Source of the DNA: Fistulifera solaris
Lineage: Eukaryota > Bacillariophyta > Bacillariophyceae > Naviculales > Stauroneidaceae
NCBI GenBank assembly: GCA_030295235.1
Contig: AP026127.1
Location: forward strand, 1,471,813 to 1,535,812
Length of the DNA stretch: 64,000 nt
Reading direction: 5' to 3'
Part shown: piece by piece, positions 1-64,000 of the stretch
Layout of the letters: each line of letters opens with the position of its first letter
Position numbering within the stretch: position 1 is the stretch's first letter
The notes under the pieces: generated by a model
The model's database searches: none
Told to the model about the DNA's origin: nothing
Seen by the model: only the letters and a program-made list of their open reading frames with translations
Made by a program: the position numbers and the translations under genes

Positions 1-238
1 AGGACAGATGACAGACTGACACTTCGTTTTCTCGTTTTTGTTGTTTTGTTCTTTTTCTTTTCGTTTCTGTTGTTGTCGTCGTCTTTGTTGTCACCTTCTT
101 TTGTTCCTTTATCAAACAATTCTATTTCATTCTCTGATTCTTAGACGCATCACCGTTACTGCTCCTGTTCCTGCTCGGTTAGGAAAGAACCTTTTCTTGT
201 TTGTTTGATTGCGCCAGAATAAGAACTCTTCAACATAA

Positions 239-1822
239 ATGACGACGATGATGAAACATTCACAAGCATCACTATCTTTGTGCTTTCGTATTTACCGTCG
301 CTATTACTTCAAAGCATTTTCTACTTCTTCAACGGCTCAACTTCCTCACAGTAAAGTCGTCAACAGCGCTGAAGAAGCGTTACAGGGCATCGATTTGCAC
401 AACAAGACCTTAGCGGTCGGTGGCTTTGGCCTGGGCGGCAATCCGGAAACATTGATTGACGCCATTGCCACATCTCCTGCGGCTTCTCATCTTACGGTTG
501 TGTCACTCACAGCCGGTACCGATCATCAAGGGATCGGGCAACTGTTGCAAGCGAATAAAGTACGTCGACTTATGAGCAGTTATGTTGGGGAAAACAAATT
601 TCTCGAACAAGAATTCTTTGCGGGGCGCTTGCAAATTGAATTGATTCCGCAAGGAACTCTCGCGGAACGATTGAGGGCGGCGGGGACAGGAATTCCGGCC
701 TTTTATACACCGACGGGAGCCGGGACGATCTATGCACTCGGTGGTATTCCAATTCAATACAAGAACGATGGCAGTCATCGACCTGTACTCACGAGTTCAC
801 CCCGGGAAACACGCGTCTTTCATGGCATTGAATACGTGCTCGAACATGCTTTGCCAGCGGATGTCAGTATTGTCAAAGCGGCCGTCGCGGATACACGAGG
901 CAATCTCGTCTTTCACGGTACTGCCCGGAACTCGAATCCAGATTGTGCCATGGCGGGAAGAATCACCATTGCAGAAGCGGAACAGATCGTCGAAGCCGGA
1001 ACGTTGTCACCCAGTGATATTCATTTACCTGGTGTGTATGTACATAAGGTCATTCCAGCAACGCGCAATGAAAAGACGATTGAACGATTGCGTTTGTCGT
1101 TCGACAGCACGAATGGTGGAAAGAATGGGAATGGCGAAGCATCCAAGAATGATGGTCGAGTCCGGATCATGAAACGCGCCGCGCGGGAATTTCAGGATGG
1201 ATTTTACGTCAATTTGGGGATCGGTATTCCAACCATGGCGTCCAATTATGTTCCGGATAATGTCAAAATTGAATTGCAAGCGGAGAATGGTCTAATGGGT
1301 ATTGGGCCGTATCCGAAAACTGCAGAAAAAGCCGATGCCGATTACATCAATGCCGGAAAAGAAACCATTACGGCTCTTCCCGGGGCTTCGGCGTTTTCAT
1401 CTTCAACTAGTTTTGGGATGATTCGCGGAGGAAGAATTGATTTGACCATTTTGGGTGGTTTGCAGTGTAGTGTATCGGGTGACTTGGCGAATTGGATTGT
1501 ACCAGGGAAGATTGTCAAGGGCATGGGCGGCGCAATGGACTTGGTGGGTGCACCTGGATCGCGTGTTGTAGTGACCATGGACCACACGGCGAAAGATGGA
1601 ACTCCCAAGATCCTGCAAGAATGCACATTGCCGTTGACGGGGCACAAGGTCGTAGATCGTATTATCACGGATATGGCCGTGTTCGATTGCGACAAGAAAG
1701 GAGGAACTGGCTTGACTTTAATTGAGATTGCACCTGGCATCACGGTGGATGATGTCCGTGCCGCCACGGCATGTGATTTCATGGTCGTGGATCCGTTGCC
1801 TCTCATGGTCGATGATGAATGA
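239..1822 (+). CDS. Succinyl-CoA:3-ketoacid CoA-transferase (SCOT), mitochondrial
   Basis: This 527-residue uninterrupted ORF matches the full length of eukaryotic SCOT, which moves CoA from succinyl-CoA to acetoacetate in ketone-body use. The first signature is visible near residue 59 as [18 protein letters not shown]. The second signature is [14 protein letters not shown] near residue 342; its Glu is the family's catalytic residue that forms the enzyme-CoA thioester, and the usual Ser before it is Ala here. Both the alpha-like and beta-like halves are present, joined by a short Gly/Asn-rich linker near residues 290-305. The N-terminus (about 35 residues rich in Arg, Ser, Phe and Tyr, no acids) looks like a mitochondrial presequence, which fits this start. 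No intron is seen. Identification is firm; location is inferred. Confidence 0.95.
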
Positions 1823-2026
1823 ACTGTAGAAGACCCGATGAATAGAGATAGATAGATTTTTTGTCGCTGTATAGTTTGATGCAACTCAAAGACGGAGAGC
1901 AGAGTCTATTTTGAAAAATAAGCGACTAGTAAATCATTATTGTATCAAAAACAAATAGAGGTGTGCGGGGGTCTCGTTCTGGGTCGTCGTCGATAATAGA
2001 GTCCTAGATTCTCTGTTGCAGTGTGC

Positions 2027-3235
2027 TCAAATGCGGGTGTTGGGTGGCGGGGTGACCGGATTTGCCGCTTTGTTCTCAGAATCGGACACATGAATGAGTC
2101 TCGCTAGGAAATCAGCTCGTTGTAAGGCGACAGCCTCTTGCATGGCACGAGATTTTGCTTGTCGTTTCGCCATGCGCACTTCCTTGATGTTGGTCATGTA
2201 TTCGTCCATTTCTTTGACCGAAAGTTGCTTTCGTTTCGCTTCTTCCTCTTCAGCTCGCTTGCCTCGAATCGAGCGGACAAGTTCTTTCTTTCGGCGGGGC
2301 GTCTGCAATTGATCGACGTAGAACTTCATGACTTCGGGAGAAGCTGTAGGTCCTGTCTTTTCGGCCCTTTGCTCTTTGGAGCTTCGACAAAGCTTGTCCT
2401 TCGAGCTTGCTTTCTTCTTCGTCGTCTTCCCCTCCGGACTGAATGAAGACTTTCGAAGTGCACGTTCGGGGCCGTGATCGCGAGACTTGGACTCCGTGGC
2501 CCCTGTTGCGTTGCCCATAGAACCGGTGGGGATCGTCGTAGAATCACAGCCTACTTCTTCTGCCTTCTTTTCCTTGTTAGTAGGATACGTTAGACCGACT
2601 ATAGACTTGGTTCGCGTCATAGTATCGGCCGGAGGACTCTTTCGAGATTCTGTCGGGGGCGCAGAGCTTTTTGGATCGCTCGGCGTTACGAGCGAAACCT
2701 TCAACGCTTCAGCGGCAGGTCCTCCCACCGACAGCTTCTTTCGCATCATAGCAGAAAGATGATTTGGGCTTTTCGGATCTTCCGTATTCTTGCAAGAAGC
2801 GGAGCGTGTCAAGCTGGTAGAAAGATCTTTCGAAGATTCTCGCGGCGTCTTTGCGCATTCCTTCTTTTCGATTTTCGATGCTGCTTTCGCAGGAGACGAC
2901 CGTCCTCCTCCTACTTGTTCGCAATAGCTCGTAAAGTCTTTACTGCTCTCTGTTTCTTCTTCTGAAGACATGCTTCGTCCGTCAGTTTCTGACATAGTGG
3001 AAGCACTTTCTTGAACTCCTACAACAACGGAGGAAGGCATTACTTCGGAACCCATGGAGCTTCCCGAGTCCTCTACATGGTGTGTGCTCGTGTGATGCTC
3101 CGAGACTTCAGGTTTCTGAGGCGATTGTGCTTCGCTGACAGTGTTAGTCGGTACGACTCTTTCGTTTGCTTGCTTCGATTTCCCTCCGGACTTCTTCGCT
3201 CCTGTTTTGGGGGAAAACAACCATTTGAGAGCCAT
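2027..3235 (-). CDS. Unknown Ser/Lys-rich disordered protein with C-terminal coiled coil
   Basis: A 402-residue ORF read from the ATG at 3235 (MALKWLFSPKTGAKKSGG); the open frame extends a little further but only through a GTG. I do not recognise a family. The first 280 residues are low-complexity, rich in Ser, Lys, Glu, Thr and Pro, with no hydrophobic segment. The last 110 or so are highly charged and helical in character (QTPRRKKELVRSIRGKRAEE, then VKEMDEYMTNIKEVRMAKRQ), suggesting a coiled coil. It lies tail-to-tail with SCOT, with about 200 bases between the stops. The 220-residue gene at 4012-4674 is similar in style. The frame's length and directional bias make it likely real; its function is unknown. 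Confidence 0.7.
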   Translation of the reverse strand: MALKWLFSPKTGAKKSGGKSKQANERVVPTNTVSEAQSPQKPEVSEHHTSTHHVEDSGSSMGSEVMPSSVVVGVQESASTMSETDGRSMSSEEETESSKDFTSYCEQVGGGRSSPAKAASKIEKKECAKTPRESSKDLSTSLTRSASCKNTEDPKSPNHLSAMMRKKLSVGGPAAEALKVSLVTPSDPKSSAPPTESRKSPPADTMTRTKSIVGLTYPTNKEKKAEEVGCDSTTIPTGSMGNATGATESKSRDHGPERALRKSSFSPEGKTTKKKASSKDKLCRSSKEQRAEKTGPTASPEVMKFYVDQLQTPRRKKELVRSIRGKRAEEEEAKRKQLSVKEMDEYMTNIKEVRMAKRQAKSRAMQEAVALQRADFLARLIHVSDSENKAANPVTPPPNTRI

Positions 3236-4011
3236 TCTAGTAAGTTTGCTTCGCACGGAGCGTGAGAACGAAGAATGTTGTTATCGAAACTGATTCTATG
3301 CGAGCAACTTCGAGACAAGGAATCGCAGATCAACAAAGTTCTTGCTTAAAGAATCTTGCTGTTGGCGTAATGTTTCATGTCATTGATGATACAAACAAGC
3401 GGCGTTCATTGTTTTCTGTGTCAAAGATGTCTTGCTTGACGCGCTTGACACGATAAACGAGGCAAAATTTCCCTCCATTGGGTGCAGTTTTGTGTTTTGT
3501 GTTCGAGTTAGTACTATGTTTCAGCAAGACGAAAAAGATGCTAGTGGATACGGTTCCTGGGGCATAAGTGTATTGTTTATTGTGAAATGTTCTATTGTTC
3601 TATTTAGTAAAGTTATCACAAGGCAATAATAAGTCGAAGTCCATTTCCTTTAATTTTTTAAAAAATTATACGGAGTAAGAAAATAAATTGACTGTTTCTT
3701 TCGTGTTCCTTGTCTAGCTGTACTTTGTACTAATTGTATCGAATTAGTCAGAAAGCACACGCTTATTATTTAGAGAAATATTGTCTAGTCTAATCATCTT
3801 CAACGGTCAACTGTTTGTTCACGAGTCGCGACTGGCTAAGCTAAGGGAGCAGGGAGCTAAGCGGATAGCGGACGATGTTAATGATTGATGAATGAATACG
3901 AAGTATCAAGAGTCAAAGTCTACCAGGAATGCGTAGTCTGTATCTCGAACGTGTTTTTATAATAAGGCGATCGTATAGTTTGCATAGCTGATTGCAGATG
4001 GCGAGCGTTAA
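3236..4011. other. Intergenic gap between two minus-strand genes
   Basis: No convincing gene. It holds the upstream region of the 402-residue gene and the 3' side of the next one. An A/T palindrome lies at about 3651-3666, followed closely by the 9-mer TACGGAGTA at 3669-3677, a word that recurs in other gaps of this window. Confidence 0.5.
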
Positions 4012-4674
4012 TCATGATGTTGATGAAGGAGTGTTGTGAAGCTTGCGCATGAGGCGCGCAATCCGTGGAATTCTCGTGGCTTTGAATGGTGATGCGGTTG
4101 GTGGGTGATCATTTCTGGGGCGCAAGCGTCGTACTGAAGCTGAGGCCATTACTTCGTATTCTTCCATCGCGTCCAATTTCATCTTTTCTACACTTCGAAT
4201 CACATTGTCATGATCGACTTGTTCTGCAATACGAACTAAAGTCTCCATCGAATAACCTCTTTCTTGTAGTAAACTTTCGCGCTCTGATCTTGCCAATCGC
4301 TTTGCTTTACCTCTGCTGGCTTCGGCCATGGCCTCGTATTCATCCAGGTTGTACGAATCTGAACGTATCAATTTCCAATCCAGAGAAACAGGTGGACCGC
4401 TCGAACAACTTGGATTATCTCCTATGGTCAAATGGTGCTGGTGGACGCTAATGCGCCCAAATGTTAACTTTTTCCTGTGCGACGAGGGTGTCGACCGTTC
4501 GCTATCGATGCTTGACAAGGATCTCAAAGAAACAGTCGAGCATGACAAAGAAGGGACAGAAATAGAAGAGTCCGGGGAGTATAATTCGCTGCTTTCAAAT
4601 TGATCGCCAGCAAAAGCGTTGACGTCGAAATCAACATTGCAGCATATTGACTCTTCATATTCGGCGGCGTTCAT
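4012..4674 (-). CDS. Unknown 220-residue acidic/Ser-rich protein
   Basis: Read from the ATG at 4674 (MNAAEYEESICCNVDFDVNA); sequence upstream in frame lacks an ATG. No family is recognised. Residues about 30-60 are Ser-rich. The C-terminal half carries two similar helical stretches, DEYEAMAEASRGKAKRLARS and MEEYEVMASASVRRLRPRND, which look like an internal duplication of an EYE-MA-AS motif. The C-terminus is basic (PFKATRIPRIARLMRKL). No membrane segment. Codon-level protein character is good and the shadow frames are poor, so I think the gene is real. Confidence 0.6.
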   Translation of the reverse strand: MNAAEYEESICCNVDFDVNAFAGDQFESSELYSPDSSISVPSLSCSTVSLRSLSSIDSERSTPSSHRKKLTFGRISVHQHHLTIGDNPSCSSGPPVSLDWKLIRSDSYNLDEYEAMAEASRGKAKRLARSERESLLQERGYSMETLVRIAEQVDHDNVIRSVEKMKLDAMEEYEVMASASVRRLRPRNDHPPTASPFKATRIPRIARLMRKLHNTPSSTS

Positions 4675-5697
4675 CGAGATAGTAAACGAAAGGGTAAAGG
4701 GAGGAGAATGGGCCCAGAATGGGGACGGAGTGTTAAGCACTTTTCTGTATCGTTCGTTTTTAATGCCTTGAATAAGACGATATTATTTGTGCTGAATTTG
4801 TGATGTCTTACGCGATTGTTTGACTTGCTGCTGACTGGATGCGTTGCACTGTGCAAGTTGCAAGTGCAAGGAAATGGACGATGAGCAGAAAAGTGGAGGG
4901 TGTGGAAGTGGAATGTGGTGGTGGTAATTATTTTGGTTGTTGTTGTTAGTGGAAGGGAAAAAGTGAAAGGGCAATAGTCAGACTTCAGTCGACGTCACAG
5001 AAACCAAAGGGAAGCGATAAGTTGATAGTGTAATGTAAGGATTCGGAACAAAGCGTAATACGTACTAAGAACAAGCTGTTATTGCATGTCTGAACGTCTG
5101 AAGTAAGCAAGTAGCAACTTACTAGAACCATAGTAAATGTCGTTCACATCTATTACATATTGCGTTATAGAGTATTTCAACCCATTAAGTAAAGCAAAAC
5201 TTTAAAGCAATTGGAAATATGAGGTAGATCTTGGGGATAATTAGCAATATCTTGTGAAAGCTTGCGATCTACTGGCGCCTTGCAACAGGCAATAATAAAC
5301 GATCACGAGTGAGTCACGTGTCTCGCATCTGTGCTATACTTTGTACTGTAATCAGTACAGTATTTCTGAAGAGCAGAGAGAATGCTTCTGTTCCGCAACC
5401 GCATATTTACTTAGTACTCCTACCTGGTATGGCAACCGTGTATGTACTCAGCCGTCCGCTGTCCGCTACCGGTACGGTGCCGCTACGTCGTAAGTATTTC
5501 GCCCATTATTCGTGAGTGAGAAGCGAGTCAGTCATGAAAAAGAAGGTCATAAAAACTGATGTCGTCGGTCATCGATCCCTCGAACCTCGAATACATTCGC
5601 ACAACACTATTTTGCTTTATTGTGACTTTACTTACCCCAAAATGAAACGATTGTGAAATCACGTTGACGCTAAAAGGTTCATAAACACATTCATAAA
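4675..5697. other. Intergenic gap, divergent promoters
   Basis: About 1 kb between a leftward and a rightward gene, so it should hold both promoters. I see a GT-rich stretch near 4905-4960 and no ORF with protein character. No repeat or RNA gene recognised. Confidence 0.5.
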
Positions 5698-6990
5698 ATG
5701 GCGAAATACTGTTGGAAGTCGTTGCTCTTTGTCGGGTTGATAGCTACTGCGAAAGGATGTAGCAATGGCGATTTCACTTCAAACAAACAACTTTCGGGGT
5801 GTTCAAAAGACAAATACTATAATGGTGTCGAAGCTAAAAACCGAGATAAGCAGGAAACTCAAGTTGCATCTACGAATCGGCGAGTACTCCCTTTCACAAG
5901 CAGCAATGGAGGTGGGGGCGATGGGGATGGACAAGCGATCACCGATGGCGCAGAAAACGGGGTTACTTTGAATGAAAGAGAATTAGTCAGTAATACTGAT
6001 TTAGGAGCGAAGCAGAGTGATGCAGACACGGGCTCAGCTACCGATGAAAGTGGTGAAGAAACCGATTTTATTGCCGCTGAAGATATGAATGCTACAGCGT
6101 CGGACGCTGATGAAAGCATCAACGACTCAGATACGAATGTGAGCGAAAACACCAATGGAACGCTAACATATGGTGGCGAAGGGAACAGTACTGAAAACGA
6201 CGGTCAGAAGCCGTTCGTCTTGGACAAATCGGTCTCGTGTCCTGGTCCAGGATCCATAATGATCGTTGGATTCAACTCTGACTATCCCGAGACGCTCGCG
6301 TTGGTCGCCCTGGAACGTATACCTCAGGGAACTACATTATACATTACAGACAATGGTTGGACCGGTACGAAATTTCGAGACACGGAAGGATATTTAAAGT
6401 TAGAAGTACCGAGCGAAGGTATTGCCGCCGGCACCGTCTTCGGGTACAGCCAAAATACGACCGACGGAGGGGAGTTTAGCGAAAACAACTGGGAACTAGT
6501 GCGAGGGAACTTTGATCTCTCCTTATCGGGTGACACGATGTTTGTTGTTTGCGGCGACAATCGTGAAGACGTTAGTTTTCTGACAGGTCTTACGTTTGGT
6601 GGGCGATGGTTTAACGCGGGTGGTGACACAACCTACAGTGCGCTTCCAGAAATGCTCGAGCAATTCAACAACTCTTACGTGACGCTTTCTCATTACGACA
6701 GCTACCGCTACAAGGGTCCAACGTCGGAAACTGCGCTTAGACTTCGTGAAGCCATTGCGAATCCAGACAACTGGGAATCGGTCAACGAAGTGCGATTTGA
6801 CAATCTATCATCCCTTTCATTTGAGGTGTTACCACCAGCTGCGGACGAAGGAGATGAATTAAGCTCACCGATATCCGATCCACAGATCGATTCTGTTGAG
6901 ATATCTAGCAACGCGCAGAGTCAATGCTGGAAGTCTTTACTTGGGACACTTTTTCTTGGCTTGCATGTCGCGGTTTCAGCAGCGAACTAG
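5698..6990 (+). CDS. Secreted, probably GPI-anchored protein with bacterial-type extracellular domain
   Basis: A 430-residue ORF. Residues 1-20 (KSLLFVGLIATAKG) form a signal peptide. Residues about 60-180 are acidic, Ser/Thr/Asn-rich linker with many N-glycosylation sequons. Residues about 182-375 form a compact domain (GSIMIVGFNSDYPETLALVA, then LYITDNGWTG, then LSGDTMFVVCGD, ending in AIANPDNWESV). From memory, this pattern resembles a beta-rich domain found mostly in bacterial surface or secreted proteins with the signature YFTDNGW. The C-terminus has a small-residue stretch (SSNAQS) and then a hydrophobic tail (LLGTLFLGLHVAVSAAN) with no charged end, as in GPI-anchor signals. Reading: a cell-wall or surface protein, possibly acquired from bacteria. 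Function unknown. Confidence 0.75.
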   Translation: MAKYCWKSLLFVGLIATAKGCSNGDFTSNKQLSGCSKDKYYNGVEAKNRDKQETQVASTNRRVLPFTSSNGGGGDGDGQAITDGAENGVTLNERELVSNTDLGAKQSDADTGSATDESGEETDFIAAEDMNATASDADESINDSDTNVSENTNGTLTYGGEGNSTENDGQKPFVLDKSVSCPGPGSIMIVGFNSDYPETLALVALERIPQGTTLYITDNGWTGTKFRDTEGYLKLEVPSEGIAAGTVFGYSQNTTDGGEFSENNWELVRGNFDLSLSGDTMFVVCGDNREDVSFLTGLTFGGRWFNAGGDTTYSALPEMLEQFNNSYVTLSHYDSYRYKGPTSETALRLREAIANPDNWESVNEVRFDNLSSLSFEVLPPAADEGDELSSPISDPQIDSVEISSNAQSQCWKSLLGTLFLGLHVAVSAAN

Positions 6991-9239
<2,249 letters not shown>

Positions 9240-9493
9240 AAAACGGGCAGTTCTCCGGCGACTTCCGCTAATCACTTTGTGTTGAAGCTTCTCCGGTCAT
9301 TCGTAGACTAACATTATGATGATAATAATGTAATAAAACCAAGCTTGTCGTTAAACTTGGTGTTCATACAAGAATTGATACGGCAAGATAACGGAGTAAC
9401 AAAATAGCCGGGTGTTTCGCATTATGCTATTAAAGGTTTGAATTGGGTTCTAGCGCGGAAACGTATGCATAGCTCGGTATTTTATTTCCGGCT

Positions 9494-11981
9494 TTATTGA
9501 CGACTAACATCCTCGGCTGATAATTCGTCCGACTCGATAATGTGTACTTCATCGTTTTGAGGGATGCCATCATCATTGTCGTCGTTGCCTTCTTCATAAT
9601 TAAATTCAATTTGCTCCTCTTCGGTGTGTGGACGGCGACTGCCTCGTCGGGTCTTTGTTCCCAAAGGACGGTTGTTATGTCTATTTGGATCTGTACCTTC
9701 GAGTGAGTCGGCAGTTAAAGTGCGCGGTAGTGAACGCCGCATTATTCTTGCGCCCAGCTGTCGCTAGTATTTGTTCGCACCACTTTTCCCTGGGGTGAAC
9801 CTGTTCCTTCTTCTGGGGTCGCGCTTCGTTCACTCGCATCTTCTCCATTATTCCGATTTCGGCGGCCGCCTCGACGGGTTCGGCTGGCATGGATTTCTTT
9901 GTTGCGGACCTTTTTAGACCCGACTCCTGTGAGACTATCGGACGTTGAAGTCCTTGCTACACCTCTTTGCAACCCAAAAGCCCCGAGAACTTTATCTACC
10001 GTGGTCGTGCTGCGCTGATGACTTTCCGTCAGCTCCACGCCTTCGGTAAATTCATCACTTGTCGTCGGGGTCGTTTTGACACAACCTTTACCGAATCTAT
10101 TCTTTTCGAGTCCAATCGTGTCAGTGAATCCGTCGTCGAGGTGCGTTGTACGCCTCGCTTGCGTTCAAGGCCAAAAGTCCCCAAAAGACTGTCGACGGTA
10201 CTGGTTCGTGGAACTCTTTCGCAGCTACCTTCAACACTTTCCTCTTCGTTGCTTGCGTTACGACGACCTCCTCGGCGTGTTCTCGATTGAACCGTAGTAG
10301 GCGTCTTTGGGTCAGATGAAGCATTTTCGGATGTGTCTGCTGCGTATTCTGAATTGTCGAAGCCTTCACTGCAGTCGCCTTCTTCGCCATCGACTTTCAT
10401 TCTATTTCGTCGGCCGCCTCTTCGAGTCTTACTGGTCTGCCGTGGGAAAGCGGCCCTTTTGTATCGACACCATTCAATGAATCGGAGGTAGAAGTTCTCA
10501 AAACGCCTCTACTCAGCTGCTCAAGATCAGCATTATTCGCATTTTCGGATGTGTCGGCGGAAGCTGAGCCATCGGCATTGTCCGAGTGATCACCATCATT
10601 TCTGTTGCGTCGGCCACCGCGTCGTGTTTTGGCAGCGTGTACTGCATTTGTATGCTTTCTAGGATCAACGCCAGTCAAACTATCCGATGTGGATGTGCGG
10701 ACCACCCCACGGGACGGTTCTTTTTGGGAAGAGCTGTGCGATGTGTCCAGCGAGTCCGACATGTCAACGCCTTCACTCGCTTCGCCTTCACCTGATGCAC
10801 TATCTTTGTTTCTTTTTCCGCCACGTCGAGTACGACCGGCGTGGGCTGAACTATTATTTTCAGCCCCTCCCAAGCTATCGGAAGTAGATGTACGCATCAC
10901 GCCTCTGGTCGGCTCTCGACTGCCAGCACTATGTGTCGAATGATTGGTCGAATCATGTGCTTTTTCGTTACTACTATTTTTCAGCTCACTTTTCTTTCCA
11001 CCACGACGGGTTTTTGCTGCATGAAGGGGATTGTTGTGCTTTTTCGGGTCTACTCCTCCTAAGCTATCCGATGTAGATGTTCGCATCACGCCACGCGTGG
11101 GCTCGCGGGTCGCACTTTCCAAATGATTGTCATTTTCTGAAGCGTCCGCATCCTCGGCTTTATCTTTGTTTCTCTTTCCGCCCCTTCTTGTTTTAGCTGC
11201 ATGCAAAGGGTTTGTATGTGATTTTGGGTCAACGCCCGTCAAAGAGTCAGATGTACTAGTACGCTGGACCCCACGACGGGGATCCATTGGCGCTTGTCGG
11301 GACGCTCCTACCAAACTGTCACTAGTATTCGTACGATCCACGCCCCGTTTGCTCGGCGATGGATCCTGTTCGCCACGCTTTCCTCCCTCTGCGTGTCCGT
11401 GAGGCTGGGATTATTTTTTTGGAATCAATTCCCGGGGTTTCATCTCCTATCTCTTGCTCTTCACCTTTCTTGGCTTTCCCCCTTTGAAAGAATTTTCGAA
11501 CGCCACCAAATAAGCTATCTGACGACGCAATGCGAATTAGTCCTCGACCTTTGGAAGGTGATTTCGTTGGAGCTATTTTCACTGATCCTAATTGAAATTC
11601 CGATGACTCCTCCTGATCCGTCGTAAAATCTTCGTCTTCTGCGAATTCACCTGAACTATCCTCAGGGTCACTTTCACCCGATTCTACAATTGAATCACCT
11701 GATTTTGAAGATAGTGATGAGTCAGAGGATCTTCCTAGTAAATCGTCTTCTTCCGATCCGTCTTCTTTGTCATCGTCTTCTCCTTGACTTGCAAGACTGG
11801 TCGAATCCATCAAATCATCGAGTAAAGGATCTCCTCCCATAGAAAGAAACGAGACCATTGAGTTTGTTGAAGTATGCGAATGTGAAGAAATATCAATTCC
11901 ATCGTTGCTGCTATCACCGCTGGAATCGTCCCTTCCTTTGTTGTTTCGGTAATCCTTCGTTAAACGATTAATGCCTTCCAT
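9494..11981 (-). CDS. Repeat protein built on RTSTSDSL / KTRRGG units (unknown), frame broken four times
   Basis: Five overlapping minus-strand frames read as one gene from the ATG at 11981 (MEGINRLTKDYRNN). The acidic Ser-rich N-terminal part (about 11981-11560) is followed by about a dozen copies of a unit: RGVxRTSTSDSLxGVDPKK, then about nine residues, then KTRRGGKRN and an acidic, variable spacer. Frames change near 11386, 10460, 10106 and 9770. Each change restores the repeat pattern if one base is removed (first site, GGG should be GG, giving TRRGGKR) or added (the other three). Spacing also agrees: nine residues lie between VDPK and KTRRGG across the second site. The protein would be about 825 residues, disordered, with many potential phosphosites in an R-x-S/T context. 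I know no matching family. It could be a pseudogene, but regularity argues for sequence error. Confidence 0.65.
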
Positions 11982-12892
11982 CGGAATGTCTATCGTCGTA
12001 TAACCTGCGAGAGCTATACGCAAAGAACACGGATAGCAAACAGCTAAACAATGAAACACGCCAGCACGTGTAGACTGGGAATAGCTGTTGTGCTCTTAGT
12101 TGATGTAGGAGTGACAACGAAAAGAATTTGATTACAGTAGGTAATTGTTATTCAACGCGTCGTCGGTTGGTTGTTTGTTGCTTGGGTGTTTTGGGTCATC
12201 TTCACTCTTCACGCGAAGTGTGAGTTTGAAGGGCTTCATCATCTTGTTTTCGCTTCTAACAATTGTCGGAATTTACTTAGAAAATGTATCTCGGTCCGAC
12301 CTAAGAATTCTTTTTCTATGTTTTCCTCATAGTCTTTGACTCACAATAAAGACTATAGTGCATTTCCGTGGCTGTGGTCCATACTTCGATGCATGACGTC
12401 TGCGGACATTTCGATATTGCTTGTGACCATTTCTCATCGTGTCGTACCGTCACAACCAGTACTGGACCACGACTGCATTTCAGTCATGAGTCAAATCGTT
12501 CCGATCCGAACTGCAACCAAAGATAGTTGGTTTTACTGTAATTCAAAAATGCAACTACATTTAAATACGCTGATTGAAGCTTCATTTGTGCTTTTTCCGT
12601 GGAATCTACGAAAGGAGCAAATATGCAATGCTTGCAATGTCCGCACGTAGAAGCCACGTAGGCCTCCGTGAGGAAATTTATCGACAGAGGGAAACCCGGA
12701 TATAGCTTATCTTGTGGCCACCTCTTCCACATTTTCTGTAAACGTAAAATACCTTATTCAAGCATGCGAGTATTGTGACGCTCGTTTCCATTATTTGACT
12801 TAAAAACGCGATGCATTCATTAAAATATTCGCATTCGTCCTTTTCATTGCATTTTTACTTTTGTCTTCAGTAATCTTTGTTTGTAAAAAGAA
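11982..12892. other. Intergenic gap with a dispersed repeat
   Basis: Divergent gap between the repeat protein and the TRAPP gene. It contains a copy of a dispersed repeat (12628-12703, listed separately) and the 19-mer GACTGCATTTCAGTCATGA at 12471-12489, which recurs inverted at 32902-32920. No convincing ORF. Confidence 0.55.
12628..12703 (+). repeat. Dispersed ~75-bp repeat, copy 1
   Basis: Shares with copies at 32440-32511 and 32652-32723 the order CACGTAGCC, CCGT, GGAAATTTATC, AGAGGG and ACCCGGATAT. It sits alone in an intergenic gap. The copies are diverged, so it is an old family. Confidence 0.6.
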
Positions 12893-13469
12893 ATGTCGGT
12901 CGTGAGTTTAGCTATTGTGGGTAAAAACAATACGCCGATTTATCTTCGCGAGTTCGACAATGTCGATGCAATCGATGAAGCGGAATTGTTTGGGCTTTCG
13001 CTTTCGACAACATCAACTGTAAAGCAAGCATGTTCGGTGAGACAACAATTCATTCTTCACGCAGCTCTTGACAAATTCGAGCAGCTGGCGGGTCCTCCTC
13101 CGGCGTGTGCATGGCGAGCTCCCGGAGTTACCGGAACGGATGCTATGTTAGTCGGTTTCCTTTGCCCAGTAGATGATATGCGCGTATACGGTAGGTTCTT
13201 TCTGAATTGATTAGGATCTTTACTCGCACCCTTAAACGTCATTCCTTTCTTTCATTGCAGGATACATGACAACGACACAAATTAAATTTCTTTTGACGGT
13301 TCGAGATGGATATCATGAAGATATTCAAAAACTATTTGCTAAGATTCACGCCATTTATGTCGGACACATTTTGAATCCGTTTAGTCCTCTCAACGCACCT
13401 ATTTCTTCGAATCGATTTGATCAACAAATTCAACAAACGGTCAATTCTTACAATGAGTCCATGATGTAA
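12893..13469 (+). CDS. TRAPP complex subunit, TRAPPC2L/sedlin-like
   Basis: Two exons, 12893-13190 and 13261-13469, separated by a 70-base intron (GTAGGT to ATTGCAG) that splits a Gly codon. The joined product is 168 residues. The N-terminus (VSLAIVGKNNTPIYLREF) and the middle (QFILHAALDKFEQ) follow the longin-like fold of sedlin. Across the splice, DDMRVYG joins YMTTTQIKFLLTVRDG, the matching core of TRAPPC2L (YKVYGYVTNSKVKF in animals). The C-terminal part has the family-type helix FAKIHAIYVGHILNPF. TRAPP tethers vesicles between ER and Golgi and acts as a Rab exchange factor. A short, low-copy housekeeping gene; TRAPPC2 itself is the alternative. Confidence 0.88.
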
Positions 13470-13769
13470 CACACGAAAAGAATACATGATTCTGTGTCGG
13501 GCAACCGATGTTAGAGGAGTTGATCTGCACTGGTTCTTTTGTTTTAATTTTGAATCATCAGAAATCAGCTAATGTCGTTGACAAATGGAGAAAACGTTGA
13601 TCGCACTGTTACATTCGGTTAAAGGATGCTCGCGAAAAAGCAACAAGAGAGAAGACAACTTTCTAGACACACAATGTCGGGCGAGTAGACCGGGAAGAAT
13701 ACTAAGGCGTTACGATCTTCCACTTATATTTAAAATGCCGCTAATGTAAAATGCTAGATGTAAAAAAGG
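13470..13769. other. Convergent 3' gap
   Basis: Three hundred bases between the stop codons of two facing genes. It should hold both polyadenylation regions. Nothing else seen. Confidence 0.5.
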
Positions 13770-16700
13770 TTATAGAATGACACAAGCGCAACCTTGGTTG
13801 GCAGCCAATGGCTCGGGCTGCTGGGCTTTTGGTGGATTGCCCACTCGTGTGGTAGTGCTGGAAGCGCTGGTTGCTGCACTGGCTGCAACGGGCGGTTTTG
13901 CCGTTGCATTTTTTGGAGCTGGTGACGGTTTGGACGCTGGTAAGTTTGGCGCTTTCTTTGCTTCCAGCTTTTTCCGAAGCTTGTCTCCAGCCGAACTCGC
14001 TACAGCCACTGGAGTTAGAGGTGCCTCATGAGCGCTTTCCTTGACAGTATCGATTGTTGTGTTTTTAATTGGATTTGCAGCCAGTTCTTCCTCGATATGT
14101 TGCTGTCTTTCTTTCCTATGTTTCATCTCGTCTTTATGTCGCTTCTCTGCTTCACGGTAAGCAAAGGTTTGGTACGGACTAGCGGTTCCACAATAAGGAC
14201 AGTCACAGGCCTGACGAACTTTGGGCATACTGCCGGGTCGGTTCAAGCGTGCCCGTCGCTCCCACACTACTTCGGCAACGTGAGCACTTATATTCGCCAT
14301 GGGGAGATGCTGGCGATGCTGGCGAGCGGCTTCTTCCTCCAGCTTTGCAGCTTTTTGCTTAGCTTTGTTGACGTCAATCGATGGAGGTAGAGGCTTCGGA
14401 AGTTTGACTTCCTCAATGTTGTTGTAGGCATACATGGGGCGAATGAGCATGCTTTCTCCGCTCTGGTTTTCTTCTCTCAACCCCATTACCAGCTCGTCAA
14501 CCTTTGCTGTTCCAGTACCGACTTTTTGTTGAGCTCCAGCAGTTGGTTCAAGCGGCTCACGTTCCTGTCCACCTCTTTGGCCTCCCATTCTTCCTCTTCC
14601 TCCACGGATTTGTTAGACACCACGTACTCGCGCATCTTTGTCTCATTTCCACGAGCTGCTGCTTGATGAATGATTGCCATGTGCGTTGATCGCCAATCAA
14701 TCGCCAGAAGTCCTTTGCTTTTCCATTCTTGCTGCGGAGTCTTTTCTTGAGCTACAGCTTCTACAGTGTGTTCGTTGAGCCGGGTAAGACGGCCCATATT
14801 AGCAGCTTCTATGGCAACGTTCGAGAAAACACTCTTGTACTCTGCTTTCTCTTTTATTTTCGTCATCCTCTTTTCGCCTCCGGCTTCCAATCTCTTCTCG
14901 CGATCCTTTGCTTTCTTCGAAACCATTTCTGCCAACGCAAAAGACGGCTGGGGTGTGTTTTGGCGTGAATCTTCTACTTCAGGTACCACTTCTCGCATTT
15001 GCAATTCACCTCCAGTTGCCTCGAGGCGCTCCTGACGTTCAGTCGCGGCGCCTGAGATTGCAGCCAGTAAGTTCGGGCGCATTGGCATAGCGCTGACTTT
15101 AGGCGATGATTCCGTTTCCGTAGATGGGCGAGCCGAAAGTATTCCATCAGTGGTGATTGCTGTTTCGTCCTCTGCTACGCGATTGTCTCTAGCCCTGGCT
15201 GCCCCAGCGATTCCGGACAAGAAAGCCGGACATGCTGATCTTACACTGTTCGAGATCGTCTCGAGCTCAGTCGTGTCTTCGGCAGTTTGTGTACGTTCTT
15301 CTCGAGCTGCTGCCGCCTCGGCGATTCCAGACGAGAACGCTGGACGAGCCGGTGCTACTTTATTCGACATCGGTTTTGAAACGTTTTCTATATTTGAGCG
15401 CTGCTCTACAGCTGCTGCAGCCCCAGCGATTCCAGCCAAGAAAGCTGGACGAGCCGGTGGTCCGTCATTCGACATTGGCCTCATCATTGACGTCCAGTCA
15501 TCTTGATTCTCGTTGACTGCATCGGATAGTATGTCTTTGGGCACCTCTAGAGATGCTCCCGCCTCCACTATTTCAGCCAAAGGAGAATTGACATGAGCTT
15601 TGTTGGATGTTGCATTGCCTATTTCCGCTTCCATTCTCGCGATTTCCTCTTCGAGCTTCTGCCGTTCGAGACTTTTCTTACTCACAACTTTACGTTGTTT
15701 GCCCTTCTTCGAAGTTTTAGAAGACAGAGATGATTTCGAAGTTACCGATGCACCGCTTGACGCTGCAGCACGCCTCTTTCGAAGCTCAAGTTCCATTTCT
15801 CTGATTTCTGCTTGTAATCGTTCTTGTTCGAGCTTTTTCGTGGTTTCGGCCAGAGCGCGTGATGCTTCATCCTCGACATCCTCGAAAAATGCACCAGGAC
15901 GAGGCTGATTCAAATCAATATCCCCATTTTCATCGACTGAGTTTGGATGGTTGAAAAGCTCTTCATCGCGTTTCTGTCTAGCTTGTTCAACTGCGATTTC
16001 CGCTTCCCTAGCTTCATCCTCCAACCTTTGGCGCTCCAAAGCCTCATTCTTCTTTCTCAGTGTTTCTGCAGCAGCAGCTTCAACTCGTCGTATCTCTTCC
16101 TCAAGCTGCGCACGTTGCAATTCTGCTTTGGATTTCTTCTTCGTCGTGTAATTTGCTGTAGTATCGGGCTCTGCAGTTGCTCTATGGACGTTTAATTTCA
16201 AATGTCCAGTAGCAGCTTCCCTCACCTTTTCTACTGCGGCGATCGTATGATACGACTCTGCTTCTTCACGATTCGGTGCATGCTGTGCTTGATGGTCTGC
16301 ACCATTTTGTAAATAATTGTATTCATCTTCGTCGACCTGCCAAGTACCCTCCTCTTGACGACGTCGCTTTTCCAGTTCTTCTTCAATTGCCCGTTTCGTC
16401 CGCGCGGCCGACTCTTCTAGCGCTCGAATTTCGGCTTCCAGTTGTTGACAATCCAGTCCCTCGTCCTCACTTCGGTGTGTCGTCTCACCGTCGTGTCCTC
16501 GCTGTTGTTGCAAATTGATAACGTCGCTTCGTTGAGCGTTTACACGATTCTCTGCTATCGGATCATTCTCTGAAAGATGACTGGAGGAGGAAGTGTCATG
16601 TGTCGCAGACGCTCTCAATTCGCTAGCAGCAACGACGGACTGGAGAAAGACCGAACGGCGCACAGGTGATTTATTCTTCCAGTTGGGAGAGACAAGGTTC

Positions 16701-17115
16701 TTCTCTACTGTCTCTGCTTCAGTCTCAGTTTGATACTGATGCGCTTCAGTCACATTCCTTTCCGATTGCTCACTTCTTTCTGATGCGGCTTGAACTACCG
16801 ATTTCAGAAAAGAGATCTTCGAACGGGTGATTTCCCAGGCGTACTCAAAGGACTTTTTATCGTCGTTCCCGACTGCACCGATCTCGGTGATCTCATTTCA
16901 TTCGAAGCTGAAAACGACTGATCAGACACATTCTTCCAGTTGCTCTTGGGTGCCGTGAGTACGATTAATTCCTCTTCGTCGTCGTCGTTGTTGTCGACCA
17001 TTTCTTGAGCAATCTCATTCTCCATTGCCTGAATTTGTTGCTGAAGCCTTTTCCGCTCGACTTCGGCTTCCAGGCGCGCTATTTCAGCTGCTAAGGAGTC
17101 GTTTAAGAGACTCAT
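13770..17115 (-). CDS. Coiled-coil repeat protein with C-terminal CaaX box (unknown), frame broken twice
   Basis: Three frames form one gene of about 1,115 residues starting at the ATG at 17115 (MSLLNDSLAAEIARLEAEVE). One missing base in a T run near 16808 breaks SPVRRSLF from LKSVVQAASE; a parallel copy 60 residues later reads SPVRRSVFLQSVVAASE, which proves the join. A second base is missing from an A run near 14525, joining LLELNKK to VGTGTAKVDEL. The middle has long Glu/Arg/Gln-rich coiled coils. Then come five or six copies of an alanine-rich unit like ARPAFLAGIAGAAAAxEQR; one, RPNLLAAISGAATERQERL, faintly recalls WH2 actin-binding motifs. The C-terminal part has a CPYCGTASPYQ patch and ends CACVIL, a CaaX box (CVIL, geranylgeranyl type) with an extra Cys for palmitoylation. 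So the protein is probably membrane-tethered. No family recognised. Confidence 0.7.
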
Positions 17116-17159
17116 TTTCGAATAAAACAATCAATGAGCTACTCAGGTTTTATTGATGC

Positions 17160-17366
17160 TCACAAATAATGATGAAGAAGTCTTTCAAGTGTTGGATGAG
17201 TATTTTTAGCCGGCACGACGTTACGCGTCTTTCGAAAAGACCCAAGAGTTTTTCGTTGATGTCTTGTTTTGCTAAATGACTTTCCAACCGGTACTAGATT
17301 CAAAGTCATTGCAGTCTTCAACGGAAAACTGGGGCCGATTGCTACTGATAAATTCGTCCGCGCCAT
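17160..17366 (-). CDS. Possible small basic protein (68 residues)
   Basis: An ORF with an ATG at 17366 (MARTNLSVAIGPSFPLKTAM), rich in Lys, Arg, Thr and His and ending LERLLHHYL. It sits in the gap between two minus-strand genes with room for its own transcript. There is no recognised family and no supporting motif; it may be chance. Confidence 0.3.
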   Translation of the reverse strand: MARTNLSVAIGPSFPLKTAMTLNLVPVGKSFSKTRHQRKTLGSFRKTRNVVPAKNTHPTLERLLHHYL

Positions 17367-17640
17367 GACTTGAACAACTTTCGAACCCTAAGTAAACGTG
17401 CCTGTATCGATCTTAGTGTAGAAGCAACGCATAATGGAAACCGCGAAAGGCCTCTACGAAAAATTTGACCAGCATCATTGACGAACATGAAACATCATCA
17501 TAACGAAGAATCATGAATCCTGGTGGTTGCGAGCTATGACTATCGATAGCTAACTACAAAGTAAAAACTATCTTTGAAGATGCATAACCTTTATTAAGCT
17601 TTCCATAAAAAATAAAAAAGTTTGAAATTGTGATGCACAT

Positions 17641-18639
17641 TCAATATTGTTTCCTCGACGTCTTGCTCTTCTTTTTCTCCTTCCGTTTCTTTCGTGAGGG
17701 TGATCGATCACGTAAATTTCGATACCGTTTGTGTCGGCGTCTTCGTTCTTCGTCTGATGAAGTTGATGAGTAGGAGTCATCGCTTGAACTTGAACTGGAG
17801 TTATCCTTTCGACGCTTTGCTCGTTTCATTGTTTTCTTTTGTGCTACAGAAGGATACTCTTTCACCTCTTTCGCCAAACCCAAACTACTCGTTGTCGTTG
17901 TTGCGAAAGGATCCCAACCTGTTTTACTGCACTCCCTATCGCCTCGACTGTGTCCCCAAATCCCACAAGCTAAGCACCGCACGTTGCGAATCTGTGTCCC
18001 CAAAGGTTGAAATGTAACACCGACATCGGTGGCAGAGACACCTTTAGCTCGAGGTGCGTTCGCTAAAGCAGGAAATCGTTGTATTTGCTCATCAAAAGTA
18101 AGATTTTGATGCTTTTTCCGTCCCACCGATTGTTCGAGAGCACTTAGGACCGGCTTGGGTGCATCCGATCGATCCATGTTGCTGCCCTGTAACACCGTCC
18201 CGAATGTAGTTGCGGTAGAAGCTGTCAAAGAGTTGGCGTCTACTTCATCGGTTTTTTGAGTTGATTCGGTAGTCTGGCCTGCTAATAGTCGTCGAAAAGC
18301 AGCGGCAGCGTCGTCATCCCCGGGCTGTCGTTCAAATAACGAATTGTCGACTTGTTGTGTTGATTGTGTATCCGCGGGCACCTTTGCGTTAAGGTTCGCC
18401 TCTTTACTATCTGTTTGTATTAGCCCAGGAGGAGGCTTGTAGAGAAATTGCAGTTTCGTATCGCCTCTGGCTATTGCTAGTTCTTCATCTTCGCGCTCTC
18501 TTCGAAGTTGCGCTTCACGTTCGCGTATTCGCGTCTGTTCTTGATGTTTCTCTTGTTCTCTTTCCCATACACGCTTTTGGTTGCTGCGATTTTGCGGATG
18601 AAACGATTTTTTCGACAGAAATTTGAGTCCTTGCACCAT
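17641..18639 (-). CDS. CIR1-like protein (Cir_N domain, zinc knuckle, Arg/Ser tail)
   Basis: I start at the ATG at 18639 because MVQGLKFLSKKSFHPQNRSN aligns with the very N-terminus of the Cir_N domain (CBF1-interacting corepressor and related splicing factors); the product is 332 residues. The domain continues KRVWEREQEKHQEQTRIRER as a charged helix. Near the middle, VRCLACGIWGHSRGDRECSK is a CCHC-type knuckle, which in human CIR1 follows the Cir_N region. The C-terminus is a basic, Ser-rich, RS-like tail (SSSSSSDDSYSSTSSDEE, RDRSPSRKKRKEKKK). This order matches CIR1, a nuclear protein tied to splicing and Notch-pathway corepression in animals. Here a splicing role is the safer inference. 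The frame is intact. Confidence 0.85.
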   Translation of the reverse strand: MVQGLKFLSKKSFHPQNRSNQKRVWEREQEKHQEQTRIREREAQLRREREDEELAIARGDTKLQFLYKPPPGLIQTDSKEANLNAKVPADTQSTQQVDNSLFERQPGDDDAAAAFRRLLAGQTTESTQKTDEVDANSLTASTATTFGTVLQGSNMDRSDAPKPVLSALEQSVGRKKHQNLTFDEQIQRFPALANAPRAKGVSATDVGVTFQPLGTQIRNVRCLACGIWGHSRGDRECSKTGWDPFATTTTSSLGLAKEVKEYPSVAQKKTMKRAKRRKDNSSSSSSDDSYSSTSSDEERRRRHKRYRNLRDRSPSRKKRKEKKKSKTSRKQY

Positions 18640-18831
18640 GGTCATGTAAATATGGTTGTTTATTTCATGAGACGAGCGTTGCAACAAGCAATGAACGCGC
18701 CTCTCACCCTTTGCTGCTGTGCTCTTCGTGATTGAACTAATTCATGCAGTCGTGTAAAAAGTAATCTACAGTTCGCACCATAGTAATTATAGGGACGACA
18801 ACAAACAAGTCGGTGAACGTTTTAAAACCAT

Positions 18832-21800
18832 TTATTTCGTTTCTTTTTCCTTATCTTCCGCGAGCCATTGCTTGATAGTCGTCTGAATGGCCACTGTGTC
18901 CTTGTGACCAGATGCGTACAAAGCCTTGTACATGCGATGAGCTTCCTTCAAATGCGAAATCGCTGTCTCTTGATTCTCAGCTCCCTCGCGTTTGCGAAAC
19001 ATAGTCGCACACTTAATATGCGCCTTCGCCTTTTCAATATGTGATGCTATGGGACTGTCATCGTCGACTTGGTCAATCAAATACAAATACGCTTCCAATG
19101 CACCTTCCTGATCACCCAACTTGATTTTAAGCGACCCGATACGCCCAAGAGCAGCAATCACGTGTTTGTGCGATGAGTGTTTTGCGGCCGTCAAAACGGA
19201 TCCATTGATCTCTCGGATCTTTTCCATGGCTTCGTCGTATTCGGCCAGACCTTTCACGCCTTCTTCGTAAGATTGCAAGGCACGTTGTAGATCGTTCTTT
19301 TGGAATAAATGGAAGCGATGTTTAGGGTGATCAAGGTCATGTCGTAGCTACACTTTGCTTCAAACTCTGGATCAATAATAAGCGACGGTGGAGACTTGAG
19401 ATACGTGTCCCTGGCAACTTCATACTGCCGCAAAGCGTCGTTCATCCGACCGTGTTTCGCCAAAAGAATCGCGTAACTGTTGATTGTTTTTGCCACTGGT
19501 ACAGAATTCTCCCCGTACACACTTCGCTTCATTGCAATCACTTCTTCAAACATAGCTTCCGCCTTTCTAACGTCCCCAATATCCACGAGCAACGAAGCCA
19601 GAGACTGAGCATTGGCGATAGAATCATAATGAAGTGTAGCATTGCAAGTTTCGTAAATTCGAGCGGCTTCGGCAAATTTCAGCAACGCTACACGGGTTTC
19701 ACCCAGCTTCACTAAAGCCTTCGCTACCGAATGAAGAGCATGTGCTACATACACATGATATGGTCCCAGGAGACCACGGAAAATGCTGACACCCTCCTCC
19801 AGACGAAGCATGGCGTCTCGCGGCTGTCGGCATCGAAGCAGAGTCTCGCCGACTGTGACGAGACACGTAGCCATTCCAAGGGAATCAGACGATCCCATGC
19901 TGTTGGTTGCCTTGTGGACTTCCTCTATAATCATACGGCCCGCCTCGCAGACAATTGTATCTGATTCGAACGGAGAGGTGGAGGCAGTAGCTGCGCCGTC
20001 GCTTGGTTTTGATTCCTTACCCGGAGATCGCGGCGGTGACAGAGGCACTTTGGGAAGCTTGCCAGGGGACCGAGGTGGAGAAAGGGGCACTTTCGATAGC
20101 TTGCCCGGAGAGGGAAGAGCGTCGTCGTCTTTGGCCCATAACAATCTTTTTATTTTTTGCCGCCTTGGCAGAAAAGTTACGCCCGTCCAAAATATCGGCG
20201 ACTTGCCTTCCTGTCGACTCCATGATTCCAAGTCCGAACACCCTACGCCGGACAAAGTCTGGATTGGTCAGTAATTCGGCAGCCGTTGTATGAGCATTGG
20301 CAAACATGAGGTGTTCCGGGAGGAATGACGTCGTATACTCTTCGAATTTATCGCCTCCTTCGATTAACTGCATCGAAAGCTGGTTGGCTTGAAGTACCTC
20401 CTTCAAATTTCTTTTCATTAGCGACCTTCCATCACCACCACCGAGCAAGGTTATTGCAACAAGTTCGTGAGTGAATTCATCCGTAAGATGCGTAGTGTCT
20501 TGCTCTTTATCGCGGGAGGGTGTATTGAAGATAAATCGGAGTGGAAGTTCTATTGGTGTCATGTTCTCTTTCGCAATCATCTTCTCCTCGGCGACAGCTT
20601 CCGCAAAGTACGTGTACGTATCGGCTTCCGGAGTGAAACAAGGCATCTCTCGTTCAGCCATTTGCTCGGCAACAGTTTTCAGCGAGTCATGCATTGTGTA
20701 AAAGTGCTGAATTTTCCTCGTTGGCATATCTTCGAAATCATCCCAATCCCCTTCTTCTTCGGATTTCTCGGATATGTCGATGTTCGCTTGTGAGTCCGTG
20801 GCGCTAAAACTGTCTTGTCCGGCTTTCGAGGTCGTTCGGGTAACTGCATGCATTGCCCGAGAAATCAGCTTCAAACTCTCCAAGTCTTTCACTACCTTTT
20901 TCGGATCTAATTTCTTGCCTCCAACAACTCCGCACTCAATGACTGTCCCAAAAACTTAAGCAGCACTGAATGAGGAATTCCGCGTCCGGAGAGAACCCAG
21001 TCATTTGACCTGAACGCCATGGCAAACAAGACGAAACAGCGTCGTAGTCCAATTCGGACATAACTGTCATCAATTGTAAAAAAGCTCAAATCGACAATTC
21101 GAAGGAAAGCGTTCTTGAAACTTCTAAGATTGGCTGCTTCCTCGAGGTTGAGACTGCATTGATTGTAGACGCCCATCCACACGGGGGAATTTAAATTCCA
21201 ATTACGGCTCCAGTGTCGAAGCATACTTCCGATCAGCAAAATGCCAAGTGGAGAGTTTCCACAGCCCTTTACAATCATTTTGGACTGATTGAAAACCGCC
21301 GAGCTTCGACCCCCGTAGGGTCTTCTTCCTGCCGTTGAAAGTAAAAGTTTCACCGCTTCGTGTTCTGAGAAGATTCGAACAAAAACCTCCTGAACTGTAC
21401 CACTACCAAGAAGGGCTGGCATACGCGTCGTGATTAATATTTTGTAAGGACTATCTCGCGGAGGAACTGCGTAAGAGGGCGTCTCAAAAATAAACCACTT
21501 CGCATCTTCCACGCGCCAGACATCGTCCAAGCAAATCAAAATATTTCGCCGAACAATCATTCGTGCCAAATCTTCTTTGATTCCTTCCAGGTCGCCGCCA
21601 GCAAATCGACGTGAACTATCTGCGCGGTCCACCATTCGATCAATCCTGCTTTCGGAGAGAACAGAGCTGAACGAGTCTTCCATTTTACCCTCACTGACAG
21701 GGTCGGTTACGGATGCTTCCAGGTCCTCCTCTTTTGCAATGATTTGCCTGTATAAGTCTTCGTAGAGCCTTCTCACATCACGATCGCCCAACGGCGCAGG

Positions 21801-23480
21801 TCCTAATTTCAACCACGCAATGCCGTCAGAAAAACGCTCCCTTACTTCTACTGTTTGAATAACAGCAACGGCCAGAATGGACTTGCCGTTACCAGCCTTA
21901 TCCCCATGTCTGGATGTCACACAGGTGATCGCGGTGTTCATAATCTGCCCATTTTCGTTCTCCTGGAACTCTGATTCGTCTAACAAGCAACCGACGACCT
22001 GTTTCATTAAGCGGTGTCTGTGAACATACTCGAGCGGCAGCTTCGGTACCGCAGATGGAATGTCTGCTTTAGGACGCCAACTAGGTTTCAATGCAGCGAG
22101 ATCGGCATCTGCATTGGCGTCGTGATTTTTTAGTTTTTCTACTCGAAGTCCACGAATAACATCCACCAGCTCGTCCTTAGCTTCCACCGGTTGAATTTCC
22201 TTGAGTGGATTGTGACTTGGGCCTCTCATTAATCCGCTAGGAAGAAGATCAGTATCATCATGATGCCGAGACGACGGACTAGGAGACGCCGATCCGGATG
22301 AAAATCCATCTTCACCAGCGTCGTGATCAGCATCACCCTCGCCATCTTTGAAATGCTTTCGAAGTCTAGGTGTCGGCGTAGCACGTCGCGAGCGCACACG
22401 TCCAGCTGTCGGTATCAGCTGCCTGCCTCGACTAAAAACGCCCACGCGGCTACTCACGCTCCCAGATGGAGAACCCATGGTGTTCGCCGAAGTATCAGAA
22501 GAATCTTCCGTGCCACTTTCTCGTGGAATATCCGTGACTTGCCCGACCGCCTTTTCGACTTTTGCATTCCATGCACCAATGCGGTCGATCAAATCGGTGT
22601 CAAACGGCTGCGCTAAACGAAAGAACAAGGTGTATTTCCGCTCTCTTCGAACTAGCATCGTCTCTAACACTCGATTTCCTTTTTTAATGACATCTCTCAA
22701 TCCCTTAAAAGTAGCGTCGTCTTTCAAAGCGCCTCTCGTGACTGTATCGACCGACACTTCATCGACAAGGGCAAGAAGCTGTCAAGAGATAGCAACGTTG
22801 AATGAGTTACAAAGGAAAGATCGCAAAGAATTACAAACGGAGAACGATTTTTCTGCACTTACAAAGTCCAGATTCCCAACAAAGTTCCACAATATGAGGC
22901 GAGCTTCGAATTCTCTCGAATCCATAGTTGCTTTATCACTGTCAGACGGCTTTTGCGGTCTTGCTCCTACAGCTACGTACGCATCTTTGACTCCTACTGC
23001 CAACTCATGAAAAAGTTTCAAGTTGGTGGGTGCTTTTCTGGGTAATTTGCTCGTTGAACCCGGTGCTTTGTCGTTGTAATAGCCGTCACTGCGACATGAA
23101 GTCACCGCAACTAACATTTCTTTGCGCCTTTCCCCTTTATCATCGATAGCACTTAATCTAGGACGCGAACGGGAGCGTGATCGTGACCTATCGCGCAGTT
23201 TTTGAAAGACATTCCGGCGCGCTGGCGGAGGTGATTGTGTTCGCGGAGACTTATTAGCGTCCCCATTGTCATTTATTTTTGGGACGTTTGCTTCTACAGA
23301 ATGAGCGCGACGATTCGAATTTCCCTTAGGGCTTTTCGGTGGCATCAAACTGTGTCCTCGTCGTTTGCTAGCAGATTCCGGTGAGATGGGCTCGTTCTGA
23401 GTCGCCTCATCATCTTTGCTTTTCCTCCCAGAAAGTCTCTTTCGAAAACTGCTTAAACTAGGCCTTGCTTTCGTTGACAT
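18832..23480 (-). CDS. NB-ARC ATPase with TPR repeats (STAND-type), frame broken three times
   Basis: Exon 1 runs 23480-22863; a GTAAGT...TTGACAG intron (22862-22779) joins GNLDF to LLALVDEVSVD. Exon 2 runs to 18832. N-terminal residues 1-110 are disordered with an RS-like stretch. The ATPase core shows a P-loop-like GDKAGNGKSILAVAV (first Gly replaced by Asp), Walker B ILICLDDVW, sensor KILITTR and the GNSPLGILLIG motif, as in plant and fungal NB-ARC proteins. A winged-helix/linker region follows, then at least six 42-residue TPRs of the kinesin-light-chain style (AVALLKFAEAARIYE-like, ALRQYEVARDTYL). Frame breaks: a T run near 20953 (one base missing), an A run near 20150 (one extra or two missing), and an A run near 19298 (one missing; repair gives SKKNDLQRALQSYEEG, a clean TPR). 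About 1,520 residues. Likely a signal-switch ATPase, perhaps in self/non-self sensing; ligand unknown. Confidence 0.8.
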
Positions 23481-24121
23481 ATTTCAGTTCGATTAGTTGT
23501 TGTTTCTATTTACTCGAAGAAACAAGTAGAAAGCTACTCAACCGTTCGTTTCACTCTCCTCAGAAGAAAATTATAAATGACGCGATTGGTGCCCGACCAA
23601 TTAACGACCGAGATAATCGTCCCACTAACAAGCTTTCGTCGTTTCAGCTCTATTCTTCCTTTTAAAAATGATAAAGTGCATTAATAATGATCTCTGGCGT
23701 GCTTGCTGCATTCGGGAGGCGGTGAATGAATAGATCGATAATAGCGCGTTGCGGCACCGCGGCAGCGAGAAAAGGCGTCAAATGACTGTATCATCAAAAG
23801 TACTCCGTCACTTCGTGTGAAGGGTGAAGGGTCATTTTCGTCTGTCCGTTGATTGACTTCTTTGCGTGTCGGTTTGTCGGTTGAAAAACGAGAAGAAAAA
23901 GACGCACCGGCACTTCTCCGTCCGTTGAAGTTTACGGGACTGCAATCGTGTTGAGTCAATAAAGACGGCACTGCCACCAGACTGTCAGACTCAAGGTCAC
24001 ACTCGTTTTTTTATTTTTTTTTTATAAAAAAATAAAAAAAATACTCCGTAATAGCTTTCGGATGCAACTGGATGAAAAGAGAAAGGAGCGGTCATCGTAA
24101 CTAAAACCCACTTTTCGACAT
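23481..24121. other. Intergenic gap with A/T palindrome
   Basis: Holds the NB-ARC gene's promoter and the 3' end of the KsgA gene. At about 24007-24040 there is a strong T-run/A-run palindrome that could form a hairpin, followed directly by TACTCCGTA at 24042-24050. No ORF with protein character. Confidence 0.5.
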
Positions 24122-25277
24122 CTAATTATTGCTACCATGCTTGAGTTTCCTCCACACTTTCTTTCCTAATTGCATCTCGGATTGCGTACCGAAGATAGAC
24201 TTCGTCAAGGCAACAAAGTCCTCCGGTGTCAGTTCCTCGGGTCGCTGCACTGCCCATTCTTCGGATAATTCTACTCCTTCCTGTTGACACAGTTTCTTCA
24301 AACTATTCCGTAACGTTTTTCGCCGTTGTTGAAATGCTGTCGTAACTACTCGGCGCAATTGCACGGGAGCGACTCCTTGTAATCTTTCACGCAAAAGAGA
24401 TGGTGAATAAAAATGCAAGCCAATCAATGCCGAATCGACCGCTGGTTTCGGATAAAAAAACAGTAGGTGGTATTTTGAAGTGGCAGACAACATCTGCATA
24501 AAGTTGGAAGACCACCGACAGAATGCCATAATCTTTCGTCTTCGGTTTGGCGACCATACGCTGACCGACTTCCCATTGCATTGTAACAGTTGCACTTGAG
24601 ACAGCTCCGACATGTGCTGCATCCGCCAAGGCAAACAAAATCTGGGATGTAATGTAGTACGGTAAATTGCCAATAACGACCAGTGGTCGCTCGATCGCCA
24701 TATCGGAATAATCGACTTGTAATACATCGGCGTGCGTGATTTTTAAAGTCGGATGCTTCTGTTCTAGTAACTGAATCGATCGTTCATCAATTTCTATGCA
24801 ATGTAGACGACTTGCGCCGTAGACTTCGACGAGTTTGTCAGTTAATGCGCCAGCGCCCGGTCCTAGCTCGACAATTTCTTCCACAGTTGGTTGGTAGCGA
24901 CTGGCGTCTTGATGAAAGGCGCGAACAATTTTAGCGACAGTATTCGGATCTTTCAAGTAATTTTGTCCGAGTGATTGCTTGGGTCGGTATGTTCCCGAGG
25001 GAAGTTGAGGTGTTGCCGATGCTTGTATCACGACAGATGTCGATGCCTGATAATTCGGGTCGTCTTCTTCCCATTCCCATTCGCCGTCTTGATCTTGTAC
25101 CCACCCATCTATAGCAAAATTGAATCGTCGTTTCGTGCTTATATTGCTGTTGCGAAAGTGTGTCGTCAACGGCCTTTCTAGAAAAGACTCCACACAAGCA
25201 AATTCTGCGAGTAGAACGACAACAAGTTGCTGTCGCAGAAGCAGTTTTATCAGTCTTTTGAATGGACTCTTTTCATC
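24122..25277 (-). CDS. rRNA adenine N6-dimethyltransferase, KsgA/Dim1 family
   Basis: This enzyme dimethylates two adjacent adenines at the 3' end of small-subunit rRNA. Motifs in order: QSLGQNYLKDP, the SAM-binding ELGPGAGALTDKLVE, HCIEIDERS, the catalytic NLPYYITSQILF, then PPTVF joined to YPKPAVDSALIGL. That last join crosses a T run near 24460 where one base is extra (or two are missing); the consensus PPxxFxPxPxVDS spans it. The C-terminal helical domain (RRKTLRNSLKKL) is complete. The main frame lacks an ATG. Adding one A in the run at 25271-25274 gives an ATG at 25277 and an N-terminus MKKSPFKRLIK plus a hydrophobic LLLRQQLVVVLLAEFAC, a signal peptide. This would suit a plastid-targeted copy; residues 40-90 would be transit peptide. 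Family firm, start and location inferred. Confidence 0.88.
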
Positions 25278-25557
25278 CTTATTGTATATCAGGGAACTTT
25301 ATAAAAGGCTACCGAATTCGTTCAACACGACACAACGACAAACAATTACGGAGTAGTTTTATAGCTTGCTGCTTTGTTGCGATGAGATTTCTATGGTAAT
25401 GGTGATAAGTGACGAGAAAAAGAAAATACCTGCTGGTACCAGGTACCAGGTAGGTCTGCTCGTCGCAATATTCATTCGATGATGTTTACCAGTATGGCGT
25501 TCACGCACCGCACGCCGCCCGCACGATCACAGTGCAGGCGGGCGGGCGGGCGAAAAC

Positions 25558-25626
25558 GACGTTAAAATTCTGCCTCGCCGTAGGCTCTACGTAGAAACTT
25601 GTACTGAGAGGCAGAATTTTAACGTC
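25558..25626. repeat. Perfect 19-bp inverted repeat, 31-base loop
   Basis: Left arm 25558-25576 (GACGTTAAAATTCTGCCTC) and right arm 25608-25626 are exact reverse complements. A related word, GGCAGAATTTTAACG, recurs at about 25763-25777. It could be a small MITE-like element or a hairpin. Confidence 0.75.
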
Positions 25627-25953
25627 CTTCCGGCGGGGGTGCGGGGGTCCGTCGGTCTTTCCACCCGTACGCGTCATTAAAATCTTTTCACTTTTTTTAT
25701 TTTTTTAAAAAAAATAAAATTCCACCTTTAGTACAAAACTCTACCTACTAGGATCTACGACCTGGCAGAATTTTAACGCCGTTTCAGTTTCATTCAGTAG
25801 ACTAACTAGGGTCTAAAGGGGGTACCCGGATATAAAATTGAGATCACACCAAATCGAGGATCCATTATGTGCTAAAAGTAAACATCCACCTCACAACAAG
25901 ATAAATAAACGAACTGAAAATGACAAAAATTTCCTATAAAAATCAAATATTCA

Positions 25954-26020
25954 ACACTTCGAAATCTACGCTTTTTCCACGTAGCCTTCGTAAGGAAAAT
26001 TATCCAAACACGGGTGCCCA
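25954..26020 (+). repeat. Dispersed ~75-bp repeat, diverged copy 2
   Basis: Shares CCACGTAGCCTTCGTAAGGAAAATTATC-like order (shown here in parts: CCACGTAGCC, TCGTAAGGAAAA) with the copies at 12628, 32440 and 32652, then diverges. A partial end piece, GGTACCCGGATAT, lies at about 25821-25833. Confidence 0.45.
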
Positions 26021-26266
26021 GGCAAGAGGAAGGCCCACGACCCGGATACTATTGGATTTTTTTACTACGGATTTTGAAAAAGCGTCAATAACCTAGAACC
26101 TATAGTCTACCTAAACCTAATTCGAGCTTTTTAGCAGCAATATTTGACAAGCAAATATAATGTGCAGATGCAACATAGAGTAGACTACGGAGCTAACTAG
26201 AAGTAGAAGACCTAGTCTACTGGACGTTCAAAAAGTTGCTAAGCTTAGCAAAATAGCCAAAAATTG

Positions 26267-26328
26267 TGTCGCAAGTGTGAATCGAACACACGACCTTCAG
26301 ATGGACTGTAGTTTGAAGAGTACTAATT

Positions 26329-26360
<32 letters not shown>

Positions 26361-26366
26361 TGCGAC
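26267..26366 (-). tRNA. tRNA-Phe (GAA) with 27-base intron
   Basis: The acceptor stem GTCGCAA (26366-26360) pairs with TTGCGAC (26274-26268), with discriminator A at 26267. The D arm reads AGCTCAGTTGGGAGAGC and the T arm GTGTGTTCGATTCACAC. The anticodon stem TCAGA/TCTGA encloses loop CTGAAG+A with anticodon GAA. The intron occupies 26329-26303, exactly after position 37 as in eukaryotic nuclear tRNAs. It contains CTTCA, which can pair with TGAAG of the anticodon loop, the usual precursor fold. The mature length is 73 before CCA, which is not encoded. Phe identity (G34, A35, A36, A73) is met. Confidence 0.93.
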
Positions 26367-27341
26367 AACATGCTAACTGTTGTCGAAGAAATGTATTTGA
26401 AAACTACAACAGATTGAACCGTAAAACTGAACCTTTTCTACAGCTTTTTGTGTGTATTTTTACCATCCGTCGATGAATAAAATTCTGCGCTTATAAACAA
26501 AAAAGCAACCATTCTTGTTGCGGACCTGGTACGAACAACTTTATAGAATTACTCCGTAATTTTTACAGAAAATTAATGCAGGCTGTATGATGTAAGTTTC
26601 ACGATGAATTTGGCTGAATTCTCTCAAAAAAGTTATGGGCAAAACCCATGTTTTCGACGAGCTGCGTCATGTACTCTAGCCTAGCTAGAATGGAGCGACC
26701 TTGTCAGTCATGCGTACGGGTCGGGCTCAGCACTTGCAGATTTGTAACTTCTCAAAATAAAAATGTTTATTTATTTTGCTTCGTTTTGGAAATATTCAAT
26801 ATTGTGTTCATATTTAAGCGTAATTATAATAATATGATATTTTATGTTTTTTTTGTGTTGTGAAGCAAGATAATATCAATTTTACTCGACGGATGACAGA
26901 CCAGATTTAACGGTAACCTTACTGCGAAAAATTAAACGACGAAAATGTTAGAGGTTAGAGCAGGCATGATTGCAATGAGCAACGGGCTTGTGAGAGCACT
27001 CATCAATAAACTATAGTTGCTCCCTCCGTACCAAAGCATTAGACTAGTCAATGTATGAGCCGGAAGGAATTACGATAAGGCTTAATGGGTTCCAAGCACC
27101 ACAACGGCATTTACTATAACGTAGAGTGTTGTCACAGCCCGACTGATCCGAGTGAGTATCCGAACTTACTTTCAGTCCCAAAACGGTTCGTCCGCATTCC
27201 GCATGCAGTTTTTTTTTGTTGCGTATTCGGCGTGTTGTTTGCTTGCATGAGCTATTGAACCTAAAATGTTATACGTCCTTAATTGAACCATCCTACCATT
27301 TTCAAATCATCATCATCGCTTGTAACAATCTTATTATATAT

Positions 27342-28279
27342 ATGAATAAAATGACCGACTTGAGCACCATACAATTGCTAAAACAGCGCTTACAGAAAGT
27401 AATAGATCAAAAGAAAGATGAATGGGAGGACGATGCGATCGTAGACTCTTGCAAAGACTGCCTCGACAGATTAGATGGAGTTGACATGACACTCGCGTTA
27501 CTAACAGATACGTTGATAGGTGCTTCTGTCGCCAAATTTAAAAATCATCCTCAGCTAGGCGATGCGGCCAAGAAACTGATCGCAAAATGGAAAGAAGTAG
27601 CCAAAAAGTCGGAAGCAACACAACCAGCAGCGGCAAAAGCGAAAGAAAAGGGAAAGGCAATTCGACGTGAGAGCACAAATAGTCTCACAGATGCAGCGAC
27701 TAAAGAAATTACAGAAAAGTGGTCCGATCTACCTCCAAATCGACAAAGTATCTGTCAAAAGCTTTTCGAACTGCTCGAACTCGCCAAATCGCATTTAGAT
27801 GGAATGTCAGCCGAAGCCATGCAAGAGGCTCTAGCGCACACTGCCGTCGACGTAGAAGCTGCTATTCACGACAATAACGATAAGGACCGTAAAGCCTATT
27901 CCGATAAAGCTCGTTCGATTGCCTTTAACTTGAAAAGAATCAGCAACTGGCTGTGGATCTCATTTTTGGGTCGACATCTCCGGACGAGCTCGTACACATG
28001 TCTCCAGAACAGCTGGCAAGCGCAGATCAACGCCAAGCGCGAGAAGAACAGGCCAAAAAGCTCACCGACTCGCGAAGATTGGATTGGGAAGTAGCGAACG
28101 AGGCAAAAATCAACGAAATGTGTGGTATCAAAGGTGATCTACTGAAAGCGAGTTTATTTACATGCGGTCGATGTAAATCGACCAAAACTACTTCAACTCA
28201 GAAGCAAACGCGGAGTGCGGATGAGCCGATGACTGTCTTTGTTCTTTGTATGAATTGCGGCAACAGATGGAAATGTTAA
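27342..28279 (+). CDS. Transcription elongation factor TFIIS
   Basis: TFIIS rescues backtracked RNA polymerase II by stimulating transcript cleavage. Domain I (LW-type helical bundle, about residues 5-90) includes LAL-LTDTLIGASVAKFKN; domain II (about 130-240) includes ARSIAFNL and YS-DKARS; the C-terminal zinc ribbon shows CGRCKSTKTT, the acidic catalytic loop QTRSADEPMT and CMNCGNRWKC. The frame breaks in an A run at 27933-27936: adding one A joins SIAFNLKK to NQQLAVDLIFG, matching the family. The corrected product is about 312 residues, the normal length. I choose the ATG at 27342 (MNKMTDLS); the ATG at 27351 is equally possible. The open frame upstream of this lacks an ATG and is not used. 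Confidence 0.93.
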
Positions 28280-28398
28280 ACATTGTTGACGCTGGTGTAG
28301 GGAGTCTGACGGTATTACTTCGAATTGCCGCTGTTGGCCTAGTTATAAGGTACAACAAATGAATAAAATGTGCAAGTAATATATTTAATTAAAAAGCA

Positions 28399-31300
28399 TT
28401 ACAATCGAGTCGGTGCCTTGATTACTCGAGAGCGACTTTTGAACGGCCAAAATCTTGTTTCCTTACCCGCCTGTTGGAAATCGCCACGGGGCTTCTCATC
28501 ACTCACAGATATTGATGCGATACTACACTCATCGTCACTTTCCTCGGAACGATTCTGCGTACAAAAGTTATCGCAAGCGTCGAGGGCTGGGTCGAAAACC
28601 CGAAAACATGGATCTAAACTGTCCATGTATTGGCCGGAAATCACCGCCCTCTTCGCTAGTTGCAGCTGCTTCTGAGTCTGCTTTCTTTCAAAGTCACTTT
28701 GATGCTTGTGGAGTGTGTCCGTCACCTTTTGGTAGCTTATATTGCCAGGAACCGTAGCAAGCCGGATTACTGTGTTCCTCTTGTGCTTCGGTAGTTCTAG
28801 CGTTGAGCTTGCTGAGAGCACGAGTTGAACATCCCTGAGCTGCTTCGGACCAGTGTTGAAAGTGGGTGTTTTATTGCCTCGTGACAATTTCGGAGCCGCA
28901 GTCCAAACGGATTGCTCTTCTATCTCATTCTCGTCGTCGTCTTCTTCCTCGCTTACTTCCTCTTCCTCTTCCAGTGGCTGTTCTATTAGCCTTCGTAGAT
29001 ACCCTCCTTCATCTACAATTTTAATTCCTTCTCCCGTGAATACTCGTGCAGACTGTGCATCCCCTTTCCAATTTCGGGATTGTTTGTCCAAATTTCCCCT
29101 TAAGCCCTGCGCTGAATGTAGACGGCTTCGTGTCTTCGCGTGATTATTTATTACTGGCGTATCGCCCGAGAAAAAGGAGGACATCATTTGCGACGCCTCA
29201 TCGCTGTGATTGCCCTTCTTTTCCTCCGTAACCCATTCAATGCGCCTATAGCGTAGCCCCGTTTACCCGATGCACACGACGCCGAATCACGAACCATCGG
29301 TATTTCAAAGCTAGATCTCCTCGATACAGTGCTGATTCTTTCTTCATTGACAATGCCACTATCTTCGCTCGCCTGACTTGCTGAGATTACATTCCTTGTT
29401 GCTTGCTTTGACGAAGATGTAATGTTACGAATTTCGACCTCGGTGACAGGTTCAAAAACTTACTCTCTTCCGAGTTGTCTGTGATGTGGCGGTCGCTTCC
29501 CGTTTTCGTTGAATGCTCAAAATCAATTAAGCTACCACCAGAGTGCATCATATTCCGGTTACTGTTGCTACTCACGCTATGGTATCCTTTTCGCTCAAAA
29601 TATTCATCAATTGCTGGAACTTCTTCGTCAATATTGCAGGTGAGCTGGTGTCTTAAAGATCGAAGTGCAGCAACCGTATCTTTCGCAGGGTCTTGATGAC
29701 ATTGCTTTTGAGTTTGATTTCCCGAAACAAGCCATTGGTTTTTCTGTTCCGCAGCATACTCATCCTGAAAATATCTTTTCTCTTTATTGATAGTGTTGTC
29801 ACTGTAACTCTCGCACGCGAATCGAGTTCGAAGCAACTGAATTGCGTCGTAAATTCTGTATCCAGTAGGTTGATAGTGGCGCTTGCCTTTACCAAACTCA
29901 TCACATTCTACCCATTCTAGACCCACAGAGCTCGTCAGACCACTAACGCCGCCCGCCATCGGCATTTTATTTGATTGTAATTTGTCGTTCAAACTTTCGG
30001 ATGGAACATCTTGGTCTTTACGATCACACGCCAAATCCATAATGTTCCGTTCTTTCTCTTCAAACTTCGCTTTCAGTACGCCGGCCTGGCTTGTTGCGTA
30101 CTTGAAAGCTTCGGAGACAGGTGAGACAGAACTCCGTTTCGGGTCGTGTTCATGATCAATTGTTTTAGCAAAGCTATATGAAGCTCCTTCGACACCTTGA
30201 ACCGCAGCGGCCTGGTTACTGGACGCCGCCTCTGACGTCAAGTGTTTCGACTGATTAGGAGGAAAGCGGATATCAGGGGTGCCTTTTTGTAAATCAGAAG
30301 CATCATCAGATTTAAGTTGCAGTGCTGGATTGGCCGGAAATTCCTGCCCAGACTCATTTCTAGTGTTCGACTCCTGTCTACTTCGTTGCAACGGATCATG
30401 ACTTTCCAATAGCTTCGTGGGCACAATGGGATAAAATTGCCTGTATGCCATCCTCTTTCCCGCCACAACAGACGAGCTTTCTGTCAGATCATCCGCAAGG
30501 CTCACACTCTTCTCGTCATGGTCGTATTTCTTTTGCAGCATAAGCCCGTCTTTCGATGACATGTTTGTGGACAAAGGTGGCACAGAGTGTGCGCATGAAT
30601 TGCCGTTTTCGGTCGCTACTTTTCTCGGACGACGATAGTGCCCGAATAGTCCGCCCTTTTCTGTCACCACAGAAGAGTTGTCCGTAGCACAGTCCACGAG
30701 CCTACCGCCCTGTGACGAAGGTGGTAAAGATTGCACATCTGAGCTTTCGAATTTCTTTTTCATTTGATGATTTCGCCCCAATACGCTGCACTTTTCTGTC
30801 GCTACCGACGAGTTACCTGTGGCGCAATCTACGAGACTCAGGCCGCGTGACGAAGCCGGTACACGCTGTGCATCAATTCCTTCATTTGTCTCTATTGAAC
30901 GACAGTTCCGATTCCGCCTGAATATACCGCGCTTTCTTGACGCCACAGACGAGCTCTCCGTTGCACAATCCATCAGACTCACGTCCTTTACATCGTGGTC
31001 GCTCTTGTGCTGTGATTTATAATTGGCGTTGTCCTTTTGATGCGTGCGTTCCTTTTCATCGTAGTTTTGAATTTTATTTGTGGGTTCCTTTACTAGCATG
31101 GTTGTCGACAAAGGCGGTTTGGAGTGTGTGTCTGGTTCTTCGTTTCTGATCATGCTTTTATTCGAACGATGCTTTTGCCCAAATAGTCCATGTCTTTTCG
31201 TCACCACAGTGGACCTCCCCGAATCACAATCAACTAGGCTTGCGTTCTTCGATCTTTCGTCGTTTTGAGGTCCTTCGCAATTTTCTATCGCAACCTCGCA

Positions 31301-31983
31301 ATCACTCACACTTGCCATAATCGAAATACTTGTATTGCCATCGTCAACTGATAGATTCTCGTTTCTTGCTATAGAAGCTGGATCATCAATGGAGACGCAC
31401 CTTGAAGAAACATCAGTTCTTTGATACAGTGGTGGTCTTTCGAATGACGGCTTATTTTTATCGTCAAATTCATTCATCGGGATCGTAAGGTTTTTCGTCA
31501 TTTGGTCGAGTGATTTTGATTTGACAATTTCAGTCACAAAACTGTCGTTATTTGAAAGACTTGTCACGACAGAGCCACTAAAATTGCTTCTCGCATAGTT
31601 TGCTTTGCTTGACCTAGGACGAATCCGATGAAGCAGTCCCTTATTCTTTCGGTGTGTAGCCTTGTTAGGTATCAACGAAAGATCGGCTTTGCTGACCGCT
31701 GATTGCTGCCTTCGTCTGTTTCTTCTGTTATGAGTGCCTCCCTGGTATCGTCTACGCTGCTTATAACCGAAAATCCTTTCGATGTTTCATCCTGATGCAT
31801 TTTTCTCGAACAAGAATCATCTTGGTCTTCGAGCTCTGTTCGCGACTCGATTCGCAAATTTTGATGGTTTCGACTTTCCTTCGCTTCCTCGTCAGCCGCC
31901 AACGATTTCTCACTGGAAAACACGGCAGCTTTGTTCTCTATGAAAGGAGCCAAATACTCTGCATCTTCGGCCTTGATCACCAT
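28399..31983 (-). CDS. Large disordered protein with LVDCAT repeats (unknown), frame broken three times
   Basis: Three main frames plus a bridging one form a gene of about 1,195 residues. Joins: an A run near 31691 (one base missing), an A run near 29429 (one missing), and a G run near 29259 (one missing; gives RYRRIEWVTEEKKG). Residues about 200-480 hold four or five imperfect repeats of 45-50 residues: SLVDCATGNSSVATEKC then a basic patch, and a spacer ending in PPSS or PPLS; variants are RLVDCATDNSSVVTEKGGLFG, shown here in part, and SLMDCATESSSVASRK. The C-terminal part has acidic EEEEEVSEEEDDDEN and a helical end. No known domain or membrane segment. Coding-like sequence in shifted frames upstream to about 32,180 (including ELNKLFGVPKAIEKTGK just before this ATG) suggests the true N-terminus is longer. 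Confidence 0.65.
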
Positions 31984-32439
31984 CTTGCCCGTCTTTTCGA
32001 TTGCTTTGGGAACACCGAAAAGTTTGTTCAGTTCGGCAAGTGGTCCAGTAAAGCGCGAAAGTACGTATAATAAGTGTGGAAAGTGATGGCCCTAAGTAAT
32101 TCTTCAGAGCGATACCGTTGTGTTAGGACAGTCGTCCAAAATGAGACCAATTTTCGCCAACGTCTTAAATCTTTCTACCGCAGAATGTCACATTAAAACA
32201 CCATCATCGATAGTCAACTTGGACTTTAGTCTATCCTGTACAAGTAAACGATGACCGCCTAAGGGACTCAGGACTCCTCCTCAGGACTCAGGACTCAGGA
32301 CTAATGACATTGTCGCTGACGCGGCGGAATGTTTTTTAATCCCATTCGCAAGATAGCCTTTCTTTGGCAATCAACGCTAGTCTATTACCTGGTACCTTCG
32401 TGAAAATATTTTTTTTTGTAAAACGCATGGAAAATTTGC

Positions 32440-32511
32440 GATTCGAATGGCTGCGTAGCTTTCACGTAGCTCTCGTAGGGAAATATATCGGCAGAGGGCG
32501 AACCCGGATAT
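32440..32511 (+). repeat. Dispersed ~75-bp repeat, copy 3
   Basis: Contains TTCACGTAGC, CTCGTAGGGAAATATATCGG, CAGAGGGCG and AACCCGGATAT in the same order as copy 1. Same orientation as the next copy 140 bases away. Confidence 0.6.
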
Positions 32512-32651
32512 TGCTAATTTTAATGACACCAATTGTTTGCATCATTTGGACGCCAATGTCAACCATACTTTGCCCGCTATCGCAATTGTACGTAATCAGA
32601 CAATAAAGGACTTTAATTTGACAGTGACACATGAAACACTAGAAAGATACA

Positions 32652-32723
32652 ACGCTTCCAATGTCTACGCGTATTCGACGTAGCCGCCGTAGGAAATTTA
32701 TCTCTGTAGGGGTACCCGCATAT
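32652..32723 (+). repeat. Dispersed ~75-bp repeat, copy 4
   Basis: Begins ACGCTTCCAATGTCTACG, matching ATGCTTGCAATGTCCGCACG in copy 1, and continues CGTAGCCGCCGTAGGAAATT and GGTACCCGCATAT. Confidence 0.6.
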
Positions 32724-33116
32724 TGTGTGTTTTTGCCTTAGAAGAATGCTTTGAAGATATTTTTGCACAATCAAACCAGCTTTTTTTTATATTTTTTATT
32801 GCCCAAAATGTTTTTGCACAAGTCATAAGTTTTATTCGCCAAAATTGCCGAATGAATTGAGTACGAGGTTGACCGCAGTTCGGCTCGAAATGAATTGTGA
32901 TTCATGACTGAAATGCAGTCGTGGGTCTACGAAGCCTATAGAGTTGAACGCTGGTACCACGTACTATCGAAAAAACACGCTTCAAAGCTTTGGTCTCTAT
33001 TATTTTGGTTTACTCATTGATCCTATGTCTTCGTTATGCAATATTGTGCACAAAGTGAATTCAAACTGGCAAGAAATGGATTCATGGCTGTATCGTCGAG
33101 TGTTGACTTGAGATAC

Positions 33117-35411
33117 TCAGGGGGAGGGGTCAGGAAGCGTATCTTCTACAACTCCGGTATCCTCACTAGGTAGCATTGTCAACTCAGCATTTTTGGATTC
33201 GGATCGATGACGATCTAGACCTGTGAACGAAGCTTCTTCTTCACCTCCAAATGATAAGCCAAATAAAGCCTTTGCGGGACGAATTGTTGGAAGCCGCGGA
33301 CTAGTAAAGTCACCCAGGTGCACATGATTATCGATCTTTCTTCTGTATCCCGATATTAATTGTTCTTCGGTTCCGGAGGGATATGGCTGAAGCTCTAAGG
33401 CAAAACTGTTTTCGCCAGAAAAGTCAGTTTTGACTCTTGTCGAAAGAGGATACTTTTTCGAAGCACTTCGATCGTATATTGTTGTTATTTTGTCCTCCGT
33501 TGCCGCGGTTACATCGGTAGACACTCTTTTCGAAGGACTAATAGAGGAACTATGAGAGCTGCATTCTTCTTTACGAACGTGGCTGGAAATGATATTGGTT
33601 GACTGTGGAGCCATCAGAGACTTCCTAGCTTTTTGTTTGCACCTCGAGAACAAGCTTGCCTTGGTAGCAACTGAGTTGATTTCGCTATTTCTATTCGGTA
33701 TTCTGCCACATCGATTTTCAAAGGACTCCGGATTGGAGGTAGCAGGGGATAGCATGTCGCCAACATCCTGACAAGTTTCGTTTGTGGAATTGCTCGAACA
33801 TACTGACAAATTATCGTGCGTAGCAGCAGTATGTTTTCCAGCAACCTTTCTTCTTGCTACTCTCATTGCCGTCCTACGTCGAGCTGTCTTCATTAAAGCT
33901 GGACTTTGCTTTACTGCATAATTATCCGAAATGGAAGTGGTGCTTTGATCCTCTGAGAAATTCATGTCAGTCAACTCAGATGTAACGTTTTCAATCACAT
34001 TCGAAGTAAATGCGATAGTCGGCCCAGTGGACATGCGTTGATTGTGCTTATGCTCAACCGTCGTGTATTCGGATATTAAGGGTAGCCCTCGCTCTGGCAA
34101 ACTGAAAACGGATTGAGCTCCTGACCTGTGTTGTGATATCTTCTCCTTAATCTTTTTAGGAACCAATCTTCCCAGCATTTTGTTTGCCTTGACTCCGTTG
34201 AGACTCTTGCTTCTGATGGAGTTAAAAGTCGTCACTGAGCAGACGTCATCACAATCATCATTTCCTTTATTTGTTCCTTTATAAGCACAAACTTCGACTT
34301 CAAAATCGCTTGCTATTGTGCTCACTCCCCGAAGAGACTGGTCACTTAAAGTTCGCAATTGGCGTGGGGAAACACTGTTTTGTTCTAAAAAGCATTCGTG
34401 TTCCCGGGTCTCTGTCACTTGCTTTGCAACTCTTGATCGGCCTAATTCGACATAGTCGGCTGGGCAAATATGCTGCCGACGAAAAGGCGTCGAGGCGGGC
34501 GAAAAACAATCGTCACTCTTTGGGTATCGAGAGCGCTGAGACTGAACGGCGTGATTTCTGGCGTTACTTTGTACGTAGCTGGATTGCGTTTGGGTTGTAA
34601 AACGTGAATCGCTCTTTGGCAGATTTTCATCACCACTTAGCATATATTGTTTCTCCGACGTACGATCTCTTTTAGTTGTGCACCCATTTAGATGCTTTCG
34701 AAACTTAGTCTCACGAAATGTATTGAATTTGTTGACGGCGAATCTTTGAATCACCGACGGAGCAGTTTGAATAGATGTCAGGGAGTTTTGGGAAGTCAGA
34801 GGAGGATGCCTTCGCTTCGATCTCATTTTCACTCTTCGTTCGGGGAACACAACAATGGATCCGACGTCTACATATTCTGCATATCCTTTGACGGACACTA
34901 CTGATGAGATACTACCGACAGCGTCCGAAAGGGGGGAAACCTGATTGATATCGGTAGGAGAAAAAGAATCGACGACGTGCACGAAGTCAGGCCGCGAAGG
35001 ACGACCTTTTATAGAAATCGAAGACCGAGCTGGCGCAAGCGGAAGCGGAAGCGGATTGTTTTGCGATGACACTAGAGTTTTTCGCCGTGGCTGTCTTGTA
35101 TATTGTGAATCGTCTCTGTCTTGATACAAGTTATCTTGCCGTGTGGATTTTTCTGGAGCATCACGCTTTTCCGCGGCGGTTTCCTCTACGAATCTTGACT
35201 CAGGACGGTGGCTATACGTTCGAGTAGCACAACAAGAATCAATCACAGTGGCTTTTCCAGATTTGTAAGGGTCATATCGCATTGATATAGAAGACTGCGC
35301 GGAAACTAACGGAACATGCTTCTTTGGAAAATGCTTCGTTTGGGCAGAATGTTCAACAGATCCGTTGTGGCTCGGAATGTCTATTTCTTCAGGAAGGACT
35401 TCCGGTTTCAT
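33117..35411 (-). CDS. Unknown 764-residue Ser/Thr-rich disordered protein
   Basis: An intact ORF from the ATG at 35411 (MKPEVLPEEIDIPSHNG). It has no recognised domain and no hydrophobic segment. Composition is rich in Ser, Thr, Arg, Lys and Asn. Internal echoes occur: SSISMRYDPYKSGKATVIDS and SSISIKGRPSRPDFVHVVDS are two copies of an N-terminal unit of about 100 residues. The short motif VDS/IDS preceded by hydrophobics recalls the LVDC motif of the neighbouring 28.4-32.0 kb protein, so the two may be distant relatives. Basic stretches such as RRRTAMRVARRKVAGK suggest a nuclear or RNA/DNA-associated protein, but this is a guess. Confidence 0.65.
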   Translation of the reverse strand: MKPEVLPEEIDIPSHNGSVEHSAQTKHFPKKHVPLVSAQSSISMRYDPYKSGKATVIDSCCATRTYSHRPESRFVEETAAEKRDAPEKSTRQDNLYQDRDDSQYTRQPRRKTLVSSQNNPLPLPLAPARSSISIKGRPSRPDFVHVVDSFSPTDINQVSPLSDAVGSISSVVSVKGYAEYVDVGSIVVFPERRVKMRSKRRHPPLTSQNSLTSIQTAPSVIQRFAVNKFNTFRETKFRKHLNGCTTKRDRTSEKQYMLSGDENLPKSDSRFTTQTQSSYVQSNARNHAVQSQRSRYPKSDDCFSPASTPFRRQHICPADYVELGRSRVAKQVTETREHECFLEQNSVSPRQLRTLSDQSLRGVSTIASDFEVEVCAYKGTNKGNDDCDDVCSVTTFNSIRSKSLNGVKANKMLGRLVPKKIKEKISQHRSGAQSVFSLPERGLPLISEYTTVEHKHNQRMSTGPTIAFTSNVIENVTSELTDMNFSEDQSTTSISDNYAVKQSPALMKTARRRTAMRVARRKVAGKHTAATHDNLSVCSSNSTNETCQDVGDMLSPATSNPESFENRCGRIPNRNSEINSVATKASLFSRCKQKARKSLMAPQSTNIISSHVRKEECSSHSSSISPSKRVSTDVTAATEDKITTIYDRSASKKYPLSTRVKTDFSGENSFALELQPYPSGTEEQLISGYRRKIDNHVHLGDFTSPRLPTIRPAKALFGLSFGGEEEASFTGLDRHRSESKNAELTMLPSEDTGVVEDTLPDPSP

Positions 35412-36047
35412 TTTCTTTGATCTTAAAGTCTCTTTGCGGCAAAGACTTTTTTACCTTTGGAAGATGATGATCGTCACGGTGCGCTTCGTTTCAAGACCGA
35501 AGACGATGCTGCAAAATTGTGATGGAGAATTGATGTGCGATAGGAGATACATTCATTGCGAATCCGTTGATGCTTTATTTAGGGCATTTTCCTCGCCAAC
35601 GTCTATTTACGAGTACCGTCAACACTGCTCTAGAGAGTAGTCTGGAAGTCGCCTCGCGCACATGGTCTTCTTAAATAAAAAGTACTCCGTACTCCATAGT
35701 ATTGCACTGCATTTTTTCAAGCTTGGATTTTTTTTAAAAAAAACTAAGTCTCTCTTCAGCATCCTGTCTTTCCGAGTGTAAGATAGACTAGTAGTGTCGT
35801 AAAATAATAATCACCTTTCGAAAAGAAACCAAATGTTTCGTTATGGCTGTCGAAGTCGTCATTCATGGAAGCTGTCTTATGTAACGATTAAATAATGTTA
35901 TTGCGGGTGCCCGTTGGCTGAAACTCATTTCTCATTCTTCCATTCTTTCAGCAAATCTTACCACAAACAATGAAGTCCACTGCCCGATCAACCATACCAA
36001 TGCTCTCTAGAACATCATGTCGTTGCTTGTCGGCCCTTCGCAAACGC
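35412..36047. other. Intergenic gap
   Basis: Between two minus-strand unknown genes. It holds TACTCCGTA at 35683-35691 and, 35 bases on, a short T-run/A-run palindrome at 35729-35746. The last 100 bases may encode a frame-shifted C-terminus of the next gene (see that entry). Nothing else supported. Confidence 0.45.
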
Positions 36048-37099
36048 TCATCCCTTCCTTTTGTCTTCCCTAAACAAGTGTTTTGCATCCTCTTTTGCAC
36101 CCTCTTTTGTACTATCAAAAAAATCGTCGAATACAATTGTTTCATTTTCGGGAATGACATCAAGTATTGATGTAGTCGACACTCGTCTCGCAACCTTCCG
36201 GCTTGAGACTGCTCGTGTTTGGTCCGTGTGTTTGTGTGCACTCAATAGTTTTTGCATTTCAGCAATAATCTCTTTCGGAATCACGGCATACTCGTCAGTG
36301 TCGCTGGCTTCGCTCTCTTTTTCGAGGACTGGAGCCGACGGCTCCGGTCTTGGCTGCTCTGACTGTCCTTTCGTTTCGAAATGGTGAAGTGAATTGGATT
36401 CACGTTGCGCTGGAACCGCATGATTGCATCGAGCGTTTAACGGCGTAGTCCGCTCAGTTCTCTTCGGGCTAACGACAGAAGTTGGTATTTTTGACATTTT
36501 CTCTTTGATCTGCAGTAACAAACAAAGAAGTTTCTCGCGCTTTTGTTCCTTTTGCTTGTCGAGCTTCCTGCCTGTTTTTTTGTTGTCGCTTTGTTTCTGT
36601 AACTTTTGAATCATGTTTTCCAAGTATGCATCTAAATGTTTCTCCTTCCACATACTCGACAATATTGAGTCTTTTGCAGGACTTTTCGATTCGTTTTCAC
36701 GGTTTGAAATCGCAGCATCCGCGTACTGATCGTTGAAAGCCTTCGTCGTGCTCGAGTTTGACTCTCTCATTCTCCGGCGATGTCTCGACGCCATTGACCT
36801 GGACTGAAGGGACGTTCCAACCCAGCGATTCGTGTCGTTTACAAGTCCTCTCAGGCTAGTTTCCTCATCCCTTTGTTCGATTGTCGCTTCTCGATTGTCG
36901 AAATGAAACTGTTCCGTCTTCCACTTTTGCTGCAAATCGTTCAATGCCCCCACGGTTTCAAAAGTTGTCCGTTCCTTTGGAGCTTTATCCTCAGCTTTTG
37001 GTGTTCCTCTTTTTGCTTGAGCCACTCTGATTTCTCTTCCATGCGACGCCGAAAGCTCTTGTGGGTCGGAAATTGACACGACGGTCCTTCCCTTTCCAT
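36048..37099 (-). CDS. Unknown charged protein (~350 residues), frame broken once
   Basis: The longest frame has no ATG near its start. An ATG at 37099 opens a second frame with good protein character (MEREGPSCQFPTHKSF, then MEEKSEWLKQKEEHQKLRIK) that stops near 36944. Adding one G in the run at 36947-36951 joins it (LLKPWG) to ALNDLQQKWKTEQFHFDN. The product is coiled-coil-like and rich in Arg, Glu, Lys and Ser, ending FDDFFDSTKEGAKEDAKHLF. The C-terminus is uncertain: a further shift in the AAAA run near 36061 would add about 30 residues. No family recognised. Confidence 0.6.
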
Positions 37100-37642
37100 G
37101 ATCACAATACAAAATCACCAGAAGTATGACGGGAAATTACAAGTGATCGCCGGATGTCGGCAATCTTCACTGATACTAATGATGTCTCTTGAGCTTTCTT
37201 TAGCGATGCAATGAACCTCAACACATCGTGTTTTACAGATAAAGACCGCCTGACATGCTCCAAAATACGGAAATTTTTTTGGTTGTGGTGTCGTTTCTGT
37301 TCTCGTCCTTTGCGAATCCATGAAACGGCTTTTAACGCTACCTTGATAGGTGAACGGATAAATTGAGTACCGTAACCAAAAAATAGTGCACAAGTGAATA
37401 GATGTTTATAAGATTCACGATTTGTTAAACGGACACTTCTTATATACAGATTGTTAAATCTCCATCGCCAATTTCGCAAGGTTAGTTGCTCGCATCTCGC
37501 CTTCTCACTTTTTTCCGAAGCGGAGCAACAAGCAACGAACGCCAAGACACAAGACAAATTCCCCTTGGAGCGTTTGGCGACAGCACATCATAGAAAAGTT
37601 GAGATATACCGATTCAAGTCAGTCGCGACAAACAGCAGAACC
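37100..37642. promoter_or_regulatory. Divergent promoter region
   Basis: About 540 bases between the start of a leftward and a rightward gene, so both promoters must lie here. ORFs on both strands are chance overlaps. No clear TATA box or known element is visible. Confidence 0.4.
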
Positions 37643-38389
37643 ATGGTGATCATGAACAATCTATTTCGTTATCATTCACAAATCGCAGATGTGGCGACCT
37701 CTCCGCGACGCAATACTGCCAGTGTCAAGAGCGCACCTCAGCTGCAACAAAGTCGGGACTTTTTCGACAAAATGTCACGTTATACTCGAGCTAGTGATCG
37801 GAAGAATGTCTTGAAAACGCTGAACGAATGTGGCGTACTCAAGCTGGTAACACTGCCTTCCAAACCGGCATCGCCTTCCAGTGAATACGCATGGAATATG
37901 TTGGAAGAAGAAGTATGCCGAATGCGCTTTGACATCAACGGTGTTCCTCTCGGACCCGGCTGCTACTGTTCGAGCTTTTTCGAAATTCAAAAAATCCTAA
38001 AGACGGTGTGTGCCAAGCTAGCAGATCGAACAGACTCTTATTCGGCGGATGAACTATACCGTGAACTCATTGTGCGAATGGCAGAGTCAAATACTCAAGC
38101 TGACTCCCACCGCGCTCTAGATCCTCTCATGGGGAGTCCGCAACTTCAGCTGCAGGTGCCTCCCAGAGAATCTGCTGTTCACGAACCACACACTACAGTT
38201 TCCTTGTACGAGGCCAATGGTCACCTACATTTCGTGCTTGATACGTCTCATACTTTCGGTTTGTTTCGAAAACTAGACTTGGGAAGCGACAAGCCATGGA
38301 TCAAAATCACCGCAGCTTTTCATGAGAGATCCAATCTTTGTACCGGTTCAGCGGTCCGTAATGTTGCAATCCATTTGCCTCAGAAATAA
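37643..38389 (+). CDS. Unknown conserved-looking protein (248 residues)
   Basis: I start at the ATG at 37643 (MVIMNNLFRYHSQIADVATS); the frame is open for 190 bases upstream but only from a TTG and with weak protein character. The N-terminal 30-90 residues are polar. Residues about 55-145 look helical (DRKNVLKTLNECGVLKLV, SSFFEIQKILKTVCAKLAD). The C-terminal part looks like beta strands (TTVSLYEANGHLHFVLDTSH, KPWIKITAAFHE). No signal peptide or membrane segment. I do not recognise it. Confidence 0.6.
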   Translation: MVIMNNLFRYHSQIADVATSPRRNTASVKSAPQLQQSRDFFDKMSRYTRASDRKNVLKTLNECGVLKLVTLPSKPASPSSEYAWNMLEEEVCRMRFDINGVPLGPGCYCSSFFEIQKILKTVCAKLADRTDSYSADELYRELIVRMAESNTQADSHRALDPLMGSPQLQLQVPPRESAVHEPHTTVSLYEANGHLHFVLDTSHTFGLFRKLDLGSDKPWIKITAAFHERSNLCTGSAVRNVAIHLPQK

Positions 38390-38477
38390 GAAGCGAAGCG
38401 TAGTCTACTTGGAATAATGTAATAGTCTTATGTTTGTAACAAATGCAACGTGTCAAAATGCTCAAATAGTTTTAACA

Positions 38478-40619
38478 TTATGGCATATCGTCACGGTCAG
38501 GAACTTCGGATCCGCCGGCAATATCTTCCATGTGGATGGCGTGATACATTTCGCTACTCACATTTACGTACTGCGACATGTAGGCCAGCTGACCTTTAAT
38601 CGCGTCGTTCAATGTATCCACGCCAATCTTTTCAATTACTACAATGCAAGGCAAGTTATTGGTCGTACGAACGACGTTGCAGCGTAGTAGCCGATAGCGA
38701 CCACTCAACTTACGAACAATTCGCGTCAATTGCAGCCCTCGCAAAACCAACATTACAATACGTCCTTTGTCTTTCAGCACATACCAAGCTGTTCGGAGGA
38801 AAATCTCGTACAAGGATTGCAAGTCGTTTACATTCTTTGACCCTGTCATGACACCCCATGGCAAGTTAGACACAATAGAGTCCACAGATTCATCTTGTAA
38901 GTGTTTGCGTAACGCACGAGCATCCGTGCAATGGATTTCACAAGATCCTGGGGGACAATTTTCAGCCCGAGCGTTCTCTCGCGCTCCACGGGCGCTTTTA
39001 CCCGATACATCCATGCCAATACACTTGACTTGCTTCCCCGTCATCTCCATTGCTTCCAACAAAATAGTTCCGCCTCCACAAAATGGATCCACCACAAGAT
39101 GCCCGGGCTGAACATTGGCACAGCGCAACATGACGTACGCTAAATTGCATTTGATAGTGACACCATTTCGAAATCGAGTAAAGTGGCGGCGAGCCATTTC
39201 TTCCACATTCAGTTGTGTTCCTACCATGACAACGTTCCCCACGACATCGACACGAATCTGAACGTCATAGTCTTCCATCTGAGGATGACACGTGTCCTTG
39301 TAATATTCCGATAAAGCACCACCGATTTCAAATTCGACTTGCGGTGCTCGAAATGCATGAGGTCCACCAATTCGGTCGCATGTAACACGAAAACTGCGTT
39401 TGTTAGGACCCTGTAGATTTGGAATTCGAACGTCGCCTTTGACAAGCCGGTGCTTGTAGAACTGATACAATTGTTCACCATCGATGGTAGCAACGTCTTC
39501 CTGGATTTCATGCAAGTCAAAATGATCGTGGTATTGCATCAAATGATGTGCCGATCGCAGCTGCAGCAATTTAGAGACAATTGCGGTTGATGCCGACGAG
39601 TCCGATTCACACAAGTCAGATACTTCGTCGTTTCCAGGTCGCTCAGTGCGACAAATCGCAACGTAGCCCGCAGCATCCCATGGTCGAGGAATAGCCACCC
39701 AACGATCACGCAATTCACTTTCGGAAGATATACACTCCCAGATCTCCGAGACAGTATATTGTTCCGCCCCAATGTTAGTCCGCACGGTGTAGACCACACG
39801 ATTCAGAGAGGATTCCTCCTCGAATTGCGATGTAGTCGATAATGCATCCCCAAACACAACCAAGCAACCTCCGTTACCGTCCTGATCATCATCTGGCTGA
39901 TAAACACTAGGAAGATTCCCTACCGGCAGATCTGTCATGCGTTGCAACCACTTGTCACGGCGTTCATGCTCTTGTTCACCCAGGGTATCTTGACCGTATT
40001 GTTTACAGCGAAAGGTGAGATTGATGCGTCCTTCGGTAACGTTCGCTTGTCTGGGAATACTGTGCACGTACTGCTCTTGACAAATGGGTTCCATAATCAC
40101 TAAAGAACCGTGTTGCAATTCGAGTGTGTGCTTCTCGAGCCCCTGCTTCGCGCGAATGCCAAACGACCGTGTCGCACCCAAACTGATACTCGCAATCGGC
40201 GTCAAACGACCGATTTCTTCTCGATCGCAGTGCCAGCCGATTCGCTGCTGTCCGTCTTGATAGAAATTCAATAAACATACGTTGAAGTGGACATTTGCGT
40301 TATTCTTTTCTTTGTACCAAGTTTCTGCTTTATGTGAGATGGCTTTAATCGTCTCGGTAAAAGGTTTGCTTTGCTGTTGCTGCTGATGATGAGCTTGTGG
40401 ATTGTCGCGATACTTATATGCGTTGCTGTTCGTACTATCGCTTGCTAAATCATTCTCCGGCTCTTCGTAAAGAGCGACCCAGCGATTGATTTTCGCGGTT
40501 TTCTCCCACGGCGTGTCGTTCAGTAATTGCTGATAAAAAAGATCAGCTTCTTCGAAAGGCAAGAAATTCGCATCGTGATAGACACAAGGAGTTTCTAAAG
40601 GCACTTTGTATTCGTCCAT
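38478..40619 (-). CDS. AlkB-type dioxygenase fused to THUMP-class tRNA methyltransferase
   Basis: An intact 713-residue ORF with two enzymes. Residues about 1-205 are an AlkB-family 2-oxoglutarate/Fe(II) dioxygenase: the iron ligands are H130 and D132 in GWHCDREE and H186 in YVHSIPRQ; R198 and R204 in GRINLTFR bind 2-oxoglutarate. It is closest in style to ALKBH2/3. Residues about 240-480 are a THUMP-like region and the start of the Rossmann domain. The methyltransferase core has motif I VVDPFCGGGTILLEA (from residue 509), GMDVSGKSARGARENAR, and the catalytic NLPWG near 585 (N-[LP]-P-[FWY] type), as in THUMPD2/3 and Trm14, which make N2-methylguanosine. The pairing suggests a demethylase and methylase acting on the same RNA, or direct repair of the alkylated RNA. 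It overlaps no other gene; the stop is 88 bases from the facing gene. Confidence 0.88.
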   Translation of the reverse strand: MDEYKVPLETPCVYHDANFLPFEEADLFYQQLLNDTPWEKTAKINRWVALYEEPENDLASDSTNSNAYKYRDNPQAHHQQQQQSKPFTETIKAISHKAETWYKEKNNANVHFNVCLLNFYQDGQQRIGWHCDREEIGRLTPIASISLGATRSFGIRAKQGLEKHTLELQHGSLVIMEPICQEQYVHSIPRQANVTEGRINLTFRCKQYGQDTLGEQEHERRDKWLQRMTDLPVGNLPSVYQPDDDQDGNGGCLVVFGDALSTTSQFEEESSLNRVVYTVRTNIGAEQYTVSEIWECISSESELRDRWVAIPRPWDAAGYVAICRTERPGNDEVSDLCESDSSASTAIVSKLLQLRSAHHLMQYHDHFDLHEIQEDVATIDGEQLYQFYKHRLVKGDVRIPNLQGPNKRSFRVTCDRIGGPHAFRAPQVEFEIGGALSEYYKDTCHPQMEDYDVQIRVDVVGNVVMVGTQLNVEEMARRHFTRFRNGVTIKCNLAYVMLRCANVQPGHLVVDPFCGGGTILLEAMEMTGKQVKCIGMDVSGKSARGARENARAENCPPGSCEIHCTDARALRKHLQDESVDSIVSNLPWGVMTGSKNVNDLQSLYEIFLRTAWYVLKDKGRIVMLVLRGLQLTRIVRKLSGRYRLLRCNVVRTTNNLPCIVVIEKIGVDTLNDAIKGQLAYMSQYVNVSSEMYHAIHMEDIAGGSEVPDRDDMP

Positions 40620-40730
40620 CTCTTACGATAGTGTTTATTTTGTGCGAAAGGGGAGGAAGAAAGAAAGAGAAAGAAATGAATGGCGAAAATGACGAAAATA
40701 TAGTGAAACCGGAACGTCTTACAGACGGCT

Positions 40731-41540
40731 TTCCAGAATTTCTGCTCTGGAAGCGATGTCTTTCATCATTCATCATTCAGAAATTCTGGAAAGGTGATTG
40801 CGATCACACAGCAAGTCTGGCCGATCCTGAATTTCTGGAATCGATGTCTGCGACCATACAGATGCAACCACACAGATGCAACCATACAGATTTTCTGTGA
40901 TGTTCCAGAAATTCTGGAATTGGTCTTTGCGATCACACAAATTTTCTGTGGGTGTTCCAGAAATTCTGGAATTAGTGTTCGAGTCCAGATATTCTGGATC
41001 TTTGTTTGCGATTATACAGAAATTTTTGCGGCAGTTCCAGAAATTCTGGAATCGGTGATTGCGATCGCGCAGTTCGTGGTTGATCCCGAATTTTTTGAAA
41101 TCGGTATATGCGATCATACAGTCATTTTGTGGCAGTTCCAGAATCTCTGGAGACACTGAGGTCGCTCCAAAAATTCGGGAATAAGTGTTTGCGATCATAC
41201 ACTTTTCTGTGGTTGTTCCAGAAATTCTGGAATGAATCGGTGTTTGCGATCATACAGCTTTCGGTGGTTGTTACAGAAATTCTGGAATCCGTCTTTGCGA
41301 TAAAACACATTTTCTGTGCCGGTTCAAGAAATTCTTCCTGAAATTCTGGTGAAGGTTTTTTCATCATACAGAAATTCTGAGTATTTCCAGAAATTCTGGA
41401 AAAGGTGATTGTTTCAACTTACAAAATTCTGTGGACTTTCCAGAATTTCTGGAAACGTTAACTATATGATCATACAGAAATTCTGTGGATGTTCCAGAAT
41501 TTCTGGAGACAATGCAATTCCCCATACAGAAATGCTGTGT
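40731..41540. repeat. Array of ~15 palindromes, TTCCAGAAATTCTGGAA
   Basis: About 800 bases of degenerate tandem units of 50-70 bases. Each has the 17-base palindrome TTCCAGAAATTCTGGAA or a near copy (for example at 40903, 40955, 41035, 41216, 41271, 41385, 41438 and 41492). The spacer reads like TCGGTGTTTGCGATCATACA and is followed by a second, weaker palindrome, ACAGAAATTCTGT. Small ORFs through the array on both strands are by-products. It begins 110 bases upstream of the AlkB fusion gene's start and ends 150 bases from the next gene's stop. Confidence 0.9.
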
Positions 41541-41689
41541 ACTTTTTACATAATCTAGGAAACAAGTATAACCTCCCCAGGCATCAATAATTAGCTTTCT
41601 CTTCCCTGGTCTTAATAGTGGGTAGCGAGAGGTCAACCTAATATCACGGGATAGCGATGGTACTGAAAAGAATATTGAAATGGCATATA

Positions 41690-42577
41690 TCATTTAAACA
41701 AAAGATCGTTGAAACTACATTTTTCCTTGTAATCTTTAAACCAGGATCGGGCCACGTCAAGTTGATGTTGCGGATGTCTCCATTCTTCGGGTATATATCT
41801 AGAGCGCTGCAATGTCGCTGGGTTAAATTGAACGGCCCATTTGCGTTTGCGCTGAATGTGTTTTTGTAAATTGCGACACGGATCTTGTTGTCGTGAATAA
41901 TAATGATGGTTCGAAGAGAAAAACATTAGCGAATCATCCAGTTGTAAAACACCTCGTTGGAACGAAACCCGATCACGAAGATCAAGTAATGCCAAAGCAT
42001 CTGTCCAAAAACCAGTCTCATTCTGTGCATGCTTATACAGTGCGTTTGTCATGTCTTGCCATGCCTTTTGCGACCCTGACATGCAAGTGGGTGCAATGAC
42101 TTCATGTACGACCAATGTGTCGGATAGAGATTGTACTGGAATCGTTGCATTGGCCTTGTTGCTGAATTTGTAAGAAAACTGAAAGTAGGCATCAGCCGTC
42201 GGATTGTCTTGTTTCTTGTAGTGAGGCAAGGGAAATACATCCCAATGACAATAATGTCCTCCTCGTGTTGCCATCGCTATCCACTTCTGTAGCGATGGAA
42301 GCGAAACGTACTGTTGCAGCAGAATCGTCGCTTGAATGTGAGTTGTATTGAGAACGGCAGTCTCCCAGCCCACAGCTTGCCAAGACTGTTCCCAGTATTT
42401 CAGCAGTTCCTGACTGTATTCGTCATTTTCGCCGAAATAGGTGTGTATAGTTCTTTGCGCCTGCGCCTGTGCGTTTGCTGTTCTTGTATCTGCCGCCCAA
42501 GTTAACGCAATAATGAGACAACAGTAAATGCTTCGTGTCGTGGTGTGGCGGTCTCTCCTACACATCCTGTGTGGCAT
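41690..42577 (-). CDS. Secretory-pathway protein, possibly glycosyltransferase-like
   Basis: Starts at the ATG at 42577 (or 42565); the frame upstream lacks an ATG. The 295-residue product begins with basic residues and a hydrophobic stretch (SIYCCLIIALTWAAD) typical of a signal peptide or type II anchor. The body has sequons NTT, NAT and NET and several Cys. The segment IHTYFGENDEYSQELLKYWE and, later, WIAMATRGGHYCHWDVFPL resembles the GT-A region of GT32-like sugar transferases (R/W-x-x-A-x-x-x-GG-x-Y-x-D-x-D), with the DxD replaced by HWD. So it may be a Golgi transferase or an inactive relative. It reaches the stop at 41690 just past the palindrome array. Confidence 0.6.
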   Translation of the reverse strand: MPHRMCRRDRHTTTRSIYCCLIIALTWAADTRTANAQAQAQRTIHTYFGENDEYSQELLKYWEQSWQAVGWETAVLNTTHIQATILLQQYVSLPSLQKWIAMATRGGHYCHWDVFPLPHYKKQDNPTADAYFQFSYKFSNKANATIPVQSLSDTLVVHEVIAPTCMSGSQKAWQDMTNALYKHAQNETGFWTDALALLDLRDRVSFQRGVLQLDDSLMFFSSNHHYYSRQQDPCRNLQKHIQRKRKWAVQFNPATLQRSRYIPEEWRHPQHQLDVARSWFKDYKEKCSFNDLLFK

Positions 42578-43348
42578 GTAAATGAGGCAGCTTTCTAAAG
42601 CAAATAGATCCTTTGATGAGTCATTAAAAGAATGCACAATTCGCGTAAATAATCTATCGTAATGCCGCTGATATTGAAGATAGCTTTGTTACGTTCTTGC
42701 TTGTCGATGCAATGGAATGAGAAATGAGCGCTTCTTTCGTTTTGTGAAAACCGCATCAATTTTTACTATAGCGCAAAGAGATAGTTTACGGCAATAACGA
42801 CTCACTTGGATCTCAGTCCCGAAAATGAAAATGAAACTAAGACCACTACTTGGACCTTGTTTTAAACATTCATTTGCCGCTTTTTGGCTTGACATTAATG
42901 CTTACCATTAACCAGTCACGCATGGAAAATTCCAATCACTCTAGACTAGACTAGGTCTATGTAACCCTCTCTCCATCTGCAGTTGTTCTTATAGCACTGC
43001 GTGCGTAAAGAATACATTGCGTCTTGCCGCTCGCCGCTCGCCGCCACCATGTTTATAAATTTAGCGCTAAATAAATTTGAAAACATCCGTTCGAAACTGT
43101 GAAAACGCCCGTCACTCTCTTCGCGCTCGACTGATTTAGGAATTGCGCAGCAATACAGTGTAGATAGAAGCAAGCCGGCGCACCGCTCTTATGCCGGCGC
43201 AAAACTTCCCTCCTCTTTTTTTCCCTCGCGTGCTTGTGCCGTGTCATTTTCGTTTTTTCGTTTGCGCGCAACGACTCATTGTTTTCTCTTCTCTCTTTCG
43301 AGTAATTTATTCATTCATTCTCTTTGATAAAACGAAACAGGCACTATC
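42578..43348. promoter_or_regulatory. Divergent promoter region (RNR and secretory gene)
   Basis: About 770 bases between diverging genes. CT-rich sequence (TTTCTCTTCTCTCTTTCGAG at about 43280) lies within 60 bases of the RNR ATG. A GCCGCTCGCCGCTCGCCGCC run is at 43027-43046. No gene seen. Confidence 0.4.
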
Positions 43349-46011
43349 ATGTCCATGTATGTACTGAAACGCAACGGCAAACGTGAATCTGTTCACTTTG
43401 ATAAGATTACGAGCCGCGTCAGTAAGCTTTGTTACGGCTTGGATGCAAAGGTAAGTTGTCTACGACGAAAGGAAACCCATTTGTAGTGTTTCATCTTCTT
43501 AACGCACTCGCTTCGTCTCTCTTTGTACTATTCATAGCACGTCGATCCGGTCGTCATTTCGCAAAAGGTCATTCAAGGAGTTTATCCGGGCGTTACGACT
43601 TGTGAATTGGATGAGTAAGTGCAGCAAACAGAAACTATAGTAAATATTTGCTTCTTCCTTCCTTCACTCACTCACACAATCCTTCTTTTCCTTCATAACA
43701 GACTCGCTGCGCAAACGGCGGCCGCCATGGCGACGCAACATCCGGATTACTCGATCCTCGCCGCTCGCATTTCCGTATCCAATCTTCACAAGATGACGGT
43801 CGCACGTTTCTCGGAACTCTGTCAACTCTTTCATGATTACAAGCATCCGCAAACGGGAGAACCCGCTCCTCTCATCTCGCAAGAAGTCTACGATATCAGT
43901 CAAAAGTACGCGGGAGAACTGGACGGAGCTATCGTTCATGCGCGTGACTTTGAGTACGATTACTTTGGCTTCAAAACACTCGAAAAGAGTTACCTTCTCA
44001 AGATGCACGGACAGATTGCTGAACGTCCCCAGTTGCTATTGATGCGTGTTGCTGTTGGAATTCACGGAGATGACATCCCCAAAGTCATTGAGACCTACAA
44101 CGACCTTTCGAATCGGTACTTTACGCACGCTACGCCCACGCTCTTCAATGCCGGAACCAACATGCCGCAAATGTCGTCGTGCTTCTTGCTCACCATGAAG
44201 CAGGACTCTATTGAAGGTATCTACGATACGCTTAAGAACTGCGCCATCATCTCCAAGTATGCTGGAGGTATCGGTCTCGCCATTCACAACATTCGAGCCA
44301 GCAAATCCTACATTCGCGGAACCAACGGAACGTCGAACGGTATTGTGCCCATGCTTCGCGTTTTCAACAACACGGCGCGTTACGTGGATCAGGGTGGTGG
44401 CAAGCGCAAAGGCAGTATTGCCTGCTATTTGGAGCCGTGGCATGCCGATGTCTTTGAGTTCCTGGATTTGCGCAAAAATCACGGCAATGAAAGCGATCGT
44501 GCGCGTGATCTATTTTACGCGCTTTGGGTGCCCGATTTGTTCATGAAGCGAGTCAAGGAAAACTCCACTTGGAGTTTGTTCTGCCCCAATGAGGCGCCCG
44601 GACTTGCCGATTGCTACGGAGCCGAATTCGAGGCGTTGTACGAAAAGTATGAACAGGAAGGACGCGCTCGTCAGACTATAAAGGCACAGACGTTGTGGTT
44701 CGCCATTTTGGACTCGCAAGTGGAAACTGGAACGCCTTACATTCTCTACAAGGACGCCTGCAATGAAAAGTCGAACCAGAAAAACTTGGGCACCATTCGT
44801 TGCTCCAACTTGTGCACGGAAATCGTCGAGTACACCGCACCGGATGAAACCGCCGTCTGCAACTTGGCCAGTATTTCCTTGTCGAAGCTTGTCACGCCCA
44901 CCACCGATGCGGAAGAAGGTAGCTTTGACTTTGATCGTTTGAACGAAATCTCGCAAGTGGTGACCCGTAACTTGAACAAGATCATCGATCGCAATTATTA
45001 CCCAATTGAAGAGGCTCGCAAGTAAGTTCTTTTCTGCTGTGTCTTGTTCAATGAATGGACGTCGAAAAGTCACCTGACCGGCTGCGCTCTCTTTCCAACA
45101 GCTCCAATATGCGCCACCGTCCCATTGGTATCGGAGTACAGGGTCTGGCCGATGCTTTCCAAATGTTACGTCTTCCTTTTGACTCGCCCCAGGCTCGTCA
45201 GCTCAACAAGGACATTTTCGAAACCATTTACTACGGTGCTTGCTGCGCCAGTTGCGAATTGGCCGAGATCGATGGTCCGTACTCGACGTATGAGGGTTCT
45301 CCCGCTAGTCAGGGACAGTTGCAGTTTGATCTTTGGGGTGTTACTCCATCGGATCGATGGGATTGGGCGGCATTGAAAGAACGTATCGCTCAACATGGTC
45401 TCCGAAACTCGTTGTTGCTAGCTCCTATGCCCACGGCGTCTACCGCACAGATTCTTGGTAACAACGAGAGCACTGAACCGTTCACCAGCAACATGTACAA
45501 CCGTCGCGTTTTAGCCGGAGAGTTTACGGTCGTCAACAAACACTTGCTTCGAGAGTTAACTGCCCGTGGTTTGTGGAATGAAGATGTTCGCAACCGTATC
45601 ATTGCCGACAACGGATCTATTCAAAACGTCAAATCTATCCCCGAGTCCATTCGGGAAGTGTACAAGACAGTGTGGGAGATTCCTCAGCGTTCCATTTTGG
45701 ACATGGCGGCCGAACGCGCTCCTTACATTTGCCAGAGCCAGTCTTTGAATGTGCACTTGGCCGAACCCGACTCGAAGAAGTTGACCAGTATGCACTTTTA
45801 CGCATGGAAGAAAGGATTGAAGACCGGAATGTACTATTTGCGCACTCGTCCCAAGGCAGACGCTATCAAGTTCACGGTCGATCAAGAACTTATTAATGCG
45901 GACAAGCAAAAGAAAGCGCAGGCCGGTGCAAAACCAGTCAATGGATTCCAAGGGGCAGCAGGCTTGACCACCGTTAGCGACGAAGAGGAGTGCTTGAACT
46001 GCGGTGCCTAA
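43349..46011 (+). CDS. Ribonucleoside-diphosphate reductase large subunit (class Ia)
   Basis: Four exons: 43349-43450, 43538-43614, 43702-45021 and 45102-46011, with three short GTAAGT introns of 80-87 bases ending CATAG, ACAG and CAACAG. The joined protein is 802 residues, the family's usual size. It reduces NDPs to dNDPs. Exon 1-2 hold the ATP-cone ([17 protein letters not shown]). The catalytic set is visible: MSSCFLL (first Cys), NLCTEI (N-x-C-x-E), [10 protein letters not shown] (second Cys), the Tyr pair in [10 protein letters not shown] that relays the radical, and the C-terminal redox pair CLNC near the end. Splicing is confirmed by ELDE-LAAQ and [16 protein letters not shown]. The small subunit is not in this window. 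Confidence 0.96.
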
Positions 46012-46101
46012 ACGCCGCGATCCGATCTTAGCGAGGTGGCCTAGTCTAAAAGGATTTAATAGCAAAAGTAAAGTGTTGAAACCTAGTTCTATTACAGTTA
46101 C

Positions 46102-47628
46102 TTATTGGTCGACTTCAGCAGCTACTTTTCTGATAGATTCCCATTGAGGTGTCTCTTGAAGGTGCACGAGATCCTCTTTGTCGATGTATCCATTGCCGTT
46201 TCGATCCATGGAGTGAAAAATATCTTTGAGTTGATCGATTGACTCGCGATCCACTTTCTGAAGCATGACCAACATGAACATCATCCATTCTTCCCTGCTC
46301 ACCATACCATCTTCGTCTGCATCCATATTGCGTAGATCGCAACGCGTGAGAGCGCGCTGCAAATGTTTCGTTTCCGCTTCTCGTGTCCTCCTTTGAATAT
46401 AGATGCTGGCAATTCGTCCCAAGACTTCTCCAAAGACTGCTACCGAAAATGGAAAAAAGAAGACGCAATACAATTTGTCGATTTGTGATTGTGGAGTATA
46501 ATCGCCGTAGCCCGTCTGGCAATGAATAAGTGAATAAATGGAACGATTAGAAACACAAAGTATTGCATGACGTATACAAGTCTTCGTAAACGTACCGTGC
46601 TCGCCGACATGACGGCGAAATAAAGCGTCGATGTAAACGTCCATCCTTCTCGAACGCCCAATATCATGGCAAAGATAACGACAGCCAGTATTTCCAGGAA
46701 TTCCAGTCGAACGACATCGACACAATCCTGTAGCAATGATACATGATCGCTCAGAAAACTTTTTCGCCGGATGATTCTGGCCGCATGTGAATTTTGCTCC
46801 ACGTGAAACAAAAGTTTCAATAATTGATGCTGTCGACCCTTATTCAATCGCTGAATCGCTCGTTGCTGTCCCATGCTAATAGCATGCCCAAAAATACCGA
46901 TAAATATGCCCAATATGATGACCCCGTAGACCGAAAATGCAATGGTAAACAGCTGACCAACAACAGTAGATGGTTGTTGATCCCCGTACTAGATCCATCG
47001 ACCAAAAGTCGTAAGAGTGCAAAACTTTCTCCATAACGATGCTATGATTCTGCAACGTACGTACCCCAACTGTAGTAAAGGTCGCGACCGCAAAGTACAT
47101 AGAGTCAATGATCGTCCAGTGTTCAAAGACAAATGAAAAAGCGATCACAGCCATGAGCACATACAAAGCCGCATACACACCACACAATCGTAAGACAGCC
47201 AAATCGCTATCGACTTCAAAGTTCGACGTCAAAGATGGTCGGTCTTCTTCTTCGTCTCCTCCTCCTGTCTGATGAACAGGGTCCTCATAGACTCTATTGC
47301 GGGTCCACAAACCACCAAAAAGAACCGATTGAATATAGCTACGGTGATGATGGTGGTGGTGATTATCATCGTTTGAATAGGAAGAATCATCGTCAGGAGG
47401 CGGCGGCGGCGGCGGAAGAGCTTGGTCAGACGCTTGCTGCCTCATGCTTTCATAGACCGGAGAGAGACTTCCATTGGTCTTTTGTTGCGTATTGTTGTCG
47501 TTTAGTAAAGGACGTTGTTCGCCGTTTTTGTGTACTCGCTCTTCCTTGTCTCTCGAATACTTCGCATCATGATAATTTTGATTGTAAAGATTGTGATTGG
47601 TTCTCCATTTTCCTCCTAAGAATACCAT
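46102..47628 (-). CDS. Two-pore K+ channel with EF hands (TPK/KCO type)
   Basis: Three exons: 47628-47065, 46988-46596 and 46515-46102, separated by introns of 76 and 80 bases; the product is 456 residues. I start at the ATG at 47628 since a stop lies upstream in frame. The N-terminus is cytosolic and has a Pro run (PPPPPPPDDD). Four membrane helices follow in pairs: helix 1 YVLMAVIAFSFVF, pore 1 FTTVG|YGD, helix 2 FTIAFSVYGVIILGIFIGIFG; helix 3 LEFLEILAVVIFAMILG, pore 2 SAST|TGYGD, helix 4 CVFFFPFSVAVFGEVLG. Both selectivity filters are assembled only by splicing (the bar marks the splice). The C-terminus has two EF hands, DADEDGMVSREE and DRNGNGYIDKED. This is the plant vacuolar TPK architecture, K+-selective and Ca2+-gated. 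Membrane (vacuole or plastid) is inferred. Confidence 0.93.
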
Positions 47629-48033
47629 AACGAAGAGAGATGTTAGCAAATAGATGTAATGCACCCACGATTATTGTAGTGTTGCAAACAAGATGAGCAT
47701 GAACGTTTGTTGCATTCACAATTTTTTGTTTTCGTTATCGATTTCTTTTTGGTGGGAGATCGCAAAAATAGACGGAGTATCAGTTGATGTGTTGTCTCGT
47801 GGCGCTATCTGGTACTCGTCTTGGTGTCGCTTCGGTTTCGCTCCAGTAGATCTATCGTCCGTCGTCCGTCTGATCTCCTATCACCGCGATCCGCGATCCA
47901 CGACGATCACGCGATCATCGACGATGATTACAGGTACTGGTATTCGATTCTTTCATTCCGCTGCAGCTGTGCAGCGTCTCCTTTGTATTCATTCATTGTC
48001 TTGAATAACACCTTACGATCAACTTCATGCATC
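47629..48033. promoter_or_regulatory. Divergent promoter region
   Basis: About 400 bases between the K+ channel and the helicase gene. Contains a GATCGCGATC-like patch at 47885-47915 (GCGATCCGCGATCC, CACGCGATCATCGACG). ORF sequence extends through it in the helicase frame but without support. Confidence 0.4.
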
Positions 48034-51000
48034 ATGGAAGGCTTTCTTGCTTCGTTTTCTCCTCCATCTCAGAAGGATGAGACGTATGCTGACGTATCGG
48101 CTGATGTAACGGCCGCTTTGCAAGCGCTGTCTCATGCTCTCGAAGCAGCACTAACAATCGCATCCGTCTCGTCCTCTTCACCGTCTTTTCCTACACAACG
48201 TGACGCTATTACAGCAGATTGGCTGCTTCAAAAATGTACTTTACAAGATTCCTTTTTAACTCCGCAGCAACTTGCAATGTCAATTTGGGAAACAGCGCAT
48301 TTAGAGAATGAGATGCAACAGCAGGAGGCACTCTTTCAATTGTTGGGCGAGCAAAATTTCGATCTTCTGCTGGAACTGACACCACAGTTACCACAAATCG
48401 CTAAAATAGCGCGACATTCGATAGAAGCAGCCGTCAATTCCGCTGCTCCTACTACTCCTTCCGATCCAGAGGTCTTTGTTGACGTAGAAGAAGAGAGACG
48501 TATCTATTTACGAGAACAAGCGGCGCAAGCCGCACGAACGGCATCACTGGCAAAGGCGGAACTGGAGGCACTTATGACTGTCACTTCAGGAGCTACACAT
48601 GCAGCAATATCCAAGAAACAGGAAAAACAAGCGAGGAAGTTCGCGGAAAAGGCACAAAAGCAAGCAGCTGCGGCTTTACAACAAGCGAAAGATGCGGGGG
48701 CGATTTTGGACGAAGACGATTGGCTCGCTGTCTCGAGTACTGGATGGGGAGAGGGCGGTTTGGTTAACCAGGATGCAGCTTCTCTCATAGCATTTCAGCA
48801 GTCACTACTTCCCGAAGGGACCAAAGAATACTACGAAATGAAAGGTTTGCCGGCCGATGCTGAATACTTCGAAGACGACAATATGAAACGTGTCTTGATT
48901 CCAGCTATTCCTAGAGACACGGCGAAACTTCGTTCGCGGCTCAAAATTGTGGATGTAATAACGGATCCTCGAGAAGCGGCGCCGTTTTATGGAACGACGT
49001 CGTTAAATCCAATGCAGTCGACCGTCTTTGAACGCGCGTTTCACAGTCGTGACAATCTGCTCATATGTGCTCCAACAGGAGCTGGAAAGACAAATGTCGC
49101 ACTTTTGACCGTAGTGGCGCATTTTAGAGACGTTGGTTTGCTGAATGCTCCTGGGCGCATGGACACGGGACACAAAGTCGTTTACATTGCTCCAATGAAA
49201 GCTCTGGCGCAAGAAGTCGTCGAAAAGTTCTCTTCTAAGCTGAAACCGTTCATTGTACGTGAATTGACGGGTGATATGCAGTTAACCAGAGCAGAAGCAG
49301 ACTCGGCACAGGTCATTGTGACAACTCCGGAAAAATGGGATGTTGTGACACGAAAGAGTGGAACGGATGAGTCATCGTTAGGGAATCAGTGCGGCCTCTT
49401 GATCATCGACGAAGTCCATTTGTTAGCCGACGAACGTGGGGCTGTGGTTGAATCGGTCGTGGCGCGTTTACACCGTTTAGTAGAAAGTCGACAAAAACAA
49501 GTCAGAATTGTCGCGTTGTCAGCGACGCTACCAAATTATGGGGACGTGGCCGACTTTCTACAAGTTCCTTCCAGTGGAGTATTCTTCTTTGGACCCGAAC
49601 ATCGCCCTGTTCCATTACAGCAGCAGTTTATCGGTGTCGGTACGAAGAAGATGCCGCGAGATGTCCGCGAGCAGAAAATGAATGAATTATGCTTCGACGC
49701 TGTTCTCGATTCTCTGAAGCGCGGGTATCAAGTCATGGTGTTTGTGCATTCTCGTAAAGGGACTGGAGATACAGCCCGTGCCTTGGCAGAGCAAGCCAGC
49801 AGTGAAGGGCTACTGGATAAATATTTTGTGAACGAAGAGAAGGCCAAGCATTATGCGGCAAGAGTTCAAAAATCTCGCAACAGACAAGTGACACAGTTTT
49901 TTGAACAGGGCTTAGGAATTCATCACGCCGGTATGCTTCGAGGTGATCGCAAACTGACGGAACAAATGTTCTTCGACGGCGCAATTCAGGTTTTGTGTTG
50001 CACTGCAACTTTGGCGTGGGGTGTTAACTTGCCTGCGCATACTGTTGTAATCAAGGGAACGGATGTTTACAATCCGGAAAAAGGTGGAAATGTTGATCTG
50101 AGTATCTTAGACGTCCAGCAGATCTTTGGTCGCGCCGGTCGTCCGCAATTCGATAGTTCTGGTGAAGCTATTCTGATCACTTCTCTCGACGCCTTTCCTC
50201 GTTATATGGATAAACTAGTACGGCCCATTCCGATTGAATCGAATTTCAGCAAGCAGCTCGCTGATCATCTGAACGCAGAGATCGCTGGAAGGACAGTCAC
50301 AACGATTACGGAAGCAGCTACATGGCTCACCTACACGTATATGTACGTACGAATGGGAAAAAATCCTCTACAATACGGAATGCGGCCTGACGATGGCAGC
50401 GATCCGCTTGCCATTCGAGAACATTGCCTTTCCCTTGTTACAGAGGCCGCCAAGCTTCTCGAAGCCAATAAAATGATCTCCTTTCATGCTATGAGCGGCA
50501 ATCTTTCAGTGAAAGATAAAGGCCATGTTGCTGCGCACTATTACATTCAGGCTGAAAGCATCGAGGTTTTTAACGAGCGGTTCTCGCGATCGATGGTTCC
50601 TACTGACAGTGATTTATGCCGCACCATTTGCCTCGCGAATGAATTTAACAATTTAAAGTTACGCCCGGAAGAGGTTGAAGAGTTACAAGCGGTCGCTCAG
50701 AAAATACCATTGAAGATAATTGCACCTGGAGCGGACGAAATAGGGAGGAGTTTGATTGTTGATGCAGCGGATAAGGCTTTTGTGCTGCTACAAGCTTTCA
50801 TCACGCGGGAAAGAATCAAGTCATTTACGCTCATCTCAGACATGAATTACATCGAATCCAACGCAGCTCGGATCGCTAGAGCTTTGTTTGAAATGTCGAA
50901 GCGTGAAAGCCGGGCAACGACGACAGTAAAGATGCTGCGAATTGCGAAGAGCATTGAAAAACAACTCTGGTGGTTCCAAACTCCTCTGCGCGTGTTCGAA

Positions 51001-54000
51001 GACGAAATTCAGGCTCATGTATTCTCGGCGTTGGAGAATTACATCAGCAACCGTTCTTATGATGCCTTCGAGGCGACCCTTTCCTTGATGGAGCTGCAGG
51101 CGAGCGAAGTTGGACAGATTTGCAAATCGCGGAATATTGGAGGAAAAGTTCAGCGATTGATATCAATGCTTCCTCGGCTTGAATTGACGTGCAACATTCA
51201 TCCGGTCACGAGAGCGGTTTTGCGTATGCACGTCACGATAGAAGCTGATTTTAATTGGTCTAAACGATGGCATGGTGCAACGGAGTCGTTTTGGATCATG
51301 GTTGAAGATCCTGATGCGGACCGCACGTACCATGCTGAGCTAATCACTTTGCAGTTTCGCACATACCAGGATCCGATACAGCTTGAAATTTGGATTCCCG
51401 CATTCGACAAACTTCCTGACCAATACACTGTACGAGCTATATCGGATTCATGGGTCGGGGTTGAGCAGATTTTACCAGTCCTTTTGCATGGTAAGCCGAA
51501 AAGATTATATGGAAATGGCACCTGGTACCCGAAACAGATACTTACTATTTCCCCCAGACGTGCAATTTCCGGCATCTCAAGATTTAAAAACAGACGTACT
51601 TGACCTTACCCCTCTTCCGATTTCCGCTCTCCAAAATAATCGATACGAGAGACTTTATACCAAATTTGAAACATTCAACCCGGTAAGTCAGCATTGCTTG
51701 GTCTTCCTTATGCTTCCTCTTTTCTCACGTTGCTCGTTCAGATCCAAACACAGCTATTTCATGTGCTGTACCACACCGACTTTCCAGTCTTTTTAGGCGC
51801 CCCCACAGGGTCCGGGAAGACGATCATAGCAGAGCTAGCGTTTTTGCGCATGAAAAACGTCCACGCGGACGGAATTTGCGTCTATATAGCGCCTTTGAAA
51901 GCTTTAGCCCGAGAGCGCCTCAAAGAATGGCAAAAACGATTAGTGGACTGGACAGTGCTAGAACTTTCGGGCGATACGCACCATGATCAATCAGCTTTGC
52001 AGAGAGCCGATATATTGGTGTGCACTCCCGAAAAATGGGACCTTGTGAGTCGTTCGTGGGTATCGAAAAGTTTCGTTCAACGTGTGCGTCTACTTGTGTT
52101 GGATGAAGTTCATTTACTCGGGGAAGAACGCGGAGCTGTTTTGGAGGCGATTGTAAGCAGGACACGATTCATCTCGCGACATCTTTTGGACAAAGGCGGT
52201 GCAGACCAATTCACTGACAACAAAGAGCCAACGCGCATCATTGGACTTAGCACAGCGATTGCGAATCCAACAGATCTAGCCGACTGGATGGGGATTGATA
52301 CGACGAGCTTCGGGTCACAGAAGCTGAGAGGATTGTACAATTTTCGACCAAGCGTGCGTCCCGTCCCTGTCACTGTCTGGGTGCAAGGGTACGCCGGTAG
52401 GCATTATTGTCCCCGAATGGCAACCATGAACAAACCTTGCTACGCGGCAATCAAAGAACATTCTTCTGCGAAACCAGTTCTAATTTTTGTAGCCTCGCGA
52501 CGTCAGACGCGCCTTACTGCACTTGATCTGATAAGTTATGCCGCCGCCGATGAGCTTCCTCGAAGGTTCCTTCATACGGAGGACCGTTACATGGAAGATG
52601 TAGCCTCGCAACTCTCCGACGCTTCGCTCCGCCATACAATGCAGTTTGGAGTCGGCCTCCACCATGCCGGATTGTCAACTTCGGATCGCGACGTAGTTGA
52701 GCGCATGTTTTTGTCGGGTGACATTCAGATTTTGGTGGCAACAGCAACGCTTGCTTGGGGAGTTAATTTACCTGCACATCTCGTCATCGTGAAGGGCACC
52801 GAGTATTTCGACGGGAAGAAGCATGGGTATGTCGACTATCCACTTACAGACGTACTGCAGATGATTGGACGAGCTGGACGTCCTGGATTTGATACGGAAG
52901 CAAAAGCGGTCGTCATGGTGCAAGAGGAGAAAAAGACGTTTTATTCGAAAGTAAGTGCTGAATGCCTTTTTGGTGCTTTGACCTTTTCGCTAATGTGCGC
53001 CGTTCGCAGTTCCTCTATTCTCCATTTCCCGTTGAATCATGCTTGCGCGAACGTTTACCGGAAGTATTGAATGCTGAAATTGCTGGCGATACGATTCAGT
53101 CGCTAAACGAAGCTTTTGGATACATGTCGTGGACTTTTTTCGGCCGACGAATGAAGGTGAATCCATCTTACTATGGTGTTAGTGTTCGGTCTTCAGAATC
53201 TGCAGACGAAGATGTTCTAGACGCTATTGAAAACGTCGTTGAATCCGCCTTATTGTTACTTCGCACGAATGGCTGTCTGTTACAGGACGACAAGGAAAAT
53301 TTGTCATCAACATCGTTGGGCAAATGCGCCTGCAACTATTACCTGAAACACGAAACGCCTCGGCAGATGCAAATTGGTATTCGCGAGTCCATTAAATGGA
53401 CGAACGAAAATATCAAAAGCAATTTATCTTTTTATCATGGTGTGATTCCTCTCCTGCGGACCGAAAGAATGGAGGAAGTATCCTCCGCCTGGATTTTGTA
53501 TTCGCTGTGTGCCACCCATGAATTCGATGAGCTTCCTGTACGTCACAACGAGGAATTTTTAAATAAGGAGCTAAGTGAAAGCTTGCCTTGGGGTCCTGAC
53601 ACAGCTTCTCTTTTAAGCCCTGGGGCGTACATTCATCACAACGAAGAAGTGTTCCTAGATCCGCACACAAAAGCCTTCTTGTTGATCCAAGCCTTCTTGG
53701 CGAAGTCAAAGCTTCCCATCAGCGACTATGTCAACGATACCAAAACTGTTTTTGATAACCTCCCTCGCCTACTTGCCGCCATGGAGTATCTAGCTCTCAA
53801 CGAAGATGTTGGCATCCCCGGATCTTTTGAAGTAGTGACTCACTTCACAAAGACACGACAATTAATAAATGCGGTGTGCATGCCGAATCAGAGTCCGATG
53901 TCGCAGCTGGGAAATGGGGCTGAAAATTTGTCGATGTCCTTGTTCGAGCTAAGGTGCATGAAGCGCGAAGAGGCGCAATCGCTTTTTCCGAAACAAAAGA

Positions 54001-54374
54001 CTGATCGATTGTTGAGTGCACTGTATGCTTTGCCGCTTGTAACCGCATCCAATATCTCCATTTCTCCCACTACGGACAAAGCGACCGGAACTACAACGGG
54101 AAACCTGTGCCTGGATTTGGACTTGAACGTTTCGCCGACAAAAAGAGGCACCGAACCATGGGGTGTGAAGTTGTTAGTTGGAAGTTTCGAAAACCACATT
54201 TTGCTTGGTCATGCATCCTTGTCACTCGGTTCCGCACAATCGCGTCGCGTAAATATTGAATTCGACTGGAGAGAGGCAAAGGCTCACGGAGGTCCGGATG
54301 CTGCGATTGTAATTCGCTGCTTGTTAGATCAAACACGTGGCCTAGATTGGGAGCAAATGATAAAGTTGCAATAA
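48034..54374 (+). CDS. Ski2-like double-cassette helicase, ASCC3/Slh1 type
   Basis: Three exons (48034-51682, 51742-52950, 53010-54374) with two 59-base introns; about 2,073 residues. Start at the ATG at 48034 (MEGFLASFSPPSQ). Two helicase cassettes each end in a Sec63 module. Cassette 1: APTGAGKTNVALL, TTPEKWDVVTRK, LIIDEVHLLADERG, LSATLPNY, QIFGRAGRPQFD. Cassette 2: GAPTGSGKTIIAELA, TPEKWDLVSRSW, LLVLDEVHLLGEERG, MIGRAGRPGFD. Both motif sets look active, and WDxVSRSW in the second matches ASCC3/Slh1 rather than Brr2, whose second cassette is degenerate. The frame breaks at the C run near 51552: dropping one C joins KQILTIS to PDVQFPASQDLK. In yeast and humans this helicase clears collided ribosomes and assists alkylation repair with ALKBH3. 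Family firm. Confidence 0.92.
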
Positions 54375-54412
54375 GAATTGTAGGTAGAACTTTATCATTT
54401 ATTGTTCAGCTA

Positions 54413-54991
54413 TCATTTATTTAACCGAAAATAGACTTTTTTGGCAGGAGTAGCCGCAGCCAGAGTTTCCTTGGCGACTTCGACGTGCTTGGCGGCGTTC
54501 GCCAAGTCGTCAAAAACGTTTAGGCAAACACCATTTTTATCCAAAACATAAGTGACACGTCCTGGGAAAAGACCAAATGCGGCTTTTGGGACTCCGAAAG
54601 CCTTTCGGACCGCGTCGCCTTCATCCGCCAAAATGGAAAAGCATAAACCCAACTCTTTCGCAAAGGCTTGCTTTGATGCAACGCCTTGTCCGGAGATTCC
54701 GACGACGTCAGCGTTGTACGTCTTGCGAATATCCTTGACCGCATCATTGAAGGAATTAGCTTGCACAGTGCAGCCAGGCGTCGAGTCAGCTGGATAGAAG
54801 TAAACAACTAGAGGCTTTTTGAAGCTAGATCGCTTCACCGTTTTGCCGTTCTGATCGACGAGGGCGAAATCAGGGGCAGTTTCTCCGACGGCAAGATTCA
54901 ACGCCGTCGACGAAGCCATCATTCGCTCAGCAGGAGCAAATGCCGATGCCGAAGCAGCGAAGAGAAAGGCGATAGAAGATGAAAGCTTCAT
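54413..54991 (-). CDS. Plastid peroxiredoxin Q (BCP family)
   Basis: Starts at the ATG at 54991 ([20 protein letters not shown]). The first 17-20 residues are a signal peptide ending at ASA-FAP, the diatom/heterokont plastid-import motif; a short transit peptide follows. The mature part has the BCP fold: [39 protein letters not shown] with the peroxidatic Cys, then [17 protein letters not shown]. Most PrxQ proteins have a resolving Cys five residues after the first (CTxxxC); here that position is Asn, so it is probably a 1-Cys type or uses a distant Cys (in ELGLCFSIL or NGVCLNVF). It would reduce peroxides in the chloroplast. Tail-to-tail with the helicase, 38 bases apart. ORF sequence upstream of 54991 is not part of it. 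Confidence 0.93.
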
Positions 54992-57537
54992 GGTGACTTG
55001 CTGTTTGCGTAATGAACGTAGTACGGGTAAGATAGTTTTTTGATGAGTGATGTGCTTGTGAAAGGAAACGATGAAAAAAAAAAAAAAAACATTGGGAGAG
55101 TGAGTCATCGGCTCATTGTCTTGCATCGTGCATCGGTGTTCGAGAAAAGAAGAACGCAAAACGTGTGTGACGTACGCCATCCAATCATCTTAACATCTCA
55201 AACCCTAATGCAATGGTTCTTGACCATACAGCTGCGCACAGCGCACACTAGACATGTGACTTTTCAAAATTTTCGTGAAAGTCAAGTGAAAGTAAAGTCA
55301 GTGGCCTTCAAGTAAAGTTTGCAGTGAACAGTGAACTAAGCGGTAATGAATTACTATGGTGTTTTGTGTAAGAAACGGTGTCGCACTGAGCTTATGAAAG
55401 TTAGCCCTTTCCCTCTCATCCCTAATCTACGCAGTCCTACGTACATTTACGTAGGTTGGGTACTTCAAGTGAACTCACCGAAGTCTCAAGTAAAGTGAAA
55501 GTAAAGTAAACTTCAGGTGCTCAAGTGAAGTTGCAAGTTACAGTGAAAAAGCCATATGTCTAGCGCACACCGCACACGCATGGTGTCTTATGTTTGCCCA
55601 TGGTGAATGGAACAATGGGATAAAAATGTAAAGATAGATGTAAGTAGATTGACAATGAAATTGGCTAATGCAAAATTGTGACGAGTAATTGATTATCCTG
55701 TTTGACTGGTTAAAAGAGAAAAACTGCTGAGTCATAACCTTCAGTCATTATTTATTTGTTCCTCCGCAGAAAAGAACTCCTAAAAGTCTTCTCTATAGAA
55801 TCTGTCTCACACATAGGAACTCCTACTTTCGGAAGTCCAAGCTTTAGTCTTGTTTGGTTCCCAATGTATCTTAGAGCATTCACTATCTACAGAATTACGA
55901 CCGGTACTCAGCGTTTTCCAGTGAAAATTTTTTGGACCCATAACCCTTTCGATGCTTCATTCACCAAAAAAATGTTTTTCACTGGAAAGCCCAAATTGTC
56001 ACCTTCTTTTCATTTTGTTGCTGCGGACAAACCACCATGGAAATCGATAAACGCGCTCATTTCATCATGAATATTGATGTTCATATGCTTAATCGATAGC
56101 TATAATCATTGCCGATCTGATGGTCTACTTTTTTGTTGGCGTATTCGCTCGAATTCCAAAGTTATGGGCTGAATGGAGGGAGGCTTCACCATCGACCACA
56201 CTTTTGAACCTGCGAAAGAGGGCATAAAGCCGTCGTTTCGTCAACAATAATAAGCCACTAGCTTCATAAGAATAACAGGTAATGATTCTATAATAACAAT
56301 TTATCGACAGTCGCCAAGTTATTATTTTACGGGGGTTTTCAGTTTTTGTCACCACTTGCCAAAATACTGCCATACTTTGAAGTGGCGTACTTCCACCAAC
56401 TTTCGATCAAACAAAGCGCCTCCTTTGCAAATCATCTCAATATATTAATGAGAATCAAATATCAAGTTTTTAGCCGAGGCAGAGCAATATTGAATCAATT
56501 GAAATCATATCAATCAACTGGCCATTGTCGTCGTAGCGATTATGCGAAAGTCTCTGAAGAAAGTTATTGGTGCAATGCAGCCCGTGACTGATAAAGAGAT
56601 TAGTTGGTACACTGGGTGCATTAGATTTGTCGTGAACCGTGATTGAACCTAGTGTAAATTTTTATAGAACTCCTTTTTTTGTACAACTTTGAAAGTTGTG
56701 CAAAAAACGGAGGTTGTGTAAAGATTTTATCGAGCCAGCGTAAAAAAATTGGACTTAGTGAGTGACGATCGGTTTTCACTGGCATTTTTGCCTTCTGTAA
56801 TTGTAGATAGTGAATGCTCTTAGTTACACTCTCACCCAGGTGATTGCCATACAACACAAGGCTTTATTTCTAGTCTTGTTTATTTCCGTTATGCGACTGA
56901 CTGTCCGTTGCATGTGTTGGCCTACAACATGCCATACCAACAGAATCTTAGTTTTAGTGCACGACTTACATTTGTTTATGTCTGTTTTGTATCAATATTC
57001 TATAGAGGTTTAACCCCATCTCTCCTAACTCTCGACTGGAATCCAGAACCATGACACATGGCATGGTGTTAAAATCATGATGTTATTGAAATAAAATAAA
57101 ATAAAACAGATCCGACATAGGGACTCTTTATCCGACATAAAAAATAGACATTGATATAAGCATAAAACTATGTCTTTTTTGTGCTTAGGCGATGGCCCAA
57201 AAGCAGTATGCAACAAACCGGCAATTCACACTTACAGCACTGACAATTGGAACACACAGAATGAACAAGAACTTTGAGGTGACATCTCTACTTACAGCTT
57301 TTGGAGCAATTGCAAAACAACCACTTTTAACGTCTGTGTAACTGATACAGACGCCCCTTCACACAAGAATTGTGATCCAATGAACATACTCGCTTCTAAA
57401 AAGGTGGAGAAACAAAGATTTTACGGAAGCCCTGTAAGGTGTAATAGACGAGAGGCCCGTGTAGTTAAACAAATGTATTTTGGTGCTTTATGTAATGAAT
57501 ACCGTATGACACCGATGTGACATAGATACATTGTGTA
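54992..57537. other. Gene-poor subtelomeric stretch
   Basis: The PrxQ upstream region ends in an A14 run near 55074. Beyond it I see no gene I would support over 2.5 kb. The ORF at 55756-56070 (104 codons) and others are AT-biased and lack family or domain signs. A direct-repeat region (55268-55550) is listed separately, and CCTACGTACATTTACGTAGG at about 55436-55455 is a small inverted repeat. Confidence 0.5.
55268..55550. repeat. Degenerate AAGTGAA/AAGTAAAG simple repeats
   Basis: Words such as CAAGTGAAAGTAAAG, CTTCAAGTAAAGT and CTCAAGTGAAGTTGCAAG recur about a dozen times in two patches (55268-55340 and 55465-55550), separated by a unique segment with CCTACGTACATTTACGTAGG. Confidence 0.6.
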
Positions 57538-57840
57538 CAGCTTGTGTTCGTCCGCAATACACCATGTACACCTCGTAGAAAATGTACCAGACTGTCCACA
57601 AAAATTTTTACTGTATAATTTTACGTACAAATTTCCCATTTTCATGATCATTTTTATCTTTCATGAAAACTTTGAATGAAAAAGATAAATATATAGATAG
57701 ATTCAGAATTTCGAGAGCTACAAAATAAAATTTTCGATCCGCAAACTGGGCCTTACTTTGCGTACTACAAAAATATCCATTTTCTTTGTTTAATAAGGCC
57801 TAGTTCGCGGATCAAAAAACTCTAGGGTTAGGGTTGGTAT

Positions 57841-58348
57841 GGGAATTTTTGAAGACCCATGACCACAAAAAACCCTACAAAAATAGGCCTCACGAGTGCC
57901 CAAAACGTGTTCTTGAAAACCAGATTGTTGCGGTTTAAAAATAAATCACACAATTTTCTTCAGTTTAAATTCATTTTATCATAAGGAATTGGACGATATG
58001 TATACTTTTCTCAACAAATTAAAGATCTTAGAGCAACAAACTAAAAAAAGCAATTTAGTGAAGAGCGATGATTGCCAATGCGGCTGACCGGTACTCCTTT
58101 GTACTGTTAATAATTTGTGAGCGGTACTGACCGTCAACTGATTTTTGACATTGCTTAAAATGTAATTTAATTTTTTTCTAGAAGAGATATGATAAGTCTA
58201 ATTTTATAGATCAATTTGTCTCTTTAAGCGCTTTTCATTGATATGTTATTTATATTTGCGCGACAGAAAGCGCTAAATATGGTGACGTGGGATGGGACAC
58301 TATTATTTGGTGCTGGTTTTTTGTGGTCATGGGTCTTAAAAATATCCC
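57841..58348. repeat. 34-bp inverted repeat pair bounding ~0.5 kb
   Basis: Left arm 57841-57874 (GGGAATTTTTGAAGACCCAT, then GACCACAAAAAACC) and right arm 58315-58348 match inverted with three mismatches. The left arm is next to a short telomere-like TAGGGTTAGGGTT at 57823-57835. Possibly a MITE. Confidence 0.7.
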
Positions 58349-58483
58349 TCATCACCTCATCACCTGTCCTCCATCAGTTGACTGTCTGTCCATCACCAGG
58401 TAAAAGCCGTTTTTCCGTCATAAGCTCTCTCTGCGCCCGGCCTGACCAGTGACCAGTTCAATGGGCGTACATAAAGACCTTGC

Positions 58484-59844
58484 TTTTTTGTCCAAGTCGG
58501 AGGATTTTGCCCTCCACAGAGAAGAAAAAATAATGTTCATTTATTTAAAATATAAGAAACAATCATTCCAGCAAAAGCATTAGGAGCCACAATTATGAAA
58601 GCTTTTTGATATATTTAGTTCATCATGTAAATGCATGCATGAGGCGGTCCTTAGTTGACGTCAAAAGACATCTCACCAAGTCATCTGAGCCGCCCGGTGA
58701 CTCCATAAAATTGGGTAAGTTCATGTGCCAATAAAGACATGTCTAGAAGTGAATTCTTTGATAAATAATTGTCAATGGACTGTCAATCTAGCCTTGTAGC
58801 AAATGGAAGTATCATATTGCTTTGGTTGTTCATAAAGTAGCCGGTCCGGTTTTGGGTCAATTCTGCTTTTGTTTCTTATCTGTACCGGGACTGCTATCTC
58901 TTTTATCGTGAGCTCACCTCATAGCAAAAAGACAATTTTCTCAGTAACTTTGGTTTAATAGTCTTTATCGATATCTATTTGAGCAAACCGAATTATAAAA
59001 GTATCATCTTTATTAATAAGATTGCTTGTTATCGCGAGAAATCAAATTTCCTTTTTGATAGATATTACCGGGACTGCAACCATTTGTGTCATGAGTCGTG
59101 AACTTTTTTCTTAGCCAAAAAGATATGTTTAGAAATGATTTTCTCAGTAACTTTGGTTTAATAGACTTTATTGATATCTATTTGAGAGAACAGAATTATA
59201 AAAGTATCATCTTTATTGATAAGATTGCTCGTTTTGGCTGAAATCAAATCTCCTTTATTGATAGATATTACTGGGACTGCAACCATTTGTGTCGTGAGTC
59301 GTGAACTTTTTCTTAGCCAAAAAGATATTTTTAGAAATGATTTTCTCAGTAACTTTGGTTTCATAGTCTTTACATATATCTATTTGACCAATAGGAATTG
59401 TAAAAGTACCATCTCTATTAATAAGATTGCTCGTTATGGCGACAATCAAATTTTCCTTATTGATAGATCTTACCTGGTACCTAGACTGCAATCAATTAAG
59501 TTCTTGAAATCATTTGCTTAGTCCAAAAGACATAGTTCAATGGACTTTCTATCGGTCCTTTTGAGCAAATGGATCCATAAAAATATTGTCTTTATCAATA
59601 AGATAGCTCATTACGTTGGAATCAACTTTCCTTTGTTGATAGTACTGGGACTGCAATCGATTAAGTCAAAGTCAATAACTAACTGGTATAGTGCAAAGGA
59701 CTGTCTATTGGTCTCTTTGAGAGCAAAACTACAAGAGAAGGATAATATGATAGCTTGTTTGGTTGAATTGACATTGTTCTTGTCCTAAAAAACAACAAGT
59801 GGACTACAACTCTTGGACTACAATCCTCCGACTTGGAAAAAAAA
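58484..59844. mobile_element. Non-autonomous TIR element (1.36 kb) with internal tandem array
   Basis: The ends 58484-58506 (TTTTTTGTCCAAGTCGGAGG, then ATT) and 59822-59844 are inverted repeats with one mismatch. Inside lie about five diverged direct repeats of 170-200 bases, with starts marked by a CCGGGACTGC-like word near 58884, 59068, 59270, 59473 and 59645. Each includes TTTTCTCAGTAACTTTGGTT and AAAGTATCATCTTTATT. No ORF with transposase motifs. Confidence 0.65.
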
Positions 59845-60500
59845 TCGCCAAGGTGTCTACCGACAGTTATCTTGTGCGGTATAGGTCTATCTTAAAAGCG
59901 TAAACTGTGACACTGCATTCCGAAATTAGAGCAGAAAAAAGTTTCTTACACGTGGAATGTATGACATCACGATGGCCTTAATATGGACTGGCGGAGGACG
60001 AAGCGATGAAGGATATTTAAAGGTTCCCTTTTCACTCGAAGTATTCATGAAAGATAAAAATGATCATGAAAATGGGAAATTTATGCGTAAAATTATACAG
60101 TAAAAATTTTTGTGGACAGTCTGGTACATTTTCTCACGAGGTGTACATGGTGTAATGACGGACGAACACCAGCTGTAGCACCTAGGAGCAATCCCGCTGG
60201 GTCCCTCTGAGGACTCGGGATTGAATATTAAAGAAGAATATTAGAAAGATAATAGAAAATGACTACTTTATTGGCTACGGCACCCCGTTTGCATTGTAAT
60301 GGTGGTCTTGTTCATTGTTGTTTGAAGCATATTATTTTGTGTGTGTGTCGCAGCGCGGAAAGCGGAGAAAAGTCGGAAAATTTTATAAAAGTTTTTGGTC
60401 CTTCCTTGGGCCCTAAATTTTATTTGAAGGTGATAAAATTTTAATAACCAAAAGTACACTTTAACCCACAGTAAATTTCCTTTCCTTAGGTTAGGGTTAG

Positions 60501-61360
60501 GTGGGAGGACAGACTGCTGAATTTTTTCAAAATGTAAGTGGGTGTGATGGACAGACCATGCTACAGCAAAATGCAAGGTACCCAATAGGAGCACCAACTC
60601 CTAGGCACAACTTGGTCAAAGATGCACACCAGAAACAAATGCCACCTGGTGTTTGTGATTGGTATCAGATAATGAATATGGGAGGTCATACAAGGGATAA
60701 AGGGTGACCAAAATTGAACCACTTGGCATTTTGGCTAATAAGGCTGAAATGCTGTTGTCAAGAGTGTACCCCAAGGTTTCTTCCAAAGAGCGTGCTGCAA
60801 ACTTCCAATCTTAGTTGTTGACAGAAGCCTTAGAACATCCACTTGTTGGGTCCATAGATATTCCATGTAAAGCACCTCAACACTATCTGTCAACAGTTGT
60901 GGGTTGCTTAGAAAGTCAACATTACTTAGCTCTTCCAGTCTACCCTGTGAGGTATTTCTTCCAACTTTATTTGCTTAATTGTCATCTTGTGTCTGCAGTT
61001 TTATGTTTTCTACTATTTTTGTGGCCTCCTCATGTCCAACCTGAATAAATTTAAGACCACGGCTTCAATAGCCATGAGTGTGTGCTGCTTTCGTGCTGGA
61101 ACATTTCCGTTTCCCGCCCAACATCAGCCAAAACATCAACTTGAGACAGACCAAGAACTTGACAAAGAAAAATGGTTGCATCAGTCAGCAAGCACCTGTA
61201 CTGAGCCTTTAGTTGGCTTTGGCTTTCCTTTGGTCATTTGTTTGCTGTATACCCTGATGTCATTAGGCTTTTTGATGCGCCTGAGCAATGCATCATCCAA
61301 CATGACAATTATTTCATCCAAGCTATAAATGAAAGCCTATGGGTAGAAAATATGCAGTAG
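60501..61360 (+). pseudogene. Decayed coding region, unknown
   Basis: Plus-strand protein-like pieces succeed one another in shifted frames: GGQTAEFFQNVSGCDGQTML at 60501, TKIEPLGILANKAEMLLSRV from about 60709 with an in-frame TAG at 60812 and then LLTEALEHPLVGSIDIPCK, and near the end VYPDVIRLFDAPEQCIIQHD to the stop at 61360. Composition is non-repetitive and protein-like, but at least three shifts and one stop interrupt it. I do not recognise the family; a mobile-element protein is the first guess given the setting. Confidence 0.4.
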
Positions 61361-61382
61361 TTAGTAGTTAGTTAGTTGAGTG

Positions 61383-62362
61383 CTAAGTCTTGAAAGCTCT
61401 ATAGCAGCTTAATGTAAAATTTACACACATCCATCCTATTAGGCTGTACATTGCTGTCTCCTTGTAAAACTTCAGCAAGGCATGGCTGTCTGTTTCTGCT
61501 TCCACATTGACACTGTTCTCTGCTTCTGCTTCAGACTCAAACTTCTTATCTCTCCAGCTGTCACTTTCTGGGACTTACGCCAACAGTACAATCTGCTTCC
61601 ACTTCCATACTACTGTCACTTTCTGGGACTTTTGCATAAATATCAACATCTTCATCATACCATCGATTTTCCACACAAACCTCTTCCGGAACTCGCTCAA
61701 ACACATCCATCTCTGATGTTCCCCAATAAAATTTGACATCATCTAGTCGCTATTTCCATTTGACCATAGTGTGCTTCTGAAGTTGTTGCATCTTAACCCA
61801 GTTTTGCACTTATCTTTGTAGATGTTCTTGAACTCTGTGTAGATACTGTAGTTCTTCATCCACTCAGCAAAGCCACTTGCTAAGGCATTATAAGGAATAA
61901 ATTTGAAGCCCAATTTTTCCAGCATCTCTTGAGAGATTCTGTTAGAGTCCCAGAACAGTAATGTTCCCTTTGCATTCTGACCCAATTAACCAGAATTTTG
62001 TCTGGATAGGATTTTTCAACTTGACAGTGACCAAAGCATTTCTTGAAACTTTCAAGATCCTTATAATGTCCCTCCCATTCTTTTTGCTCTTTTTCTTTTC
62101 TGTTCCAAGTAAACCAGCTTCATTTAGCAGATGGGCTCTGTGTGCTTTCATCTTGCCCTTCCTCATTTCTCTGCGTTGCGTTTGAATCCAAGTGTAGAGT
62201 CCACTATACTTCTTGTGTGTTAATGTTGAATTTTTCTGGTAGCTTCACGTGTATTGCTAGAGGGTTCAACAGTTTATACTCAACAATGTAGTCCAGCAGC
62301 AAACTGTATTTTGTTCTCCATTGTATGTCGTGATCATCAAAAAGACCCAGATTAGCGAGCAT
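61383..62362 (-). pseudogene. Helicase-associated (HA) domain protein fragment
   Basis: On the minus strand the sequence reads, through several frame changes, as tandem HA domains (PF03457 style: W-x-x-x-Y/F-x-x-L, then W-[VI]-x-x-Q-R, then a helix ending L-x-x-x-G-F/L). HA repeat 1: IQWRTKYSLLLDYIVEYKLL, then YTWIQTQRREMRKGKMKAHR and LLNEAGL. Repeat 2: EWEGHYKDLESFKKCFGHCQ, then NWVRMQREHY and QEMLEKLGFKFIPY. Repeat 3 begins EWMKNYSIYTEFKNIYKDK. An acidic tail follows (WYDEDVDIYAKVPESDSSME). The 5' end is cut at about 62362, where GC-rich unrelated sequence begins. So it is a truncated and frame-broken copy. Confidence 0.6.
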
Positions 62363-62958
62363 TTCTTAAGTACCGGCCTTACCGGGGAACTATCATCAGA
62401 GGAGCTACCCCCCAGCTGGTATCACCCCCCGAAGGCGCTAGCGGCAAGCGAACCAGGAGGCGGGAACAGCGACAGCGGGCCGAGAACAGGGACAACCGGG
62501 CGGGAACAGCGGTGGGCCGGTGCAGGAACAACGGCAGCAGGAGCAGCAACGTTGTTCGCCTGTCTGGGTTAGCCATCGGCCTCGGAGGAGAGGACCAAGC
62601 GAGCGGGTTCTCCAACGCCGGCGACATCATCGGATCGTCCTCCTCCTCCTGATTAAAGCCGTCAGTTCTTGCGGACCACACGGTACCGGGGCCTCATTGC
62701 TTCCCCAGACATAAGCTTCCGGATCCGCATTATCTGCGGCGCCCGGTTAGAAACTGAGGCCAGCGACTGGGATGGCTGTTAAGCTGCGGGAACTTCGCAC
62801 AAAACCAAATCCGAGCGGATCCGCATACCGCAGCTTGCAAGCGGCGCTGTTCCTCCACGGTTCCAAAGCAGCGAAGGCACATGATGTCTTTTCGAACTCC
62901 TCAGTACCTTCCCTCGACCCGATGTGTTTTGTTGGCTCCGCGTCCAGCACATGCGAAG
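62363..62958. other. GC-rich subtelomeric segment
   Basis: Composition changes abruptly: GC rises, with short repeats such as GCGGGAACAGCG and CAGGAGCAGCAACG (62460-62550). TCCGGATCCGC near 62719 and GCGGATCCGC near 62815 are similar words. No believable gene. Confidence 0.5.
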
Positions 62959-62982
62959 AGGTTAGGGTTAGGGTTAGGGTTA
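62959..62982 (+). repeat. Interstitial telomere repeat
   Basis: About three and a half TTAGGG units, about 600 bases inside the terminal array and in the same orientation. Confidence 0.9.
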
Positions 62983-63578
62983 AAGTTAGGAATTTGGAAA
63001 TTGGGATCACGGAACTTGGAACATGGAAAAAGGAACTTAGAACTAGGTAAATAGGAAGCTGGAACCAGTAAGCGAGGGGAGTAAGGAAGATGGAAGTGAA
63101 GGAAATGATGAAAATAAGGGAAAATATAAAAGGTGGCCGGAAAATGCAAATCAAACTATCTTTTTTTATTTTGTGGTGCAACAGAGACAATTGCAGCTCT
63201 CGTGGAGTGCGTTCGGGTCCATTTAAAGCAGACTTTGATCAATGTTGTACCAATATGAGCGGTGTCCTCTTTGTAGATTTGCTGGGTGTGATGGTAGAGC
63301 TTTGTTGTAGTGAGTTGGACCACCCGAAGCATCATTATGGAAGGCGATTCCTTGTAGTGCATCCAAAACAAGCTTAGCGCCAATTGTCAATGTCGGGGAG
63401 CATCGTGACAAACTTTGGGGCATTGCTTTTCAAAGGCCATGGTTCTCCAGCGGGCCTGACCATGAAGTGGTGCTTCGGACGTGGAAAGTAGAACTTGGCG
63501 GTAATGGCGCCGCGGGTTGCCATTACAGCGAAAGATACCAGCAGGGGCTTGCATCAATGCCTCCTGAAATGCCTCACG
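62983..63578. other. Telomere-adjacent unique sequence
   Basis: The first 100 bases are GGAACTTGGAA/GGAA-type degenerate repeats (62990-63065). The rest has overlapping short ORFs on both strands with no recognised domain. Nothing supported. Confidence 0.5.
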
Positions 63579-64000
63579 TTAGGGTTAGGGTTAGGGTTAG
63601 GGTTAGGGTTAGGGTTAGGGTTAGGGTTAGGGTTAGGGTTAGGGTTAGGGTTAGGGTTAGGGTTAGGGTTAGGGTTAGGGTTAGGGTTAGGGTTGGGGTT
63701 AGGGGTTGAGGGTTAGGGTTAGGGTTAGGGTTAGGGTTAGGGTTAGGGTTAGGGTTAGGGTTAGGGTTAGGGTTAGGGTTAGGGTTAGGGTTAGGGTTAG
63801 GGTTAGGGTTAGGGGTTGGGGTTAGGGTTAGGGTTAGGGTTAGGGTTAGGGTTAGGGTTAGGGTTAGGGTTGGGGTTAGGGTTAGGGTTAGGGTTAGGGT
63901 TAGGGTTAGGGTTAGGGTTAGGGGTTAGGGGTTAGGGTTGAGGGTTAGGGTTGAGGGTTGAGGGTTAGGGTTAGGAGTTAGGGTTAGGGTTAGGGTTAGG
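63579..64000 (+). repeat. Telomere (TTAGGG)n at right chromosome end
   Basis: About 420 bases of TTAGGG on the + strand to the window's last base. Orientation (G-rich strand 3' outward) is right for a right-hand chromosome end. Variant units (TTGGGG, TTAGGGG, TTGAGGG) appear at about 63690-63712, 63812-63824, 63868 and densely after 63920. Confidence 0.97.

Follow-up and report, generated by a model that had tools for sequence, protein, structure and literature searches.

A fused AlkB dioxygenase and Trm14/TrmN-type methyltransferase gene in the two subgenomes of Fistulifera solaris

Introduction

To our knowledge, ALKBH8 is the only established protein in which an AlkB oxygenase and a tRNA methyltransferase are joined in one chain. 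A single gene in a 64,000-nucleotide stretch of Fistulifera solaris DNA, referred to below as the window, appeared to combine an AlkB dioxygenase with a different, THUMP-containing methyltransferase. This raises three questions: is the fusion real, to which families do its two halves belong, and what could such a protein do? We addressed them by comparing the gene, termed P0001, with profile models, solved structures, its homoeolog and the remaining AlkB and THUMP enzymes of the genome.

Results

Domain architecture of P0001

P0001 occupies positions 38478–40619 of the minus strand, to which all gene coordinates below refer. It starts with ATG and continues uninterrupted for 713 codons to its stop; when the window was resampled 1000 times with a first-order Markov model, the longest chance frame had 256 codons. 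In Pfam, the N-terminal half matches PF13532 (2OG-FeII_Oxy_2) over residues 17–204, covering profile positions 6–194 of 194 (E = 1.1e-33; 117.6 bits vs. a cut-off of 31.2), and the whole AlkB domain extends over residues 12–205 (40005–40586). It is followed by a linker (residues 206–274; 39798–40004), an N-terminal ferredoxin-like plus THUMP region (275–477; 39189–39797) and a class I SAM-dependent methyltransferase domain (478–665; 38625–39188), in which UPF0020 matches residues 478–637 (E = 5.5e-28). The THUMP model barely passes its cut-off (residues 405–467; 20.9 vs. 20.6 bits), but the assignment is backed by a co-linear alignment with TrmN-type proteins and by the predicted fold. The C-terminal tail (666–713; 38481–38624) was modelled mostly with low confidence.

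Residue checks and alignments located the first two iron ligands in H130-C-D132 (40224–40232), the third in H186 (40062–40064) and the 2-oxoglutarate-binding motif RINLTFR from R198 to R204 (40008–40028). The protein therefore carries the HxD...H ligands and the RxNxTxR motif of AlkB-like 2OG-Fe(II) dioxygenases, and its AlkB chemistry should be intact. In the C-terminal half, the residue check placed the SAM-binding motif I DPFCGGGT at 511–518 (39066–39089) and the catalytic motif IV NLPWG at 585–589 (38853–38867). The initial annotation had described one intact 713-residue frame containing both enzymes and had listed these ligands and motifs; the open reading frame, the Pfam matches and the position of each residue agree with it.

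A homoeologous copy and selection on both halves

F. solaris has been described as allopolyploid, its chromosomes forming 42 homoeologous pairs (PMC5935921). In the genome that contains the window, a primer published for this species has one exact match and a published guide target has two, on contigs C38 and C39 (PMC13276009), in support of a heterokont origin. A search of its genome (51.7 Mb in 61 contigs) revealed the same fusion on contig C8 (L009, C8:1342000-1351000), with 91% identity over residues 89–713 and 81% over residues 1–105. The downstream neighbor of this locus can also be aligned, and the upstream neighbor is recognizable by eye. Both copies have the same junction, which speaks against the assembly error that had initially been considered at this point and, together with the conserved linker, led us to reject an assembly join or read-through artefact.

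The C8 copy contains one frame break between its two matching segments, a single extra A within a run of A residues at about codon 96. As assembled, the product read from its start codon is 103 residues long and stops ahead of the iron ligands, and the first methionine of the downstream frame is equivalent to residue 176. The break is either a true lesion or an assembly error, for which a run of A residues is a usual place. With the copy broken as assembled, its AlkB half may not be needed.

A codon comparison of the homoeologs over 710 codons, skipping the first (cut), codon 82 (indel) and codon 96 (extra base), gave an overall dN/dS of 0.153. The lowest value was found for the methyltransferase (0.016), in which only two of 188 residues differ. 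For the AlkB domain, the ratio was 0.163 over residues 12–205 and 0.122 over the core (98–205), where 101 of 108 residues are identical, and the iron and 2-oxoglutarate ligands are complete in both copies. Residues 1–96 gave 0.311. The linker (206–272) showed the highest ratio of the measured stretches, 0.341, with 58 of its 67 residues kept. Both halves are under purifying selection. Taken together, an AlkB–Trm14/TrmN-type fusion is real, present in two subgenomes and constrained in both halves.

The AlkB half is ALKBH3-type with an altered recognition region

Among solved structures, the closest relative of the AlkB half is ALKBH3 (64.5 bits over residues 12–205), followed by ALKBH2 (45.5 bits), which bears out its earlier description as an ALKBH2/3-type domain. 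ALKBH3 is 34% identical to P0001 and has the complete core, HxD...H and RxNLTFR in common with it; two cyanobacterial AlkB proteins and one from Vibrio, with 36–39% identity, likewise share these features. Vibrio, cyanobacterial and phage proteins were the nearest AlkB relatives among the matches listed from plasmids and phages.

The substrate-recognition region (residues 44–95; 40335–40490) differs from that of these relatives. ALKBH3-type relatives show PR, YxYSG and HxD[D/N]E, a pattern whose value as a family marker is our reading of the alignments, whereas P0001 has NR and YKYRD together with a Gln-rich insertion in this region, and HCDRE at the first two iron ligands. ALKBH3 itself contains PR and HSDDE but YTYSR instead of YxYSG, so that the difference in YxYSG alone is not telling. 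We compared 22 AlkB relatives, 17 from viral contigs and five from plasmid or phage loci, some of them near duplicates (e.g., L089/L090). At the position following HxD, 13 of them have D and nine have N, whereas the two F. solaris copies have R. This sample was not blind, since the 17 viral loci had been collected with a scan in which D, R or N was accepted at this position by the first pattern, and three YxYSG variants were entered into the motif search by hand. The SG of YxYSG is found in 21 of the 22 (SN in the remaining one) and replaced by RD in P0001; PR is present in all 16 aligned viral rows and all three plasmid rows. Overall, the HCDRE and YKYRD stretches of P0001 are unlike those of all 22 relatives. 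Judging from these residues, the substrate may have shifted, and that of ALKBH3 cannot be carried over to P0001.

The methyltransferase half resembles Trm14 and TrmN

The closest solved relative of the C-terminal half is Thermus TrmN (86 bits, residues 400–665). This half is co-linear with bacterial TrmN-type proteins, with the ferredoxin-like, THUMP and methyltransferase domains in Trm14/TrmN order. Its predicted fold also matches Trm14/TrmN best by Z score, in a model usable for this half only and built with TrmN-type rows, which biases it toward the TrmN fold. The best NCBIfam matches of P0001 are TIGR01177 and archaeal Trm14 models, all far below their curated cut-offs; the archaeal Trm14 equivalog model gave 87.8 bits against a cut-off of 280. 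The TrmN-type rows examined have neither an AlkB domain nor a C-terminal tail, whereas P0001 has both, and their motif IV reads NPPHG or NPPYG instead of NLPWG.

An RlmL or Trm11 type was rejected for this half, as the Z scores were lower than for Trm14/TrmN and separate genes match the RlmK/L model and TIGR01177. THUMPD3 and THUMPD2, the eukaryotic m2G enzymes, share the combination of THUMP and class I methyltransferase with P0001, and the passages on them mention no AlkB fusion. The VSLGKT loop is highly conserved in THUMPD2 (PMC13109388). It is absent from P0001, whose presumed equivalent, placed by eye, is VVRTTN, and we therefore rejected a THUMPD2 identity. In a tree of 12 rows without eukaryotic THUMPD3 references, the fusion joins the separate THUMP methyltransferase P0010 with a support of only 76/89, so that the methyltransferase subfamily is not settled by the tree. 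Of the THUMPD2/3/Trm14-like partner originally suggested, the Trm14 affinity is favored by the predicted fold, while the missing loop speaks against THUMPD2.

P0001 is distinct from ALKBH8

Like P0001, ALKBH8 combines an AlkB dioxygenase and a SAM-dependent tRNA methyltransferase in one chain. ALKBH8, however, contains an RRM and a Trm9-type domain and acts on wobble uridine (PMC5372719), whereas the partner in P0001 is of Trm14/TrmN type with a THUMP domain; its C-terminal half is UPF0020/Trm14-type and no Trm9-type domain is present. Moreover, an ALKBH8-type protein is encoded elsewhere in the F. solaris genome, by P0007. An ALKBH8 identity was rejected on both grounds, as the initial annotation had already supposed, and with P0007 as the separate match to ALKBH8, P0001 is not a stray copy of it. 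By sequence, P0001 would represent a new variant of the plan known from ALKBH8.

Other AlkB and THUMP enzymes of the genome

Genome-wide, we found 16 matches to PF13532, by eye mostly contig pairs, 12 to UPF0020 and seven to THUMP. The AlkB-domain matches include a cluster of two on C1 (2165496-2166765; L020 and L024) and one of three on C2 (2030797-2033419; L022, L026 and L028). Five paralogue ORFs were compared with solved structures, P0008 being left out, and none came near the 64.5 bits of P0001: P0009 reached about 30–33 bits with ALKBH2/3, L027 matched ALKBH6 best, L022 and P0007 matched ALKBH8 best, and L025 had no match among these structures. On the bacterial AlkB model TIGR00568, P0008 scored 120 bits vs. 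36.6 for P0001.

Among the separate methyltransferase genes, P0003 and P0004 match the RlmK/L model, and P0005 and P0006 match TIGR01177; we take P0005 to be Trm11. P0010 shows only weak matches to related models and is presumably THUMPD3-like, judging from its motifs. The separate THUMP methyltransferase gene that looks THUMPD3-like by its motifs lies at L043 (C17) and at L047 (C18), where it is split over two frames. A six-frame genome search with PF03966 did not find a TRMT112 gene, which an intron could hide.

Genomic neighborhood

Just upstream of P0001, the window contains an array of the palindrome TTCCAGAAATTCTGGAA (40775–41508), with 19 matches on both strands at two or fewer mismatches (expected, 0.01). 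Genome-wide, the exact word was counted 476 + 545 times and its reversed control not at all; one site of this type lies in the 9-kb stretch surrounding the C8 copy. The TTCnnGAA units resemble heat-shock elements.

A two-cassette Ski2-type helicase with two DEAD and two Sec63 matches is distributed over three ORFs at 47821–54374. The first of these three ORFs, to which the comparison refers, scored 1064 bits with ASCC3 vs. 943 for the best Brr2 chain and hence appears nearer to ASCC3/Slh1 than to Brr2. The initial annotation had pointed to an ASCC3-type helicase in the window, the human version of which partners ALKBH3. The helicase is present, but this is a weak argument, being one of linkage over about 7 kb and across an intervening ribonucleotide reductase gene. 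The large subunit of this reductase is encoded at 43619–46011 by two consecutive ORFs, perhaps split by an intron, which jointly span the whole barrel domain.

Occurrence of the fusion

The collections searched for the fusion were prokaryotic or viral and are uninformative on other diatoms. In viral contigs, the single-protein query gave no match, the methyltransferase alignment found 10 loci and the two AlkB alignments 0 and 17. One pattern-seeded scan of genome contigs yielded a single match among 291 candidate stretches, Thermus TrmN. Matches were obtained in 82 of 72,556 plasmid records and 19 of 50,697 phage records, in neither case with 80% cover. Among 111 genomes of the Thermus phylum, 19 gave matches at E 1e-8, and all 20 matches begin at residue 397 or later. 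When 53 loci were rechecked, 22 matched the AlkB half, 29 the methyltransferase half and none both; L098 is AlkB only (spanning residues 15–231), and L065 was unmatched despite its match in the Thermus phylum search. Among the open-access papers found on AlkB fusions and diatom AlkB proteins, no title or abstract opening reports the fusion; subscription papers and domain databases were beyond the scope of this search, and the fusion may well be annotated somewhere.

Discussion

Trm14 and TrmN are tRNA m2G6 methyltransferases, and enzymes like them are expected to take up tRNA by its 3′ end and to methylate an acceptor-stem guanosine at N2. If the C-terminal half of P0001 behaves in the same way, it would hold a tRNA by the 3′ end and position such a guanosine for methylation; by analogy to these families, tRNA is probably the substrate and m2G the product. 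Tethered by a linker of about 69 residues, the AlkB half could reach the same tRNA and would oxidize a methylated base in it. Known AlkB activities would fit: ALKBH3 removes m1A and m3C, whereas m2,2G is removed by ALKBH7 and an engineered E. coli AlkB (PMC11065319). With ALKBH8 there is already an enzyme whose two activities of this kind converge on a single tRNA nucleoside (PMC5372719). We give an even chance to the reading that P0001 is one bifunctional RNA-modification enzyme, and likewise to the AlkB half acting on the RNA bound by its partner. Points that weigh against this reading are the Trm14 scores below the curated cut-offs, the deviating AlkB recognition region, the C8 frame break, the lack of a PF03966 match in six frames and the weakly supported tree. 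It may demethylate rather than only hydroxylate, which the family relationship weakly suggests. In a more specific version, the protein would unite writer and eraser: the C-terminal half would add N2-methyl groups to a tRNA guanosine, the AlkB half with its altered recognition region would oxidize them off (m2,2G to m2G, or m2G to G), and the balance of SAM vs. 2-oxoglutarate, iron and oxygen would set the methylation state of this site. We regard this version as rather unlikely.

The most serious alternative, for which we see a limited but appreciable chance, is general alkylation repair of m1A and m3C in single-stranded DNA or RNA, in which case the shared chain would provide co-expression or RNA targeting without a shared substrate site. 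It is in line with ALKBH3 as the best solved match, which the five compared paralogues fall far short of. However, HCDRE and YKYRD differ from all 22 relatives, a THUMP enzyme as fusion partner is more suggestive of RNA, and the much higher TIGR00568 score of P0008 suggests that repair may be covered elsewhere.

We consider it improbable that the AlkB half is an ALKBH8-like hydroxylase that retains the group and forms a hypermodified nucleoside, because its sequence is of ALKBH3 and not ALKBH8 type and a hydroxymethyl on an amino group is expected to decay to formaldehyde. The altered recognition residues and an overall plan as in ALKBH8 (PMC5372719) would fit such an activity. Degeneration of the AlkB half, or a merely RNA-binding or regulatory role, is similarly doubtful. 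The C8 frame break upstream of the iron ligands, the changed recognition region with its Gln-rich insertion and the weaker constraint compared with the methyltransferase would agree with it, but all ligands are intact in both copies, the core is strongly conserved (dN/dS of 0.12) and the break sits at a typical site of assembly errors. That two separate genes or transcripts were read as one frame, or joined by the assembly, is very improbable given 713 codons without a stop, the same junction in the homoeolog and the retained linker.

The pairing of an ALKBH3-type with a Trm14-type domain in P0001 would be a second one beside ALKBH8 and would suggest that coupling of AlkB and methyltransferase domains evolved more than once. 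With a published RNP knock-out method, both homoeologs of an F. solaris gene can be edited (PMC13276009), which makes the question of P0001 function directly testable. Should the two halves share one tRNA as their substrate, the protein would offer a test of active reversal of tRNA base methylation.
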